Assembly: GCA_028876065.1 (NCBI GenBank)
Contig: JAGWTI010000003.1
Location: 1-64,000, forward strand
Direction: 5' to 3'
Length of the DNA stretch: 64,000 nt
Source of the DNA: Nitrospirota bacterium
Lineage (GTDB): Bacteria; Nitrospirota; Nitrospiria; Nitrospirales; Nitrospiraceae
How positions within the stretch are numbered: the stretch's first letter is position 1; the number at the start of each line of letters is the position of its first letter. Below are positions 1 through 64,000 of the stretch, piece by piece. The notes under the pieces were generated by a model. The model was not told where the DNA came from. It searched no databases and saw nothing but the letters and a program-made list of their open reading frames with translations. The translations under genes and the position numbers were made by a program.

Positions 1-126
1 CAGGGCATCCGCATCCGGGTCTGGGAAACGCGCCATCCGTCGCTGCGGATCGACACGCCGCAGGACTTGGAGGAAGCGGCCAAGACGTTGGAGCGGCTGA
101 CGCCTTGTTCCGCAACATCCTCATGA
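1..126 (+). CDS. kdsB: 3-deoxy-manno-octulosonate cytidylyltransferase, C-terminal end (partial)
   Basis: Only the last 41 codons lie in the window; the frame is open from the first base and stops at TGA 124-126. The peptide contains WETRHPSLRIDTPQDLEEA, which matches the conserved C-terminal segment of KdsB (a Ser-x-x-Ile-Asp-Thr-Pro-Glu-Asp-Leu type motif). KdsB activates Kdo as CMP-Kdo for lipopolysaccharide inner-core synthesis in the cytoplasm. The identification is supported by context, because kdsA and kdsD follow two genes later on the same strand. The 5' part lies outside the window, so length and catalytic residues cannot be judged. Confidence 0.82.
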   Translation, partial: QGIRIRVWETRHPSLRIDTPQDLEEAAKTLERLTPCSATSS

Positions 127-168
127 ACCGACCACTCGCAACTCCACACCATCCAGGCGGAGGGTGAC

Positions 169-1779
<1,611 letters not shown>

Positions 1780-1806
1780 AGAACAACGATGCATGCTGAA
1801 GGCAAC

Positions 1807-1854
1807 ATGATGAACGAAATTCATGAAAGAACCGACAGCTCTGCCGTTCATCAT
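1807..1854. repeat. Inverted repeat between pyrG and kdsA
   Basis: Ten bases, ATGATGAACG (1807-1816), recur as an exact reverse complement CGTTCATCAT (1845-1854), separated by 28 bases. More copies of the short TCAT/GTTCATC theme continue up to the kdsA start. It could fold in the transcript between pyrG and kdsA. There is no T-run, so it is not a simple intrinsic terminator. Confidence 0.5.
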
Positions 1855-1885
1855 TCATCGTTCGTCATTTATCATGGGATCTGCC

Positions 1886-2719
1886 ATGCACGAAGTTGAT
1901 CTCGGGCCTTTCAAAGTCGGGGCCTCGCACCGCCATTTTCTCATCGCCGGCCCCTGCGTGATCGAAAGCGAATGGCTCGCCATCGAGACCGCGCAACGCA
2001 TCGCCGAGATCGCGCGCGCACTCGGCATGCCCTACGTCTTCAAGTCGTCCTACGACAAGGCCAACCGGACCTCCATCACGTCGTTCCGCGGGCCAGGCTT
2101 GGAAGCGGGGCTGGCGGTGCTCAAGAAAGTGCGCGAGCAAGTCGGGGTGCCGGTGCTCACGGACGTCCACGGACCGGAAGAAGCCGCGCGGGCAGGGGAG
2201 GTCGTCGACGTTCTTCAAATTCCGGCCTTCCTCTGCCGGCAGACCGACTTGCTGGTCGCCGCGGCCAAGACGGGGCGGGTGGTGAACGTCAAGAAAGGCC
2301 AGTTCCTGTCGCCGGGGGAAATGGGCAACGTCGTCAAGAAACTGGAAGAGGCCGGCAACCGCCGCATCATCCTGACCGAGCGGGGTTCCTCGTTCGGCTA
2401 CAACAACCTCGTCGTGGACATGCGCGCGCTGCCGATCATGCGGAGCTTCGGCTACCCGGTGGTCTTCGACGCCACCCACAGCGTCCAGTTGCCGGGCGGA
2501 GCCGGCACCAAGTCCTCGGGACAGCGCGAGTTCATCACCCCCTTGGCCAGCGCCGCCGCCGCGGCCGGCTGCGACGGCTTCTTCATGGAAGTCCATCCGA
2601 ACCCGGACGTCGCCTTGTCCGACGGCCCCAACATGGTGCCGTTGCACGACTTGAAGCCGCTGCTGGAACGGCTCCTCCGAATTTGCGCGGCGGCGGGAAA
2701 GGGCGTGGCGGCGTCATGA
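1886..2719 (+). CDS. kdsA: 3-deoxy-8-phosphooctulonate synthase
   Basis: 277 aa from ATG 1886. An in-frame ATG lies 12 bases upstream (1874), and the frame is open further back, but those extensions do not match the family start. The enzyme condenses phosphoenolpyruvate with arabinose-5-phosphate to Kdo-8-phosphate. The segment IAGPCVIES puts a cysteine at residue 24. In this family a cysteine here marks the metal-dependent (Aquifex-type) class, whereas the E. coli type has asparagine, so a metal-dependent enzyme is inferred. The TGA overlaps the ATG of kdsD (ATGA), so translation is probably coupled. Product and substrate genes kdsD and kdsB flank it. Confidence 0.96.
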
Positions 2720-3672
2720 GCGTCCCGGAAGGCAAACGCGTCCTGGCGATCGAAGCCAAGGCCATCGCCGGCTTGATCGAACGGCTCGATCAGCGCTTCA
2801 CCGACGCCGTGGACTTGCTGTACCGCTGCACCGGCAAAGTGGTGGTCTCCGGCATGGGCAAGTCCGGCCTCATCGGCCAGAAGATCGCCGCCACCTTGGC
2901 CAGCACCGGCACGCCGGCGTTTTTCCTGCATCCGGCCGAAGGCATCCACGGCGACCTGGGCATGGTGGCCCGTCACGATGCGCTGGTCGCCATCTCCAAC
3001 AGCGGCGAGACGGAAGAGCTGCTCAAGCTCCTGCCCTTCGTCAAACGCCTGAACATTCCCGTGATCGCCATGACCGGGCGCATCCAATCCACCCTGGCCA
3101 AAAACAGCGAGGTCGTACTGGACGTCTCGGTGCCGGAGGAGGCCTGTCCCATGGGATTGGCTCCGACCGCCAGCACGACGGCGACGCTCGCCATGGGGGA
3201 CGCCCTGGCCATCGCCTTGCTGCAGAAGCGCGGGTTCAAGGAAGAAGACTTCGCGCAATTCCATCCGGGCGGCACGCTCGGCCGACGACTCCTGCTCAAA
3301 GTCCGGGACCTCATGCACCAGGGCACGGCCATCCCGCGCGTGTCGGATCAGGCCTCCGCCCACGAAGCCATCCTGGAGATGACGGCCAAGAAGCTCGGCA
3401 TGACCACCGTCGTCGACCAGACGGGGAAGCTGTTCGGCATCATCACGGACGGGGACTTGCGCCGCATCCTGGAAAAAGGCCTGGACCTGGCCGCAGCCCG
3501 CGCCGGCGACCTGGCGACACAACGGCCCAAGACCATCGGCCCGGAGGAGTTGGCGGCCAAGGCCTTGCAGATCATGGAGCAATATTCGATTACCGCCTTG
3601 GTCGTGGAAGACGCAGGCCGCGTGGCCGGCATCATCCACTTGCATGACTTGCTCAAGAGCGGCGTCGTCTAG
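2716..3672 (+). CDS. kdsD: Arabinose-5-phosphate isomerase
   Basis: 318 aa, KpsF/KdsD family. It interconverts ribulose-5-phosphate and arabinose-5-phosphate, the KdsA substrate. An N-terminal SIS sugar-isomerase domain (about residues 30-170; [13 protein letters not shown], then [12 protein letters not shown]) is followed by a pair of CBS domains (about 200-318; [15 protein letters not shown]). The ATG at 2716 overlaps the kdsA stop by four bases. The open frame extends far upstream through kdsA, but that part is an antiphase shadow. Length and motif content are typical. Confidence 0.96.
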
Positions 3673-3688
3673 GCAGGCGGAAAGCCCC

Positions 3689-4324
3689 ATGACCATGCGC
3701 GCAACCGACGCTGTCAAACCCTCAACGCCTCCCGGCTTTCTGGCCGGGGCGCGAGCCGCACTGGCGACCAACGTCAACCTGGCCAATCTCCTGACCTTTT
3801 CGCGAATCCTGTTGATCCCGGTGTTCGTCGTCCTGTTCGCCAACCCCACGCCGGACCGGTCGCTGGCCGCCGCCTTGGTCTTCATCGTGGCCGCGGTGAC
3901 CGACCTGCTGGACGGGTATGTCGCGCGGCGCACCGGCCAAATCACCACGCTCGGCAAGTTGCTCGACCCGATCGCCGACAAGTTGCTGGTGCTCTCCGGT
4001 CTCATTCTTCTGGTGCAATTCGAACGAGTAGCGGCCCTGGTGGCCATCGTCATTATCGCGCGGGAGGTGGCGGTGACCGGGATCCGAGCCATCGCGGCCA
4101 CGGAAGGGGCGGTGCTGGCGGCCGAGACGATCGGAAAGTGGAAGATGGCCATGCAAGTGGTGGCCATCGCCATGCTGATTCTGGAGGGCAGCCTGGAAGC
4201 CATCGCCTGGCCCTTGCACCTCCTCGGGACGACCATCTTATATGTGGCGTTGACCCTCGGCTTGGTGTCCGGCGGCCAATACCTGGCGAACTTCTGGCGA
4301 CAAGTGGCGGCAAAATACCTCTAG
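3689..4324 (+). CDS. pgsA: CDP-diacylglycerol--glycerol-3-phosphate 3-phosphatidyltransferase
   Basis: 211 aa integral membrane CDP-alcohol phosphatidyltransferase. The diagnostic motif is present as DGYVARRTG...GKLLDPIADK (D-G-x2-A-R-x8-G-x3-D-x3-D). It makes phosphatidylglycerol phosphate from CDP-diacylglycerol. About five to six hydrophobic segments are visible. The ATG at 3689 is preceded by AGGCGGAAAG and is preferred to an upstream frame opening at 3644, which would overlap kdsD. The N-terminal 30 residues before LANLLTFSRI are hydrophilic and longer than in many homologues. plsY follows, giving a two-gene phospholipid unit. Confidence 0.93.
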   Translation: MTMRATDAVKPSTPPGFLAGARAALATNVNLANLLTFSRILLIPVFVVLFANPTPDRSLAAALVFIVAAVTDLLDGYVARRTGQITTLGKLLDPIADKLLVLSGLILLVQFERVAALVAIVIIAREVAVTGIRAIAATEGAVLAAETIGKWKMAMQVVAIAMLILEGSLEAIAWPLHLLGTTILYVALTLGLVSGGQYLANFWRQVAAKYL

Positions 4325-4366
4325 CATCGCTTGAGTGATTACCATGCATCTCCATGACCCAGTGAG

Positions 4367-4972
4367 ATGAATCAAGAATGGATGGCGATCTGCTTGGCAC
4401 TGGCCGGCTATCTCATCGGCTCGATCCCGTTCGGCATCGTCGTCTCCAAAGTCTTGGGCTTGCCGGACCCTCGAACCGTCGGCAGCAAAAACATCGGCTT
4501 TACCAATGTGCTGCGGGTCTCAGGCAAGCAGGCCGGTATCCTAACCCTCATCGGCGATATGGGCAAAGGCTGGCTGGCCGGCTGGCTGGCCTCGCAGTTC
4601 CTCGATCAGGAACCGCTGATTTTAATCGTAGCGACCGCACCGATCCTCGGCCACTTGTTTCCGGTCTTTCTGGGATTCCGGGGCGGAAAGGGCGTCGCCA
4701 CGGCCATGGGAGCGGTGGCCGGCGTGACCCCTTGGCTCGGCCTGATGCTGCTGGGAACCTGGCTTGTGACGGCCGCCATCTGGCGTTATTCATCGGGAGC
4801 CGCATTGACTGCCTTTGGGCTGCTGCCGGTCGGCGCCTGGATTGCGGGACGGAGCAGCACATTTCTCATCTTTACCGTGGCCGTCAGTGGGGCGATCTGG
4901 TGGAAGCACCAGGACAATATTAAACGGTTGCTCAGCGGCACCGAATCGAAGATCGGCCAATCTATGAGTTGA
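4367..4972 (+). CDS. plsY: Acyl-phosphate:glycerol-3-phosphate acyltransferase
   Basis: 201 aa, five-helix membrane protein of the PlsY family. It acylates glycerol-3-phosphate using acyl-phosphate, the first step of phosphatidic acid synthesis. The three cytosolic motifs are visible: YLIGSIPFG followed by GSKNIGFTN (the G-S-x-N-x-G-x-T-N loop), and FLGFRGGKGVAT. Length is normal. It follows pgsA by 42 bp on the same strand. The ribosome site before ATG 4367 is weak (CAGTGAG). Codon choice is slightly more AT-rich than in the kds genes. Confidence 0.95.
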   Translation: MNQEWMAICLALAGYLIGSIPFGIVVSKVLGLPDPRTVGSKNIGFTNVLRVSGKQAGILTLIGDMGKGWLAGWLASQFLDQEPLILIVATAPILGHLFPVFLGFRGGKGVATAMGAVAGVTPWLGLMLLGTWLVTAAIWRYSSGAALTAFGLLPVGAWIAGRSSTFLIFTVAVSGAIWWKHQDNIKRLLSGTESKIGQSMS

Positions 4973-5035
4973 CATAATCGATCTTATCCGACACTGTATA
5001 TTTGACCGTAGCGAGTAAATAAGGTCCAATAAGCC

Positions 5036-5668
5036 ATGACCACCGAGTTCCTGCATCGCATCCGCAAAGAACTGACCGTCACCTTCACTGGGCTGCACGA
5101 AGCCATTATTGCCGTCTCCGAGCGCGTCAACCGCAAAGTACAGATCCTCAAGCTGCACTGGCAGGCCTCAGCCGTAGATCAACAGGTCGAGGCCATTCAC
5201 CAGATGGTCGGCGAGCACCTCGTCGCCCGCCTGACGCAGGATGGGACCTCGCCGAACCTCGACCTCCATCTGCAGGAGACCGGTCACCTCCTCGCCGAGG
5301 CCACCTCCAGGATTCGCGTCCTCAAAGGCGACCTCATGAAAGTGGAAGCCCTGATGCGCGAGCTGGAGTCCGAAACCCTCCGCGAAACGCTCCTGAAGGT
5401 CCAGCATGACTTGTTCACCCGAGCCGCCACGTTGGAACGGGTCGTGGTCAGCCACGGGGCCGGCGCCGCCGGCCGCTCGGCCGCCCAAGTCGGGTTGGCC
5501 GCTTCCACCCACGTCATCGCCATCCTGCGGGGCTCCGCGATCCTGGCCCAGCCGGAGACCATCACGTTCCGCCCCGGCGATATCGTCATCCTGATCGGCC
5601 GGCGCGAAGACCTGCAGACCGACGCGGCACTGTTCACCCAACCCCAGCGCCAACGGGCACTGGCCTAG
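5036..5668 (+). CDS. TrkA-C (RCK_C) domain protein with helical N-terminus
   Basis: 210 aa, no signal peptide or membrane segment. Residues about 1-125 are mostly helical and charged, resembling a PhoU-like or coiled-coil bundle. Residues about 140-205 look like a TrkA C-terminal domain, with the ending ITFRPGDIVILIGRREDLQ typical of RCK_C (a ligand-binding module of K+ channels and transporters). No Rossmann NAD-binding RCK_N domain and no transporter gene are adjacent, so its partner is unknown. It lies 17 bp before the DegP-type gene, possibly co-transcribed. The domain call is by eye. Confidence 0.7.
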   Translation: MTTEFLHRIRKELTVTFTGLHEAIIAVSERVNRKVQILKLHWQASAVDQQVEAIHQMVGEHLVARLTQDGTSPNLDLHLQETGHLLAEATSRIRVLKGDLMKVEALMRELESETLRETLLKVQHDLFTRAATLERVVVSHGAGAAGRSAAQVGLAASTHVIAILRGSAILAQPETITFRPGDIVILIGRREDLQTDAALFTQPQRQRALA

Positions 5669-5685
5669 CGAAAGACACAAACCAC

Positions 5686-7050
5686 ATGCCCAACAAGTCC
5701 CTGCGCCTCGCCCTGATCCTCACCACCCTCTCCCTCTGGCCCTTGTCGCCGGCCGCCGCAGAGAGCAACGGGCTCCGCATGATCGAAGAGATGCAGGGGG
5801 TCATCACGGAACTGGCGGAACGGGTCAAGCCCTCGGTCGTCAATATCCTGCCCGCTCCTGGGCCTGGCCGCTCCAAAGACAGCCCCAAGGACCGGCCGCC
5901 GCCCAACTCCCCCGGCACCGGCTCCGGCGTGATCATCGACGGGAGCGGCTACATCCTGACCAACAACCATGTGGTGGGCGACGCCCTCGAAGTCGAAGTG
6001 CGCCTGTCGGATCGCACCAAGTTGCTGGCGCAGGTCGTCGGCAAGGACCCGGATACGGACCTGGCGGTCCTGAAAGTGGCCACCGACCGGGCCTTGCCCA
6101 GCGCGACGTTCGGCGATTCCGGCTCGGTCAAAGTCGGCCAATGGGTGCTGGCGGTGGGCAATCCCTTCGGCCTGGAGCGGACGGTGACGCTGGGTGTCGT
6201 CAGCGGCATCGGCCGGGAGAACATGAACCTGTCGCGGTACGAAAACTTCATCCAGACCGACGCCTCCATCAACCCGGGCAATTCGGGCGGCCCCCTCTTC
6301 AACATCCACGGCGAGGTCGTCGGGATCAACACCGCCATCATCAACTTCGCCCAGGGCATCGGCTTCGCCATTCCTTCGAACATGGCCAAGCAGGTCTTCG
6401 ACCAGTTGCGCAGCCACGGCAAGGTCGTCCGGGGCTGGCTGGGCGTCGGCATCCAGCCGGTCACGGCCGAGTTGGCGGCCAAGTTCGGCGTGGCCGAAGG
6501 CGAAGGGGTCCTGGTCAACGAGGTGTTCGAACACGATCCGGCGGCGCGCGGCGGCATCAAGCCCGGCGACATCATCACCAAGGTGGACGGCAAGGTCGTG
6601 GACACGCCCAACGCCCTCTCCCGCCTGATCGCCACCCTGGAGCCGGGCGCCACCACCTACATCGAAGTGGTCCGGGACGGAAGGCGACAGACGCTGGGCG
6701 TGGGCCTGACCGAACGGAAGGATGCCCCCATCATGGCCTCCCTCCCCACCTCGCGCGCCGAGATGAAACTGGGCATCGACGTGCAAGACCTGACCAGCGA
6801 ACTGGCGGATAAGTTCAAGCTGCGCGACAGCAAGGGAGTCCTGATCGCCAAGGTGGACCAGGGAAGCATCGCCTACACGGAAGGGCTGCGGGAGGGCGAC
6901 CTGATCAAGGAAGTGAACCGCAGCGAAGTCGGCACGGTCAGCGAGTTTTCGACGGCCGTCAAACAGGTCCGGCGCGGCGAGACGATCCTGCTGCGCGTCC
7001 TGCGCGAAACGCGGGCCTTTTATGTAGTGCTCAAACCCAGCGACAAGTGA
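5686..7050 (+). CDS. degP: DegP/HtrA-type periplasmic serine protease with two PDZ domains
   Basis: 454 aa. A signal peptide ends near residue 25 (SPAAAES). The trypsin-like domain carries the triad His95 (TNNHVVG), Asp125 (DTDLAVL) and Ser200 (NPGNSGGP). Two PDZ domains follow (about residues 260-345 and 360-450; GLREGDLIKEVN in the second). Such proteins degrade or refold damaged envelope proteins. A proline-rich linker lies between the signal peptide and protease domain. The architecture and length are those of the Do family (DegP, DegQ, MucD); which paralogue cannot be decided from this window. Confidence 0.95.
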   Translation: MPNKSLRLALILTTLSLWPLSPAAAESNGLRMIEEMQGVITELAERVKPSVVNILPAPGPGRSKDSPKDRPPPNSPGTGSGVIIDGSGYILTNNHVVGDALEVEVRLSDRTKLLAQVVGKDPDTDLAVLKVATDRALPSATFGDSGSVKVGQWVLAVGNPFGLERTVTLGVVSGIGRENMNLSRYENFIQTDASINPGNSGGPLFNIHGEVVGINTAIINFAQGIGFAIPSNMAKQVFDQLRSHGKVVRGWLGVGIQPVTAELAAKFGVAEGEGVLVNEVFEHDPAARGGIKPGDIITKVDGKVVDTPNALSRLIATLEPGATTYIEVVRDGRRQTLGVGLTERKDAPIMASLPTSRAEMKLGIDVQDLTSELADKFKLRDSKGVLIAKVDQGSIAYTEGLREGDLIKEVNRSEVGTVSEFSTAVKQVRRGETILLRVLRETRAFYVVLKPSDK

Positions 7051-7378
7051 GGGGCCACGGCCGGCCTAACCCCTCCTACTCCCCTGCCCCTACCCCACAA
7101 CCGATTCAGGATTGCCACAGCTGACGAGGGCTGGTCAGACTTAAGCTGCTCGACAATTCCCTGCCTTCCTCGGATGGACTCAAGAAGCCACGGCTGACGA
7201 AGGTTGGACAGCGTCGGCGTCGGCATGATGCGAGGCTGACTTCCAGCCATTGTGAGTCTCACTGTTGGCCGGTCGCCTTACCGGATGAGCAGAACGGCGA
7301 CCGGCACTCTCACAGCCATTCGCGCCTCATTTCCGCCATGCCGCCACCTCCCTGCCCATCCCTTCCATCCGTGGCGAA

Positions 7379-7425
7379 GAGAGAAAAATGGAACGGGGCC
7401 AGACCGCTTACAGGCCTGGCCCCGT
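7379..7425 (-). terminator. Probable intrinsic terminator of the SIR2-like gene
   Basis: A ten-base-pair stem, ACGGGGCCAG (7393-7402) with CTGGCCCCGT (7416-7425), encloses a 13-base loop. Read on the minus strand it is followed within three bases by ATTTTTCTC, giving a stem plus T-run. The only minus-strand gene reading into it is the SIR2-like gene, about 220 bases upstream. Confidence 0.6.
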
Positions 7426-7504
7426 ATGATCTGCGTAGGCCAGAGTCTCTGCTCGAGGCCACCCGCTCGACGAAGAGAGAGGAAGCGTTACAGAGAAGGG
7501 TGAT

Positions 7505-7583
7505 CTGGTTAATCCCCTGTGCTCGCAGAGCTCGCACGATCAGAATGTGCTCGCTCGATGCGCGCAGTGGGGGGATCAACCAG
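7505..7583. repeat. Inverted repeat beside the SIR2-like gene
   Basis: CTGGTTAATCCCC (7505-7517) pairs with GGGGATCAACCAG (7571-7583) at 12 of 13 positions; the 53 bases between contain several CTCGC repeats. It could form a long hairpin or be a remnant of a mobile-element end. It does not have an integron attC core arrangement. Confidence 0.5.
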
Positions 7584-7649
7584 CCCCCTAGTTTTTACAC
7601 CACGAAGTCTGTTGAGTCCCCACGAAGCTCTCCTGTCCGTAGTGCCCCT

Positions 7650-8738
7650 TCATACTCCTCTTAAAGCCTCGCAGATAGCAGGAATTGCCTCAGAAAATGT
7701 CATCTTATTGAACTGAAATCTGCTCTCGATTCCACGTCCAATCATTTCTCTGAAACGACCTTCTACCTTTCCTGAGGGATCAGGATCAAAAACCCAGAAT
7801 CGCTTGATGCGAATTTTACTTTCCGACCCGAGTGCAAAAAGATATCGGAAAAATGAGTCAGTCTCGGGCAGTGAATATCCTATGACAAAAACATTCTCGG
7901 CCTTAGCAAGAATGCGAGCCGCATGGCGCCAGACTGAGCTCAACTGTCCATGGTAAGCGGTCTTATTCCATGTGGGCGGAACGATAACAGGGGGAAGGGG
8001 AAGCGACACTTCACAGTGCTTCTTTTGCGGAAGAGATGAGCCAAGATTGAACCGCACGTGCTGATTGTACCGCACGTGCTCGCTCTTCCGCCAGGGGCTG
8101 AATCGTGCATCCTCAACGGGATACGGAACAACCTCCCCGCACTTTGCACACGCTCCCCAGTTGATTGAACCGTGTAACTTCAATAGCGGGACAACCTGAA
8201 GTGATTGACTGGGCAACCCATAACCGTAGCGGATACCTGTCTTGTGCAGTGCAAAGTCCAAGGCAAGGTCATAATTGAAGGTAATGAAACCAAGTTGCAG
8301 TGGGCTTCCAAGGCGTGGCTTGTCTCTTGGACCATGGAGCGCTTCAGCAAAGGCACCATACGGCGCTGGAGGCTGAATTTGATGCTCAGAGGCAGGGAAC
8401 TGGATACAGGTCTCCAGAGTTTTGTAGATCAAAGTGACGATGTCATCGCGTAATTTCTTAATCGATACACTGTCTCGTTCACCAAGCTTATCGAGAAGAA
8501 CACCCATCTCGATTGCGCCAAACAGGGCCTCAATGTTGTCAAGATCAAGATACGACTTCGCATACACCCCCTGCAATTCGCTGATAACACTGAATACGTT
8601 GTCGAATGATGGGAGTGCCTCGCGAACACCATCAGCTTGGAGACGCCGAAGCTCGTCCGCCTTATCAAGGAAGTCTCCCATGAGTGGCCCGCCCCCCTCA
8701 CGAGAAGCTCCAGCACCAAGAATGAAAACACATTTCAT
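7650..8738 (-). CDS. SIR2-like NAD-binding domain protein
   Basis: 362 aa. The N-terminus has the NAD-binding loop ILGAGAS (residues 6-12). Asn155/Asp157 in ITFNYD, His189 in LKLHGSINW, a Cys-x2-Cys pair (197/200) and IGYSLPETD near 286-294 complete the SIR2_2-type pattern. Proteins of this group are often NADases or NAD-dependent effectors in anti-phage systems, but no partner gene is adjacent, so a defence role is inference. It starts 13 bases after the stop of a decayed EF-G 3' end. GC is visibly lower than in the core genes, suggesting transfer. The start ATG has only a weak ribosome site (GAAAG). Confidence 0.85.
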   Translation of the reverse strand: MKCVFILGAGASREGGGPLMGDFLDKADELRRLQADGVREALPSFDNVFSVISELQGVYAKSYLDLDNIEALFGAIEMGVLLDKLGERDSVSIKKLRDDIVTLIYKTLETCIQFPASEHQIQPPAPYGAFAEALHGPRDKPRLGSPLQLGFITFNYDLALDFALHKTGIRYGYGLPSQSLQVVPLLKLHGSINWGACAKCGEVVPYPVEDARFSPWRKSEHVRYNQHVRFNLGSSLPQKKHCEVSLPLPPVIVPPTWNKTAYHGQLSSVWRHAARILAKAENVFVIGYSLPETDSFFRYLFALGSESKIRIKRFWVFDPDPSGKVEGRFREMIGRGIESRFQFNKMTFSEAIPAICEALRGV

Positions 8739-8887
8739 GATAGCTTTCTGTCTACTGGTGCACCGCTTGCTTGGCCGCCTTGGCGGCTTTGTGCTCGTCG
8801 ATGGTGCGCTGGGCTGGTCTGAGCTTTCCCCGAAATTTCGTCTTCCACGGGTGACGTATAATCGCAGTCACCATGAAAGGGAGGACG

Positions 8888-9178
8888 ATGAAGATACCGC
8901 GGCAGGAATACACCGCCGAGTTCAAGGAATTGGCGGTGAAGCGAGTCAAAGATGGGCTGACAGCCGGAGCGGCGGCCAAGGAGTTGGGGCTGGTTGAACA
9001 AACGTTACGGAACTGGGTCAAGGCGGCCGCGGCAGGCACGCTCAACGGGGCGGGAGCCAAGGTGGTCACACCGGAGCAGATGGAACTGTCACGACTACGC
9101 GCCGAGAACGTGCGACTGAAGCGGGAGAACGAAATCCTAAAAAAAGCGACGGCGTACTTCGCAAGGGACACGCTGTGA
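8888..9178 (+). CDS. IS3-family transposase OrfA
   Basis: 96 aa. An N-terminal helix-turn-helix (about residues 8-45; EFKELAVKRV, AAKELGLVEQTLRNW) binds the element's ends, and a leucine-zipper-like C-terminus (LSRLRAENVRLKRENEIL) supports multimerisation, as usual for IS3 OrfA. ATG 8888 is chosen over an upstream frame opening at 8873 because GGGAGGACG precedes it. The stop overlaps the GTG of orfB in the -1 frame. Confidence 0.93.
   Translation: MKIPRQEYTAEFKELAVKRVKDGLTAGAAAKELGLVEQTLRNWVKAAAAGTLNGAGAKVVTPEQMELSRLRAENVRLKRENEILKKATAYFARDTL
9139..9145 (+). other. Programmed -1 frameshift site (seven A) in the IS3 element
   Basis: Seven consecutive A followed by G lie near the end of orfA, 31 bases before orfB opens. 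orfB is in the -1 frame relative to orfA. This is the standard place and type of slippery sequence by which IS3 elements make the OrfAB fusion transposase. Confidence 0.75.
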
Positions 9179-10065
9179 AGTACGCCTGGATGGAGGGGCG
9201 GCGCGCGGACTACACCCTGGACGAGATGTGTGCGGTCCTGGCGGTGAGCGAAAGCGGCTATCGCGCATGGAAGCAAGGCGGCACGCCCGATCGCACGCGG
9301 CTGACAGACGCACAGCTGCTGGCGTTGATCCGCGCCATTCACGATGCACTCAAAGGTGCCTATGGCAGCCCGAGAATGGTCAGGGAGTTGCGTGGGCGTG
9401 GGGTCCCAACTTCCAAGCCGCGAGTAGAACGACTGATGCGGGAACACGGCATCCGGGCGCGCCACAAGCGGCGGTACAGGGTGACGACGGATTCGAGGCA
9501 CAATCTGCCGGTGGCGCCGAACCGGCTGAATCGGGACTTCACGCCATCCGCCCCGAATCAGACCTGGACATCGGACATTACCTATCTGTGGACGGATGAA
9601 GGCTGGCTCTATCTGGCGATCGTGCTCGACCTGTTCAACCGCGAAGTGGTGGGCTGGTCGCTGAAACCCCGCATGACGGCAGACATCGTGACGGACGCGC
9701 TGACGATGGCGTGGGTTCGACGGAAACCGGCCGTGGGGTTGATGCATCACTCGGATCGGGGCAGCCAATACGCCAGCCAACCGTTCCAGGACAAGCTGAA
9801 GGCCTACGGTATGGAGGGCTCCATGAGTCGCAAGGGGAATTGTTGGGATAACGCACCAACCGAGAGCTGGTTCAACAGTTTCAAAAACGAGCGAGTCCAT
9901 GGGTTGCGCTATGCAACACGAGCAGACATGATGGCGGCAAGCTTCGAATACATTGAGGTGTTCTCCAACCGGACACGACGACACTCGACGCTGGGCTACC
10001 AGTCACCGATGCAGTTTCTGGATGAGTGGCGGATGGCTCAACACGCTGAAAACCTGGTAGCATGA
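9175..10065 (+). CDS. IS3-family transposase OrfB (DDE integrase core)
   Basis: 296 aa. The catalytic triad is Asp134 (TSDITY), Asp194 (HHSDRGSQY) and Glu230 (NAPTESWFN), with 35 residues between the second Asp and Glu (DD35E). An HTH_21-type segment (DALKGAYGSPRMVREL) precedes the rve core. GTG 9175 overlaps the orfA stop; the main product is expected to be the frameshifted OrfAB. No internal stop or deletion is visible. Confidence 0.94.
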   Translation: MKYAWMEGRRADYTLDEMCAVLAVSESGYRAWKQGGTPDRTRLTDAQLLALIRAIHDALKGAYGSPRMVRELRGRGVPTSKPRVERLMREHGIRARHKRRYRVTTDSRHNLPVAPNRLNRDFTPSAPNQTWTSDITYLWTDEGWLYLAIVLDLFNREVVGWSLKPRMTADIVTDALTMAWVRRKPAVGLMHHSDRGSQYASQPFQDKLKAYGMEGSMSRKGNCWDNAPTESWFNSFKNERVHGLRYATRADMMAASFEYIEVFSNRTRRHSTLGYQSPMQFLDEWRMAQHAENLVA

Positions 10066-10146
10066 AACCCGCCCGATGGAAGACGAAAAACAGAGGGAAG
10101 CTCAGTCGCGCGGGAATTTCTCGTAGAAGGGAGCATCCCCCAGTCC

Positions 10147-10455
10147 CTATTTCTTCTTGGCCTGCCGAGCTTCCAGCCATTTCTTTAAGGATTGTGGATT
10201 CTCTCCGGAGCGGCGACCGGCCAGCAGTCCGGCCACGGTCAGGTCCTCGTCCAGGTCCGGCCAATGGATATAGGCCCCGTCCCCGACAACCTCGATATTG
10301 CTCCGCTCCTTGGCCGTGCCATGCCACAGACGGGGGTACCAGGCCAGCGGCACGGTAATCGTCCGCCCATCTACCAGATCCACCATCAACGCCTCTTCCG
10401 TCACGCTCACCTGCCGAGCCCGAGCTTTCTGCGTCTCAGTGGCCGAAGAATTCAT
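10147..10455 (-). CDS. DUF2442 domain protein
   Basis: 102 aa from ATG 10455. An upstream extension to 10566 is open but would overlap the preceding gene. Residues about 20-80 carry the DUF2442 pattern: VTEEALMVDLVDGRTITVPL, the aromatic AWYPRLWH, then WPDLDEDLTVAGLL. The C-terminus is lysine-rich. DUF2442 proteins are small and of unknown biochemistry, and are often found beside DUF4160 or toxin-antitoxin-like genes; no DUF4160 partner is seen here. It is last in a three-gene minus-strand set placed between two copies of the EF-G 3' end. Confidence 0.75.
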   Translation of the reverse strand: MNSSATETQKARARQVSVTEEALMVDLVDGRTITVPLAWYPRLWHGTAKERSNIEVVGDGAYIHWPDLDEDLTVAGLLAGRRSGENPQSLKKWLEARQAKKK

Positions 10456-10504
10456 ACCATCCTTTTCGCACGCCCATGACAACGTCAGGGGAAAGACCGC
10501 TTCA

Positions 10505-10744
10505 CTAGGCGGTGGTGGTTTCGAGCGATCTAATCTTTTTCGCAATAGCTGGCGGAAACTCGACAAAGACGAAGTGGGTCTTGTGGTAGAGGTAATCCTC
10601 CCCGCTTTCGTCCACGATCCGCACCAGATCGTCCTTCGCTGCGACCGGGTCCGGGATGATTCGATAGACCTTGCCCAGGATCAACGAAGCCTTGTAGTCT
10701 GTGTTATCGACACAGAGGGCGAACGGCTTGGTTGGCTGCTTCAC
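10505..10744 (-). CDS. Small conserved hypothetical protein
   Basis: 79 aa, soluble. Distinctive segments are CVDNTDYKASLILGKVYRII and a central DESGEDYLYHKTHFVFVEFP, a pattern I recall from small proteins of unknown function scattered in accessory regions; it may form a small beta-barrel. Its start ATG overlaps the stop of the upstream 79-aa gene by four bases, so the two are probably translated together. No toxin catalytic motif is visible. Function unknown. Confidence 0.65.
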   Translation of the reverse strand: MKQPTKPFALCVDNTDYKASLILGKVYRIIPDPVAAKDDLVRIVDESGEDYLYHKTHFVFVEFPPAIAKKIRSLETTTA

Positions 10745-10980
10745 AATTCCTCCAAGTATTGCTTTATCTTGAACTCTTTCCTGCCAATGCTATGCGCCTC
10801 ATACCAATGGATTTCGACCCTTCGCAGGGTCCCGTTCGGCAACCGCACTGTAGCAATTCCCTTCAATTTTCGCCAGCGTCCTGGGCCGTAGGTCTTACGG
10901 AGATAGCGCCTGACTCGGACCCTGGAACCAGACGCAATGACCTCAATCTGCGTGATCTGTCCGACAACCTCAAACTTCAT
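10741..10980 (-). CDS. Small basic conserved hypothetical protein
   Basis: 79 aa, strongly basic. After an N-terminal strand (MKFEVVGQITQIEVIASGSR) comes YGPGRWRKLKGIATVRLPNG and then a C-terminal AEIHWYEAH-like stretch (read here as VEIHWYEAHSIGRKEFKIK). The pattern recurs in hypothetical proteins of diverse bacteria, and the basic surface could bind nucleic acid, but that is inference. It is first of a three-gene set whose members overlap or nearly abut, and lies 33 bp downstream of the EF-G-like gene. Confidence 0.65.
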   Translation of the reverse strand: MKFEVVGQITQIEVIASGSRVRVRRYLRKTYGPGRWRKLKGIATVRLPNGTLRRVEIHWYEAHSIGRKEFKIKQYLEEL

Positions 10981-11013
10981 TGACCGCGAACCTGCCGATC
11001 AGATCACCTTGCA

Positions 11014-11082
11014 CTACTGATGCACCGCTTGTTTGGCCGCCTTGGCTGCTTTGTGCTCGTCAATGATCCGCTGGGCCTGGTC
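11014..11082. repeat. Direct repeat: intact EF-G-like 3' end (second copy at 8752-8819)
   Basis: This is the native-looking partner of the displaced copy: both run in the same orientation and begin at the stop codon (CTACTG...). Six mismatches and one gap separate them over 69 bases. The arrangement, an intact gene end, a short foreign block and a second copy of the end, is what integration into a gene's 3' end leaves behind. A decayed tandem paralogue would look similar. Confidence 0.8.
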
Positions 11083-13122
11083 GCGGGGGACTTCTTCGTA
11101 GGAATGGAACTCCATGGCGTAGCTGCCGCGGCCGCCGGTGATCGAGTTCAGCGTGGGCGTATACTTCAGCAGCTCGACCAGGGGCACCAGGGCTTTGATG
11201 GCTTCCGTGCTTCCCTTGGCGTTGACGCCGAGTATGCGGCCCCGGCGGGAGTTCAAATCCCCGATCACGGCCCCGACTGCGTCGTCCGGTGTCACCACTT
11301 CCACCGTCATGATCGGCTCCAGCAAGATCGGCTGCGCCGTCTCCAGGGCTTTCTTGAAGCCCATCGAGGCGGCGATCTTGAACGACATTTCGGAGGAGTC
11401 CACCGTATGGTAGGAGCCGTCGTAGACGGTCACGCGCAAGTCCACGACCGGGAAGCCGGCCAGAATGCCTTCCTGCATGGCCTCCACCACGCCTTTTTCC
11501 ACCGCCGGGATGAAGTTCCTGGGGATGGCCCCGCCGACGATCTTGTTGTCGAAGGCGAACCCCTTTCCCCTCGGCAAGGGATCGAGCTGGAGCCAGCAGT
11601 CCCCGAACTGGCCGTGCCCGCCTGTCTGCTTTTTGTACTTCCCCTGAGCTTGTGCCATTTTGCGGATCGTTTCCTTGTACGGCACTTTCGGCGTATGGAT
11701 GTTGACGTCCACCCCATACTTACGCCGCAATTTCTCGAACGTCACGTCCACGTGCAACTGGCCCATCCCGCTCAGGATCATTTCTTTGGTTTCGTTGTTG
11801 CGGACGAATTCCAGCGTCGGGTCTTCTTCGACCAGCTTGTGCAGCCCCAGGCTGACTTTTTCGATGTCCGCCTTGGACTTGGGCTCCAAGGCAAAGGACA
11901 TGACCGGCTTGGCCAGATGCGGGCTGGGATAGCGGATGGGATGATGATCGTCGCAGATCGTATCGCCGGTCTGGGTGTCCTTGAGTTTGCCGATGGCGCC
12001 GATCTCCCCTGCCCCCAGCATCGGCACCTGAGCATACTTCTTCCCGAGAATCCAGAAGACATGGCCGCCCTTTTCCTTCACCGAGCGGGTCGCGTTGTAG
12101 AAGGCCGCATCCGCCGCCAGACTGCCGGAGAGCACGCGCACATAGCTCATGCGTCCCATGAACGGGTCGATGATGGTCTTGAAGATGAAGGCCGACAAAG
12201 GCTCGGACGGATCGGCACGGCGCGTTACTGGCTCCCCCGTCTGGGGATGGAGACCGGTCAGCGGCGCCTGGGCTGTCCACTCGACCGGCGACGGCAAGCA
12301 GGCGACCAGCATGTCCAGCAAGAGCGTCGAGCCGACGTTTCGCAGCGCCGAGCCGCAGAGCACCGGCATGAAGCTCTGCCGATGCGTGCCTTGTTTCAAC
12401 CCGCGGCCGAGGTCGTCCGCCGACAAGTCGCCCTCGGCCAGATACCGTTCCAGCAGTTTGTCGTCGGTCTCCGCTACCCCTTCAGCCAATTTTTTGCGCG
12501 CCTCGGCGCAGACCCCGGCAAGGTCCGCAGGAATCGTCCCCTGCTGCACCTTGGGACTGTCCTTGGCCGGCCGCCACGCCACCCCTGCCAACAGATCCAC
12601 CACGCCTTCCAACTGCGCCCCCTCCCCGATCGGCATCGCCACCGGCAGCCCCTTGCACTCGAGCACTTTTTCACATTCCTCCAGCACCGGCCCCAGCAGC
12701 GTCCGTTCCTTGTCGAGGTCGTTCACGAACAGCAGGCAGGGCAAGGCCAGCTCTTTGATCGTCGCCCAAATCTTTTCCAACTCGGTCCGCACGCCGGAGG
12801 CGGCGCTGACCACGATCAAAACGCCATCGACCGCCCGGAGCGCCATCTGGGCCTCGCCCAAAAAGCTCAGGGCCCCGGGGGCGTCGACGAGATTGACCCG
12901 CACCCCCTTCCAATCCAGATGGGCCACCGACGCGCCGACCGACACCTTGTGATGGATCTCCTCCGGTTCGTAATCGCAGACCGTCGTACCGTGGGGCACC
13001 GAGCCCATGGCGGGAATCGTGCCGGCCTGGTACAGCAAGGCCTCGACCAGCGACGTTTTTCCCGCGCCCGTGTAGGACACGACAGCCACATTCCGGATCA
13101 TGTCTGGTGTGCAGGCTTTCAT
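11014..13122 (-). CDS. Elongation factor G-like GTPase (EF-G2 type)
   Basis: 702 aa from ATG 13122, which follows GGGAGGCGCT; a longer open frame to 13185 lacks support. EF-G domain order is present: GTPase domain (P-loop SYTGAGKTSL, residues 16-25; DAPG), domain II, and domains III-V (ending with GGRGSYAM...EEVPRDQ). It differs from canonical EF-G: the switch-I R-G-I-T segment is replaced by HHKVSVGAS and the NKxD motif reads NDLD. That places it with the EF-G-like paralogues rather than the essential translocase, and its exact role is unknown. A second copy of its 3' end lies at 8752-8819. Confidence 0.88.
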   Translation of the reverse strand: MKACTPDMIRNVAVVSYTGAGKTSLVEALLYQAGTIPAMGSVPHGTTVCDYEPEEIHHKVSVGASVAHLDWKGVRVNLVDAPGALSFLGEAQMALRAVDGVLIVVSAASGVRTELEKIWATIKELALPCLLFVNDLDKERTLLGPVLEECEKVLECKGLPVAMPIGEGAQLEGVVDLLAGVAWRPAKDSPKVQQGTIPADLAGVCAEARKKLAEGVAETDDKLLERYLAEGDLSADDLGRGLKQGTHRQSFMPVLCGSALRNVGSTLLLDMLVACLPSPVEWTAQAPLTGLHPQTGEPVTRRADPSEPLSAFIFKTIIDPFMGRMSYVRVLSGSLAADAAFYNATRSVKEKGGHVFWILGKKYAQVPMLGAGEIGAIGKLKDTQTGDTICDDHHPIRYPSPHLAKPVMSFALEPKSKADIEKVSLGLHKLVEEDPTLEFVRNNETKEMILSGMGQLHVDVTFEKLRRKYGVDVNIHTPKVPYKETIRKMAQAQGKYKKQTGGHGQFGDCWLQLDPLPRGKGFAFDNKIVGGAIPRNFIPAVEKGVVEAMQEGILAGFPVVDLRVTVYDGSYHTVDSSEMSFKIAASMGFKKALETAQPILLEPIMTVEVVTPDDAVGAVIGDLNSRRGRILGVNAKGSTEAIKALVPLVELLKYTPTLNSITGGRGSYAMEFHSYEEVPRDQAQRIIDEHKAAKAAKQAVHQ

Positions 13123-13135
13123 AGCGCCTCCCTGT

Positions 13136-13897
13136 TCAGCCCACGGGTGGGGCTTGGGAACCGTGCGTGCGAGAACCGACGGCAAGGGCCTTTGAAGAAT
13201 TTCGATACCGGCCGCGGGCCTGGATTGTCCCGGGAGCGTCCATGCCCTTGCTCAACTCCTGCCAGAGATCGGCCGGGTTTTTCTCGAAGATGCTCGCGGC
13301 GTCAGCCGGCGCCACCAGCCAGGAGCCTTGGGCCATTTCCCACTCCAGCTGCCCAGGCCCCCATCCCGCGTAGCCGGCAAATGCACGAAACCCTTCGGCC
13401 GGTTCCGGTTTCGTCGCCAGCCGGTTGAGGTCCCTGATGTCCCCGCCCAGGTAGATGCCCTCCAGCACCCGACGCGAATGCGCCGGCTCCTGCCTCAGCC
13501 GGAACAGCATGAGCAAGGTGTCCGGTTGGACCGGCCCTCCGGCAAACAACAAGTGCGAGGTGCCCTGCAAGGCTGAGACATCGGCCAAGGCTTCGGACAT
13601 GAGCAAATTGGTGGGACGATTGAGGACCAGGCCCAGCGCGCCTTCGGAACTATGGTCGCAGATCAGGATGACGGTTTGCCGGAAATTGGGATCGTCCAGC
13701 CCGGGAGCGGCGACGAGAAAGACCCCTTTTCCTAGGGGCACGGAAGTCGCGCCCGCATGGCGAGGATCGGCAGGTTGCCAGGAGGAATGAACTGGAAAGG
13801 CCGCGCCGAGCAGCGGGACGGCCAACGCCAGGCACAAGGCAAGGGTCAACCTCGTCGAGACTGCCCGCCGATTCTTGGGCCCGTGGTTGGTCAACAT
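13136..13897 (-). CDS. YqgE/AlgH family protein with N-terminal signal-like segment
   Basis: 253 aa from ATG 13897, preceded by GGGGGTGG. Residues about 60-235 match the YqgE/AlgH (DUF179) fold: GVFLVAAPGLDDPNFRQTV, GALGLVLNRPTN, FAGGPVQPD, and GYAGWGPGQLE. The family is usually cytoplasmic and starts directly at the GxFLVA motif. Here about 50 extra residues include a basic start and the hydrophobic run LTLALCLALAVPLLGAAF, which resembles a signal peptide. If that is right the protein is exported. Family function is not established. It lies 13 bp upstream of the EF-G-like start on the same strand. Confidence 0.88.
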   Translation of the reverse strand: MLTNHGPKNRRAVSTRLTLALCLALAVPLLGAAFPVHSSWQPADPRHAGATSVPLGKGVFLVAAPGLDDPNFRQTVILICDHSSEGALGLVLNRPTNLLMSEALADVSALQGTSHLLFAGGPVQPDTLLMLFRLRQEPAHSRRVLEGIYLGGDIRDLNRLATKPEPAEGFRAFAGYAGWGPGQLEWEMAQGSWLVAPADAASIFEKNPADLWQELSKGMDAPGTIQARGRYRNSSKALAVGSRTHGSQAPPVG

Positions 13898-13994
13898 CGA
13901 CCACCCCCTGCCGAGATGTCCAGTCGAGCTTATAGCAAAACCCTTGAGGCCCGCAAATGGTTTCCGCTCGTCCCTTGTCCGAGCCCGTCCCTCT

Positions 13995-14804
13995 TCATGC
14001 ATCGTCCGGTCCGCCGGCCCTGCGCCGCTTCCGCACCCCACGCTGCATCGGTCTGCGCCGGCTCGTGGCCGGCGGCTCATCGTCCAGGAACGGGACCTCG
14101 GCCCGTTCCTGCAGCCAGCCTTGGTCGGCGAAGCTGACATAGCGCCCGTCTCCGACGATCAGGTGATCCAGCACGGCAATGCCCAGGAGCTGGCCGACGG
14201 AGACGAGGCGGTCGGTCAGCAGCCGATCTTCCTGACTGGGTTCCGGATCGCCGCTGGGATGATTGTGCAAGAAAATCACGGCCGCGGCCGACTCCCGCAC
14301 CGCCAACGTAAACACTTCGCGCGGGTGGACGATGCTGAGCGTGAGGCTTCCCACGGACACCGTCGCATCCCGGATGATGGCATGCTTCGCATCCAGCAAC
14401 ACGATCTTGAAGACCTCATGGCGCAGATCGCGCAAGAGCGGGTAATAGTGGGCGAACAGCTCCCGGCTGGACCCGATGCGCGTCCCGGTCGAGAGGGGCG
14501 CCGCCATCACGCGCTTGCCCAGTTCGATGGCCGCTTTCAGCTGCGCCGCCTTGGCCGGACCGATCCCCGGCACCTGGCACAGTTCCTCGAACCCTTGGCT
14601 CGCCAGGCTGCCCAATCCGGACGAACGAGCCAACAACTCCATGGCAACTTGCACTGCGGACGCATCCTGCCGCCCCACGCGCAAGAGAATGGCCAGGAGC
14701 TGCGCATCGGAAAGGGATTCCGGCCCGGCACGGGCCAGCCGTTCGCGAGGACGCTCGCTCTCCGGCCATTCCCTAATGCCTCCTTGACGACCGCGTTCCC
14801 CCAT
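13995..14804 (-). CDS. radC: RadC family protein (JAB/MPN domain)
   Basis: 269 aa from ATG 14804, which follows a GGGGG stretch; an in-frame TTG at 14825 is the alternative. An N-terminal UPF0758/HhH segment (QVPGIGPAKAAQLKAA) precedes the JAB metalloprotease-like domain with HNHPSGDPEPS and a following Asp (about residues 180-193), the zinc-binding signature of RadC. The historical link to DNA repair is weak; the biochemical role is unknown. The C-terminus carries a basic tail (RRRPMQ...RKRRR). Confidence 0.95.
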   Translation of the reverse strand: MGERGRQGGIREWPESERPRERLARAGPESLSDAQLLAILLRVGRQDASAVQVAMELLARSSGLGSLASQGFEELCQVPGIGPAKAAQLKAAIELGKRVMAAPLSTGTRIGSSRELFAHYYPLLRDLRHEVFKIVLLDAKHAIIRDATVSVGSLTLSIVHPREVFTLAVRESAAAVIFLHNHPSGDPEPSQEDRLLTDRLVSVGQLLGIAVLDHLIVGDGRYVSFADQGWLQERAEVPFLDDEPPATSRRRPMQRGVRKRRRAGGPDDA

Positions 14805-14958
14805 CCGGAAACCCCCTATAAGCAAATAGAAAAACCACTTAGCTGTGACAATTATGACGCAGGAAAGTGACGAAATTTGGAAGCATTGCCTTCATCGCGT
14901 CACATTTCTGTCTAGGGGCAAGATGCGTAACACATTGATATTACTTAAATGGCACCCA

Positions 14959-14974
14959 TGGTCCAATATTTGCT
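14959..14974 (+). promoter_or_regulatory. Possible sigma-54 promoter before the zinc-ribbon gene
   Basis: TGGTCCAATATTTGCT has GG and GC separated by ten bases, as in -24/-12 promoters, with TTGCT matching well but only TGG...C at the -24 side. It lies 44 bases before the ATG at 15018, in a locally AT-rich 200-bp stretch. A weak call from sequence alone. Confidence 0.3.
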
Positions 14975-15017
14975 TAATAACTCGCCACAGTATCGCACCA
15001 GCATCGAGGAGGACGTT

Positions 15018-15191
15018 ATGGAATGTCCCAAATGTCGCGGGTTGATGATGTCGGAGCGGTTCTCCGATTTCTTTCTCATCTTCTACGCGTGGAAATGCAT
15101 CAACTGCGGCTCGATCATCGACCGAACGATCTCCACCAATCGGCGGAAGAGCATGGCCGCTCCCGACATGCACCCGGTGCCGACGCGCTGA
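15018..15191 (+). CDS. Small zinc-ribbon protein
   Basis: 57 aa, starting at ATG 15018 after a strong GAGGAGGACG ribosome site; the frame is open further upstream but without a ribosome site. Two Cys-x2-Cys pairs (CPKC at residues 3-6; CINC near 33-36) form a probable zinc ribbon around an aromatic strand (FSDFFLIFYAWK). The C-terminus is basic (STNRRKS). No specific function can be assigned; a nucleic-acid or protein adaptor is possible. The upstream region is AT-rich and isolated from neighbouring operons. No gene is visible in 15192-15478. Confidence 0.8.
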   Translation: MECPKCRGLMMSERFSDFFLIFYAWKCINCGSIIDRTISTNRRKSMAAPDMHPVPTR

Positions 15192-15478
15192 GCCAACAAG
15201 GCTCAGCCTCGGCACCCAGACCACCAGTCCCGTCGCGTCCTGCACACGATTCTCGCACCTCCTCTTCAACACGTATTCCCCTTCTCGTTCCCCTTCTCGG
15301 CGCAATTATAGGCTTGAGGCCTGACTCCGTCAAAAGAAGCGAGGGTGCCGCTCCCGTCAGCAGTCCCTCCTCGCGATGCCTCCTCCGTTTCCCGCAGGTC
15401 ACGCCGCGCTCCCGTTGCCTTGACCCATGAAAAATCGCTGTGATAGAGTCAGTCACCGTTACTTATTGGAGAGCAGGC

Positions 15479-16045
15479 ATGCGGGTGATTGCCGGCGCAC
15501 AGAGAGGGCGGCGCTTGATGGGACCGAAAGGGCCGGGGTTACGTCCCACGTCCGATCGCGTCAAAGAAGCGCTGTTTTCCATTCTCAGCCCGCGTCTCGT
15601 CGGAGCGCGGGTCTTGGATTTGTACGCCGGCACCGGCGCGATCGGCATCGAGGCCTTGAGTCGCGGAGCCGGCCATGCCACGTTCGTCGAGCCTCATGCC
15701 TCCTCCCTTCGCGTCCTGCGCGCCAATCTCGAACGTTGCGGGTTCGGTGGACAGGCAACCGTGCACCCCTGTACGGTTGCCGCGTTTGGCAAACGCAGCA
15801 CGGCGTCGGCACCGGCCTACGACATCATCTTTGCCGATCCGCCCTATGACGACGAAGGCGCCGCCGCCCTGCTCTCAACCCTGACGCGGCACCCCAACCT
15901 CCGGCCCAGGGATGCCTTGGTCCTGGAACATGGCTCGAAGGTCGAGCCGGTTATCGACGGCCTGACCCTGGTCCGGCGCTATCGTTATGGGGACACCGTC
16001 TTGTCGGTGTTCCGTCCGCAGCAGGAAGAAAGCCACGCCCCATGA
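15479..16045 (+). CDS. rsmD: 16S rRNA (guanine(966)-N(2))-methyltransferase
   Basis: 188 aa. ATG 15479 follows GGAGAGCAGGC. It starts MRVIAGAQRGRRL, the family hallmark, then RPTSDRVKEALFSIL. The SAM-binding motif is VLDLYAGTGAIGIEALSRGA (about residues 43-62) and the catalytic motif is FADPPYDD. RsmD methylates G966 of 16S rRNA in the assembled small subunit. Its stop overlaps the coaD start (ATGA), the common rsmD-coaD pairing. Confidence 0.96.
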   Translation: MRVIAGAQRGRRLMGPKGPGLRPTSDRVKEALFSILSPRLVGARVLDLYAGTGAIGIEALSRGAGHATFVEPHASSLRVLRANLERCGFGGQATVHPCTVAAFGKRSTASAPAYDIIFADPPYDDEGAAALLSTLTRHPNLRPRDALVLEHGSKVEPVIDGLTLVRRYRYGDTVLSVFRPQQEESHAP

Positions 16046-16530
16046 AAATTGGGGTCTATCCAGGCACGTTCGATCCCATCACCCACGGGCATACGGATAT
16101 CATCGGACGAAGCTTGCGGGTCTTCGACCGCGTGATCGTCGCCGTGGCGCTGAACCCCAGTAAACGGCCGCTCTTCGACTTGGCCGAACGGGTCGAGATG
16201 GTCAAGCTGGTGACCAAGGACCTCCCCCATGTCACGGTGGAGGCATTCGACGGGCTCTTGATCGAGTACCTGCGGCAACACAGCGCGCACGCGGTCATTC
16301 GGGGCTTGCGGGCGATCGCAGACTTCGAGTATGAGTTTCAGATGGCGTTGATCAACCGCAAGCTGGACAACCACTTCGAAACGGTGTTCCTGATGCCCAG
16401 TGAAGAATATTCGTACCTCACCTCCAGCATCGTCAAGGAAGTCGGCGGGCTGGGCGGCTCGCTCAAGGACTTCGTCCATCCCGAAGTCGAGGCCCGCCTG
16501 CGTCAGCGCCTGCGGAGGCCCAGCGCATGA
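16042..16530 (+). CDS. coaD: Phosphopantetheine adenylyltransferase
   Basis: 162 aa, typical length. The nucleotidyltransferase motif TFDPITHGH lies at residues 9-17, followed by RGLRAIADFEYE and the C-terminal SSIVKEVGGLGG. It transfers AMP to 4'-phosphopantetheine, the penultimate step in coenzyme A synthesis. It overlaps rsmD and the next gene by four bases at each end, so the three are probably translationally coupled. Confidence 0.98.
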   Translation: MKIGVYPGTFDPITHGHTDIIGRSLRVFDRVIVAVALNPSKRPLFDLAERVEMVKLVTKDLPHVTVEAFDGLLIEYLRQHSAHAVIRGLRAIADFEYEFQMALINRKLDNHFETVFLMPSEEYSYLTSSIVKEVGGLGGSLKDFVHPEVEARLRQRLRRPSA

Positions 16531-17723
16531 AACTGGCAGCCCGCGCCGGACGCATCGTCCCCTCGCCGACGCTCAGCATTACCGCCACCGCCAAGGCGAT
16601 GGCGGCCCAAGGCCTCGACGTCATTGACTTCGCCTCGGGCGAGCCGGACTTCGACACGCCCGAGCCGGTCAAGGCGGCGGCGGAAGCGGCGATCCGGGCC
16701 GGGTTCACCAAGTACACGGCCTCGTCCGGTATCGACGAGCTCAAGAGTGCGATCGTCGACAAGTTCCAGGCAGAACAAGGGTTGCGGTATGAAAAGTCGC
16801 AGATCCTGGTGTCCTGCGGCGCGAAGCATACCCTCTACAACCTGGCCCAAGCCCTGTTCGACGTCGGAGACGAAGTCTTGATCCCCTCTCCCTTCTGGGT
16901 TTCCTACCGCGACCAGGTGCTCCTGAACGACGCGACCCCGGTCCTGGTGCAGACGAACGAGGCCGACGGGTATGCGGTCTCGCGCGCCTTGCTGGAAGCG
17001 CACCTGACCCCCAAGAGTAAAGCCATTATCGTCAACAGCCCCAGCAATCCGACCGGCGCGACATACGACCGATCCACGCTGGAAGACATCGCCGACATGG
17101 CGCTGCGGCGCGACCTCGTCATCATCTCCGACGAGATCTACGAAAAGATTCTCTACGACGGAGCCACGCACATCAGCATCGCCACCTTGAGCCCCGAGAT
17201 CGCCGCGCGGACGGTGGTCGTGAACGGGGTTTCCAAAGCCTACGCGATGACCGGATGGCGCATCGGGTATGCCGCAGGCCCCAAGAAGCTGATCACCGCC
17301 ATGGCGGATATTCAAAGCCAAAGCACGTCCAATCCCACGTCCATCTCTCAGAAGGCCGCCGTGGCCGCATTGCGCGGAGGCGATGCCTTTCCCCGTCAGA
17401 TGGTCGTCGAATTCGACCGGCGGCGGCGATTGATGGTCGAGCGGCTGAACAAGATGCCCGGCGTGAGCTGCCGCATGCCGGCCGGCGCCTTCTACGCGTT
17501 CCCCAACGTCGCCGGCCTGTTCCAACGCCGCCACGGCCAGACGCCCATCGACACCCCGGCCGCCTTAGCCGCCTATTTGCTCAAAGAGGCCCAGATCGCG
17601 GTCGTACCCGGTGAACCCTTCGGCAGCACCTCGCACATCCGTCTCTCCTACGCTACGAGCACGGACGCCATCGCGCGCGGCATGGATCGGATGGAGGCCG
17701 CCTTGCACAAGCTCACCTCGTGA
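16527..17723 (+). CDS. Class I pyridoxal-phosphate aminotransferase (aspartate aminotransferase type)
   Basis: 398 aa. The fold-type I pattern is complete: FASGEPDFDTP near the start, NSPSNPTGA, SDEIYE with the pyridine-binding Asp, the Schiff-base Lys in GVSKAYAMTGWRIGY, and the carboxylate-binding Arg in IRLSYA. This matches the AspC/AatA 1-gamma subgroup, which makes aspartate and may also act on prephenate or other oxo acids. ATG 16527 overlaps the coaD stop. The exact substrate cannot be set by sequence alone. Confidence 0.9.
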   Translation: MKLAARAGRIVPSPTLSITATAKAMAAQGLDVIDFASGEPDFDTPEPVKAAAEAAIRAGFTKYTASSGIDELKSAIVDKFQAEQGLRYEKSQILVSCGAKHTLYNLAQALFDVGDEVLIPSPFWVSYRDQVLLNDATPVLVQTNEADGYAVSRALLEAHLTPKSKAIIVNSPSNPTGATYDRSTLEDIADMALRRDLVIISDEIYEKILYDGATHISIATLSPEIAARTVVVNGVSKAYAMTGWRIGYAAGPKKLITAMADIQSQSTSNPTSISQKAAVAALRGGDAFPRQMVVEFDRRRRLMVERLNKMPGVSCRMPAGAFYAFPNVAGLFQRRHGQTPIDTPAALAAYLLKEAQIAVVPGEPFGSTSHIRLSYATSTDAIARGMDRMEAALHKLTS

Positions 17724-17892
17724 TGCGTAGGCCCCGGTCTGGGGGCGGACGATCGGCACGACGAACCGGTGCGAGGGAGTCATGAAGCGCGGGGGAGCGT
17801 TGACTTCTCGAAAACCGAACGTATCTTTATGCGAACGTGGTCAACGGTGTGATCGGTTCAGTGAACGAAGCCAGAGTGAGGTGAGGTGAGAC

Positions 17893-18294
17893 GTGCCCAT
17901 CTACGAATATGTCTGTCAAAGCTGCCAACACCGCTTTGAGGTCAAACAAAAAATGAGCGATCCTTCGGTGGACAGCTGCCCCCGCTGCGGGCAGCCGGTT
18001 ACCAAGGTCATTTCCGCTCCGGCGATCATGTTCAAGGGAACCGGCTGGTATGTCACCGACTATTCGGACAAGCTCAAGCCGCCCGGACAATCGGAATCAG
18101 CCGGCAAACCCTCAAACGGCCAATCCGAACAAAAGAAAGACCAGACGGCAACTCCGGCGGCCCCGGCCGCCGGCTCCTCGGAAAGCGCGCCAGCCGCCGC
18201 CCCGTCGTCCAGCAGCGGAACGAGCAGCAGCGCCGCACCGAGCTCATCGACCAGTACGACCTCGTCTTCGACTCCGGCATCGAGTTCGTCCTAG
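17893..18294 (+). CDS. FmdB-type zinc-ribbon protein with Ser/Ala/Pro-rich tail
   Basis: 133 aa from GTG 17893, after GAGGTGAGAC. Residues 1-45 form the FmdB/CxxC zinc ribbon: MPIYEYVCQSCQHRFE and CPRCGQPVTKVISAPAI, then FKGTGWYVTDY, a motif constant in this family. From about residue 65 the protein is low complexity (Lys/Gln, then Ala/Pro, then Ser/Thr), predicted disordered. Family function is obscure (putative regulatory protein). It stands alone, 169 bp after the aminotransferase. Confidence 0.85.
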   Translation: MPIYEYVCQSCQHRFEVKQKMSDPSVDSCPRCGQPVTKVISAPAIMFKGTGWYVTDYSDKLKPPGQSESAGKPSNGQSEQKKDQTATPAAPAAGSSESAPAAAPSSSSGTSSSAAPSSSTSTTSSSTPASSSS

Positions 18295-18312
18295 CCGGTC
18301 GGCGTACCTGCG

Positions 18313-18729
18313 CTAGACCTTTTTCTTGGACTTCGCCGGAGCCTTGGCCGCCGGTTTCTTCTTCCCCGGAGCGGGGGCCGGCTTGGCCGCTGCCTTGGGG
18401 GCCGCCTTCGAAGCGGACTTGCCCAGCTTGGCGGTCTTCTCACGCTCCGCGTCCAATGCCTGTTTGAGGTTGGCGATGTTGCCGGCCAATTCGCGGTTCA
18501 ACCGCGCCAACTCGTCCAAGCGAGCCTGGAGTTCCTCCTTGGCCTTCACCGCGTCCTTCAGCTGGTTGTCGAGGTTGGCCCGCTCCGCCGCGGCCGCCTG
18601 GACTTCGGCTCTAAGCTGCTCGATCTGAGCCTGGAGGGCCGGCGGCCAATAGTCGCAGCCGGCAAGCGTCGCCACCATCCCCACCGCCAACACCATTCCC
18701 CACACCCTGGTCCGCATTGCTGACGTCAT
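18313..18729 (-). CDS. Coiled-coil lipoprotein with basic Ala/Lys/Pro tail
   Basis: 138 aa from ATG 18729, preceded by AAGGAG. A lipoprotein signal peptide ends at the lipobox LAGC (Cys25), and Asp26 follows the cysteine. Residues about 35-100 form a heptad coiled coil (IEQLRAEVQ, LQARLDELARLN, LKQALDAER). The C-terminal 35 residues are Lys/Ala/Pro-rich with repeated PAKSKKK-like units, which could bind peptidoglycan, LPS or nucleic acid; this is inference. It converges with the FmdB-type gene. No family name is recognised. Confidence 0.75.
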   Translation of the reverse strand: MTSAMRTRVWGMVLAVGMVATLAGCDYWPPALQAQIEQLRAEVQAAAAERANLDNQLKDAVKAKEELQARLDELARLNRELAGNIANLKQALDAEREKTAKLGKSASKAAPKAAAKPAPAPGKKKPAAKAPAKSKKKV

Positions 18730-18814
18730 ACTTGCCCACTCCTTCCTTGATGGATGATTCGGTGCTCGTCGAGACCCACATCGTACCGGCTCGGCAAGAG
18801 GCGTCATCCGTTCC

Positions 18815-19504
18815 TCATCGTTCCAACGCCAACCCTGCCTCTGCCAGAACCGACGCGATCTGCGCGGCGGTGATCGGACCTTCCCGCAACAGGCGAATCG
18901 GCCCGGTGACATCGATCACCGTCGAAGGCTGCGCCGCCGGTGTCGCCCCTCCGTCGAGAATCGCCTCGACGTCGTTTTCCAATGACTCGCGCACTTCTTC
19001 AGCGGTCCTCGCCGGAGGCTCGCCGGAGCGATTGGCGCTCGTGCCGGTCAGCGGCCCGGTCCGCTGCAGCACTGCCTGCAATAACGGATAGGCTGAGAGG
19101 CGGACGCCAACCGTCCCGGTCCCCGCGGTCAAGGCATCGGGCAGGCCCGCCGCCGCGGGCAAGACGATCGTGAGCGGCCCGGGCCAAAACCGCCGCATCA
19201 ACAGAGTGGCGGCACGCGGCACCGCCGCCACCAGAGACGAGACCTGCGATGCGTCGGCAATCAACACCAGCAGAGGCTTGCCGTCCGCCCGCCCTTTGAT
19301 GCGGCAGACGCGGTCAATCGCTTCCGTCTGCCATGCCGCACGACCGACCGAGGCGCTGAGCGCATAAAAACTTTCGGTCGGCACCGCCAAGACCCCGCCG
19401 GCCTGCGCGATGCGCCCCGCCTCCTCCAGCGCCAATTTCATGGCGGACGGGTCGGTCATGGTCAACGTCAGTACGCGCGCCACGGATGTTCCGCTCCGTC
19501 CCAT
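18815..19504 (-). CDS. Threonylcarbamoyl-AMP synthase (Sua5/YciO/YrdC family)
   Basis: 229 aa from ATG 19504, preceded by GAGGG; a frame extension to 19588 would overlap purD. The YrdC fold is recognised by VPTESFYAL, CRIKGRADGKPLLVLI (the K-x-R and K residues that bind ATP/threonine), RRFWPGPLTIVL, and TSANRSGEP. It makes threonylcarbamoyl-AMP for t6A37 in tRNAs reading ANN codons. The short C-terminal part argues for the TsaC/YrdC-like form rather than full Sua5. It lies 13 bp after purD on the same strand. Confidence 0.9.
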   Translation of the reverse strand: MGRSGTSVARVLTLTMTDPSAMKLALEEAGRIAQAGGVLAVPTESFYALSASVGRAAWQTEAIDRVCRIKGRADGKPLLVLIADASQVSSLVAAVPRAATLLMRRFWPGPLTIVLPAAAGLPDALTAGTGTVGVRLSAYPLLQAVLQRTGPLTGTSANRSGEPPARTAEEVRESLENDVEAILDGGATPAAQPSTVIDVTGPIRLLREGPITAAQIASVLAEAGLALER

Positions 19505-19517
19505 CGCCCTCGGCCCC

Positions 19518-20795
19518 TCACCCCGTAGGCCGAATCGCCCTGGCTCCGATATCCGACCGGAAATGGCAGCCGTCGAACGAAATGGCACGAGCCTGGCCGT
19601 AGGCGCGGTCCCGGGCCTCCGCCAACCCCCTGCCGGTCGCCGTCACGCCCAACACCCGGCCTCCGGCGGTCACCACCGTTCCGTCCTGCCGCTTCGTCCC
19701 TGCGTGAAACACCACCACCTCGGACGAGCCAGACGCATCAGGCAGCCCGGTGATCGGCGTGCCTGTGGCATACGCCCCTGGATAGCCGCCCGCGGTGAGC
19801 ACCACACAGACCGCCGCCCGGTCATGCCATTCGATCGGCAGTTGGTCAAGACGATGTTCCACCACCGCCTCCAGAACCGTCACCAAATCGGTCTTCAGAA
19901 GCGGCAACACGACCTGCGTTTCCGGATCGCCGAACCGCGCATTGAACTCCAGGACATAGGGCTGGCCGCGCACGATCATGAGGCCCGCATACAGAACGCC
20001 TTGAAACGGACTGCCCATTTTCGACAGAGCTTCGATCGTCGGGCGCAGCACCTGTTGCAACACCGTCTCGCGAAGCGCGGGCGTCGCCAAGGGAGCCGGA
20101 GCATAGGCACCCATCCCGCCGGTGTTGGGCCCCGTATCGCCGTCCCCGACCCGCTTGTGGTCCTGCGCTCCCACCATCGGCACCACCGTCTTGCCGTCGG
20201 CAAAGGCCATGAGGGTCAGCTCTTCTCCGTCCAGAAATTCCTCGATGACGACCCGGCGACCGGCCTGCCCGAATGTGTCGCGTTCCAACATATCTCTCAC
20301 AGCCTGGACGGCCTGCTCGCGTGTGGTGGCGATCACGACGCCTTTGCCTTGCGCCAGCCCGTCGGCCTTCACCACGAGCGGAAGTGGATGTGGTTCGAGA
20401 TAGTCCAGCGCCGGCTTGAGCGCATCGAAACTGCGCGCCGCGGCCGTAGGAATCCGATGACGGACCAGCAGGTCCTTCGTAAAACTCTTGCTGGCTTCGA
20501 TCTGCGCCGCCCCGCGGGTCGGCCCAAAGATGCGAAGCTTGGCCTTCCGGAACTCGTCCACAATACCCGCGGCAAGCGGCGCCTCCGGCCCGACCACGGT
20601 CAGATCGATCTTCTCCGCCGTCACGAAGGCCTTCAACGCCGCCACATCGTCGGCCTTGATCGGCACGCATCGCGCCAGTTGCTCGATGCCGGCATTGCCG
20701 GGCGCGCAGACGATGGAGGACACGCGGGGGCTCCGGGCAAGCTTCCACACAAGGGCATGCTCGCGTCCCCCGCTACCGATGACGAGAATTTTCAC
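19518..20795 (-). CDS. purD: Phosphoribosylamine--glycine ligase
   Basis: 425 aa from GTG 20795; an in-frame TTG at 20813 is less likely. It starts KILVIGSGGREHALVWKL, the GARS N-domain hallmark, followed by the ATP-grasp segment VKADGLAQGKGV and the signature EFNARFGDPETQ. It joins glycine to phosphoribosylamine, step two of purine synthesis. It is downstream of purH on the same strand with 82 bp between them, suggesting a shared purine transcript. Confidence 0.97.
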   Translation of the reverse strand: MKILVIGSGGREHALVWKLARSPRVSSIVCAPGNAGIEQLARCVPIKADDVAALKAFVTAEKIDLTVVGPEAPLAAGIVDEFRKAKLRIFGPTRGAAQIEASKSFTKDLLVRHRIPTAAARSFDALKPALDYLEPHPLPLVVKADGLAQGKGVVIATTREQAVQAVRDMLERDTFGQAGRRVVIEEFLDGEELTLMAFADGKTVVPMVGAQDHKRVGDGDTGPNTGGMGAYAPAPLATPALRETVLQQVLRPTIEALSKMGSPFQGVLYAGLMIVRGQPYVLEFNARFGDPETQVVLPLLKTDLVTVLEAVVEHRLDQLPIEWHDRAAVCVVLTAGGYPGAYATGTPITGLPDASGSSEVVVFHAGTKRQDGTVVTAGGRVLGVTATGRGLAEARDRAYGQARAISFDGCHFRSDIGARAIRPTG

Positions 20796-20877
20796 AGGGA
20801 AACCTTGCTGCAAGAAAAAAACAGGAAACTGAAATGGATGGCAGGTCGCTTCAGAATGCGGTGACGCTCCAAAGCCA

Positions 20878-22431
20878 TCAGTGCCTGAAATGTCTCATGC
20901 CGGTGAGAATCATCGCCATGTGGTGTTCGTCCGCCGCCGCGATCACTTCCTGATCGCGAATCGATCCGCCCGGCTGAATGACGGTCGTGATCCCCGCCTG
21001 CGCCGCCGCATCCAGCCCGTCCCGGAAGGGAAAGAAGGCGTCCGATGCCATCACACAGCCCTTGACGGGCAACACCGCCTTCATGCCGGCCAGCTTGACC
21101 GAATCCACCCGGCTCATCTGCCCGGCGCCGATCCCGACGGTCTGCCCCGCTCGCGCATAGATAATGGCGTTGGACTTCACATGCTTGCAGACTTTCCAGG
21201 CAAAGGCGCAGGCCGCATACTCTTCGTCCGTGGGCTTCCGCTTGGTTGGCACCGTCAGCTGGCGCAGATCCCCCAACGCGCCCAAGTCGCGATCCTGCAC
21301 GATGAGCCCGCCCACCAGCTTCTTCAGATCCATACCATCCCGCTGGGTCAAGGTCAGCGGCCCGACGTCCAACAAGCGAAGATCCTTCTTGCGCTTCAAC
21401 TCGGCCAGCGCATCCGCGTCATATCCAGGCGCCACGACGACTTCGACAAAGGTGGAGGTGATTTCCTTCGCCGCCGCCAGGTCCACCGGACGATTGAATG
21501 CGATCACGCCGCCGAACGCCGAGACCGGATCGGTTTCCCGCGCCTTCACATAGGCTTCCACGGGACTCGCGCCCAACGCCACCCCGCAGGGATTGTTGTG
21601 TTTCACGATGACGACGGCCGTCGAATCCGCAAATTCCTTGGCGAGTTCCAGCGCCGAATTGGCATCCAGGTAATTGTTGTAGGACATGGCCTTGCCGTGC
21701 AGCGTCTTGGCCCGGGACACGGACGGCTCGCGGCTCCCCAGTTCGCGATAGAACGCGCCCTGTTGATGCGGGTTTTCCCCATAGCGAAGCGTCTCGACTT
21801 TCTCAAAGGTCAGCGACAACATCGGCGGGAACTGGGCGCTCCCTCCCTGCTGTTGCGCCAGATAATTGGCGATCAGGCTGTCGTAGCGGGCCGTATGCTG
21901 GAACACTTTGCCGGCCAACTCCCGCCGCAGCTCCTGGGTCACCGCGCCGGCCTTGAGCGCCTCCAGCACCCGGCCATAGTCGGCCGGGTCCACGACCACC
22001 GCGACGTCCTCGTGATTCTTGGCCGCGGACCGGAGCATCGACGGCCCGCCGATATCGATGTTCTCGATGGCTTCTTCGAACGCACAGTTGGGCTTGGCAA
22101 TGGTGGCTTCGAAAGGATAGAGATTGACGACGACCACATCGATGGGGCCGATCCCATGCTGCTGCATCTGCGCAACATGTTGCGGCAACGAGCGGCGCCC
22201 CAGGAGCCCGCCATGAATCTTGGGATGCAACGTCTTCACACGGCCGTCCAGAATCTCCGGCGAGCCGGTATAGGCCGCCACGTCCGTCACCGCCACGCCC
22301 GCGTCCCGCAAGGCTTTGGCCGTGCCGCCCGTCGAGAGGATTTCCGCCCCCAGCGCAGCCAGTCCCTTGGCCATCTCCACTACGCCGGTTTTGTCCGAGA
22401 CACTGATCAACGCCCGCTTGATTCCGGCCAT
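20878..22431 (-). CDS. purH: Bifunctional AICAR formyltransferase/IMP cyclohydrolase
   Basis: 517 aa, typical length. The N-terminal MGS-like IMP cyclohydrolase domain ([44 protein letters not shown]) is followed by the formyltransferase domain with the [11 protein letters not shown] signature and a C-terminal [17 protein letters not shown]. It catalyses the last two steps to IMP. ATG 22431 follows GGGAGAGG. A promoter is proposed at 22477-22506. Confidence 0.98.
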
Positions 22432-22476
22432 GGCCTCTCCCTTGTGATGCAGTTGGCACCGTCAAAAACGCGGCAA

Positions 22477-22506
22477 AGAATATCAGATACCTTCGCGAAG
22501 TTTCAA
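22477..22506 (-). promoter_or_regulatory. Probable purH(-purD) promoter with a palindrome in the spacer
   Basis: On the minus strand TTGAAA (22501-22506) and TATTCT (22477-22482) are 18 bases apart and lie about 50 bases before the purH ATG. The spacer contains a perfect ten-base palindrome CTTCGCGAAG (22491-22500), a plausible operator position; no regulator is identified. Confidence 0.5.
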
Positions 22507-22844
22507 GGCAAGCGCACGAGAAGGAACATGCTAGGGCTCGAAGCGAATCCACCGCATGCAATCCAAATTTCCTGCCGCCCTACTCTAAGGGTGTGCCGAG
22601 ACTCGGCGCGAACTCAGCCGAAGGAGTGGGCACCTTGCAAGACTCTGCCGGGAAGGAAAGCGGGAACTGACTGAGTCCGCGAAGGAATTCCCGAAGGGCG
22701 CACGGCGCGATGAATAAAGAGCGCCACGTCTGTGCGCGCCGCCGAGGCGGTGAGGCGGCCGGGACTCCACCCTCTGTGGCAAGACGGGCCGCTCCGGAGG
22801 CGCTGACGCAACAGAACCTGGCACACCCGCTCCCACCCTTTTCG
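22507..22844. other. Non-coding stretch between purH and dnaE promoters
   Basis: Together with its flanks this is a 463-bp gap between two divergent genes. It is GC-rich and contains small open frames on both strands without ribosome sites or recognisable products. Short GC-rich hairpins are possible (for example around GCGCCGCCGAGGCGG). I compared it by eye with common riboswitch and small-RNA cores and recognised none. Confidence 0.5.
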
Positions 22845-22873
22845 TTGACTTCCTGCCCCCCTGCGAATACAAT
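22845..22873 (+). promoter_or_regulatory. Sigma-70-type promoter of dnaE
   Basis: TTGACT (22845-22850) and TACAAT (22868-22873) are separated by exactly 17 bases. The predicted start of transcription is near 22880, leaving a leader of about 15 bases containing GAGGGA before the GTG at 22895. Confidence 0.7.
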
Positions 22874-22894
22874 TTCCCAACTGAGGGACCTCCC

Positions 22895-25800
22895 GTGCCT
22901 GCCCAATTCGTCCACTTACACCTCCATACTCAGTACAGCCTGCTCGACGGGGCGAACCAGATTGACCCGTTGATCCGACAGGTCAAGGGTTTCGGCATGC
23001 CGGCCGTGGCGATCACGGACCACGGGAACATGTTCGGCGCCATCGAGTTCTATCAGAAGGCCAAGGCCGGGGGCGTCAAACCGATCATCGGCTGCGAGGC
23101 CTACCTGGCCCCGGGCAGCCGTACGACCAAGGACAGCGGCCTTGCCAACAACGACTACTACCATCTGATTCTGCTCGCGGCCAACTTGAAGGGCTATCAG
23201 AACCTCATCAAGCTGGTGAGCAAAGCCTATCTGGAAGGTTTCTACTACAAGCCGCGCATGGACAAGGAGTTGCTCAAGGAACATCACGAAGGGCTGATCG
23301 CCCTGTCCGGCTGCCTGAGCGGCGAAGTCGCCTACCTGATCGGGCAGAAGGACATGGAGGGGGCGACCAAGGCAGCCGGCGAATATCAGGACATTTTCGG
23401 GAAAGACCATTACTACCTGGAGATCCAGGCCAACGGGCTGGAGCACCAGCGCATCGCGAACAAGGGGCTCCTGGAGATCCACAAGAAGCTGGGCATTCCC
23501 CTTGCCGGCACCAACGATTGCCACTATCTGAAGAAGGACGACGCTAAGCCGCACGATGTGATGCTCTGTCTCCAGACCGGCAAGACTCTCAACGATCCGA
23601 ACCGCATGAAATTCGACACGGACCAGCTCTACGTCAAGTCCACCGACGAGATGGTCGCGGAGTTCGGCGAGACGCCGCAGGCCGTACTCAACACCTGCCG
23701 CATCGCGGAGCAGTGCGATCTCAATCTGCCGCTGAACAAGAGCTACCTGCCCCAGTACAAAGTCCCGGAGGGAGAGACGCGGGAGAGCTACCTGGAGAAA
23801 CTCGCACTGCAAGGGCTCGCCGATCGGCTCAAGGAGCGACCACCCAGCGGACTGCGCGAGGCCTATGACCTGCGGCTGCGCGAGGAGCTGACCGTCATCA
23901 TGTCCATGGGCTACGCCGGTTACTTCCTCATCGTGTGGGACATCATCAACTACGCCCGCTCCCACGGCATCCCGGTCGGACCGGGCCGCGGTTCCGCCGC
24001 GGGCAGTCTGGTGGCGTATGCGTTGCGGATCACCGACTTGGACCCCCTGGCCTACGGCCTTCTGTTCGAACGATTCCTGAACCCCGAACGCATCTCCCTC
24101 CCCGACATCGACATGGACTTCTGCATGGACCGCCGGGGCGAAGTCATCAACTACGTGATCGACAAATACGGCAAGGACCATGTCTGCCAAATCATCACGT
24201 TCGGCACGATGAAGGCCAAGGCCGCCATTCGGGACGTGGGTCGCGTGCTGGAGATGCCCTATGCGGACGTGGACCGGATCGCCAAGCTGGTGCCCGACGA
24301 TTTGAAGATGACCCTGGACAAGGCCCTGGAACAGGAGCCGCGCCTGAAGGAACTGACGGAGACCGACTCGAAAGTGGCCGAGCTGATGGAGACGGCCCGC
24401 GCGCTGGAAGGGCTGGCGCGGCACGCCTCCACCCATGCGGCCGGCGTGGTCATTTCCGACGAACCCCTCACGGACCACGTGCCCCTCTACAAGGGCGCGA
24501 ACGACGAAATCGTGACCCAATACTCGATGGGGGACGTGGAAAAAATCGGGCTGGTGAAGTTCGACTTTTTGGGCCTCAAGACCCTGACCATGATCGCCCA
24601 CGCCGAACGACTGATCAACGCGAGACGGCCCGAGGACCCTCCTTTTTCGACGGCCGCCTTGCCCTTGGATGACGCCCGGACCTTCGCCCTCCTCTCCTCC
24701 GGCAAGACCATGGGCCTCTTCCAGTTGGAAAGCGCCGGGATGCGCGACCTCCTGGTCGGGCTTCGCCCGGATCGGTTTGAGGACATTATCGCCATCATCG
24801 CCCTCTATCGCCCCGGCCCGATGGACCTGATCCCCGACTTCATCAAAGCCAAGCAGGGCAAGATTCCCGTCACCTATTTCGGCATTCCTGCGCTGGAACC
24901 GATCCTCAAGGAAACCTATGGGGTCATCGTGTACCAGGAACAGGTGATGGCGATCGCCAACAAAATGGCGGGCTTCTCGCTCGGGCAAGCCGACATCTTG
25001 CGGCGCGCCATGGGTAAGAAGAAGCAGGAGGAGATGGACAAGCTCCAGGCCAAGTTCCTGGAAGGCGCCAAGCAGCACAAGCTCTCCGAAAACAAGGCCC
25101 AGACCCTGTTCGAACTCATCAAGAAGTTCGCCGGCTACGGGTTCAATAAATCCCACGCCGCGGCCTATGCGTTGGTGACCTACCAGACCGCCTATTTGAA
25201 GGCTCACTACCCGACCGAATTCATGGCCGCCCTGCTCACCAGCGAAATGGGCAACACCGACAAGGTGGTGCGCTACATCAGCGAATGCCGCGAGTTGGAG
25301 ATCCTGGTCCTGCCGCCGGACGTGAACGAAAGCGACAAGGATTTCTCGGTGACGACGGAGGGCGTGCGTTTCGGCCTCGCGGCGATCAAGAATGTCGGAG
25401 AGGGACCGATCGAAGCCATTATCGAGGCGCGGACCAAGCAAGGCCCCTATGCCTCCTTCTTCGACTTCTGCCACCGGGTGGATACGAGGAAAATCAACAA
25501 ACGGACCATCGAGTGCCTGATCAAAGCCGGCGCCTTCGATTCCAGCGGGGCCAGACGGGCCCAGATGGCCGCCGTGCTCGACCGCACCATCGATCAGACG
25601 GCGGCGGCCCAGCGGGCCGAGTCTCATGGACAGACCAGTATTTTTTCCGCCATGGAGCCGGAAGTGGACGTCGCCACCGGACGGTCCGTGCTGCCCGTAG
25701 ACGAAAGCCTGCCGGACGTGCCGGAATGGGATCAGGGGCAGCGGCTCAAGTATGAACGGGAGCTGACCGGGTTCTACATCACGGCCCACCCGCTGGCCCG

Positions 25801-26365
25801 CTACGAGGCCGCCATCGCCAAGTTCGCGACCACGAGCACGGAAAAACTCGCGGAAACGCCCGATGGCAAAGAAGTCAAACTATGTGGCATCATTACGACG
25901 ATCAAGAGCCTGACGACGAAGAAGGGCGACCGGATGGCCTACGTCCAGCTCGAAGATCCCCAGGGGTTGGTGGAAGTGATCGTGTTCCCCAATCTCTTCC
26001 AAGCCGCCGGTCCGCTCCTCACGGCCGAGAGCATCATTCAAGTGACCGGGACCGTGGACCGAGCCGAAAAGGGCATCAGGATCAAGGGCACCAAGATCGA
26101 AGCCTTGCCGGAACTCCAAACCCGCCAGGTGGCCAAGGTGAACCTCCACCTCGGCAACACACCGGAGACCGAGCAACGGTTGCCCCAACTCTACACGCTG
26201 CTGAGTCGGCACCCGGGTCCGGCGGCCATTTCACTGACGTTTCATCTGGCCCCCAACCTGGAGGCCGATACGGCCCCCCTCCCCAGCTTCACCGTGTCGC
26301 CGAGCGAGAAGTTTGTGACCGAAGTAGAGGCCTTGCTGGGCAAGGGAACAGTGGCTTTGCTATAA
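22895..26365 (+). CDS. dnaE: DNA polymerase III alpha subunit
   Basis: 1156 aa from GTG 22895. Domain order: PHP domain (HLHLHTQYSLLDG, then ITDHGNMFG), palm with VGPGRGSAAGSLV and the catalytic aspartates Asp404/Asp406 in PDIDMDF, the fingers and thumb (GFNKSHAAAYAL), helix-hairpin-helix region, and a C-terminal OB fold (GDRMAYVQLEDPQGLVEVIV). It is the replicative polymerase subunit of the DnaE1 class by length and order. The PHP histidines are retained, so a metal-binding PHP site is possible. accA follows after 42 bp. Confidence 0.98.
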   Translation: MPAQFVHLHLHTQYSLLDGANQIDPLIRQVKGFGMPAVAITDHGNMFGAIEFYQKAKAGGVKPIIGCEAYLAPGSRTTKDSGLANNDYYHLILLAANLKGYQNLIKLVSKAYLEGFYYKPRMDKELLKEHHEGLIALSGCLSGEVAYLIGQKDMEGATKAAGEYQDIFGKDHYYLEIQANGLEHQRIANKGLLEIHKKLGIPLAGTNDCHYLKKDDAKPHDVMLCLQTGKTLNDPNRMKFDTDQLYVKSTDEMVAEFGETPQAVLNTCRIAEQCDLNLPLNKSYLPQYKVPEGETRESYLEKLALQGLADRLKERPPSGLREAYDLRLREELTVIMSMGYAGYFLIVWDIINYARSHGIPVGPGRGSAAGSLVAYALRITDLDPLAYGLLFERFLNPERISLPDIDMDFCMDRRGEVINYVIDKYGKDHVCQIITFGTMKAKAAIRDVGRVLEMPYADVDRIAKLVPDDLKMTLDKALEQEPRLKELTETDSKVAELMETARALEGLARHASTHAAGVVISDEPLTDHVPLYKGANDEIVTQYSMGDVEKIGLVKFDFLGLKTLTMIAHAERLINARRPEDPPFSTAALPLDDARTFALLSSGKTMGLFQLESAGMRDLLVGLRPDRFEDIIAIIALYRPGPMDLIPDFIKAKQGKIPVTYFGIPALEPILKETYGVIVYQEQVMAIANKMAGFSLGQADILRRAMGKKKQEEMDKLQAKFLEGAKQHKLSENKAQTLFELIKKFAGYGFNKSHAAAYALVTYQTAYLKAHYPTEFMAALLTSEMGNTDKVVRYISECRELEILVLPPDVNESDKDFSVTTEGVRFGLAAIKNVGEGPIEAIIEARTKQGPYASFFDFCHRVDTRKINKRTIECLIKAGAFDSSGARRAQMAAVLDRTIDQTAAAQRAESHGQTSIFSAMEPEVDVATGRSVLPVDESLPDVPEWDQGQRLKYERELTGFYITAHPLARYEAAIAKFATTSTEKLAETPDGKEVKLCGIITTIKSLTTKKGDRMAYVQLEDPQGLVEVIVFPNLFQAAGPLLTAESIIQVTGTVDRAEKGIRIKGTKIEALPELQTRQVAKVNLHLGNTPETEQRLPQLYTLLSRHPGPAAISLTFHLAPNLEADTAPLPSFTVSPSEKFVTEVEALLGKGTVALL

Positions 26366-26407
26366 TGGCAAAATTGCTCTTGAATATCATGATATTGAAT
26401 CATTAAC

Positions 26408-27376
26408 ATGAAGGACTACCTGGACTTCGAAAAACCTATCCGCGACCTTGAGGAGCGGATCGAGAAGCTGGTCGGCGCCTCGACCGGACGAGCGTCTGCA
26501 CAGGACGAGATCCGAAAGCTCAAGGCAAAGCTGGCCCAGACGGAGACAGAACTCTACGCCTCCCTGTCCCCCTGGCAGCGCACGCAGATCGCCCGTCACG
26601 CCCAGCGCCCCTCGATTCAGGACTATATCAACGCCTTCTGTCGCGACTTTCTGGAACTGCACGGAGACCGAGCTTTCGCCGACGACCAAGCCATCCTGGG
26701 CGGGCTGGCGACGTTTGGCGGCCGCTCCGTCATGGTCATCGGCCACCAAAAGGGCAAGACGCTCAAGGAACGGATGCTTCGGAATTTCGGCATGCCGAAC
26801 CCCGAGGGCTATCGCAAGGCGTTGCGCTTGATGAAACTGGCGGAAAAGTTCGACCGCCCCATTCTCACGTTTATCGATACGCCGGGCGCCTATCCTGGCA
26901 TCGGCGCCGAAGAACGGGGGCAGGCGGAAGCCATCGCGCGCAACCTGCTGGTCATGGCGCGGCTGCGGGTGCCGATGCTGTCAGTGGTGATCGGAGAAGG
27001 CGGAAGCGGCGGGGCTCTCGCGTTGGGCGTCACCGACCGCGTGTTGATGCTGGAACATTCCGTCTATTCGGTCATTTCGCCGGAAGGCTGCGCCGCCATT
27101 CTGTGGGACAACCCGGCTAAAGCGCCGGACGCAGCCGCCGCGCTCAAGATGACGGCCAGCGACTTGGCCACCCTCAAGATTATCGACGAAATCATCCCGG
27201 AACCGATCGGCGGGGCGCATCGTGATCCTCAAGCCATGGCCGAACGGGTGGCCAAAGCCCTCACGACCCATCTGTCGCAGTTGGAAGAACTTTTGGCGGA
27301 AGAACTCTTGACTCAGCGAGATCAGAAGTACCGGCAGATGGGCGTGTTCACCGATCCGCCCCCACCGGTCTCCTGA
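26408..27376 (+). CDS. accA: Acetyl-CoA carboxylase carboxyltransferase subunit alpha
   Basis: 322 aa. It starts DYLDFEKPIRDLEERIEKL, with the family's N-terminal helix, then RPSIQDYI, ELHGDRAFADD, HQKGKTLKERMLRNFGM, TFIDTPGAYPG and GEGGSGGALALGV, all typical AccA motifs. With AccD it transfers the carboxyl group from biotin to acetyl-CoA, the first committed fatty-acid step. dnaE-accA adjacency is common. No clear ribosome site precedes ATG 26408; coupling to dnaE transcription is likely. Confidence 0.98.
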   Translation: MKDYLDFEKPIRDLEERIEKLVGASTGRASAQDEIRKLKAKLAQTETELYASLSPWQRTQIARHAQRPSIQDYINAFCRDFLELHGDRAFADDQAILGGLATFGGRSVMVIGHQKGKTLKERMLRNFGMPNPEGYRKALRLMKLAEKFDRPILTFIDTPGAYPGIGAEERGQAEAIARNLLVMARLRVPMLSVVIGEGGSGGALALGVTDRVLMLEHSVYSVISPEGCAAILWDNPAKAPDAAAALKMTASDLATLKIIDEIIPEPIGGAHRDPQAMAERVAKALTTHLSQLEELLAEELLTQRDQKYRQMGVFTDPPPPVS

Positions 27377-27415
27377 TCGTTTCGGCAGCGCCTTTCCCGC
27401 CAGGATCCCGCCGCC

Positions 27416-28546
27416 TTACCCGGCAACGAGCTGCTGCTTGGCCACGGGAACCCTCGTCCCCAACAGTTGCTCGATGGCATGGAGTTGGCCTTTCTCTTCC
27501 GGCGTGACGAAGCTGGATGCCCGGCCGGTCGCCTCAACGCGCGCCGTCCGGCCGATGCGATGGACGTAATCCTCGGGAGAGTTCGGCAAGTCATAGTTAA
27601 TGACGTGGGCGATGCCGGTCACGTGGATGCCCCGGGCCATGATGTCGGTCGCCACCAACACCCGATAGCGCCCCCGCTTGAACCCTTCCAACGCTTCACG
27701 CCGCTGCCCCATCGTCCGATCTCCGTGCAGCACCGCCACCGGAAGCCCATCGGCTTGGAGCACCTTGCCAAGCCGGTCGGCTCTCGATTTTGTGCGCGTA
27801 AACACGAGGGTTGATCCCGGCTCGTCTTTCAGCAAGCGCTGCAAGAGCACGGTTTTCTGCTCCCGGCTGGTATGGAACAGATGCTGTTCGGCCCGCGCCG
27901 CCACCGTTCCGCTTGGCGCGATCTCGATCCGGACCGGATGATTGAGACTGGTCTTGGCCAACGCGGTCACATCGCTCGGCATGGTGGCGGAGAAGAGCAA
28001 CGTCTGCCGCTCTTCCGGCAATGCGTCCAGAATTTGATTGATCTGGGGGGCGAACCCCATATCCAGCAGCCGATCCGCCTCGTCCAGGACGAAGATTTGC
28101 ACGGCCAGCAGATTGATCGTGCCCCTCCACATGTGATCGAGCACCCGTCCCGGCGTGGCCACCAGCACATCCGGCCGTTGCCTGAGCGCCCGTTCCTGTT
28201 GCGCCATATCGGCGCCCCCGACGATCAGGGTGGCGTACACCCCGCGGGGCTTCCCAAGCAGTTCGAAGGTTTTCTGGATCTGCATGGCCAGCTCGCGCGT
28301 GGGAGCCAGGATCAGGGCGCGCGGCCCTTCTCCGCCGGCAAGTCGCTCGATCATCGGAATCGCAAAGGCCGCGGTTTTACCCGTGCCCGTCTGGGCGCAG
28401 CCGATGACGTCCTTCCCGGCCAGGGCCGGAGGAATGGCGCGGGCCTGGATGGCCGTCGGTTCTGCATACCCGGCCTTGGTCACCGCCTGCAACATGGCTG
28501 CGGACAGACCGAGGTCATGAAATGAATGGATCGTTGGTGTGGTCAC
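27416..28546 (-). CDS. DEAD-box RNA helicase (RhlE-like)
   Basis: 376 aa from GTG 28546, preceded by AAAGGACG. The frame stays open to 28735, but that reaches the -10 element of a strong promoter, so the shorter start is chosen. Motifs in order: Q-motif (FHDLGL), I (AQTGTGKTAAF), Ia (PTRELAMQ), II (VLDEADRLLD), III (FSATMP), V (ATDIMARGIH) and VI (HRIGRTAR). It lacks a long RGG or basic tail. Such helicases remodel RNA in ribosome assembly and cold adaptation. A leader of about 180 bases precedes it. It converges with accA. Confidence 0.95.
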   Translation of the reverse strand: MTTPTIHSFHDLGLSAAMLQAVTKAGYAEPTAIQARAIPPALAGKDVIGCAQTGTGKTAAFAIPMIERLAGGEGPRALILAPTRELAMQIQKTFELLGKPRGVYATLIVGGADMAQQERALRQRPDVLVATPGRVLDHMWRGTINLLAVQIFVLDEADRLLDMGFAPQINQILDALPEERQTLLFSATMPSDVTALAKTSLNHPVRIEIAPSGTVAARAEQHLFHTSREQKTVLLQRLLKDEPGSTLVFTRTKSRADRLGKVLQADGLPVAVLHGDRTMGQRREALEGFKRGRYRVLVATDIMARGIHVTGIAHVINYDLPNSPEDYVHRIGRTARVEATGRASSFVTPEEKGQLHAIEQLLGTRVPVAKQQLVAG

Positions 28547-28733
28547 ACTTCGTCCTTTGGTTGGGGTCGCTGCGGGGGGCAGGGAGTCAACAAGTGGAAG
28601 GCACAAGGCGGGACAACAATCGTGAACCAGCCACTCCGTGATGAATCCAAACTCTCGCGGACCCGATCTCGGTCCGTGTACTTTGCTCGCTGCGTGCCGC
28701 CGCCACAGACCGTTTGAAACGACGACGGTTTTC

Positions 28734-28762
28734 ACTATACAGGAAAAACCCTACACTGTCAA
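28734..28762 (-). promoter_or_regulatory. Strong sigma-70 promoter of the DEAD-box helicase gene
   Basis: On the minus strand TTGACA (28757-28762) and TATAGT (28734-28739) are exactly 17 bases apart. Transcription would begin near 28727, giving an untranslated leader of about 180 bases before the GTG at 28546. Confidence 0.72.
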
Positions 28763-28781
28763 TGCAAACGCCCTTGCCCGC

Positions 28782-29060
28782 TCAGGGATTCTGCCACATG
28801 GCCCCGTCGTGGACGGGATTGAACTGATGGGTCAGCTTGACCGTGTCCCCGTCCCGGACCTTCGAATCCAATGTGGCGACCTTCCGATTGACCGTGACCA
28901 GCAGTTCCCCCTTGTTCATGAACGGCAGCAACGCGCCGAGCCGGTCCTGGTTGCCTTCCAGCAAAGCCTTGAGCGTGATCGGCTCCGGCACTTCGCACTG
29001 CAACTCGGACTCGCCTGTGGCTTGGCGCAAGGTTTCCCCGAACAGCAACAACGTTACCAT
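28782..29060 (-). CDS. MoaD/ThiS-like beta-grasp protein lacking the C-terminal Gly-Gly
   Basis: 92 aa from ATG 29060, preceded by GGGAGCT. The order of strands and motifs (VTLLLFGETLRQATGE; ITLKALLEG; ELLVTVNRKVATLDSKVRDGDTVKL) is that of the ubiquitin-like MoaD/ThiS family. Sulphur-carrier members end in Gly-Gly; this one ends GAMWQNP after a His/Asn-rich stretch, so it is unlikely to be thiocarboxylated unless processed. It is the last gene after a cytochrome and a FAD/Fe-S enzyme, 10 bp from the cytochrome stop, so it may serve that enzyme. Confidence 0.72.
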   Translation of the reverse strand: MVTLLLFGETLRQATGESELQCEVPEPITLKALLEGNQDRLGALLPFMNKGELLVTVNRKVATLDSKVRDGDTVKLTHQFNPVHDGAMWQNP

Positions 29061-29070
29061 AGCTCCCTTT

Positions 29071-29316
29071 CTACCCCCTGTCTTCCTGTCGATGGCAGCG
29101 GAAGCAGTCCCGCCGTTTGGGATGCCGGTCCGACAGCGGACGAGCCTGCCCCACGTCATGGCATCGGAGGCAATCCTTCTCCGCGACACGTCCCCGATGG
29201 GCCGGTGTGCCGGGAATCGGCGGGTTCTGTTCGCGCGGCGACGGGAGCAGCGAGACGAAGGCGACCACCAGCCCCACCGCCAAGAGAAACAGCCAGTCCG
29301 CTCGCCTGATCGTCAT
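29071..29316 (-). CDS. Small membrane-anchored c-type cytochrome (two haem sites)
   Basis: 81 aa from ATG 29316. A positively charged start (MTIRRADW) and hydrophobic segment (LFLLAVGLVVAFVSLL) form a signal anchor; the rest is periplasmic. Two haem attachment motifs, CLRCH and CFRCH, are 20 residues apart and histidines lie nearby for axial ligation. The start overlaps the stop of the FAD/Fe-S oxidoreductase by four bases, so co-translation is expected, and an electron-transfer role for that enzyme is inferred. It is far shorter than standard multihaem cytochromes. Confidence 0.82.
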   Translation of the reverse strand: MTIRRADWLFLLAVGLVVAFVSLLPSPREQNPPIPGTPAHRGRVAEKDCLRCHDVGQARPLSDRHPKRRDCFRCHRQEDRG

Positions 29317-32138
29317 GACGCGGCACCGGGATGCGGGACCGATTCTCGAGCCGCCTCGTGCAACAACTCGGCCACATGCGCGACCCTGACGTTGCCGCCC
29401 AGGCCGTTCTTCAACTGGATCATGCAGGCAGGACAACTGGTCGCGACGACATCCGCTCCGCTTTCCACGATCGCGCGCCGCTTTCGCTCGAAGATGCGCT
29501 GCGAGGTCGCATAATCTTTCACGATATAAGTGCCCGCGCCCCCCGCGCAACGATCCGCATCTTGCATGTCGACGAACTCGACGCCCGGCAGTTTCGCCAA
29601 GACCTGCCGCGGCTGCTTCGTCACCCCGGCCGCACGCAAATGACAGGAGGAATGGTAGGTGACCCGTCGCCGGCCCGGTTCGTTTCGATACCGAACGGCT
29701 TGCGGAGACGTCGCCACGAATTCCGTGACGTGTTGGACCTTGGCCGCCATCCGTTCAGCCTCGTCCCGTTCCGGACCGGCCGCAAACAGCTTGGGATAAT
29801 CCTTGAGCATCAAGGTGCAGGAGGCGCAGCCGGTCACGATGGTGTCGAAGGAGGCGAAAGAGGCCAGGTTGAACCGGGCCGACTCACGCACCAGACCGGT
29901 GTGACCGTATGTTTGGATGGGAGTGCCCGAACACCGTTGTGGCGGCAAGGCCGGCTCGACCCCATGTTGACGCAAAACGGCAATGACGGCATCCCCGACT
30001 CCGTCATCGAAATACTTGGCCGCGCAGCCATGGAAATACGCGACCTTCCGGTCGGCAGCGCCGACGCCAGATGCAGCAAGTTCCGGATACCGCTCGGGCA
30101 ACGGCCGGGTCGCCAAGCGCGGGAGCCGTAAGTCATGCGGAAGCCTGGCCGTCTCGGCCAGACAGCGCATGACAGGCCTTGTGAGCCGTTCCAACCAAAC
30201 ACGGGGCCCGGGACGGTCCCAGAGCGGTTGCGTCCATGCGGCAATTTTCAGCAGCAAGTCGAAGAACCCCTGTTGGGCCTGCGCCCTGAAAACCACACCG
30301 GCGAACCGGTTGGGCTGTTCCGCGCGCCGCTGCAGGATCAGTTCCGAGACATCCACCCCCGCGGGACAGATAGTGCGGCAGGACTTACAGTTCAAACAGG
30401 CTTCCACGACGCGCTTGGAGTTCAAATAACTGTAATCCGTGGCCGTGACGATTTCGAACCAGCCGCGTGCGCTCATATCCTCCGACTGGAAGACATCGTA
30501 GACCGGACAGACGGAATTGCACTTGGCGCACGTGGCGCAAGGCTTGGACAGACGGGTGAAGTCGATATGGTCGGTAAACGGCGCCTCGCTGATCTTCACC
30601 CCCGGATTCAAGACGCCGGCCGGGTCCAGGCTGCGCTTGACGCGGACAAAGAGGTCGTACAGTTCCGGCCCGAACATCCGCCGGACGAACTCGGCGCGCA
30701 CCCGCCCGTCCCCATGTTCGCCGCAGATGGACCCGCCGAATCGGGTGAGCACCGTCTCGTGGATCTCGCGATGCCCCTCGACCATTTTGGCAAAATCGGC
30801 CCGGTCGTTGACATCCAGCAAGGGCACGATGTGGGCATTGCCGTTCCCGATGTGACCGAAGATGGCCACCGGAACTTGCTGCGTTCCGAAAAACCCTTCC
30901 AGGTACCGGATCAGTTCGCCGATCCGTTCCGCCCGCACCACGACATCGTCCACGTAGTTGATCGGCTTTTTCCTGGGGTCGTAGCGATAGAGCGTGGGAT
31001 AGAGCGCCTTGCGCGCCTTCCACAAAGCATCCCGTTGCTCCCGTTCGAACGCCAGCGCCGGTTCCCCCGCCAGACGATAACGCCGGCAGACCGAGGTCAA
31101 GCGGCCGGCCAGCTCCTCGATGCCTGGCCCTCCCTCCTCCTGGTCCAATTCGGCCAACAGCGTCGCGGCGGCATCGGCCGGGATTCCATGTGCGGCCCGC
31201 CCGATCAGATTCAACGTATTGCCGTCCATGACCTCCAGCGCGCTGGGCGACAGGGCCAGCAGATGGGGAATCGCCTCCCCCACCTCCTCCAAGTTCCGGA
31301 AGTGCAGAAGCGCCGTGGCGCTGGCCTTCGGGCGGTCCACGAGACGAATCCTGGCTTCGCTGATCACCCCGAGCGTGCCCTCGCTGCCGACGAAAAGGCG
31401 CGGCAGGTCGAACTGCGCTTGATCCAGTCCATCGACCAGTCCGAAGAGATTGTACCCGCAGCTGTTCTTGCTGACGGTCGGCCGCTTGGCCCGGATGATC
31501 TGTTCATGGTCTTGCACCAACTGCAGGACCCCGCGCAGCGACGGGTGGGCGCTCAGCGTCTCGGCCAGAGCCGGATCGCCCAGGCGCACCGGCCGCGCAT
31601 CCAGCCAGCCGGAAGCCAGACAAACCCTCAAGGCCAGGACGTTATCTTTCACCGAACCATACCGGAGGGTATGGGGCCCGGAGGAATTGTTGGCCAACAT
31701 CCCGCCCAACTTGCACATGTCTCCGCTGGACGGGTCTGGGCCGAACAGCAAACCGGATGATGCCAGCCGCCGGTTCAGTTCCGCGTAGACGATTCCCGGC
31801 TGGACCCGCGCCCACCGTTCGTCCCGATTCACCTCGAGTATGCGGTTCAGCTTGGAGACATCAAGAATGATCCCCGGGCCGATCGCAGAGCCGGTGAGGT
31901 TGGTTCCGGCCGCCCGGGGCGTCAACGGCACCCCCTGCCGGACCGCATAGGTCAGACACCGCTCGATGTCCGCCTCGGATTCCGCCAGCACGACCGCCAG
32001 CGGGACGATCTTATAGATGCTGGCGTCCACGGCATAGGCCGTCAGCGTGGGGGCATCGTCGCGTACCAGCCCGGCGCCCATCAGACGGCGTAAATCCGCG
32101 GCCACAGGCTTGGTCTTTTCAGGGAGGAGGAGTTCCAT
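29313..32138 (-). CDS. FAD-linked oxidase / Fe-S / CCG-domain fusion (D-2-hydroxyacid dehydrogenase type)
   Basis: 941 aa. N-terminal FAD_binding_4 (PCMH) domain (about 40-230; LTPRAAGTNLTGSAIG), FAD-oxidase C domain to about 530, then two 4Fe-4S motifs (CATCAKCNSVCP, CLNCKSCRTICP) and a C-terminal pair of CCG cysteine-rich domains (FHGCAAKYF, GCASC, SSCHLRAAG, ATSCPACM). This is the Dld/GlpC-fusion layout of YdiJ-like D-2-hydroxyglutarate or D-lactate dehydrogenases. No signal peptide or membrane segment is seen, so it is probably cytoplasmic or peripherally bound. The substrate is not set by sequence. A tiny cytochrome and a MoaD-like protein follow. Confidence 0.9.
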   Translation of the reverse strand: MELLLPEKTKPVAADLRRLMGAGLVRDDAPTLTAYAVDASIYKIVPLAVVLAESEADIERCLTYAVRQGVPLTPRAAGTNLTGSAIGPGIILDVSKLNRILEVNRDERWARVQPGIVYAELNRRLASSGLLFGPDPSSGDMCKLGGMLANNSSGPHTLRYGSVKDNVLALRVCLASGWLDARPVRLGDPALAETLSAHPSLRGVLQLVQDHEQIIRAKRPTVSKNSCGYNLFGLVDGLDQAQFDLPRLFVGSEGTLGVISEARIRLVDRPKASATALLHFRNLEEVGEAIPHLLALSPSALEVMDGNTLNLIGRAAHGIPADAAATLLAELDQEEGGPGIEELAGRLTSVCRRYRLAGEPALAFEREQRDALWKARKALYPTLYRYDPRKKPINYVDDVVVRAERIGELIRYLEGFFGTQQVPVAIFGHIGNGNAHIVPLLDVNDRADFAKMVEGHREIHETVLTRFGGSICGEHGDGRVRAEFVRRMFGPELYDLFVRVKRSLDPAGVLNPGVKISEAPFTDHIDFTRLSKPCATCAKCNSVCPVYDVFQSEDMSARGWFEIVTATDYSYLNSKRVVEACLNCKSCRTICPAGVDVSELILQRRAEQPNRFAGVVFRAQAQQGFFDLLLKIAAWTQPLWDRPGPRVWLERLTRPVMRCLAETARLPHDLRLPRLATRPLPERYPELAASGVGAADRKVAYFHGCAAKYFDDGVGDAVIAVLRQHGVEPALPPQRCSGTPIQTYGHTGLVRESARFNLASFASFDTIVTGCASCTLMLKDYPKLFAAGPERDEAERMAAKVQHVTEFVATSPQAVRYRNEPGRRRVTYHSSCHLRAAGVTKQPRQVLAKLPGVEFVDMQDADRCAGGAGTYIVKDYATSQRIFERKRRAIVESGADVVATSCPACMIQLKNGLGGNVRVAHVAELLHEAARESVPHPGAAS

Positions 32139-32234
32139 ACAGGGTTCTCAGCCTATGCAGGATCATTCTAGGGAGGAGAGAGACGGAGAGCAAGGTCAAC
32201 GGCAGGAGATCGCCAAGCGGCCTACGTGCGTCGG

Positions 32235-33044
32235 TCAGACTTGTTCCAGCGTCTCCTGCGCGACCGGATCGGAGAGTTCCTCGTCCGCCCCAGAGTCGGA
32301 GCCGGCCACCACGAGAGGATCGTCGCCCACCGGCAACATTTCCTGCTCCGGCTCTCCCAGCTCTTTAAACTCCCGCAAGGGCGGCAACTCCGAGAGATCG
32401 CGCAGGCCGAAGTGCTGGAGAAAATACTTGGTCGTCCCGTACATGATGGGGCGACCGGGCATCTCCTTCCGGCCCACCATGCGAATGAGCTTGCGTTCGA
32501 GCAAGGTGCGGATCACGCCCGAGGCCTCCACGCCGCGAATCTGCTCGACCTCCGCACGAACGATCGGTTGCTTGTAGGCGATGATCGCCAGGGACTCCAG
32601 GGCCGAGCGAGACAGCTTCGGCGCCGGCTTGTTCTTTTCCAGTCGCTTGATCCAGGGACCGTAATCCGAGCGGGTCACGAGCTGAAACCCGCCGGCCACC
32701 TCCACGACTTGCAGGCCCCGCCCGGCCTGATCGAACTCTTCCTGCAAACTCCGCAAGGCCTGGCGCACCTCGGCCTTCGGCACCCCTTCCAGCACGGAAG
32801 CCAACCGCTCCACCGCCACCGGCCCATGCGACACGAATAAGAGCGTCTCAAGGATCGCCTTCAGCTCCCGCAAGGCCAGCGCTTCGGATGCGGCTGAAGC
32901 CGGCACGGCCTCGACGGCCTGCGCCTCCGCTCCGCCTGGCTCCGCCCCGCCGACGGACGCCGCCATCTCTTCGAACAAGACCAAGTCCCCAGCCGCCTGC
33001 TCAGGCAGGCCCTCAGACACTGGCGCCTCAGACCTTGCGCTCAT
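32235..33044 (-). CDS. scpB: Segregation and condensation protein B
   Basis: 269 aa from ATG 33044, after GGAGGAT. Two winged-helix domains occupy about residues 60-220 (ELKAILETLLFVSHGPV; LSRSALESLAIIAYKQPI; RGVEASGVIRTLLERKLI; YGTTKYFLQHFGL). N- and C-terminal acidic, Ala/Glu-rich extensions of about 55 and 45 residues flank it. With ScpA and SMC it forms the bacterial condensin for chromosome organisation. It begins 11 bp after scpA on the same strand. Confidence 0.96.
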   Translation of the reverse strand: MSARSEAPVSEGLPEQAAGDLVLFEEMAASVGGAEPGGAEAQAVEAVPASAASEALALRELKAILETLLFVSHGPVAVERLASVLEGVPKAEVRQALRSLQEEFDQAGRGLQVVEVAGGFQLVTRSDYGPWIKRLEKNKPAPKLSRSALESLAIIAYKQPIVRAEVEQIRGVEASGVIRTLLERKLIRMVGRKEMPGRPIMYGTTKYFLQHFGLRDLSELPPLREFKELGEPEQEMLPVGDDPLVVAGSDSGADEELSDPVAQETLEQV

Positions 33045-33055
33045 AGACCATCCTC

Positions 33056-33829
33056 CTAAACGTAATCCGAGAACTCCCCCTCGACCCCCTGCTCCATCGG
33101 CGAAAATGCCCGCGTGAGCAGAATCTGACCGAAGGTTTCCGCCTGAAAGACCAGGACCAACTTGAGCCGCGTCAACTCCAACAAGGCCAGGAACGTCACG
33201 ATGATGAACAACCGGTGCCCTTGCTCCTCGAACAGCGCGAGAAAGGTCACCGACTCCTTACCTTCCAGGATTTCCAGTATGGCGTTCATCCGATCCTTCA
33301 CAGTGAGCTGCTCCGCCGCGATCTCGATCAGTTGCCGATGCGGGGTCCGAACGAGCACCGATTGCAGGGCATCGACCAGATCAAACAGCGTGACTTCTTC
33401 CAGCAGCGTCTCGGCCGCTTTGGCCGGCGTGGGCAGAGCCTCCACCCTGGCAAAGACGTCGCGCCATTCCCGCTCACGGCTGTCCAATTGGCTGGCGACA
33501 TCCTTGAACTGCTTATATTCCAAGAGCCGCCGGATCAATTCCTCCCGCGGGTCCGGTCCATCCTCCTCGTCTCCCTCGGTCGGCTCGGCCGGCAACAGCA
33601 TCCGCGCCTTGATTTGTACCAGGGTGGCAGCCATCACAAGAAATTCCCCGGCCACCGCGAGGTTCAACGACTTCATGAGGCTCAAATACTCGAGGTATTG
33701 CTGGGTAATCAGCGCGATCGGGATATCGTAAATATTGATCTCGTTCTTCTTGATCAGATGGAGCAACAGGTCGAGCGGCCCCTCGAACTTCTCAAGTCGA
33801 ACTTGATATGGAATTTCAAGCTGTTCCAC
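33056..33829 (-). CDS. scpA: Segregation and condensation protein A
   Basis: 257 aa from GTG 33829. It is the kleisin subunit: YQVRLEKFEGPLDLLLHLIK at the N-terminus, DIPIALITQQYLEYL and LVMAATLVQIKARMLLP in the middle, and a C-terminal winged helix (SVTFLALFEEQG, VTFLALLELTRLKLV). It bridges SMC heads and binds ScpB. The following scpB is 11 bp away. A promoter is proposed at 33868-33896. Confidence 0.96.
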   Translation of the reverse strand: MEQLEIPYQVRLEKFEGPLDLLLHLIKKNEINIYDIPIALITQQYLEYLSLMKSLNLAVAGEFLVMAATLVQIKARMLLPAEPTEGDEEDGPDPREELIRRLLEYKQFKDVASQLDSREREWRDVFARVEALPTPAKAAETLLEEVTLFDLVDALQSVLVRTPHRQLIEIAAEQLTVKDRMNAILEILEGKESVTFLALFEEQGHRLFIIVTFLALLELTRLKLVLVFQAETFGQILLTRAFSPMEQGVEGEFSDYV

Positions 33830-33867
33830 TGGTCTCTCTCTATTTTTCAGGCCACTTAGCCTGAACG

Positions 33868-33896
33868 CTTATACTATCTTATGGGGACGAACGCAA
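33868..33896 (-). promoter_or_regulatory. Probable promoter of scpA-scpB
   Basis: Minus-strand TTGCGT (33891-33896) and TATAAG (33868-33873) are 17 bases apart, 38 bases before the scpA GTG. A small hairpin (CAGGC/GCCTG, 33848-33863) lies in the leader. Confidence 0.5.
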
Positions 33897-33948
33897 GATA
33901 AATTCTATATATAGTGGGTCTGTGGATAACGGATTCTACGGGAACCGT

Positions 33949-35055
33949 TTAGGACTGTTTCTTCAGCAAGTACACAAACCAGACCATGAAAAGGAGCAGG
34001 ACCGCCACAATTCCATACATGATGCGGGGATCTTGCAAACCATGCGGGAATTGACGCTCCCCGGTAAGTTTGGTTCTGGTGAAGCGAGGCTCGACGGAAA
34101 ACATCACCTTGGAAAAATCGTCCACCCCGCGGAATTCCGCATCCGAGAAATCGGCTTGGCCGGAAAAGGTGGCGCGACGGAAATAGGCATCTTTCGCAAA
34201 CACCGTAAACGTAAAAAACGCTTCCCGCTCGAACCGGGCTTCGGAGAAATCCAGCATGCCTCCGAACCGGCTGCCGGAGAATCCGGCCCCCAACCGAAAG
34301 TAGGCTTGGCCGAATCGGGCCTCTTGTCGAAACTGGACCTCCAGGAATTCAGCCAGCCCGTTGAACCCGGAACGATGGAAGGTCACCGGGCCGGCAAAGT
34401 CGGCCCGATGAAACCGCGTATGCGTGCCAAATGCGGTTTCTTCAAATTTCGCCCCCGCGCCAAACCAGGAACGGATAAAAAATCCCTCCCGCAGGATCAC
34501 GGCATGGGATCCGTCCACCACGCCTCCGAAAAGGACATGGGACAAATCCAGCATGCGCTCGAAGGTCGTCCCCGTCATCGTCACCGGACCATTGATGACC
34601 AGCCATCCCGCGGCGAGATTGGTCTTGATCGTTCCTCGAACCAAAGAGTCCTTGATCGTGACGGGACCGGCGATCAGACGAATGTCCCGCATGTCTTGCA
34701 CGGGAATGACGTCTTGAATGTTCGACGGCAGTTCGAACACCGCGTCGGGTTTCAGCGGAGGCAGCTGGTCCAAAACCACATCGCCGGTCACAACCGCCCG
34801 CTCGAGATCGATCCCGCGACCGGCCTTCAACGCGTCCAACAGCTCGCCGGCTGTCACGGCCTGAGCCTCTCGTTCCTGCTGGGTGCAGTCCTGTCCGAAA
34901 TGTCTGGTGAAGGGTGCCGGAGCCCCCGCCCCTCGCTCGACCAAGCAGGCACCGGCGGCGGAGGCCCAGGGGGCCAAGACCACAAAGAGAAGCGTCGCGA
35001 GAACAGCCGTCCAAAGATTCGAGGAAGGGTTCGAGGTTTGTGCGAACACGCGCAT
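33949..35055 (-). CDS. Exported pentapeptide-repeat protein with C-terminal membrane anchor
   Basis: 368 aa from ATG 35055. A signal peptide (LLFVVLAPWASAAG) ends near residue 34. Residues about 160-330 repeat a five-residue period with central Phe (for example FRQEARFGQAYF, FSEARFEREAFF, FSDAEFRGVDDF), the quadrilateral beta-helix of pentapeptide proteins. The C-terminus has a membrane helix (YGIVAVLLLFMVWFVYLL) and a KKQS tail. It would sit in the periplasm, anchored at its end. The binding partner is unknown. It is divergent from the exported Lon-type peptidase with 88 bp between their starts. Confidence 0.8.
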   Translation of the reverse strand: MRVFAQTSNPSSNLWTAVLATLLFVVLAPWASAAGACLVERGAGAPAPFTRHFGQDCTQQEREAQAVTAGELLDALKAGRGIDLERAVVTGDVVLDQLPPLKPDAVFELPSNIQDVIPVQDMRDIRLIAGPVTIKDSLVRGTIKTNLAAGWLVINGPVTMTGTTFERMLDLSHVLFGGVVDGSHAVILREGFFIRSWFGAGAKFEETAFGTHTRFHRADFAGPVTFHRSGFNGLAEFLEVQFRQEARFGQAYFRLGAGFSGSRFGGMLDFSEARFEREAFFTFTVFAKDAYFRRATFSGQADFSDAEFRGVDDFSKVMFSVEPRFTRTKLTGERQFPHGLQDPRIMYGIVAVLLLFMVWFVYLLKKQS

Positions 35056-35143
35056 CGCGCTTCTTATACGAGCGGCGAATACCAAAAGCAAGGAGCCGCC
35101 CTCGCTCTTGACTGGGCCAACATGCCTCCCTACACTGAACACG

Positions 35144-35851
35144 ATGGATACCGACGGAGACAGACACCGGACAAGGCCGGCACGCCGACTCCATCCGCTC
35201 CTGTTGGTGCTCGTCTTCGGAGCCTTGACGACATGGCCGCTGATCGATGCCGGCCGGACCTCAGCCGCCCAGGTGGTGGAAGTGCCGGTCTTGGCGGCGA
35301 TCAACGTCAACAATAAGGGCGCCTTCCAGGTGATGGTCATGAGTTGGGACCGGCAACCAGCTCCGGACCCCATCGAGGCCAAATTCGGCAACAACCGCGT
35401 GAGAGTCAAAGGGACCGCGCTCGACGCCTTGAGCGCGGCCTTGTTCTATGCGGTGACGCAGAGCGATGCGCTCCACCCGACCGGCACGATCACGATCTAT
35501 GGAGCCTCCTACGCGCCGACCAACAGCGACGGCCCCAGCGCCGGCGCCGCCATGGCCGTCGGGTTTCTGGCTGTCTTGCGCGGAGACCCGATTCTCCGCG
35601 GCGTCGCCCTCACCGGCACGCTGCAGCCGGATGGGCGGATCGGCCCGGTCGGCTCCATCCCCGACAAAGTCCGCGCGGCCGCTCGCGAAGGGTACCGCAC
35701 GATCCTCGTTCCCCAAGGTCAACTCGACCAGGGTCCGTTGAGCGACCCCAGATGGAATCTGAATGGATTGAGCATGGAGTTGGGATTGACGATCAAGGAA
35801 GTCGCGACCATCGCCGAGGCCTATGCGCTCATGACCGGTCGCCGGCTGTAA
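35144..35851 (+). CDS. Exported stand-alone Lon-type (S16) serine peptidase
   Basis: 235 aa from ATG 35144. An N-terminal hydrophobic segment (LLLVLVFGALTTWPLI) precedes the S16 domain, so export or anchoring is expected. The Ser-Lys dyad is visible: Ser in SDGPSAGAAMAV and Lys in GSIPDKVRAAAREG, linked by LTGTLQPDGRIGPVG as in Lon proteases. There is no AAA+ ATPase or Lon substrate-binding domain, unlike Lon. The upstream part of the frame to 34883 lies over the antisense gene and is excluded. No ribosome site is obvious. Substrate unknown. Confidence 0.82.
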   Translation: MDTDGDRHRTRPARRLHPLLLVLVFGALTTWPLIDAGRTSAAQVVEVPVLAAINVNNKGAFQVMVMSWDRQPAPDPIEAKFGNNRVRVKGTALDALSAALFYAVTQSDALHPTGTITIYGASYAPTNSDGPSAGAAMAVGFLAVLRGDPILRGVALTGTLQPDGRIGPVGSIPDKVRAAAREGYRTILVPQGQLDQGPLSDPRWNLNGLSMELGLTIKEVATIAEAYALMTGRRL

Positions 35852-35893
35852 CAGGCCCCGGACGCCGCCCATCGTCCGCGCGACACAGGACCA

Positions 35894-36343
35894 TCACGCT
35901 CGCTCCAGCCCGTTGAGCAGTGCCGCATACTGTTCCTGCGTCACGCGATGCATGCCGAGGTTCAGACGGCGGGTCAACTCCGCCTGATCGGGCACCTCGA
36001 GCACCTGATGCAGCAGGGCCAAGCTGGCCTCGGGAGTGCTCTGCCAACTCTGCGTCACCTTCACCCGCACAAATCCATAGCGTGTTTCTTCGCGCAGTTC
36101 GTCCCGGACGAATTCGTCCAAGTCCTCCGGAGGCAGCACGCGGGATTGGATGGTAAAACCGGCTCGCAGGCCTTGTTTCAACACATAGACCAACCCGCAC
36201 GAACCGTCCGTCATGTAGGTGCGCAGATTGTCTCGAATCAACGCCGTGCGCAGGCCCCAGAGGTCATGCGCGAGTTGGACCTCCGCGCTGGCCTGAGAAC
36301 TGCGCTCCCGCAACGCGCCGGCGATAAATAGGAAGTGGCTCAT
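35894..36343 (-). CDS. Conserved hypothetical protein, 149 aa
   Basis: Not recognised. It starts MSHFLFIAGALRERSSQ (ATG 36343), then QLAHDLWGLRTALIRDNLRTY, CGLVYVLKQGLRAGFTIQSR, DEFVRDELREETRYGFVRVK and a C-terminal helical part. Composition is ordinary for a soluble cytoplasmic alpha/beta protein. The N-terminus is only mildly hydrophobic, so a signal peptide is doubtful. A frame extension to 36409 exists but lacks a ribosome site. The neighbours give no clue; the gene stands alone between convergent S16 peptidase and a histone-like gene. Confidence 0.65.
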   Translation of the reverse strand: MSHFLFIAGALRERSSQASAEVQLAHDLWGLRTALIRDNLRTYMTDGSCGLVYVLKQGLRAGFTIQSRVLPPEDLDEFVRDELREETRYGFVRVKVTQSWQSTPEASLALLHQVLEVPDQAELTRRLNLGMHRVTQEQYAALLNGLERA

Positions 36344-36450
36344 GGAATGGCACACACGGAAGGAAGCGGAGCAGCTTGGCGACAACCTCTCGAACTGGCC
36401 CGTTGGCACACGACGGACGGCAGCCGCTCCGAGACTACCAGGCTGGGCGA

Positions 36451-36984
36451 TCAGGCATTATGATAGTCGTCGTTCTCCCCCGACAGGTCATCCGGTTTAT
36501 CCAGGTAATCCGGTTCCGCTTCCTCATCGTCCAGCGACAACTCCTCGTCACGCATCTCCTCACCCAACTCTTCCTCTATCTCCTCCTCGGGGAGTTCCAA
36601 CTCATCCGCCAGATCTTCTTGCATGGCCTTCGACTCCTCGTCCATCATCGGACGAGCCGGCCGGTGCAACGCCTTGGCTGGAGCCGGCGCCGAGGTCATC
36701 GGCTTGGCGGAGACGGGAGCGGGCGTCGCTGTAGGGGCGGCTTTCTTCGAGACTTTCTCGGCGGCCTTTTTCGTACCCTTCTTGGCTGCCCGAGGTGACG
36801 GCTTGGGGGACGCGGCTTTCTTTCGTTTCTGGGCGGCTTTTTTGGCCGACTGTTTGGCTGCGACCTTCTTGCCCGCGGCCTTGGTTTGCTTGGTCTTGCC
36901 CCGAACGCCTCGCCCTTTTGCTCCGGCTTTCTTGGCGATCTTCTTTGCGGATGTTTTGCCCCGTTGCTTCCGTTTCGTCACCAT
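36451..36984 (-). CDS. Histone H1-like Lys/Ala-rich protein with acidic C-terminus
   Basis: 177 aa from ATG 36984, preceded by GAGGAGAGG. Residues 1-95 are Lys/Ala-rich with repeated KKA, KKAA and TKKAAE units like bacterial H1-type (Hc1/AlgP) tails. A Pro/Ala linker follows, and about residues 125-177 are strongly acidic (EEEIEEELGEE, DEELSLDDEEAEPD). The basic half should bind nucleic acid; the acidic half may regulate it or bind basic partners. Low complexity prevents family assignment. Confidence 0.75.
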   Translation of the reverse strand: MVTKRKQRGKTSAKKIAKKAGAKGRGVRGKTKQTKAAGKKVAAKQSAKKAAQKRKKAASPKPSPRAAKKGTKKAAEKVSKKAAPTATPAPVSAKPMTSAPAPAKALHRPARPMMDEESKAMQEDLADELELPEEEIEEELGEEMRDEELSLDDEEAEPDYLDKPDDLSGENDDYHNA

Positions 36985-37153
36985 CCTCTCCTCCTCTGCT
37001 CTCAATCTCGACGGAGCCACCTGACGCCGCACCCATCTAGCATGAATCAGGCACGGCTTGCAACCATGTCCAAGCCGAGGCCGAATCTCCGGCTGACGTC
37101 CCGCTATCCGGATAAAAAGACAGGGGCCCGGAACCGCACGGAACGGGAACGAG

Positions 37154-38170
37154 TTACGGAATCACCCACACATTGACGAACGACGGCAAACTGTCGGCTC
37201 CTTTCACCGTATCCGGCCCTTTCATATCCGTCACCCGCAACTTGAACCGAAACAGCCGCCTGGCGGACACCTTCGGCGCGACGAATGTCGCCTTAGCGGA
37301 GTCTGCATCGAGCAGCGAGACCTTGTTCCCGCGAACCTGCGACCATTCATAGCGAAGAGGGTCCCCATCAGGGTCCCGGCTTTGGAGCGCACCGAGTGCG
37401 ACGGTCGTCCCCGCTTTCACGGTCTGGTCTGGCCCGGCCTGAGCCGTCGGCGCCCCGTTGGGCTCGGCCTCCGAATTCACCGACACCTCCAGCCGCCCCT
37501 CTCGACCCCGATTGTTGACCGTGAGCACGGCTTTTCCCTTTCCCTCAACCCGCACGAAACCGCCCGGCAAGACCGCGATGACTTGCTCGTTCGAACTTTC
37601 GTAACTGCTTCCCGAGGATGCTCCCCCGATCCAGCGAGTGGCACCATCGGCAAACTGACCGACAACGGGCACCTCAAGGATCTTGCCGATCGTATCCAAC
37701 CGCCAGGGCTTTTCCACCTCGAACTCAATCCCCGTCAACGCCACCGGCGGGTCGACCCGCACGAGAATTTCATCGAACTCTTCCTGTCCGGCCAATCGCC
37801 CCCTGGTCACTTCGCCCACGGCAAGCAGACGCATCGTCCCGAGCATTCCATTCGGCACGGTCACGCGTCCCCCGAACGGAGGCGTCGCCGCGCTGGTGGC
37901 CGCCAAGGCAAGATTGGCCTGCTGCGCCACGACCGGCTCCTCCCCCATGCGATACCAATAGTAGAGGACCCGACTGACGCCAAGTTCCGACCCAAGATCC
38001 ACCGCCACATCCAGCGATTGTCCGGCGAGCAGAGCGGCTCCCTCCGTCGGCGTCTCGATCCGAAACGCCCAGGCGGGCAGCACAGCACCGTATGCAGCGG
38101 ACCAAGCCAGCAGGAACAGGATCAACCGGAACCGGATGGTGTGGCCGGCGGGAAATCGACGCAGTCCCAT
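37154..38170 (-). CDS. Secreted protein with PKD/Ig-like domain
   Basis: 338 aa from ATG 38170. A basic start and hydrophobic run (LILFLLAWSAAYGAVLP) form a signal peptide ending at AWA-F. A beta-rich region follows, and the C-terminal 100 residues match a PKD/REJ-type fold: AGPDQTVKAGTTVALGALQS, DPDGDPLRYEWSQV, RFKLRVTDMKGPD. The central part contains SSYESSNEQVIAVLPGGFV, resembling a BIG_2-like Ig domain. Probably a surface or periplasmic adhesion-like protein. No sorting signal is seen. An antisense nucleotidyltransferase gene follows upstream. Confidence 0.78.
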   Translation of the reverse strand: MGLRRFPAGHTIRFRLILFLLAWSAAYGAVLPAWAFRIETPTEGAALLAGQSLDVAVDLGSELGVSRVLYYWYRMGEEPVVAQQANLALAATSAATPPFGGRVTVPNGMLGTMRLLAVGEVTRGRLAGQEEFDEILVRVDPPVALTGIEFEVEKPWRLDTIGKILEVPVVGQFADGATRWIGGASSGSSYESSNEQVIAVLPGGFVRVEGKGKAVLTVNNRGREGRLEVSVNSEAEPNGAPTAQAGPDQTVKAGTTVALGALQSRDPDGDPLRYEWSQVRGNKVSLLDADSAKATFVAPKVSARRLFRFKLRVTDMKGPDTVKGADSLPSFVNVWVIP

Positions 38171-38329
38171 ACGTGAGCCCTCATAGGCTTGTCGCAAGGC
38201 CGCATGAGTATAGCAAGACCTGCTCGACCGTGCCACGGCCTGCGTCCCCAAGGGCCATATCCCCTGGCTACAGGAAGCCGGTTCCGCTACACTAGCAGCC
38301 GGCGCCCGTTGCTCCATGAGAGCTTGCGA

Positions 38330-38995
38330 ATGGGAACGCAGGAACAGACGATTCTGAAAGTCCTCGTCGGCTCCCAGGCCCATGGCTTGGCCGGCCCGGA
38401 GAGTGATGCCGACTATCGAGGTGTCTTCGTCATCCCGACGACCTGGATGTTTCGTCTCGACTTCACCTACAAAGGCCTCCGATGGACCGAGGGCCAGGAG
38501 GATGAAACCTCTTGGGAAGTCGCCCGGTTCCTGTCCCTGGCGACCCACGGCCATCCCTTGGTGCTGGAAACCTTCCTGGCGCCGGTGCTCACGGCGGACG
38601 ACTGGGGGCGGGCACTCCTAACCCTCTTCCCCTCCGTCTGGGCTCCCCAGTCGAGCTACGAGGCGTTCGTCAGCTATGCCCTCAATCAACGCAAGAAATT
38701 TCTCGAGAAAAAAGACGGGCGGCCCGGCAAATACGCCATGGCCTACTTACGGGTCCTGTTCAATTTGCGCGAACTGCTTGAAACCGGCTCCTTTACCGTC
38801 CGGACCGTCGACACCAGCCTCGGCGAAACCCTCCGCCAAGTGAAGGCCGACGCGCTCACGACCGGCCAGATCATCGATGCGGGCGAGCGGCTTCTTCAGG
38901 ACGCGACCAGACAGCTTCCCCGTTGCACTCACAAGCCAGATCTCGATGCCGTGAATGCCTTCCTCGTCCGCCTGCGAACAGCCTTCCTCGCCTGA
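38330..38995 (+). CDS. Nucleotidyltransferase-superfamily protein
   Basis: 221 aa from ATG 38330; the frame is open upstream to 38189 but that part has no family match. The signature GSQAHGLAGPESDADYRGV (residues about 13-31) has the G-S...S-D-x-D pattern of polymerase-beta-like nucleotidyltransferases, group COG3541 by recollection. Later segments include ETFLAPV and KKDGRPGKYAMAYLRVLFNLREL. Members are predicted to transfer nucleotides to RNA or protein, but the substrate is unknown. It diverges from the PKD-domain protein. Confidence 0.75.
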   Translation: MGTQEQTILKVLVGSQAHGLAGPESDADYRGVFVIPTTWMFRLDFTYKGLRWTEGQEDETSWEVARFLSLATHGHPLVLETFLAPVLTADDWGRALLTLFPSVWAPQSSYEAFVSYALNQRKKFLEKKDGRPGKYAMAYLRVLFNLRELLETGSFTVRTVDTSLGETLRQVKADALTTGQIIDAGERLLQDATRQLPRCTHKPDLDAVNAFLVRLRTAFLA

Positions 38996-39007
38996 CGCAG
39001 GCCCCGA

Positions 39008-40240
39008 TTACTGCGTCACCGCCGCGAGGAACCGTTCCACCGCATGGGCGCTGAGTTGGCCGCAAGGTCCGCCGAAATTGACGTCACAGCCGTGGGTCGC
39101 CCAAGGAAACCGCAAGAAAAATACGGGACGTCCCGTCTGACGCAATCGGCCTGCAAGCCGCTCGCTTTGAATCGGCCTGACGAGTTCATCCCGCTCCCCA
39201 TGAATGAGCAAGGTGGGGGGCGTCTCGGCTCCGACGAAGTTCAAGGGCGAAGCCTCATCGTAAGTTTCCGGCCGTTGTGCCGGACTGCCCCCCAAGTACG
39301 CCGTGAGCACCGCTCGCGAGTCCAGGACCAAGGGATTGCCCGGATGTTCGTAGCTATACCGCAAGTCGGCCGGCGCATAAAACGAGATGGCGCCCCGGAT
39401 CGCCGTATCACCGGCTGTATAGGCAACCAGCAACGCCAGTTGCCCTCCTGCCGAACGGCCCAACAAGACCACCCGGTGGGGATCGAGTCCCAGCTCTCCC
39501 GCATGAACCTTCAGATAGGCCAACGCAGCCCGCACGTCGTCCCGCGCCGCAGGAAAGGGCCAGCGAGGCGCGAAGCGGTAACTGACCGCCGCGACCACGT
39601 AGCCTCGCGACGCCAGGTGGCGATTGAGATCGGACAGCTGCCCCCGGTCTCCACCCTGCCAGGAGCCCCCGTGAACGACGAGGACGAGCGGCGCCGGAGG
39701 CGAGTGATGCGCCGCACGATACAAGTCCAGTTCCAACGGTTCCCCTCCCGGCGTCGCATAGACGAGCGTCCGGCGCTCAATCGATCGCTCCGTCATCCCG
39801 GGAAAAAGATGAACGAGCGGCACGGGACTGCGCCAGGCAAACAGCGGCACGGCTTCGGCAGATGAATCCTGATCGACGGGAAACGCCGCCACCAGACCGC
39901 GATCGAGCCGTTCGGCAACACCCCATGCCCACACAAGCGGAGACAGGAACAGCAGCGCGCCGATGAACGCCAACAGACGACCTAGAGGGCCGACCCATCG
40001 CCGGCGCCGGCGACGGTCCGCACCGGCCGGCCATCGATCGCGGCAAGGCCAACCGGCACAGAGCAAGGCGACGGGAACCAGCCAATAGCCCCATTCGGTG
40101 ACACCAAGCTCGACCATCCATAACAAATGGGTTGGCGCTTCAAAAACAACCAGCAGGCCGACCGCGACGAGGAACATCCCTGCCACGAGCCGAACGAGGG
40201 CGCCCCGGGAACAAAATGTGGAGGACACGTTGACCGTCAT
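39008..40240 (-). CDS. Membrane-anchored alpha/beta hydrolase (esterase/acetylxylan-type)
   Basis: 410 aa. Residues about 1-110 hold three hydrophobic helices (LVAGMFLVAVGLLVVF, WLVPVALLCAGW, LLAFIGALLFLSPLVWAW). Residues 160-410 form the hydrolase: oxyanion HGGSWQGG, nucleophile Ser in GRSAGGQ, Asp in HGERDELV and His in WATHGCD. This is the BD-FAE/lipase group. The catalytic domain would lie outside or at the inner face of the membrane depending on topology. Substrate unknown. Confidence 0.85.
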   Translation of the reverse strand: MTVNVSSTFCSRGALVRLVAGMFLVAVGLLVVFEAPTHLLWMVELGVTEWGYWLVPVALLCAGWPCRDRWPAGADRRRRRRWVGPLGRLLAFIGALLFLSPLVWAWGVAERLDRGLVAAFPVDQDSSAEAVPLFAWRSPVPLVHLFPGMTERSIERRTLVYATPGGEPLELDLYRAAHHSPPAPLVLVVHGGSWQGGDRGQLSDLNRHLASRGYVVAAVSYRFAPRWPFPAARDDVRAALAYLKVHAGELGLDPHRVVLLGRSAGGQLALLVAYTAGDTAIRGAISFYAPADLRYSYEHPGNPLVLDSRAVLTAYLGGSPAQRPETYDEASPLNFVGAETPPTLLIHGERDELVRPIQSERLAGRLRQTGRPVFFLRFPWATHGCDVNFGGPCGQLSAHAVERFLAAVTQ

Positions 40241-40285
40241 GGTTCAGTGGTTACCTATGGCCTTGCCCACGGAACGTTGAGCAAG

Positions 40286-40294
40286 TGGTATAAT
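40286..40294 (+). promoter_or_regulatory. Extended -10 promoter of the cupredoxin gene
   Basis: TGGTATAAT is a perfect -10 (TATAAT, 40289-40294) with the extended TG one base upstream. No good -35 is present at the usual distance, which is acceptable for an extended -10 promoter. The gene starts at 40330. Confidence 0.5.
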
Positions 40295-40329
40295 AATTCA
40301 GCAATTCCATGAAGGAAAAGGTGGGGTCT

Positions 40330-40710
40330 ATGTCTGTCAGGCTGAGGTACACGGTTCTTGTTTTCGTCCTATTCCTGGGGCTGGGAATTGGTTTCGGTTC
40401 CGCCGCCCTGCCGCCGGTGCAGATCACGATCGAGAGCAGCTCGCCCTATTATCTGCCGGCTTCCGCGACGGTTTCACCCGGCGCCCCCATTCAATGGGAC
40501 AATCCCACCGCCTCCTATCATACGGTCACGCACGACGGATGCGAAGCGGAAGGGCCTTGCGCCTTCGACTCCGGCTCCGTGGCCCCGAACGGAAGTTTTG
40601 CCCTGCCCGGCCTGCCGCCAGGCCGCTACCCCTACCACTGCACCTTACATCCCATCATGCGGGGCGTCCTCACCGTCGTGGACCCGGCGCCCCTGCCGTC
40701 ATCGACCTAA
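40330..40710 (+). CDS. Exported plastocyanin-like cupredoxin
   Basis: 126 aa from ATG 40330, which follows AAAGGTGGGG; ATG 40309 is an alternative start. A signal peptide (VLVFVLFLGLGIGFGSAA) precedes a cupredoxin fold. Copper ligands are visible: His in SYHTVTHD, and Cys, His and Met in YHCTLHPIMRG, the blue-copper C-x-n-H-x-n-M pattern. It is a small periplasmic electron carrier or copper-binding protein. The short internal Cys pair (CEAEGPC) is unusual and may form a disulphide. A methyltransferase gene follows after 117 bp. Confidence 0.86.
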   Translation: MSVRLRYTVLVFVLFLGLGIGFGSAALPPVQITIESSSPYYLPASATVSPGAPIQWDNPTASYHTVTHDGCEAEGPCAFDSGSVAPNGSFALPGLPPGRYPYHCTLHPIMRGVLTVVDPAPLPSST

Positions 40711-40827
40711 ACCTCTCTCCGTCCTGTCCTTACGCTCAGGAGCCGGCTTGCCTCGCCCCGGAGCTTGGTGTACCCTGCTGCCCTCATTCCCGTCGCCCCT
40801 GAGGAAGGACGCAAGATAGGAAAACCG

Positions 40828-42312
40828 ATGGAGCCGCGATCTGTTGTACAGGAACCTCTGGCCCTCACGGGCGACGTGCTGACCCAACGGGCTTGGCGCA
40901 TGCCGGACATGGTCGTCTACCAGCACACGCCCGAAGAATGGTGGCTCACCCCGCTGGACGATCACCTGCCGCTGGTACGGTTGAACCGCATGGGAATCGA
41001 GCTTCTCACCTCCATGGACGGCAAGGCCTCGGTCGGCTGGCTCTTGGACAAGTTCGGAAAGTGGGTCTGCGGACCGGATGGGGAGACCGGGCGCTGGCAC
41101 CTGGAACGGTGGGCCCTGCCCCGCTATGCCCTCTGCTACTACGGCACCGAGCCCCCGACCGGCCAGCACCGGAGCAACGCCAAGTGGGACCTCCTCCTGC
41201 AGCAGATCCGCGAAGGCTGGTCCGGCTCCCATGACTTCGAGGGAGAGGACCATCTCCACGCCTTCCACCTATGCGACATCGCCACACAGGAAGGACACTT
41301 CGATCAGATCGAAACGACCGTCTCCCACCTGTTTCGCGAGCCCAGCGAAGCGCTCCAAGGACTGACCTACGGCCGGCTCTTGGCCAAGCATCTGCGCCGG
41401 CTCGGCTGGTGGTCGCCCAGACCTCGATTGGTCGTGGAGGTCGGCGGGGGCCTCGGTTACGTCTCGCGCGAAATGGCGGCGGAGTTGTCACCGGTCGAAA
41501 AGCAGGGGGTCCAGTACGTGTTCCTGGACATCACCCGTCCTTTCCTGCCTTCCCAACTGCGGTTGGCCGGCGAGGCCGGGTGGCGCTGCAGCGGCACCCA
41601 AGCCAATGCCGAATGGCTCCCGTTTCGCAGCAACAGCGTGGACTTGGTCATCGATAACGAGAATTTGGCCGACATGACCCCCGTGCAGCTCGCCAAACGG
41701 GAAATCGAGACCGGCACGGGCGACACCCCGCTGCATCAGGAAGCCCTGGACTGGATCAGGCGCATCCGCCTGCCGCTCGAGCCGGATCTCCCCGATGCCG
41801 TGATGTTCAACCTCGGGCCGATCCGGTTCCTGTCGGAACTCTGGCGGGTCCTGAAGCCGGGCGGACGGGCGATTCTCATCGAATTCGGCATCGAAAAAGG
41901 CTGGCCGGCCCCGGTCAAGCTGCCGGGCCATACGGAATATGAGGTCCAGTACCAGCACCTCAGACATGCGGCCCGCTGGCTCGGCTTCCAAGAACAGTAC
42001 TTCGCCCTGCCCCAGTTCTTCGTCATCCGGCCGGATACCCGCCTGCTGTGCACCGGTGCGGCCTACACGATCCAGCGTTTCTGCCAGGCTCAGGGGAAGC
42101 CCTTTTCCATCCGCGCTTACACCGAAGCGGAGCTGAGCCAGGCCCTGGGGGACATGCTGCCCAAGCTGCTCGGCTGCCACTACCACGAAGTCATTGATCC
42201 GGCCTGGTTCGGGCTGTGGGATTTCAAGGTGCTGCTGGTGGAGAAGCCAGGCGCCGCGCCGCGTCCGACCTTTCAAGAGACCAAGGGCTTTCGCTGGTAT
42301 TCGCAACGGTAG
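40828..42312 (+). CDS. PqqD-like domain fused to SAM-dependent methyltransferase
   Basis: 494 aa from ATG 40828, preceded by ATAGGAAAACCG. Residues about 30-90 resemble a PqqD/RiPP-recognition domain (LPLVRLNRMGIELLTSMDG, then WLLDKFG). A central helical region precedes a class I methyltransferase with motif I VVEVGGGLGYVSREMA (about residues 205-220) and a product-binding part (ELWRVLKPGGRAILIEFG). PqqD-like domains usually bind leader peptides in RiPP or cofactor synthesis; whether that applies here is inference. No precursor peptide or radical-SAM gene is adjacent. Confidence 0.75.
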   Translation: MEPRSVVQEPLALTGDVLTQRAWRMPDMVVYQHTPEEWWLTPLDDHLPLVRLNRMGIELLTSMDGKASVGWLLDKFGKWVCGPDGETGRWHLERWALPRYALCYYGTEPPTGQHRSNAKWDLLLQQIREGWSGSHDFEGEDHLHAFHLCDIATQEGHFDQIETTVSHLFREPSEALQGLTYGRLLAKHLRRLGWWSPRPRLVVEVGGGLGYVSREMAAELSPVEKQGVQYVFLDITRPFLPSQLRLAGEAGWRCSGTQANAEWLPFRSNSVDLVIDNENLADMTPVQLAKREIETGTGDTPLHQEALDWIRRIRLPLEPDLPDAVMFNLGPIRFLSELWRVLKPGGRAILIEFGIEKGWPAPVKLPGHTEYEVQYQHLRHAARWLGFQEQYFALPQFFVIRPDTRLLCTGAAYTIQRFCQAQGKPFSIRAYTEAELSQALGDMLPKLLGCHYHEVIDPAWFGLWDFKVLLVEKPGAAPRPTFQETKGFRWYSQR

Positions 42313-42323
42313 AAACAGCCCTC

Positions 42324-42393
42324 AGCCATCAGCTCTCAGCTTTCAACAGTGCGCAGAATTCTGTCCTAAGCTGGCGGCTGATAGCTGATCGCT
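42324..42393. repeat. Inverted repeat between convergent genes
   Basis: AGCCATCAGCTCTCAGC (42324-42340) pairs with GCTGATAGCTGATCGCT (42377-42393) at 15 of 17 positions, and the loop contains the palindrome CAGAATTCTG (42354-42363). It lies exactly between the converging methyltransferase and ppx/gppA genes. It may be a dispersed repetitive palindrome or serve as bidirectional termination; there is no T-run. Confidence 0.6.
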
Positions 42394-43327
42394 ATGAGCT
42401 GCTTCTCAATCGCGAGGCCAGGTCCAGCAGAACTCCTTCTCGCAATCCGAGGTCGCTGACCAGGCAGGTCTGGAACCCCAGCGTCTCCATGACCCCGCGC
42501 AAGATCAGCGTCCCGGCGACGATCACATCCTCACGGCCCAATTCCAGCCCCAACAGTCCTTCGCGTTGCGCTTTCGTGCGACTGAGAATATCCGCTTCAA
42601 GCCCCTTGACGGTTTCCAATTCGAGCCGATAGTTGTGAATCCTCGACCCCACATACGCCGGCAGCTTCTGAGCCATGGCCGCCAATGTCGTGATCGTCCC
42701 CGCCGTGCCGACAAACGTCGCACCCGTGAGATCGCCGAGCCGGTCGCCAGCCTCGTGCGAAACCAGGCGTACTTCTTCGCGGGCCGTCTGCAGCTCCACG
42801 GCGGTCGGCGGATCGTGGTGCAACAGCCGTTCGGTGAGCCGCACGACGCCGATTTCCACGGAGCGGATGACCGGGGGCCGGCCCGGTTGGTCCAGGATGA
42901 ATTCCGTGCTTCCCCCGCCGATATCCAACCCGAGCATCTTGCCGACTCCGGCCGGCAGGCCGGACCGGATGCCGAGCAACGTCCGGCGCGCTTCTTCTTC
43001 CCCGCTGATCACCTCGACCGCGAAACCGGTTTCGCGCGAGATCAGGTCCACAAATTCATCGCCGTTGGCCGCTTCCCGGACTGCGCTGGTCGCGACCACC
43101 GCCACCGCCGAAGCCTGGTGCATCTCCACCATCCGCTTCCATTCGCGCAAGGTGTCACGCACGCGCTCCATGGCCGCCGGACTCAAGGTGCGACGGCGAT
43201 CCAGGCCCTCGCCCAGGCGCAGGACCCGCCGTTCTGAATAGACCTCGCCGAGCGGCTGGCCGGCCTGCCAGGTTGCGATCAACAGACGGCAGGTCAGGGT
43301 CCCGATATCGATCCCGGCTAACACCAT
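42392..43327 (-). CDS. Ppx/GppA phosphatase family protein
   Basis: 311 aa, the short form of the family with only the two ASKHA-type domains. Motifs: AGIDIGTLTCRLLIA, ATSAVREAANG, VISGEEEARRTLLG, LDIGGGSTEF and VGTAGTITTLAAMA. These hydrolyse polyphosphate or the pppGpp gamma-phosphate. The C-terminal HD and extra domains of E. coli Ppx are absent, which is common outside gamma-proteobacteria. Substrate preference cannot be read from sequence. It overlaps the inverted repeat at its 3' end. Confidence 0.9.
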   Translation of the reverse strand: MVLAGIDIGTLTCRLLIATWQAGQPLGEVYSERRVLRLGEGLDRRRTLSPAAMERVRDTLREWKRMVEMHQASAVAVVATSAVREAANGDEFVDLISRETGFAVEVISGEEEARRTLLGIRSGLPAGVGKMLGLDIGGGSTEFILDQPGRPPVIRSVEIGVVRLTERLLHHDPPTAVELQTAREEVRLVSHEAGDRLGDLTGATFVGTAGTITTLAAMAQKLPAYVGSRIHNYRLELETVKGLEADILSRTKAQREGLLGLELGREDVIVAGTLILRGVMETLGFQTCLVSDLGLREGVLLDLASRLRSSS

Positions 43328-43378
43328 GGCGATGGGGGAGTGGACACTGGTGTTCCGCAGGAACAGGGCGAGCGACGT

Positions 43379-43702
43379 TCACACGGTGGTTTTGGCATCT
43401 TCCATTTCGGTGAGCAACTTCGCCCGTTTCAACTTCAAACTCTGCACCTGCTCCGCACTACGCGCGATCTCGAAGTCGGACAGGACTTGTTCGGTTGGAA
43501 CCCCTCGCTCGTGCAGTTCGACCGCCCGCTCCCCGATATCGCGGGAGAGTTCGCCGAGACGGCCGTCCAGTTTGCGCACATCTCGACGCAGCTGCAACAG
43601 CTCCGTTTCCACCATCGCCCGATTGGCTGCCTGTGCCGTTCCATAGCGCAGGCTCGCCCACCCGGCCCGCAGATCTTGCCGCATGCGCTGCAACAATCCC
43701 AT
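43379..43702 (-). CDS. Coiled-coil hypothetical protein
   Basis: 107 aa, predominantly helical: RQDLRAGWASLRYGTAQAAN, then heptad-like ETELLQLRRDVRKLDGRLGELSR and AEQVQSLKLKRAKLLTE. No signal peptide or membrane segment. It lies 17 bp after recG and 51 bp before ppx/gppA on the same strand, so it may be co-transcribed. Function not recognised. Confidence 0.7.
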   Translation of the reverse strand: MGLLQRMRQDLRAGWASLRYGTAQAANRAMVETELLQLRRDVRKLDGRLGELSRDIGERAVELHERGVPTEQVLSDFEIARSAEQVQSLKLKRAKLLTEMEDAKTTV

Positions 43703-43719
43703 GGTCCCTCCTCGTTCCC

Positions 43720-46329
43720 TCAGCTCACGGAACCCAGATCGAGTTTATCCCGCCATCGCCGCAAGACCACCGTTCGGAGCGCGCGATGGCGAGGCGCGGA
43801 CAGATGCGGATCCGCCGCCAGCAAGGCAAAGGCCTCCCGCCTGGCGAGCTCGAGCAAGGCCGCGTCCCGGACCAGATTGGCCACCCGCAACTCCGGCAAG
43901 CCCCATTGGCGCACGCCGAAAAACTCTCCCGGTCCCCGGATACGGAGATCCTCTTCCGCAATGACGAAGCCGTCGGTCGAGTTCACCAACGCATTCAAGC
44001 GCTGACGCGAGGGACTGGCACCGGCTCCCTCTCCCCTGGATCGAGCGCGGCCTTGGAAGCTCAACTCCTCACGATCCTCCGCCGTCCTTCGCCCGGAGGC
44101 AACCAGCAGACAATAGGACTGGAGCGCGCTCCGCCCGACCCGGCCCCGCAATTGGTGCAGCTGGGCCAACCCAAATCGCTCGGCATGTTCCACGAGTATC
44201 ACAGTGGCATTCGGCACGTCCACCCCCACTTCGACCACCGTCGTCGCCACGAGGATCTGAATCTCGCCGGCCTTGAACGCCGCCATCGTCCGTTCTTTCT
44301 CGTCGGCCTTCAACCGTCCGTGCAGAAGGCCGACGCGGGCGTCACGGAATTCCTTGGCCTGGAGCCGTTCGGCCGCTTGGATCGCCGCCTGGAGATCGAC
44401 TTTTTCCGACTCCTCGACCAAGGGGTAGACGATATAGCCTTGCCGGCCCGCCCGGATTTCATCCTGCATGAATTGATAGGCCCGACGACGCTGCGCTTCG
44501 CCGAAGAGCCAGGTCCGGATCGGCCGGCGGCCCGGCGGCAACGCGTCGATCACCGAGATGTCCAGGTCCCCATAGACCGTCATGGCCAAGGTCCTGGGGA
44601 TCGGGGTCGCGGTCATGACCAGCACGTCCGGATGATAGCCCTTCTCCAGCAAGGCTTTCCGCTGGAGCACCCCGAACTTGTGCTGCTCGTCGATCACCGC
44701 CAATCCCAACCGGGCGAATCGAACGCCTTTTTGGATCAACGCATGGGTGCCGATCACGATATGGGCGGCACCGCTTTCGATCTGCGCAAGGGCCGCGGAT
44801 TTCGCCTTGGCCGATCCCCCGCTTTTGAGCAACACCGCCGTGAGGCCAAGGGCCTCCAAGATCGGGCGGAGGGTCAGGAAATGTTGCTCCGCCAGAATTT
44901 CGGTCGGCGCCATGAGGGCCGCTTGATAGCCGGACCCGCAGGCAATGACCATGGCCATCAGCCCGACCACGGTCTTTCCGCACCCCACATCGCCCTGGAT
45001 CAAGCGATTCATCGGCTGCAGCGACGCCATATCCCGCTGGATGTCGGACAGCACCCGTTCCTGCGCGGCCGTGAGCTGGAACGGCAACAGCGCCCGCAAC
45101 CGGCCGGCGAGTTGGGTGCCCGCATCGAACCGGATGCCCTTGACCTCCTCTTTGACCGTCTGCTGGCGCAGGGCCAGCGCCAGCTCCAACACAAAGAATT
45201 CCTCGAACGCCAGCCGATGGTGTGCCGGAGTGACGCCGCGATCGAGGGCTTCCATCGACAGGGGCGAAGCCCGTCCGGCCTGATGGGCTGGGCTCGGAGG
45301 GAAATGCACGTCGGGGAGCGCGGCCTGGATGGACGGGAACCCCAACTTGGCCAGCAGCGCGGCAGGCACAATCTCCTGCAAACCGGCGACATACTGGTCC
45401 AGAAGCCCTCTGACAATCGTCCGAAACTGTCGCGAGGTCAGCCCCTTGGTTTCATGGTAAATCGGCACGATCCGGCCGACGTGCAAGGGCTGGTCCTGCT
45501 CGTCTCCCAACACCTCGTACTGAGGCGACTCCAGGCTAAGATCGGTCCACCCCTTCCGTCTCGCCGACACCATGCCGCTCAGCATGACGCGCCGCCCCGC
45601 CTGCAACTGCGTTTCGAGGTAGGGCTGATTAAAAAAAGCCGCGTGCACCGAGCCGGTTTCATCCTCGACCGTTACTTCCAAGATGGAGAGACGTCGGCGG
45701 GCGGCACGCTTGAGCCGACTGCTCTGCACGGTTCCGCACACGGTCGCCAATTGGCCCACCACCAGCCGGCCCATCGGGGTCACCACCGACCGGTCTTCGT
45801 AGCGCCAAGGGAGATACCACAGCGCATCTTCGACGGTTGCGATCCCCAACCGCTCCAGCAACTGCGCCCGCTTGGGTCCGACACCCCGAGCAAACTGGAT
45901 GGGAATCGTCCAGACGTCCGCATGTGACTGGGAGGCATGATTCATGGCCCCATCACCCGGCGGAGCTGCCGTCGACCGGCCGGACTTCGGCGTCATCGGT
46001 GCCGGGCCAGCGCCGAACGTCCGCAGCCGATCGAGGATCGTTTGTGCCCCGGCCAGCCGGCGCCGACGCTCGGCCTGATCGGCAATCTGGTCGTAATCGG
46101 CAAAGAGTTGGCGGATCGTCAGCAAATCGGTTTCGACGGCGGTCGAGTAGACGTCGTCGGCCAAGGCCTCCACGACCTGGCGCGACACGAACGGACCGAG
46201 GCCCTTCACCGTCGTCAGGTGCGCATAGGCGTCGCGGCTGGCAAAGTCGATAGGACGGGCCAGGCGCTGCACGATCTGCCGCAGTCGCTCCATGGGTGCC
46301 GGCTGTACCAAGGTAGGCTTGTCAGACAA
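43720..46329 (-). CDS. recG: ATP-dependent DNA helicase RecG
   Basis: 869 aa, longer than E. coli RecG (about 690). About 150 extra N-terminal residues (LTTVKGLGPFVSRQVVEAL, helical) precede the wedge/OB domain (PKRAQLLERLGI, PWRYEDRS, VCGTVQSSRLK), as in RecG proteins of several deep-branching lineages with a RecG_N domain. Helicase motifs follow: GDVGCGKTVVG, VIDEQHKFGV, TATPIPRT, and C-terminal QLRGRVGRS. It drives fork reversal and branch migration. It is divergent from rpmB. Confidence 0.96.
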   Translation of the reverse strand: MSDKPTLVQPAPMERLRQIVQRLARPIDFASRDAYAHLTTVKGLGPFVSRQVVEALADDVYSTAVETDLLTIRQLFADYDQIADQAERRRRLAGAQTILDRLRTFGAGPAPMTPKSGRSTAAPPGDGAMNHASQSHADVWTIPIQFARGVGPKRAQLLERLGIATVEDALWYLPWRYEDRSVVTPMGRLVVGQLATVCGTVQSSRLKRAARRRLSILEVTVEDETGSVHAAFFNQPYLETQLQAGRRVMLSGMVSARRKGWTDLSLESPQYEVLGDEQDQPLHVGRIVPIYHETKGLTSRQFRTIVRGLLDQYVAGLQEIVPAALLAKLGFPSIQAALPDVHFPPSPAHQAGRASPLSMEALDRGVTPAHHRLAFEEFFVLELALALRQQTVKEEVKGIRFDAGTQLAGRLRALLPFQLTAAQERVLSDIQRDMASLQPMNRLIQGDVGCGKTVVGLMAMVIACGSGYQAALMAPTEILAEQHFLTLRPILEALGLTAVLLKSGGSAKAKSAALAQIESGAAHIVIGTHALIQKGVRFARLGLAVIDEQHKFGVLQRKALLEKGYHPDVLVMTATPIPRTLAMTVYGDLDISVIDALPPGRRPIRTWLFGEAQRRRAYQFMQDEIRAGRQGYIVYPLVEESEKVDLQAAIQAAERLQAKEFRDARVGLLHGRLKADEKERTMAAFKAGEIQILVATTVVEVGVDVPNATVILVEHAERFGLAQLHQLRGRVGRSALQSYCLLVASGRRTAEDREELSFQGRARSRGEGAGASPSRQRLNALVNSTDGFVIAEEDLRIRGPGEFFGVRQWGLPELRVANLVRDAALLELARREAFALLAADPHLSAPRHRALRTVVLRRWRDKLDLGSVS

Positions 46330-46348
46330 GACGCCCGTATGGTAGCAT
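46319..46348 (+). promoter_or_regulatory. Possible rpmB promoter
   Basis: TTGTCA (46319-46324) and TAGCAT (46343-46348) are 18 bases apart, overlapping the start of the divergent recG; the rpmB GTG is 54 bases downstream of the -10. Moderate match only. Confidence 0.35.
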
Positions 46349-46401
46349 AGGCTCCGTTTGCAGACAATTTTGACCGTCTCGTGAGGGAAGGAGTTCGAAC
46401 C

Positions 46402-46593
46402 GTGGCTTTTTCATGCGACCTCTGCGGCAAGCGGCATCAAAGCGGGCATAACGTCAGTCATGCCAACAACAAAACCAATCGGATCTTCTCCCCCAACCTC
46501 CAGCGGGTCAAGGCGATGGTGGGTGGGACGACCAAACACATCCGCGTCTGCACCCGTTGCCTGCGCAGCGGCCTGGTCAAGAAAGCGGTCTAG
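46402..46593 (+). CDS. rpmB: 50S ribosomal protein L28
   Basis: 63 aa from GTG 46402, ten bases after AAGGAG. It begins AFSCDLCGKRHQSGHNVSHA, then NNKTNRIFSPNLQRV and VCTRCLRSGLVKK. The two Cys-x2-Cys pairs mark the zinc-binding (C+) form of L28. It is a single-gene unit, divergent from recG; 46594-46879 downstream holds no visible gene. Confidence 0.97.
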   Translation: MAFSCDLCGKRHQSGHNVSHANNKTNRIFSPNLQRVKAMVGGTTKHIRVCTRCLRSGLVKKAV

Positions 46594-46879
46594 CCTGATC
46601 CCTTCGTCTACACCGTCGCGAACCTGACCACAACTTCCTGCTCCTTCCGGTTCAGCATCCGATACTCACCCATAGCGTGACCGTCTGGACTTCTGTCCGG
46701 AGCCGAACTGGCAAGTCAACGAACCGGCACCTAGAACAGGGGTACGGACTGTTTTGCGTCGTTTGGCGAGCCGTGGAAGAGGATTCCGTGCCTCGGCCGG
46801 GAAACACAGCGGGCGTTTCTCCACCGGCGCCAATGCCGATGATACGGGAAGAAGCCGCCGAGTCACACGAAGTGTGGTA

Positions 46880-46954
46880 TGGAGCGGGCGACGGGATTTG
46901 AACCCGCGACAACTAGCTTGGGAAGCTAGGACTCTACCACTGAGCTACGCCCGC
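46880..46954 (-). tRNA. tRNA-Gly(CCC)
   Basis: A full cloverleaf can be folded on the minus strand: acceptor GCGGGCG with CGCCCGC, D-arm GCTC...GAG(T), anticodon stem CTAGC/GCTAG around TTCCCAA, and T-arm with GGTTCAAATCC. The anticodon is CCC, reading GGG glycine codons. The CCA end is encoded (46880-46882). No intron. It lies 77 bp downstream of the tyrS stop on the same strand. Confidence 0.95.
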
Positions 46955-47031
46955 CCTCAGGATATGCTCGATGAAGACGACCGAATCCTACGCTGTGGCC
47001 CTCGGCAAGTCAAGGGCGGTTAAACGCAAGA

Positions 47032-48252
47032 TCAGGAGGTTTTGTACTCGACGATGGCGAATTTTCTGCGGCCGATGCGGAACCGGTATTGCCGGCCTGC
47101 GGCCAACTGGATGGTCGCGTTCGGGTCGATCTGCTTCTGTTCGTCCATCTCAACCCCGCCCTGGACGATCAGCCGCCTGGCTTCGCTCTTGCTCGGCACC
47201 AGTTTCGTCCTGGCCACCAGATCCACCAACCCCATCGCCGGCGCAGCCGGATCGGCCACGTCGGAATCAGTCAGCGTCACCCGTGCATCCGGCTCATCCG
47301 GAAACTCCTTTTCGCTGAACCGATGGGCAAATTCATTTCTGGCGCGGGACGCAGCCTCGGCTCCGTGATAGCGGGTCACGATCTGCTCCGCAAGGTTCTT
47401 CTTGGCTTCCATTGGATGGCTTGATTTGACCTGTCCCAAGCTCTCCGTCGTGAGCAACTCGTAGTAGCGGAGCATGAGGGTATCGCTGATGGACATGAGC
47501 CTCCCGAACATGTCGTTCGGAGCATCTTTGATCGCGATATAGTTCCCGAAGCTCTTGCTCATCTTGCGGACCCCGTCGGTGCCTTCCAACAGGGGCATCG
47601 TCAGCACGACTTGCGCCTCCTGCTTGAAGTCGCGCTGCAAATCGCGCCCGACCAGGAGATTGAATTTCTGGTCCGTCCCGCCCAATTCCACATCGGCCTT
47701 GAGTGCCACCGAATCGTAGCCCTGGACCAACGGATAGAGAAACTCGTGGATGCTGATCGGCTTCTGCTCATGATAGCGCTTGTGAAAGTCCTCCCGCTCC
47801 AGCATCCGGGCCACATTGTAGTGGGCAGCCAGTTGGATCAGCTCTTCGGCCCTCATCCGGCTCATCCACTGGCTGTTGAAGACGATCTCCGTCTTCGCCG
47901 GATCGAGGATCTTGAAGATTTGCTCCTGATAGGTCTTCGCGTTGTCCTGGACTTTTTCCTTGGTCAACGCCACACGCGTTTCGGACACGCCGGTCGGATC
48001 CCCGATCATGCCGGTAAAGTCGCCGATCAGGAAGAGGACCTGGTGCCCCAGATCTTGAAAGTGTTTGAGCTTGTGGATCAGGACCGTATGGCCCAAATGC
48101 AGGTCCGGCGCGGTGGGGTCGAATCCGGCCTTCACGCGCAACGGCCGTTTGTCCTTCAGCGAACGCGTCAGCTTGGCCTCCAGTTCGCTCTGCTGGATGA
48201 CTTCTACCGCGCCGCGGAGAATCAACTCCAATTGACGGGTCAGCTCGTTCAT
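47032..48252 (-). CDS. tyrS: Tyrosine--tRNA ligase
   Basis: 406 aa from ATG 48252, preceded by AGGCGG; the frame runs on to 48429 inside comEA. The class I signatures are HLGHTV (HIGH) and KMSKS, with [13 protein letters not shown] and TDQKFN in between, and a C-terminal S4 RNA-binding domain ([15 protein letters not shown]). This is the TyrRS-II (TyrZ-like) subfamily by its [10 protein letters not shown] and KMSKSFGNY. Its start overlaps the comEA stop by four bases. Confidence 0.96.
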
Positions 48253-48743
48253 CGTGCCGCCTGACTTGGGGTGCGGGAACCGGCTCCCGGCCGAACGGAG
48301 GAAGGCCGAGGTTGGCCTGGCTGGCCCACCGTGACCAAGGGGGCGAGCTGTGCGAGCTTTTTCTCCCCGATCCCCTTCACGTTGTTCAGCTCCTCCACTC
48401 GCGTGAACGGTCCATGGCCTTGCCGCCATTCTACAATACGTTGCGCCAACACGGCACCGATTCCAGGCAGCCGTTCGAGGTCATCGGCCGTCGCCCGGTT
48501 CAAGTCCAACCGTGTCCGACTCGCCGCCGGCCCGGCATCCGTTCCCGCTGTGCCGCCGGGTTGAATCGTACTCGTACGGATGTCGGGCGGCGAAGCGGCA
48601 GGCGTTCGAGGCGGGACGAGGGAGGGTGGCTCGTCCCCCTCGTTGTCCGGCCCCGGCTCCTCGGGCATCGGCCAGCCGATCCAGAACACCAGAGCGACCG
48701 CCGCCGCCAGCATGGCCAGCTTGATCAGCAGCGTCCGGAGCAT
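48249..48743 (-). CDS. ComEA-like helix-hairpin-helix protein
   Basis: 164 aa. An N-terminal membrane helix ([19 protein letters not shown]) anchors it; a Pro-rich linker follows, and residues about 80-140 form a double helix-hairpin-helix ([49 protein letters not shown]). In competence systems ComEA binds incoming DNA at the membrane. No comEC or pilin genes are nearby, so a transformation role is unproven. It overlaps tyrS. Confidence 0.88.
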
Positions 48744-48788
48744 ACCTCTCGGCCGTCAGCGGTCAGCGTTCGCCGGCAGCTGACCGCC

Positions 48789-50216
48789 TCAGGCGCGTTT
48801 TCTCGCCTGATGAATCGCCAACCCTTCCGCATCCTCGGCCGCTTCCATCAGCCCCTCGGCCAGGGTCGGATGGGCATGAATCATCTCCGCCATCGTGGAG
48901 AGCGTGGCCCCTGCTTGCATGGCCAGCGCCGCTTCGTGCACCAGGTCCGCGGCATGGGCTCCGATGATGTGCGTGCCCAACACCTTCCCCGTCTTCCCAT
49001 CCGCAATGACCTTGAAGAGCCCCGTGGTATCCCCCGTGGCTTGCGCCTTGCCCAACCCCAGGTACCGGAACCGCCCCACTTTGACCTCGTGATCGGGAGT
49101 CCCGCCCTGTTGCGCGCAGCGTTCCCGCGCTTGCTGCTCGGTCAGCCCCACCCGCCCGATTTCAGGCAAGGTGAAAATTCCGGCCGGCACCACATCGTAC
49201 GCGATCTGCTCCGCATGCCCCATGATATTGGCGACGGCGACCTTCCCCTGTGCGGAAGCCACATGGGCCAACATCGCCTTCCCGACCACGTCTCCGATGG
49301 CATAGACGCCGGGTACATTCGTGGCCATCCGGTCGTCGACCAGGATTTCGCCCCTCCGGCCGAGACGGACGCCCACCGTTTCGAGGCCGATCCCTTTGGT
49401 GTTGAACCCGCGTCCGACCGAAACCAGCAGCTTCTCCGCCGCAATCCTGGTTCCATCTTTCAGCACGCCCATCACGGCTCCGGCTTCCCGTTCGACCCGT
49501 TCGATCGTCGTCCCGGTGCAGACCTCCACCCCTCGCTTTTTGAGTTCCCGCTCCATCAACGAGGCAATCTCGTCATCTTCGAGCGGCAAGAGGCGGGGCA
49601 TCATCTCGACCACCGTCACTTTGGTTCCCAGCCCGCTATACAGCGAGGCGAACTCGCACCCTTCGACCCCGCCGCCGACGATCAGCAGACTGGCCGGAAT
49701 CACCTCCTGATCCAAGGCCTCCTTGCTGGTGATGATCTGCCGGCCGTCGATGGGGAAGAGCGGCAGGTTCGGCCAGGACGAGCCGGTCGCCACGACCACC
49801 GCATCCGCCTCCACCCTGACATCGGTCCCGTCTGGCTTCGCGACCCGAAGCGTGCGGCGATCCAACAAAGCGCCGGTCCCGACAAGATGCTCGACGCCCC
49901 AGACCTTGAACAGCGTGGCGATCCCCTTGACCAGCCCCTCGACGACTTTGTTCTTCCTCGCCACCATGCGGGCGAGGTCGTAGGTCACGCCGCCTTCCAG
50001 GCGCAAGCCGAAATCGGCGGCCTTCTTGGCCTTGTCGCCCAGCTCCACCACGGCGAGCAGGGCCTTGCTGGGAATGCAGCCCCAGTTCAGACAGACCCCC
50101 CCCAGGGCTTGGTGCTCGATGACCGTCACCCGCGCCCCGAGTTGGGCGGCCCTGATCGCCGCCACGTACCCGCCCGGCCCCGCGCCCAGGATCGCGATAT
50201 GTGTCCGGTCCGCCAT
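48789..50216 (-). CDS. lpdA: Dihydrolipoyl dehydrogenase
   Basis: 475 aa. FAD-binding start (HIAILGAGPGGYVAAIRAAQ), redox-active disulphide Cys-x4-Cys in GGVCLNWGCIPSKAL, NAD-binding segment (LLIVGGGVEGCEFASLY), and the dimer-interface His-Glu (IIGAHAADLVHEAALAM). It reoxidises dihydrolipoyl groups for 2-oxoacid dehydrogenases or the glycine cleavage system. gcvH is 14 bp upstream on the same strand, suggesting the two serve together. Confidence 0.96.
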   Translation of the reverse strand: MADRTHIAILGAGPGGYVAAIRAAQLGARVTVIEHQALGGVCLNWGCIPSKALLAVVELGDKAKKAADFGLRLEGGVTYDLARMVARKNKVVEGLVKGIATLFKVWGVEHLVGTGALLDRRTLRVAKPDGTDVRVEADAVVVATGSSWPNLPLFPIDGRQIITSKEALDQEVIPASLLIVGGGVEGCEFASLYSGLGTKVTVVEMMPRLLPLEDDEIASLMERELKKRGVEVCTGTTIERVEREAGAVMGVLKDGTRIAAEKLLVSVGRGFNTKGIGLETVGVRLGRRGEILVDDRMATNVPGVYAIGDVVGKAMLAHVASAQGKVAVANIMGHAEQIAYDVVPAGIFTLPEIGRVGLTEQQARERCAQQGGTPDHEVKVGRFRYLGLGKAQATGDTTGLFKVIADGKTGKVLGTHIIGAHAADLVHEAALAMQAGATLSTMAEMIHAHPTLAEGLMEAAEDAEGLAIHQARKRA

Positions 50217-50230
50217 CTTGTCAGCCGGGG

Positions 50231-50617
50231 CTACTTCTTCTGAGAGGCGAGGAAGGACTCGTACTGGGCAGCGGTCATGAGCTTGTCGATCTGTGCGGGA
50301 TCGGACATCTCGATCACCGCCATCCAGCCTTTGCCGTACGGATCGGCATTGACCGCTTCAGGATGGTCCTTGAGGTCGGGATTGATCTTGACGACGGTCC
50401 CGCTCACCGGCGTGTAGATGCTGGAGGTGGTCTTGGTGGACTCCACCTCGCCGATCTGCTGCCCCGCCGTCACCGCGGCGCCCGATTTCGGCAGATCGAT
50501 GAAGACGATGTCGCCGAGCGCATCTTGGGCGAAATTGCTGATTCCCAGGGTGGCCTGCTTCCCCTGCACCCTGATCCATTCGTGTTCTTCGTGGTACCGC
50601 AGATCGTTAGGCTCCAT
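50231..50617 (-). CDS. gcvH: Glycine cleavage system H protein
   Basis: 128 aa from ATG 50617, preceded by GAGGAGAGC. It starts with DLRYHEEHEWIRVQGK and has the lipoyl-attachment lysine Lys62 in GEVESTKTTSSIY, then PVSGTVVKIN and a C-terminal GWMAVIEM segment. The protein shuttles the aminomethyl group on lipoate. No gcvT, gcvP or lipoate synthase is in the window. Pairing with lpd supports glycine cleavage or lipoate metabolism. Confidence 0.96.
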   Translation of the reverse strand: MEPNDLRYHEEHEWIRVQGKQATLGISNFAQDALGDIVFIDLPKSGAAVTAGQQIGEVESTKTTSSIYTPVSGTVVKINPDLKDHPEAVNADPYGKGWMAVIEMSDPAQIDKLMTAAQYESFLASQKK

Positions 50618-50706
50618 GCTCTCCTCTCGGTCGTAGGCGCCGGCAGACGACGCGCAGTGGGTCTCGCAAAACGGCTGGGGGATCGTAGTGCAGGAGGTGG
50701 GGTTTG

Positions 50707-52155
50707 TCAAGGAACCGGGCCGGCCGTCACGATGGACCACAGTCCAACGCCCGGCGGGAACGCCGCCTGTTCGATCGCCGACGGCAGCCGCTCATTCAAC
50801 GTCGTGAGATCGCCGGCGTGCAGCCGAACCCCCATCCAGATCGGGCGCCGGTCTCCGAGCAACGGCCCCGCTTTCGCCACGACGTTGCTCGGCCCTTTCC
50901 CTTGCGCCGAGGAAAGCGCCTGTCCCGGCACGATCACGTAAAAATCCCAGGCGCGTTGCCTGGTTTCCAACACGTCTTCCCGGTAACGGACGAGCGCGGC
51001 CACCGGATCCAGAATGGCTTCCTCATGCACTTCCAGTCCAACCTGCACGGTCGAGGACCGCTTCCGCACGGCCTGCGCCAAACGATCCAGCACTTTCACC
51101 GCCTGGCGAGATTCCCAGCCCAGCCATCGCCAGACCTCCGGCGCATAGCCCCGCTGGCCGCCCTTCAACGAAGCCGGGTCGAACCGGACCCCAAAATCCC
51201 GTTCGACCCCCTCTTGAGCAAACCGGCTGATCCGCTCGCTTGGATCGGCACCAGGCGTGGCCCGGAACAGGACTCCGTCCGCACCGGATCCGGCCAAATC
51301 GGCCAAGAGTCCGATCAGGTATTCCTGCAATGCCGGATGGAAGAGGTCTAGAAACGGGGAAGGCTTGACCTGGCCGCTGGAGACGTCGTAGGCCTGAGCC
51401 TGCCATCCGAGCGAGGGGTCCACCCAGGCCATACGCCAGGGATTGACCGTGACATAGACCGCCAGCCCCTGCCGATGGGCCTCTGGAACCAGTTGCCCGA
51501 TCGCATCCCGGATGGTGAAGGCCCAATCGGTTCGAAAATAGACGCCGCCCGCCGTCGTCGAGGAGCTTTCGGCCTTGACACTCCGATTGTCCTCCGGACC
51601 TGCCTCCACCGCCAAAGCCGTGACCCCCGCCTTGGACAATGTCCGCAGCCACCCCTCCAGCAGAGGCGGCTGCGGAATGCGAGGCACCGGCACCCCCAGC
51701 GCCGTCGGCCTTCCTGCCGGACGCGGCGGGCCGGAGGCAGGCCGTTCCAAGGCAGCCAGACGGCTGCGCGCAGCCGCAACCCGTTCGCCTTCTCCACCGG
51801 TCTGCACGACGATTCGATACTGGGCTAAGGCCGCGTCGAGATCGCCGGCCTGCTCATACGAACGGCCCAGCCACCAATGAGCCTCCGCAAGCAGCGGCGA
51901 CTTCGGATAGGTGCGCAGCCATCGCTCGAGCAGCCGTACGGCGTCCTGGCTTCGGCCGTGACGGTGAAGCTCCTGCGCATCCCGGAGCAACCGGCGCTGG
52001 ATCTCAAGGCTCGGCTCGGCGGCATCCGGCGCACGCGGAGGGACGCGGACGTGAGGGCCGGCACATCCGGCCCAGAGCAGAACCACGGCCAGCCCAACCA
52101 GCGCAGCCCATCGTACGACCGGCCTGGGCCCCCCACGATGGGACGGCCGTTCCAT
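50707..52155 (-). CDS. Lipoprotein with TPR-like and PgaB C-terminal-like (GHL13) domains
   Basis: 482 aa from ATG 52155. The lipobox WAGC places lipidation at Cys31. Residues about 50-130 form two TPR-like repeats (LLRDAQELHRHGRSQDAVRL, AHWWLGRSYEQAGDLDAALA). Residues about 165-480 resemble the C-terminal glycoside-hydrolase-like domain of PgaB (VYFRTDWAFTIRDAIGQ, PSPFLDLFHPALQEYLIGLL, DGVLFRATP). The polysaccharide deacetylase domain of PgaB is absent. It may bind or cleave a beta-linked hexosamine polymer; that is inference. Confidence 0.72.
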   Translation of the reverse strand: MERPSHRGGPRPVVRWAALVGLAVVLLWAGCAGPHVRVPPRAPDAAEPSLEIQRRLLRDAQELHRHGRSQDAVRLLERWLRTYPKSPLLAEAHWWLGRSYEQAGDLDAALAQYRIVVQTGGEGERVAAARSRLAALERPASGPPRPAGRPTALGVPVPRIPQPPLLEGWLRTLSKAGVTALAVEAGPEDNRSVKAESSSTTAGGVYFRTDWAFTIRDAIGQLVPEAHRQGLAVYVTVNPWRMAWVDPSLGWQAQAYDVSSGQVKPSPFLDLFHPALQEYLIGLLADLAGSGADGVLFRATPGADPSERISRFAQEGVERDFGVRFDPASLKGGQRGYAPEVWRWLGWESRQAVKVLDRLAQAVRKRSSTVQVGLEVHEEAILDPVAALVRYREDVLETRQRAWDFYVIVPGQALSSAQGKGPSNVVAKAGPLLGDRRPIWMGVRLHAGDLTTLNERLPSAIEQAAFPPGVGLWSIVTAGPVP

Positions 52156-52240
52156 GCCGTGGTGGAAATGGAGAGGATCCGAGGATTGAGAAGCAGCCGG
52201 AAACAGTTCCCCGGCTTCGACGCCGCCTGCTTGGCGAAAT

Positions 52241-52663
52241 TCAGCGGGCAACCACATCCATCTCGGGAAAGAAATACCCGATCTCGAATCGAGCGGTGTC
52301 CGCGGAATCGGAGCCGTGGACCGCATTGAACTCGATATTGGTTCCATGCACGGCCCGCAGCGTCCCGGGATCGGCTTTGGCCGGATCCGTCGCGCCCATC
52401 AGCTCTCGATGCCGCTTGATGGCATTGTCTCCAGCCAAGACCAACACCACCACGGGCCCGGATGCCATGAAGGTGGTCAGGCTGTCGAAAAATGGACGCG
52501 CGCGATGCACCGCATAAAATCCCTCCGCGGTCGACTTGGACATGCGCAGCATGCGCATCGCAACCGGCCGCAGGCCGGCCCCTTCGTACCGTTTGATAAT
52601 GTCGCCGATCGCGTCTTTCTTCACCGCATCAGGCTTGATGATCGCCAATGTCCGTTCGCTCAT
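52241..52663 (-). CDS. ndk: Nucleoside diphosphate kinase
   Basis: 140 aa. It starts [16 protein letters not shown]; the phosphorylated His116 lies in the signature NAVHGSDS. The enzyme balances NTP and dNTP pools. It is in a minus-strand series after mtnA, with 85 bp to the following lipoprotein gene. Confidence 0.98.
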
Positions 52664-52798
52664 CGTCCGTCACTTTCTCCATAAATTAAAGGTAAGCGGG
52701 CTTCCGCGCCTTGCGGAGCCCGAATGGAGCGGCATTCTAGTCGAAGCCTGGGCCGGTTGCAAGGCGCGTCCCGGCAGATCTCCCACAACCTTGGGCCC

Positions 52799-53830
52799 CT
52801 AGGCGCGGAACCGACCCGCCAGTTCGCCCGGCTTGAACACACCCCGTTCCGTGATGATCGCCGTGATGTACTCAGCCGGGGTCACATCAAACGCCGGGTT
52901 CAGCACCGAGACACCGGCCGGTGCCACGACCGCCTTTCCGCAAATCGAGGTCACTTCTTCGGCCTGCCGTTGCTCGATGGGAATTTGCTCGCCCGAAGGC
53001 GTGCTTAGATCGATGGTCGAATAGGGAGCGGCGACATAAAAAGGAATGTGGTGCGCCTTGGCCAGCACCGCCACCGAATAAGTCCCGATCTTGTTGGCCA
53101 CATCCCCGTTCGCCGCAATCCGGTCCGCCCCCACGATGCAGAGATGCACCAACCCCTGCCGCATCAAGGCTCCGGCCATGTTGTCGGTGATCAGCGTGAC
53201 GGGAATCCCGTCCTGCATCAATTCCCAGGCGGTCAACCGTGCCCCTTGCAGCACGGGTCTCGTCTCATCGGCCAACACCTTGATCTTTTTCCCTTCCTCC
53301 CAGGCGGCCCGGACCACGCCCAAGGCCGTCCCATAGCCGGCGGTGGCCAGAGCCCCGGCATTGCAGTGGGTCAGAATCGTCTGCCCGTCCTTGACGAGCG
53401 CCGCCCCATGTCGCCCCATGGTCTTGTTCATCGCGATGTCTTCGTCCAGGATCCGCTGCGACTCCTCCACCAACCGCCGCTTGATGTCTTCGACCGGCAG
53501 CTGCCGGCAGGCGGCCAGAGTCTGCTTCATCCGCTCGATGGCCCAGAATAGATTGACGGCGGTCGGGCGTGTCGCGGCCAGTGCATGGCAAATCTCAAGT
53601 AATTCTTTCGAGAATACGTCGAAATCGGTTGATTGAATCGATTGTGCGCCAAGCGCAACCCCCATCGCCGCCGTCACACCGATGGCCGGCGCTCCCCGCA
53701 CCCGCAACTCCTTGATCGCCCGGGCGACCGCGCGATAATCGCGGCAGTCCAGGAAGGCGACGCGCTCCGGAAGTTGCGCCTGGTCCAGGAGCCGGACGGC
53801 CCCATCTTTCCATTCCACCGTCGGTACCAT
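52799..53830 (-). CDS. mtnA: S-methyl-5-thioribose-1-phosphate isomerase
   Basis: 343 aa from ATG 53830, preceded by GGGGAG. The catalytic Cys is in [19 protein letters not shown] and the Asp in [18 protein letters not shown], with the [13 protein letters not shown] start typical of MtnA (eIF2B-related fold). It opens the ribose ring in methionine salvage. No other mtn gene is in the window. Confidence 0.95.
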
Positions 53831-53860
53831 GCCAGTACTCCCCTCTCGTCAGTCGCTCGT

Positions 53861-55015
53861 CTACTGTCCGTTATCGCGCCGAGCGTAGTGCTCCAAAATG
53901 GTGATCATGATCACGATCAAGGCGGCCTGGGCCAGCAAGAGGATCGCTTCCGTCGTGTCCGCCTTGCGCAACACGATGGCCGCCAGCCCCAAGGACGTCA
54001 CCAGCGCGAAGATCAGCTCCACGCTCGCCCGCTGACTGCCGAGCAATCGCGCGAACCGGTGGTGCAAGTGGTCCTTGCCCACATAATCGATCCATTGCTT
54101 CACCGACGCGACCTTGCCGGTTCGGATCCGCTCCACGGTGATATGGATCATATCGTAGATCAACACCCCGAAGATCAGCAATGGGTTACTGAACGACACG
54201 ATGGGATTGTTGTCGGCCCACTCGCCCTTGACGGCCAGGCAGGCGAGGGTAAACCCAAGGAAGGTCGCCCCGCCGTCGCCCAAAAAAATCATGGCCGGCC
54301 CTCGATCCAGCCTGAAATTATAGAAGAAGAACCCCAGGCTCGAGCCGATGACCGCCACCGCCAACCAAGCCAATCCCGGTTGGTTCGTCTCATAGGCCAC
54401 CACGCCCATGAAAAACGCCATCAACATGGCCATACCCGATGCCAGCCCGTCCATTCCGTCGGAAAAATTGAAGGCGTTGGTGATCCCCACGATCCACAAG
54501 AACGTGAGCACGACATTGACGGTGGTGCCGACAGGGCCGGGCGGAAAGAGCGTGAGCGTCTTGCCGGTATAAATCACCATGCCGGCGCCCAACAACTGCG
54601 CCCCCAGCCTCAACCAAGCCGGAAGCCCCCTGGCATCGTCCACGATCCCGACCACGAGAAGCAGCGACCCGGCCAGCAGGATGGCCACCATCCAGTCTTC
54701 CAAAATCGAATTGACCGCGATCGCCCCGAGGAATCCGCAATAGACGGCCAGACCACCGATACGGGGAACCGGCGTGGTATGAATTTTCCGCTCCGAAGGC
54801 TGATCGACCAGCCCCCACTTGACACCCAGACGAATCAGGATGGGCGTGAGCGTGAAGGTGACCGCACATGACAGTAGCAGAATATAGAGCCATCTCCGCC
54901 CTTCGACGATATAGAACTCGCGCGTGGACGGGATCAGGAGCAGCACCAGCCCGGCCAGTCCGATCCACAAGGCCCAACCAGGCCACGTCGGGTTCTCACG
55001 CTCGCCTACCGTCAC
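53861..55015 (-). CDS. WecA/MraY-like polyprenyl-phosphate glycosyl-1-phosphate transferase
   Basis: 384 aa with about ten membrane helices, from GTG 55015, which overlaps the DegT stop by four bases. Catalytic motifs: VGIVDDARG, NAFNFSDGMDGLASG, FLGDGG and HLHHRFARL. It differs from MraY (this is the WecA/TagO group): it would put GlcNAc-1-P or a related sugar phosphate on undecaprenyl phosphate as the first step of glycan assembly. It is the last enzyme of the glycan cluster and lies next to mtnA. Confidence 0.9.
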   Translation of the reverse strand: MTVGERENPTWPGWALWIGLAGLVLLLIPSTREFYIVEGRRWLYILLLSCAVTFTLTPILIRLGVKWGLVDQPSERKIHTTPVPRIGGLAVYCGFLGAIAVNSILEDWMVAILLAGSLLLVVGIVDDARGLPAWLRLGAQLLGAGMVIYTGKTLTLFPPGPVGTTVNVVLTFLWIVGITNAFNFSDGMDGLASGMAMLMAFFMGVVAYETNQPGLAWLAVAVIGSSLGFFFYNFRLDRGPAMIFLGDGGATFLGFTLACLAVKGEWADNNPIVSFSNPLLIFGVLIYDMIHITVERIRTGKVASVKQWIDYVGKDHLHHRFARLLGSQRASVELIFALVTSLGLAAIVLRKADTTEAILLLAQAALIVIMITILEHYARRDNGQ

Positions 55016-56082
55016 TGGAATTCCTCGCGCAAGGCGTGGACCACCCGGGCTGCCTCGTCGTCGGTCAGGGAGGGATAGATGGGCAGCGACAAGGCTCGGG
55101 CATGGGCTTCATCGCTCGCGGCAAACCCGGTTTCTCCCAGATACTGATGGATGGGCCGGAACACAGGACGCCGGCACTGGACGCCCCGACCTTCCAGCCG
55201 CTTCACGATCCCGTCCAGAGGCCCGGCTGACTCCGGCACTCTCACCACATATCGGTAGTAGACATGCGTGCGCCCGTCCGGAACGGCCGGCAGCGTCAGC
55301 CCCAGCGAGCTCAGCTCCGCCCCATACAGAGCGGCGATGGCAGCGCGGCGGCGCACCAATTCCGGGAAGCGTCCGACCTGCACGAGGCCGAGCGCGGCCT
55401 GAAGGTCCGTCAGCTTTCGGTTAAAGGCCAGCGAATCCAACCGATCGCTCTCGTCGTATTCCCGCAGAGCTCGCCCCTTCTCCAGCAATCTCTCGTCGTT
55501 CGACAACAGCATGCCGCCTTCACCGGCGCATACGAGCTTGGTGGCGTAAAAGGAACAGATGGTTACACGTCCCACGCTTCCGACCGGCCGGCCCCGCTCA
55601 ACAGCCCCCAGCGTTTGCGCACAATCTTCGATCAACGGAACGCCGTAGGCTTGCAGAGCCGTCAAATCCGCCGGCAACCCAAAAAGGTGCGGCACGATGA
55701 CCGCCCGCGTACGGGGCGACAGCGCCTTTCGCACAGCGGTCGGGTCAATACCGTACGACTGCGGTTCGATGTCCACGAGTTTCGGCGTCGCCCCCACCCT
55801 GGTCACAGCCAGCCAGGGAGCCGCGCAGACATAGGTCGGGAGCAGCACTTCGTCACCTGGGCCGACACCCAGGGTCAGCAGCGCAACCTCCAACGCGACC
55901 GTCCCGGAACTGACCGCAACGCCGCCGCCGAGCCCCGTCAGCGCCGCCACCGCCCGTTCGAATGCGTCAACCTGCGGGCCTTGGGCCACCTGCCCGGAAG
56001 CCATGACGGAGCGCAGCGCCTGCGCTTCAGCCTCACCGAGAGTGGGGCGCGAATGAGGAATCACCGAACCAGTTTGCGTCAT
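55012..56082 (-). CDS. DegT/DnrJ/EryC1/StrS-type sugar aminotransferase
   Basis: 356 aa. PLP-dependent family: GTVALEVALLTLGVGPGDEV, DIEPQSYGIDPTAV, EDCAQTLGAVERG and the Lys in CSFYATKLVCAGEGG. It aminates 4- or 3-keto nucleotide sugars for surface glycans. ATG 56082 sits four bases after the PIG-L stop; its own stop overlaps the WecA-type gene. The sugar position is not determinable from sequence. Confidence 0.9.
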   Translation of the reverse strand: MTQTGSVIPHSRPTLGEAEAQALRSVMASGQVAQGPQVDAFERAVAALTGLGGGVAVSSGTVALEVALLTLGVGPGDEVLLPTYVCAAPWLAVTRVGATPKLVDIEPQSYGIDPTAVRKALSPRTRAVIVPHLFGLPADLTALQAYGVPLIEDCAQTLGAVERGRPVGSVGRVTICSFYATKLVCAGEGGMLLSNDERLLEKGRALREYDESDRLDSLAFNRKLTDLQAALGLVQVGRFPELVRRRAAIAALYGAELSSLGLTLPAVPDGRTHVYYRYVVRVPESAGPLDGIVKRLEGRGVQCRRPVFRPIHQYLGETGFAASDEAHARALSLPIYPSLTDDEAARVVHALREEFQ

Positions 56083-56086
56083 GAGA

Positions 56087-56722
56087 TTAGGGCAAGAACA
56101 TGCGCAGCGGCACGAACCCTTCCGCGCTTTTCACCCGTCCTTGAATCCCGCGGAAATGCGCCGCGGACGTGGTCACATCGACGATGCTGAGCCCTTCCAC
56201 ATTGGTCTTGTTGACCTGCGACGCGTGGGCTTGCAGCGCCCTGATTTTTGCATCCAACACCTCGCCGATGTCCACAAAGACCGTGGGCGAGAACTGCTGC
56301 GTGGTCGGCCCCTCGTAAAACAGCACATTTTTGGTATAGCGTGTCGCCGAGACGGTGCTCATCGCCAGATGGCGATGATCCTGGTGGGTATCGTCCGGAA
56401 AATGCACGAAGATCATGTGGGGATTCACCTCGCGAACCACCCGCTCGATTTTCTGCACGAGTCCGCGATCGTTGGGGATCGCGGTATCGGGGTAGCCCCC
56501 CCAATAGACCTTCTCCGCCCCTAAAATCTTGGCCGCATCCCCCTGCTCGGCGGCCCGGACATGCGCATCCCCGCCCAACTCCCCTTCCGTCATGATCATC
56601 AAAAATATCTGCTGACCTCGATTCGCATAGTGCAGAAGCGCCCCGCCGCATCCGACCTCGATATCGTCGGGGTGGGCGCCCAATGCCAAGATGCGAATCC
56701 GGTCCGAGTTGTTCGACGCCAT
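56087..56722 (-). CDS. PIG-L/LmbE-family deacetylase
   Basis: 211 aa from ATG 56722, preceded by GGGGAGG. The zinc-binding motif AHPDDIEVGCGG (about residues 15-26) and later FPDDTHQDHRHLAMS match LmbE-type N-acetylglucosaminyl-lipid deacetylases. It may deacetylate an amino sugar of the cluster's glycan. It is the middle of a closely packed series. No signal peptide. Confidence 0.9.
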   Translation of the reverse strand: MASNNSDRIRILALGAHPDDIEVGCGGALLHYANRGQQIFLMIMTEGELGGDAHVRAAEQGDAAKILGAEKVYWGGYPDTAIPNDRGLVQKIERVVREVNPHMIFVHFPDDTHQDHRHLAMSTVSATRYTKNVLFYEGPTTQQFSPTVFVDIGEVLDAKIRALQAHASQVNKTNVEGLSIVDVTTSAAHFRGIQGRVKSAEGFVPLRMFLP

Positions 56723-56737
56723 CACGACCTCCCCTTC

Positions 56738-57505
56738 CTATAATACCCCAGGTTCCGTTTCAGACTGGCCGGGAACGGTATGTTCCGCGGAGTTCCCCTG
56801 CGCGGCGGCGAGGGCTCGCCCCTCCTGCCTGGTGGCACGCAACCGTTGCAAGGCTTCGCCGCCGCAGGCAAAGAGCAAATCAATGGCCGCCATGCCCGGC
56901 ATGAACGGCTCATAACATTGCCGATAGACCGGATGATGGAAGTCCTGCACCTCCAACCCTATTCCGGACGCTTCAAACCTGGGCCTATCCATATAGCCGG
57001 CTGCGCCGGCTCCGGCCAGATACCGGTCCCCCCCCACGGCTCGGCAGATGTCGATCAGCCGGTCCGTCGGCTCCTCACGCAGGCTCATCTCCGACGCGAT
57101 TCGCATCGGAGTCGTGATGCCATAAGCTGTTAGCAACCATCTGAGCACGGCGACGTTGAGGTCGGACAACCGTTCCCAGGGTTGCCGATAAATCGCCCGC
57201 AGCCCATCCATCAACGGCTCGCGGTGCGGCGCCCGCGCATAGTGCATCTCGATCGTCCGCACGTGCTTGGCAGCCCAGTCCTCGCCCGAATTGACGCGCA
57301 CCTCGTTGATCTTCTGGCCGAACCGATGCAGCACGGGCACCGTCACCCACTGCCAGCCCTGCGCCGTTCTGATGCGATTGCGGTTTTGCCATTCGTTTTT
57401 CTTAAACTGGACATTGTCCAGGACGACAAACACATCGGCGCGATCGATCTTGTCGAGATACCCCAACCAGGGCAGATACTGAGGTTGATGGATCGCGACC
57501 ACCAT
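56738..57505 (-). CDS. WbqC-like family protein
   Basis: 255 aa from ATG 57505, overlapping the previous stop by one base (TGATG). It starts VVAIHQPQYLPWLGYLDKID, with later LDNVQFKKNEWQNRNRI and DRYLAGAGAAGYMD, the WbqC pattern. Members occur in O-antigen and capsule loci and are proposed glycine- or acyltransferase-like enzymes, without proven activity. The GAGAAGYM loop is conserved. The role here is inferred from context. Confidence 0.85.
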   Translation of the reverse strand: MVVAIHQPQYLPWLGYLDKIDRADVFVVLDNVQFKKNEWQNRNRIRTAQGWQWVTVPVLHRFGQKINEVRVNSGEDWAAKHVRTIEMHYARAPHREPLMDGLRAIYRQPWERLSDLNVAVLRWLLTAYGITTPMRIASEMSLREEPTDRLIDICRAVGGDRYLAGAGAAGYMDRPRFEASGIGLEVQDFHHPVYRQCYEPFMPGMAAIDLLFACGGEALQRLRATRQEGRALAAAQGNSAEHTVPGQSETEPGVL

Positions 57506-59103
57506 CACAGTCCCTGTGCGCCGGCGGGCGGCGCCGGGGCCACGGCCGGATCGGATGCCAACGGCGCGCCGGGTGGATCGGTCTGCGCCGCCGGGACCGG
57601 CCCGACGAAAATGGGGTTGCTGAGAAGCTCGCTCCCCTGGCCCTTGACCGAGAGGCGATAGTAATTCCAGACTCCCGGAGGCGCGCCAGGATCGGTGAGC
57701 ACCTGCTCGAACGGGGTCACGCCCGTCAGGGTCGCGGCCACCTGGCCGGAGCGGATTACCATCAACGTGATGGGCTGCGCCCCTTGGTCCACCGCCGTGA
57801 CTTTCACCCGTACGGTCACGTCGCCGGCCCCGCTGGGGTCCAACGATTCGCCGCTCACCGCCCCCCTGGCACCGCCTGCACACTCGACGCGAAACTGATC
57901 GAGGCGCAACCCCGACCCTTTGGTGTACTGGCCTACCGAATAGAGCCGCCCGCTGCGCAACGCCTCCAGGAGGCCCGCGGCATTCCGTTGACGGACCCAG
58001 AAAATCGTCAACACTTGGTCGAGTTCCCTCGTGTCCCGATTCATGCCGTGGAAGGCGATCTCGCCGACGGTGAACGGCGGAGCGGGGCCCTTGCGCCGGG
58101 CCGCATACTGGCCCAGGAGCTGGTCCCAGAAATTGCCCGGGTCCGCCACGGTTCGATTGTCCTGATAGATGCCGCCGAAGCCGGTGTAGCCGCTGGTCAT
58201 CACAAGGGCTTCCGGGTAGGGATCCGTCTTGACCGTCACTTTCCCCAAAGGGCCATAATCGAACTGGTTGAAGTCCCGGGCCTCGGGCATGGACCAGATC
58301 GTCGCGCCGCCGCGCGCCGCGACGGCATCGATGAACGTTTGATAAGGCCGGTAGCTCAGATGCTCGTCATAGCTGCTGTAAACCGGGGTCCCGACCGGCC
58401 AGGCGTTGAACAGCAGCAACGAGGCGGCCGCGGCCAGCGTGACGGAAGCCAGACGATGTGTGCGGCGCGCACGAGAGGAGACTCGACCGTCGCGCGAAAC
58501 CCTGGCCGTTCGACGGAACCACAGCCACGTCGCCGGCACGAACAGCAGCACCGGCGACAGGGTCACCACGCTGGCCCAATCATAGCGATAGGAACCGGGA
58601 TTGCCGTTGACCGGCAAAGCGGCATAGTCCTCCGCGCGGGGCAAGCCGAACACCAGGATGTTCTTCTGGGAATTGTGCATCGTCAAGTTGCCCTCGAACA
58701 GGGAACCGGTCCAGTAATAATGAGGGACCACCTCCACGCCGGGGACCAGCAATACTTTCGGATGTCGGGCCTGGGCCGCCGCCACATCGTTCAAAAATCG
58801 GTCCAGTCCGTAGTCCAGCACCGAGCGGATGGAGAACGTCCGTTTGAGCAGCCCGCGAAACGGATAGAGCCCATACTCGTACCGAAGGACGAAATTATCG
58901 GTCAGGACGACCGCATCCAGCCCCAGGGCCTCCGCCTGTTCGGCTACTTGATCCAGAGTAAGATCGCCCGTGCTGACCGTGCTGTGCACATGAAAGCTGG
59001 TGACCAACGGGGTGAGCGCCGGCTCGTCAGCCCTGGCCTGAACGACCGCCATGGCCAGCCAAAGGCCGCACAGCGCGATCGCTTTCCATCCCCCTCGACT
59101 CAT
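57505..59103 (-). CDS. Membrane PHP-like metal-dependent protein in glycan cluster
   Basis: 532 aa from ATG 59103, after AGGGGCGGC, overlapping the GT4 stop. A signal-like start (ALCGLWLAMAVVQARAD) leads into a PHP-type HxH motif (FHVHSTVSTGDLTLDQVAEQA) and VVLTDNF, then GVEVVPHYY. Around residues 190-250 two hydrophobic helices (SPVLLFVPATWLWFRR; LASVTLAAAASLLLFNAW) interrupt the domain, which resumes with EHLSYRPY. The last 130 residues are beta-rich. PHP proteins are metal-dependent phosphatases or esterases; the export and split make this one unusual. Confidence 0.7.
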   Translation of the reverse strand: MSRGGWKAIALCGLWLAMAVVQARADEPALTPLVTSFHVHSTVSTGDLTLDQVAEQAEALGLDAVVLTDNFVLRYEYGLYPFRGLLKRTFSIRSVLDYGLDRFLNDVAAAQARHPKVLLVPGVEVVPHYYWTGSLFEGNLTMHNSQKNILVFGLPRAEDYAALPVNGNPGSYRYDWASVVTLSPVLLFVPATWLWFRRTARVSRDGRVSSRARRTHRLASVTLAAAASLLLFNAWPVGTPVYSSYDEHLSYRPYQTFIDAVAARGGATIWSMPEARDFNQFDYGPLGKVTVKTDPYPEALVMTSGYTGFGGIYQDNRTVADPGNFWDQLLGQYAARRKGPAPPFTVGEIAFHGMNRDTRELDQVLTIFWVRQRNAAGLLEALRSGRLYSVGQYTKGSGLRLDQFRVECAGGARGAVSGESLDPSGAGDVTVRVKVTAVDQGAQPITLMVIRSGQVAATLTGVTPFEQVLTDPGAPPGVWNYYRLSVKGQGSELLSNPIFVGPVPAAQTDPPGAPLASDPAVAPAPPAGAQGL

Positions 59104-60317
59104 GCCGCCCCTTGCCTGCCGGCTTCCGTCCAAGCCCTCTCGTAGACCGACTCAACGGCGCGCACCATCGCCTCGGACCCGAACCGTTCGCCGATGCTTC
59201 GACTGGCCGCCGCCCCGAGTTCCCCCGCCCACTCCGGTTTGTTCAGCAATTCCTCCAAGGCCGAGGCCAGAGCCCCTGCGTCTCCGGCCGGTACGAGCAG
59301 CCCGGTGCGGCGATCCTCCACGATCGCCGGCACCCCGCCGACCCGGCTCGCCACCACAGGAAGCCCGGCCGCCATGGCCTCGATCAACGCACGACCCATG
59401 CCTTCGTTCAACGACGGAAGCACAAAGAGCTGCATGGCCGCCAAACATTCCGGCACATCCTGCCGGTCCCCCAGCAGATGCACGGAGTCGTTCACGCCAA
59501 GCCGCGCAGCCAGAGCCAGGTAGTCGTCCCGCAACTCACCGCTCCCCACGATGACGACATGCAATCTCGGATGCCGTGGCTTTAACGCAGCGAACGCCTC
59601 GATCAAAAACCGATGCCCCTTCACCTCCGTCAGCCACCCGACCGATCCTATCACAAGGGCATCGGGGGGACAGTCGAATCCCGTCGGACGGGGACGGCTC
59701 TTCTGCGAAACGGCGGCCCGAAACCGCGCCAGGTCGATCCCGCTGGGCACGACGGAAAACCGCTCCGCCCGGCCAACCGCAAGGGCAAGGTGCTCATCCC
59801 GCTCCGATTCCGTCAAGGCAATCAAGCCGGTCGTTATTCCGGCCAGCGCCCGCTCGATCCACAGAAATGCCAGGGACGCCGCGCGGCCGAAATGGCCATA
59901 GAAGACATGGCCGTGCGGCGTATGTACGACGACCCGCACCCCGGTCACCCACGCGGCCAGACGGCCCAACACGCCGGCCTTGGACGTATGCGTATGGACG
60001 ATGGCCGGTCGCTCTTGTCGAAATATCGCGATCAACCGCCAGAGGGTGACCAGATCCTTCACGGGATGGATCTCCCGCGTCAGACTCGGCAACAAGATCC
60101 ATCGGACCCCCGCCTGCGTCAGGCGCCGGCAATTCGCCTCGGTCGCCCGATCCCCCCCTTGCGCGTCCCAGCGCCCGGCTCGTCCCATGACCACGACCGG
60201 CTCGAACTTGGTTCGATCATGGCCGAGCGCCGTCAGCAAGGTATTCTGCGCGGACCCGCCCCAGTCGAATCGCGTGATGACATGCACGACCTTGCGCGGC
60301 GCGATCTCACCGGCCAT
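59100..60317 (-). CDS. Family 4 glycosyltransferase
   Basis: 405 aa from ATG 60317 (it overlaps the next GT by 11 bases). GT-B fold: VVHVITRFDWGGSAQNTLL at the start, HTHTSKAGVLGRLAAW, VVPSGIDLARF, and the C-terminal donor-binding segment LPSLNEGMGRALIEAMAAGLP with E-x7-E. It transfers a sugar in surface-glycan assembly. The next gene's stop lies inside it, so the two are coupled. Confidence 0.93.
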   Translation of the reverse strand: MAGEIAPRKVVHVITRFDWGGSAQNTLLTALGHDRTKFEPVVVMGRAGRWDAQGGDRATEANCRRLTQAGVRWILLPSLTREIHPVKDLVTLWRLIAIFRQERPAIVHTHTSKAGVLGRLAAWVTGVRVVVHTPHGHVFYGHFGRAASLAFLWIERALAGITTGLIALTESERDEHLALAVGRAERFSVVPSGIDLARFRAAVSQKSRPRPTGFDCPPDALVIGSVGWLTEVKGHRFLIEAFAALKPRHPRLHVVIVGSGELRDDYLALAARLGVNDSVHLLGDRQDVPECLAAMQLFVLPSLNEGMGRALIEAMAAGLPVVASRVGGVPAIVEDRRTGLLVPAGDAGALASALEELLNKPEWAGELGAAASRSIGERFGSEAMVRAVESVYERAWTEAGRQGAA

Positions 60318-61545
60318 GACAGGCCTCGCCCGCCCCTTCGCACACATCCCGGAGCACCTGATCGAGCTGCCGGTTGTGCCGATCCCAGGTATAGTCCGTA
60401 AGCGCCAGTTCTCGCCCGCGTCTGGACAACCGCTCCTGCTCGCCCGGCTGATCGCGAAACCGCCGCAAGATTCGCCGCAGCGCCTCGGCCAGCGCCGGGC
60501 CATCGCTCCCCTCCGCCACCAAGCGAGGGTCCACCCGGGCCAGGATTTCCGGAATGGCCCCGACCGGAGTGCCCAAGACGGGAGTGCCGCAGGCCAGGGC
60601 TTCGACGGTGACCAAGCCGAACCCTTCAAGTTCGTGCGTCGGCATCACCACCAGATCGGCCGCCTGGTAATAGCCGGGCAGATCCGGCTCCGGGACAAAT
60701 CCGAGCAGCCGGACCGACGGCGCCAGGCCGAGCTCGTCGATCAGGTTCTGCAACGACGCCCGCAAGGGCCCGTCTCCGCCGATCAACAAGAGCAGGTCCT
60801 GCCGTTCCGGCCCCAGCCCGGCCAACGCGCGCAACAAGTTCTCCAGGCCCATACGGGGCACAAGATTTCTGACCGTAAAAAGAATGACGTTCTTCTGCGG
60901 CAACCCCAACCGGTCCCGAACCGCCACCGGATCGTCGGGAGGACGAAACCGCTCGATGTCCACCGCGCCGGGAATGACCCGCACCCGTTCCGCGTCGATG
61001 CCATGCGACCGCATCACCCGCTGCTTCATGAATTCGCTCAGCACGACGATCCGCGCACAACGGCGCATTACGACTCGCTCGCACCAGCGACGCAGGCGCG
61101 CATTGGCGGTCCACCGGGCGCGCGCGAGCAGGCCGGTCCGAGGCTTCGTCCTGGTCGTATATTCTTCGTGGGCCAGAGAATGGCAGACGTAGACCCAACC
61201 CCGGATCGCGGACCGCCTCGCGAGGATCGGCCCCAGCCCGGCCATGGACTGATGGACGATGGCTGCGTCGGGAAGGCCGGTCCGACCGGCTTCATCCACC
61301 ATGCGCACCGATCCCCGCACGGACGACAGGACGAACCCCCACTCATGGTCTCGCGACACCCGATACCGGTATTCCCGTATCGCCCCCACGGTCACCTGCG
61401 GTCGTTCGTCCCCGGCCGGAGCCCGCACAATCGTACTGACCCGATGCCCCAACCGGCCCAAGCCCAGGGCTTGTTCCTGCAGAACGCGCTCGGCCCCGCC
61501 GATCACCGTCACCGCCGAGACGTCGGCCAAGAGAAAGACGTTCAT
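60307..61545 (-). CDS. Family 4 glycosyltransferase
   Basis: 412 aa from ATG 61545, overlapping the asnB stop (ATGA). GT-B features: VTVIGGAERVLQEQALGLGR at the N-terminus, VIPGAVDIERF, TVRNLVPRMGLENLLRAL and the donor site MPTHELEGFGLVTVEALACG. The acceptor and sugar are unknown. It forms a chain with asnB and the other GT4 gene. Confidence 0.93.
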   Translation of the reverse strand: MNVFLLADVSAVTVIGGAERVLQEQALGLGRLGHRVSTIVRAPAGDERPQVTVGAIREYRYRVSRDHEWGFVLSSVRGSVRMVDEAGRTGLPDAAIVHQSMAGLGPILARRSAIRGWVYVCHSLAHEEYTTRTKPRTGLLARARWTANARLRRWCERVVMRRCARIVVLSEFMKQRVMRSHGIDAERVRVIPGAVDIERFRPPDDPVAVRDRLGLPQKNVILFTVRNLVPRMGLENLLRALAGLGPERQDLLLLIGGDGPLRASLQNLIDELGLAPSVRLLGFVPEPDLPGYYQAADLVVMPTHELEGFGLVTVEALACGTPVLGTPVGAIPEILARVDPRLVAEGSDGPALAEALRRILRRFRDQPGEQERLSRRGRELALTDYTWDRHNRQLDQVLRDVCEGAGEACHGR

Positions 61546-63452
61546 GCCGGCTGCGTCCCCTCCGCAAGCCGGTGCCACAATTCCAACACCAGCAAGGCAA
61601 AGATCTGATCGGCGAAGTTTCTCCGTCCGGCGCCATGCTCCCGGAGCAGCCACCGGACGTAGTCGGGCTTGACGTACCCCCGCCGCCGCACGGTGTCATC
61701 GGTGAGCAGATCCAGCGTCATCTCGCGTAGGTCCTCGCGCAGCCAGCGCGCCAGCGGTACCTGAAACCCCTGCTTGGGCCCGCGCACGATCGCGGGCGGC
61801 AACACCCTTCTGAGCGCATGTCGCATGAACCCCTTGAGCGTCCACCGGCCGAACCGAACCGACGACGGCACGCGACAGGCAAAGGCCAAGAGCTCGTGGT
61901 CGCAGAAGGGCACGCGCAACTCCAGCGAATGGGCCATGCTGAGCCGATCGCCCATGCGGAGGAGGTCGTCGGGCAGATACGTTTGAAGGTCCAGACCCAT
62001 GGCCCGGTCCGACGGATCGTCGGACGGCCAGTGGTCGAATAACATCCGGTAAGTCCTGGCAACCGTCTCAATCCCCCGCCCGGCCGCGCAGGCGTCGGTG
62101 AAGGCCGAGACACCCCATTCGGCCGGCAGGAACGTCATCCATTGGACATATTGCGCGGACAAATCCAGCCGACCGTCGCGCAGGAACCGTTTGATCCGGC
62201 CGACCTGATCCCGACTGCCGGTCCCTTCGCGCAGCAACGGGGCCACCCGGTCGCCGACCCACCCGCGAACGGCCGCCGGCACCAGCGCGTAACGAGCGGC
62301 CGCGCGCGCGCCGAGATACCGGGGATACCCCCCGAACAGCTCATCCCCGCCGATCCCCGACAGCGCCACCGTGACGGAACGACGGGCGACCTCGGAAATC
62401 AGATAAGTGGGAATCGCCGAGGAGTCCGCAAATGGCTCGCCCATGGCCGCCACAACCTTCGGCAACAGCGTCACCGCGTCTGGGTCCAGCCGCTCTTCCG
62501 TATGGTCCGTCCCAAAGTGGTCCGCCATCAGACGGGCTGCCTCCAGCTCGTTGTAAGAACGATCCGCCGGCGAGTCGTAGCCGATCGAAAAGCTCTTGAT
62601 CGGCCCCTCGGTGGCCGAGCGCATCATGGCCAATATCGAGCCGGAATCCAGCCCGCCGGACAGGAAGAGGCCCAAGGGCACGTCGCTCACCAGATGCGCC
62701 TGGACCGTGTCCTTGAGCAGCGACAGGAATCGCGCTTCCGTCTCGGCTTCCGGCTCCCTTCGGTGCGGAGACCAGGCGACGCTCGGCACATAGTATCGTC
62801 CCGTCTCCACCTTCCCCCGCTCAACCTTCAGCCATTCCCCAGGCTGAAGCTGCCGGATTCCCTCGTACATTGTGCCGGGGCCGGGCACATAGAGCAGGGT
62901 CAGGTACTGGGCCACTGCCGCAGGATCGACGGCGCGCGGCGGGAGGGCCTCCAGAAGGGACGGCAGCTCGGACGCAAAGGCCAAGCCAGGTCCGCCTCCC
63001 TCCGTACCGGGCAGCACCGCATAATACAGAGGCTTGATGCCCAACCGGTCGCGGACCAAGAGCAACCGGCTGCGCTCGCGGTCCCAGAGCGCGTAGGCGA
63101 ACATGCCGCGGAGCCGCTGGACGCCGGCCTCCCCTTCCTGCTCGTATAAATGAACGAGCACTTCTGTATCGCAGTTGGTCGTAAACCGGTGCCCCTTGGC
63201 GATCAACTCCCGCCGCAGTTCCCGGTAATTGTAGATTTCCCCGTTCATCACCACCCAGACCGTGCCGGTTTCGTTGGACATCGGCTGCCGACCGCCCTGC
63301 GGATCGATCACGCGCAGCCGCTGCATCCCCAGCCGGATGCCGGGTTCCTGATGCATGCCCTGTTCATCCGGCCCCCGATGCTCCAGGCGGCGCATCATGC
63401 GCGCCAAGACCGACGCGTCTCCCTGGCCGACCAGACCGCAGATGCCGCACAT
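61542..63452 (-). CDS. AsnB-type amidotransferase (asparagine synthase family)
   Basis: 636 aa. N-terminal class II glutamine amidotransferase with Cys2 (MCGICGLVGQG), RGPDEQG and NGEIYNYRELR, followed by the ATP-pyrophosphatase domain with FLSGGLDSGSIL and a C-terminal region (GGDELFGGYPRYLG). Longer than E. coli AsnB (554 aa). In glycan clusters such enzymes may amidate a uronic acid, so a glycan role is as likely as asparagine synthesis. It sits directly before two glycosyltransferases. Confidence 0.9.
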   Translation of the reverse strand: MCGICGLVGQGDASVLARMMRRLEHRGPDEQGMHQEPGIRLGMQRLRVIDPQGGRQPMSNETGTVWVVMNGEIYNYRELRRELIAKGHRFTTNCDTEVLVHLYEQEGEAGVQRLRGMFAYALWDRERSRLLLVRDRLGIKPLYYAVLPGTEGGGPGLAFASELPSLLEALPPRAVDPAAVAQYLTLLYVPGPGTMYEGIRQLQPGEWLKVERGKVETGRYYVPSVAWSPHRREPEAETEARFLSLLKDTVQAHLVSDVPLGLFLSGGLDSGSILAMMRSATEGPIKSFSIGYDSPADRSYNELEAARLMADHFGTDHTEERLDPDAVTLLPKVVAAMGEPFADSSAIPTYLISEVARRSVTVALSGIGGDELFGGYPRYLGARAAARYALVPAAVRGWVGDRVAPLLREGTGSRDQVGRIKRFLRDGRLDLSAQYVQWMTFLPAEWGVSAFTDACAAGRGIETVARTYRMLFDHWPSDDPSDRAMGLDLQTYLPDDLLRMGDRLSMAHSLELRVPFCDHELLAFACRVPSSVRFGRWTLKGFMRHALRRVLPPAIVRGPKQGFQVPLARWLREDLREMTLDLLTDDTVRRRGYVKPDYVRWLLREHGAGRRNFADQIFALLVLELWHRLAEGTQPA

Positions 63453-63488
63453 CAGCGTCTCAGCTCCCGCATTACCGACACACCCCCC

Positions 63489-64000
63489 TCATCGGCCACG
63501 GAAGAGCCCGTACCGCAGAATGCACCAGACCGCCACGATTCCATCCCGCCAGGTGATCTTCTTGCCTTCGGCGTAGGTCCGGCCATGGTAGGACACGGGC
63601 ACCTCGTACATGCGCCAATGTCCCCGCGCCACCTTGGCGGTAAATTCAGGCTCGAACCCGAACCGGTTCTCCCGCAGGGTGATCCCCTGCAGCACCTCGC
63701 GCCGGAACGCCTTAAAACAGGTCCAGACATCCGAAAGGTTCACGTCCGTGACCATATTGGAGAGCAGCGTCAAGCCGGTGTTCCCCATCTGATGCCAAAA
63801 AAAGAGGACCCGGTGCGGCCCCCCTAGAAAACGAGACCCATAGACCACATCGGCCACCCCTTGCTCGATGGGCGATAAGAGGATGCGATAATCTTGCGGA
63901 TCGTACTCGAGATCCGCATCCTGAACGATGACCATGTCGCCGCGGACCTCGCGGAAGCCGCGGCGGAGCGCCGCCCCCTTGCCCTGATTGGTCTCTTGAA
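63489..64000 (-). CDS. Family 2 glycosyltransferase, C-terminal part (runs off the window)
   Basis: The frame is open to the last base and the 5' end is outside. The visible 170 residues include [12 protein letters not shown], the catalytic D-x-D in [12 protein letters not shown], and VYGSRF, typical of dolichol-phosphate-mannose-synthase-like GT2 enzymes. The C-terminus has no clear membrane pair. It would make a polyprenyl-linked sugar or add one to the glycan. The asnB-type gene follows after 36 bp. Confidence 0.9.

Follow-up and report, generated by a model that had tools for sequence, protein, structure and literature searches.

Introduction

The Lon protease fold is usually ATP-powered and intracellular. 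In the parts of the published accounts available to us, SepM of Streptococcus is composed of a membrane helix, a PDZ domain and an S16 domain (PMC11197336), and YlbL of Bacillus of a membrane helix, a Lon domain and a PDZ domain, with no ATPase; YlbL works alongside CtpA on YneA, a membrane protein, and purified YlbL without its membrane part had no activity in vitro (PMC6051672). MtaLonC is described as an ATP-independent Lon-like protease (PMC3391209). On the side of pentapeptide-repeat proteins, the secreted protein YjbI of Caulobacter has recently been shown to act in envelope regulation and to be lost upon stress. According to the portion of that paper on which we draw, YjbI combines a secretion signal with two Cys pairs and a C-terminal tail that is charged and embedded in the membrane, the terminal lysines being important for function; the protein disappears upon zinc, copper, sucrose or acid stress, its Cys residues being dispensable for this turnover, and the authors ascribe the loss to an extracytoplasmic protease, e.g., of the CtpA type, with none identified there (PMC12864828). 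The same paper calls Rfr32 (2g0y) a YjbI orthologue.

Here, we describe a divergent gene pair in which a predicted exported S16 domain (PEP) stands beside a predicted exported pentapeptide-repeat protein (PENT), found in a 64,000-nt stretch of DNA from a Nitrospirota bacterium (hereafter the window). Literature searches returned no paper joining Nitrospira and 'peptidase S16' and, among the matches listed, no paper on the PENT-PEP pair.

Results

Layout of the locus

A sequence-only reading of the window had placed the starts of the two genes 88 nt apart and reading outward, and the exact coordinates agree. The genes of the locus are as follows:

32235..33044, minus strand: scpB, downstream of scpA
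33056..33829, minus strand: scpA, the next gene after PENT and in the same direction; a conserved neighbour
33949..35055, minus strand: PENT, predicted exported pentapeptide-repeat protein; ATG at 35055, stop at 33949, 368 aa
35144..35851, plus strand: PEP, lone S16 (Lon-type) peptidase domain, predicted to be exported; 235 aa, from the ATG at 35144 to the stop at 35851
35894..36409, minus strand: W9, a 171-aa ORF that converges on PEP; conserved

W9 had no Pfam match at E 0.01. The same was true of a 193-aa Lys/Ala-rich, histone-like protein encoded at 36451-37032 of the window.

The S16 peptidase

PEP can be divided into two parts:

residues about 1-41: signal peptide (sequence prediction)
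residues 43-235: S16 fold (structure model)

The protein matched the Pfam profile Lon_C with 50.7 bits (cut-off 21.1), which places it among S16 domains, and a Lon_C match at E 0.001 or better was found in all 44 members of its alignment. Besides Lon_C, the Pfam search returned only a sub-cut-off ChlI match over the same region and no ATPase domain, and the Ser-Lys dyad is present as Ser132 and Lys175; on both points, the sequence-only reading was right. The two residues are 43 positions apart, the spacing of Ser679 and Lys722 in E. coli Lon. Over 36 aligned rows, Lys was found in 36 and Ser in 34, the exceptions being L004, a locus of the incomplete genome G002 that has a two-residue gap at this point, and L021, a divergent paralogue with Thr. 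Ser132, Lys175, Asp129, Gly130, Gly134, Thr157 and Gly158 were invariant in a 26-row orthologue alignment that excluded L004, and in a 44-row alignment that included the L004 genome and one row of the related family B, Lys175 was invariant and Ser132 was kept in at least 90%.

The structure model of PEP (pLDDT 79) was superimposed on the E. coli Lon proteolytic domain (1rr9) with Z 21.5 and an rmsd of 2.5 over 170 aligned residues; in this model, the Lon proteolytic fold spans the whole mature part of PEP. A low-confidence loop (residues 123-128) lies shortly before Ser132, so that the exact active-site geometry is uncertain. As for export, an N-terminal hydrophobic stretch (KD 1.6 or more) was found in 61 of 64 aligned PEP sequences, in agreement with the signal-like start claimed earlier, as far as a sequence prediction goes. 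Cys is absent after residue 40 in 58 of the 64 sequences, and an AxA-E/D motif stands directly before a conserved VVExPVLAA in many relatives (judged by eye). PEP is thus predicted to be exported, its signal peptide is most likely cleavable, and if so, the protein is probably soluble and periplasmic, leaving PENT as the only clearly membrane-anchored partner.

Like SepM and YlbL, PEP is predicted to be an extracytoplasmic S16 protein with a serine-type active site and no AAA+ ATPase. It differs from these two, which combine an N-terminal membrane helix with a PDZ domain, in that a Pfam search at E up to 1 found no PDZ domain in PEP and that PEP probably keeps no lasting anchor; against the SepM family profile, it reached 27 bits (cut-off 200), which leaves it outside that family. 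PEP shares the proteolytic fold and the dyad spacing with LonA and LonB, but lacks the ATPase and substrate-unfolding part, carries no AAA+ module in the same chain and is predicted to be exported. With MtaLonC, it would share Lon-like proteolysis without ATP, judging from its domain content; MtaLonC, however, carries a large N-terminal portion that may include a dead AAA-like domain, as far as the available portion of its description goes, whereas PEP consists of nothing but an S16 domain following a signal peptide. By analogy with the presumed role of SepM and YlbL, we infer that PEP may be an ATP-independent periplasmic serine endopeptidase that cuts flexible or unfolded exported chains. 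A link of PEP to defence systems was rejected, because the profile matches were weak and confined to the Lon domain (CARF-Lon, E 6e-4; CRISPR-Lon, E 6e-3).

The genome of the window contains five Lon_C matches, two of them within frames of over 830 aa. Several further exported ATPase-less S16 families with differing motifs around Ser were observed in the Nitrospira order and were grouped by eye as L201-L205, L207 and L214; L208, L209, L211-L213, L216, L218 and L222; and L206, L210 and L217, the last group having an extra N-terminal exported part. In a paralogue family (L199:6334-7014, L215:5260-5940, L200:5697-6380 and L021:92-775), sampled from three genomes of g19 and one of g15, the S16 frame is retained but Thr or Asp stands at the place of the catalytic Ser (by alignment for L021 and by eye for the others); its members may therefore be inactive or altered enzymes. 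Two Desulfurococcales archaea (L196:9506-11641 and L197:9611-11641) encode 677-712 aa proteins with an S16 domain, in which an export signal and a hydrophobic C-terminal end were seen by eye.

The pentapeptide protein

The following parts were distinguished in PENT:

residues about 1-33: signal peptide
small head containing Cys37 and Cys57
residues about 125-330: right-handed beta-helix (model)
residues about 330-342: linker, hypervariable among relatives and of lower model confidence
residues 343-367: membrane-type helix with a basic end

PENT (the PENTAPEPTIDE protein) scored 64.4 bits against the Pfam profile Pentapeptide_3 (cut-off 27), and all 40 members of its alignment matched the pentapeptide profile; against PF00805, it scored 13.9 bits, below the cut-off of 20.2. 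The structure model is confident (pLDDT 92), and its beta-helix contains many invariant positions. A Foldseek search gave no solved match at E 0.001, the first match being the pentapeptide protein EfsQnr at E 0.012, and the best match in a second structure comparison was HetL (Z 18.9, rmsd 2.8, 222 aligned residues). Since unrelated beta-helix tailspikes reached up to Z 16.4 against the same model and the Foldseek match was weak, the assignment of PENT as a pentapeptide protein rests mainly on the profile. HetL and PENT have the right-handed beta-helix in common, but HetL covers only residues 66-339, to which PENT adds the signal, the two-Cys head and the membrane tail. A sequence-profile search for a solved relative yielded none, with a single match at E 0.14. 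Rfr32 (2g0y) was not among the fold-search matches listed for PENT, which is uninformative either way.

A hydrophobic stretch is present at the N-terminus (KD 1.6 or more) in 77 of 80 aligned PENT sequences and at the C-terminus in all 80, where the modelled helix 343-367 lies; the earlier claim of a membrane anchor thus holds. Basic residues stand at or near the C-terminus in nearly every listed row (by eye). Cys37 and Cys57 are invariant in 80 of 80 sequences, and PENT of the window has no other Cys; such a pair in the head is consistent with a disulfide formed outside the cytoplasm. PENT is accordingly predicted to be exported, and the Cys pair, the C-terminal stretch and the model together suggest a beta-helix held at the membrane with the C-terminus passing through the bilayer. 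Cys37 as a lipoprotein anchor is not favoured: most relatives lack the combination of Leu, Val or Ile at -3 with a small residue ahead of the Cys (by eye; L105, with a lipobox-like sequence at the Cys37 position, is an exception), and the second head Cys, being equally invariant, also counts against it.

PENT resembles YjbI in having a signal, an N-terminal Cys pair, a beta-helix and a basic C-terminal membrane tail. It differs in lacking a C-terminal Cys pair, and thus one of the two pairs of YjbI, in matching Pentapeptide_3 while falling below the PF00805 cut-off, and in having a full single-span helix. Because the second Cys pair is absent and PF00805 is not matched, PENT was not filed as YjbI-type; by analogy, it may nevertheless work like YjbI. 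Taken together, we infer that PENT is probably a membrane-tethered scaffold or sensor of the envelope.

Distribution of the pair

In a first set of 61 genomes that included the window's own, PENT was found in 54: 34 of 37 in family f1, 8 of 8 in f2, 12 of 12 in f3 and 0 of 4 in f4. In a phylum-wide draw of 198 genomes, 56 had PENT at E 1e-20, only in f1 and f3, with f2 and f4 not among the rows listed. When the f1 genomes were combined, PENT was present in 65 of 68 and a PEP orthologue of at least 188 bits in 35, and in all 35, PEP lies divergently adjacent to PENT. In two further f1 genomes, PEP runs off the end of a contig (G010) or is split (G021). The f1 tally therefore comprises 37 genomes with both genes (35 good, 2 damaged or cut), 28 with PENT and no adjacent PEP (the contig ending at PENT in three of them, G006, G024 and G031), none with PEP only and 3 with neither; the co-occurrence statistic itself is uninformative here because PENT is nearly universal. 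Among the 8 f2 and 12 f3 genomes with PENT, no PEP orthologue was found (no match above 103 bits; in G046, from f2, the contig stops 46 nt upstream of PENT), and the f2 matches inspected resemble another exported S16 family.

The second collection returned 60 PEP-related loci, of which L194 (a paralogue), L196 and L197 (archaea) and L198 (a fragment) were left out, giving 56 orthologue loci. The divergent pair is present in 51 of them, including two that look damaged (L155, where the PENT match overlaps PEP, and L191, where PEP is split over two frames); of the other five, four begin within 284 nt of a contig end, and L192 is a truncated second copy. The start-to-start gap has a median of 93 nt and reaches 484 nt, with starts chosen by script. 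The related loci come nearly all from Nitrospira or Nitrospirae/Nitrospirota, the rest being the two archaea and one bin labelled Nitrosospira. The truncated copy belongs to Nitrospira sp. CG24E (L192:10001-10351), where it is accompanied by a copy of W9 and no PENT; the full pair of this organism lies in L188.

The arrangement is thus conserved in the co-occurrence search that had been proposed as a check. Homologues of either gene consistently lacking the other had been named as the outcome that would speak against the pair. For PENT, such homologues are common (28 of 65 f1 genomes), whereas PEP orthologues without PENT were not found, apart from the truncated L192 copy and contig-edge matches. 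The pair is real, vertically kept, old and conserved; PENT is order-wide and old, and PEP is younger and restricted to f1.

Neighbourhood and gene history

PENT, scpA and scpB follow one another on the same strand in 41 of 41 regions across three families (20 regions chosen with PEP, 20 chosen without PEP beside PENT, and the window), with about 2 kb between PENT and scpAB in L134. Of the 51 pairs in the second collection, 47 have scpA after PENT; three of the others are cut by contig ends, and L156 is a true exception. This order ties a membrane-anchored exported protein to condensin genes, and no description of it was found among the literature matches listed. In 6 of the 20 PEP-less regions, all from f1, W9 is the direct upstream neighbour of PENT and co-directional with it, which indicates that PEP is a reverse-orientation insertion into a co-directional block. 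On a tree of ScpA and ScpB from these 41 loci, the presence of PEP needs seven changes, and our reading of the tree is one gain at the base of f1 followed by about six losses in which PENT was kept. PENT adjoins PEP in 51 of 56 loci (51 of 52 where the contig allows), and W9 does so in 51 of 56 (51 of 54). Because W9 holds its place nearly as constantly as PENT, conserved adjacency is a weak argument for joint action.

The control region between the starts

The 88-nt gap contains the following promoter-like boxes:

35063..35068, minus strand: PENT -10-like box TATAAG, ending 7 nt before the ATG
35086..35091, minus strand: PENT -35-like box TTGCTT
35108..35113, plus strand: PEP -35-like box TTGACT
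35131..35136, plus strand: PEP -10-like box TACACT, ending 7 nt before the ATG

The PEP promoter (TTGACT-17-TACACT, 35108-35136) was the sole site returned by a promoter scan of the region. Shuffled sequences gave a mean of 0.7 sites (sd 0.9), so that one site is no more than expected and conservation is what counts. The PENT promoter lies on the opposite strand (TTGCTT-17-TATAAG, 35091-35063), and both promoters are kept among four close relatives. Across relatives, with kinship uncorrected and start sites chosen by script, 38 of 83 distinct loci carried the PENT motif, compared with 0 of 4150 shuffles; for the PEP motif, the counts were 32 of 68 loci and 44 of 6800 shuffles. Two back-to-back sigma-70-like promoters, one per gene, are the simplest reading of this sequence. 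The spacing of 7 nt between the -10 box and the ATG predicts leaderless transcripts for both genes. Similarly short promoter-to-ATG spacing was seen in many relatives.

The sequence-only reading had considered control from a shared promoter plausible. As worded, this did not stand up: a single shared promoter was rejected because each gene has a sigma-70-like promoter of its own, and 16 bp separate the two -35 boxes. A shared operator within these 16 bp is likewise unsupported; they are near-identical in the window and its closest relative G003 and differ in L139 and L140, two of the four close relatives, although the promoters are kept there. Joint regulation of PENT and PEP is possible. The PENT motif was found in 35 of 63 loci with PEP and in 3 of 20 without (L124, L126 and L128), the latter comprising 3 of 11 within f1 and 0 of 9 in f2 and f3; the g19 group has PENT without the motif despite the presence of PEP. 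This enrichment beside PEP may point to a link, but the pattern goes with lineage.

Selection and co-divergence

Against three close relatives, dN/dS was 0.12-0.15 for PENT and 0.22-0.28 for PEP, by a simple and crude method and with a PENT dS of about 1; such purifying selection indicates that both are real genes. The dS of PEP against the same relatives (0.41-0.61) was lower than that of PENT, ScpA, ScpB and W9 (0.66-1.18), possibly owing to recombination or overlapping constraint. When ScpA, ScpB and W9 were regressed out, the tree distances of PENT and PEP gave a partial r of 0.55 over 48 taxa, and again 0.55 over 37 taxa when the cupredoxin-like and methyltransferase neighbours were added as controls; the next-best partial correlation of PEP was with ScpB (0.33, 37 taxa). 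The PENT-PEP co-divergence is suggestive only, because pairs without an expected link reach the same level (ScpA-W9, 0.53; ScpB-W9, 0.58). In genus g6, PENT shows 38% in the one PEP-bearing genome sampled and 34-42% in PEP-less ones; PENT is thus equally diverged with or without PEP, and there is no sign that the loss of PEP leaves a mark on PENT or speeds its change.

Discussion

The question raised by these findings is whether PENT and PEP act together, and we put the odds of a functional link at roughly even. The model that we favour, unproven and with a probability of about 0.38, is that PEP processes or controls PENT. An exported protease next to PENT would be a natural candidate for control by proteolysis: PEP would cut or turn over PENT, for example in the variable linker that joins the beta-helix to the membrane helix, and this cleavage would set the amount of tethered PENT in the envelope, comparable to the stress-triggered loss of YjbI in Caulobacter. 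Both genes would be transcribed from their own promoters within one 88-nt gap, and where PEP is missing, a different protease would take over or PENT would go uncontrolled. Both proteins carry predicted export signals, the pairing holds in all 35 f1 genomes with a good PEP orthologue and in 51 of 56 orthologue loci of the second collection, and the tree distances of PEP track those of PENT above any other neighbour tested, with the others regressed out. Against this model, PENT persists without PEP in many genomes, and PEP has been lost about six times.

A reading whose chance falls only a little short of even is that the two genes are positional neighbours, PENT belonging with scpAB and having an envelope role of its own, with no direct PENT-PEP link; PEP would then be a periplasmic peptidase of general function that inserted a single time between W9 and PENT and has stayed there because the chromosome segment as a whole is stable. 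The PENT-scpA-scpB order, which holds in all 41 regions with or without PEP, fits this reading, as do the near-constancy of W9 as a neighbour of PEP, the separate promoters, the repeated loss of PEP with PENT retained, and the other contexts in which the other exported S16 families examined are located. It accounts less readily for the highest residual co-divergence of PEP being with PENT, for the compact back-to-back promoters and for no PEP orthologue having been found elsewhere in a genome, one truncated copy apart.

It is rather improbable that PENT serves as an adaptor, a tethered beta-helix that recruits or caps soluble PEP in place of the PDZ and membrane part of SepM and YlbL. In favour of this, PEP gave no PDZ match and would lack an anchor if its signal peptide is removed, and PENT has an anchor as well as a long beta-helix in which many positions are invariant. 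PENT is, however, older and widely present alone, so that its main job cannot be to serve PEP. That PEP is an inactive S16 protein retaining only the fold is very unlikely: purified YlbL without its membrane part was inactive in vitro in the portion of the study available (PMC6051672), the four family B members inspected have lost Ser, and the single incomplete genome of L004 lacks it through a two-residue gap, but the invariant or nearly invariant active-site residues in the 26-row and 44-row alignments and the purifying selection on PEP count against it. A long shot is that PEP clips the linker of a PENT sensor and that the two genes form an envelope-stress module tied to chromosome segregation through the PENT-scpA-scpB order.

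Overall, the predicted export of a Lon fold as a bare domain, diversified into several families within one bacterial order, extends a fold better known from other settings. As a secreted pentapeptide protein, YjbI, has been reported to regulate the envelope and to disappear under stress (PMC12864828, in the part available), the conserved PENT-PEP pairing offers a direct candidate for a protease that may act on a secreted pentapeptide protein.
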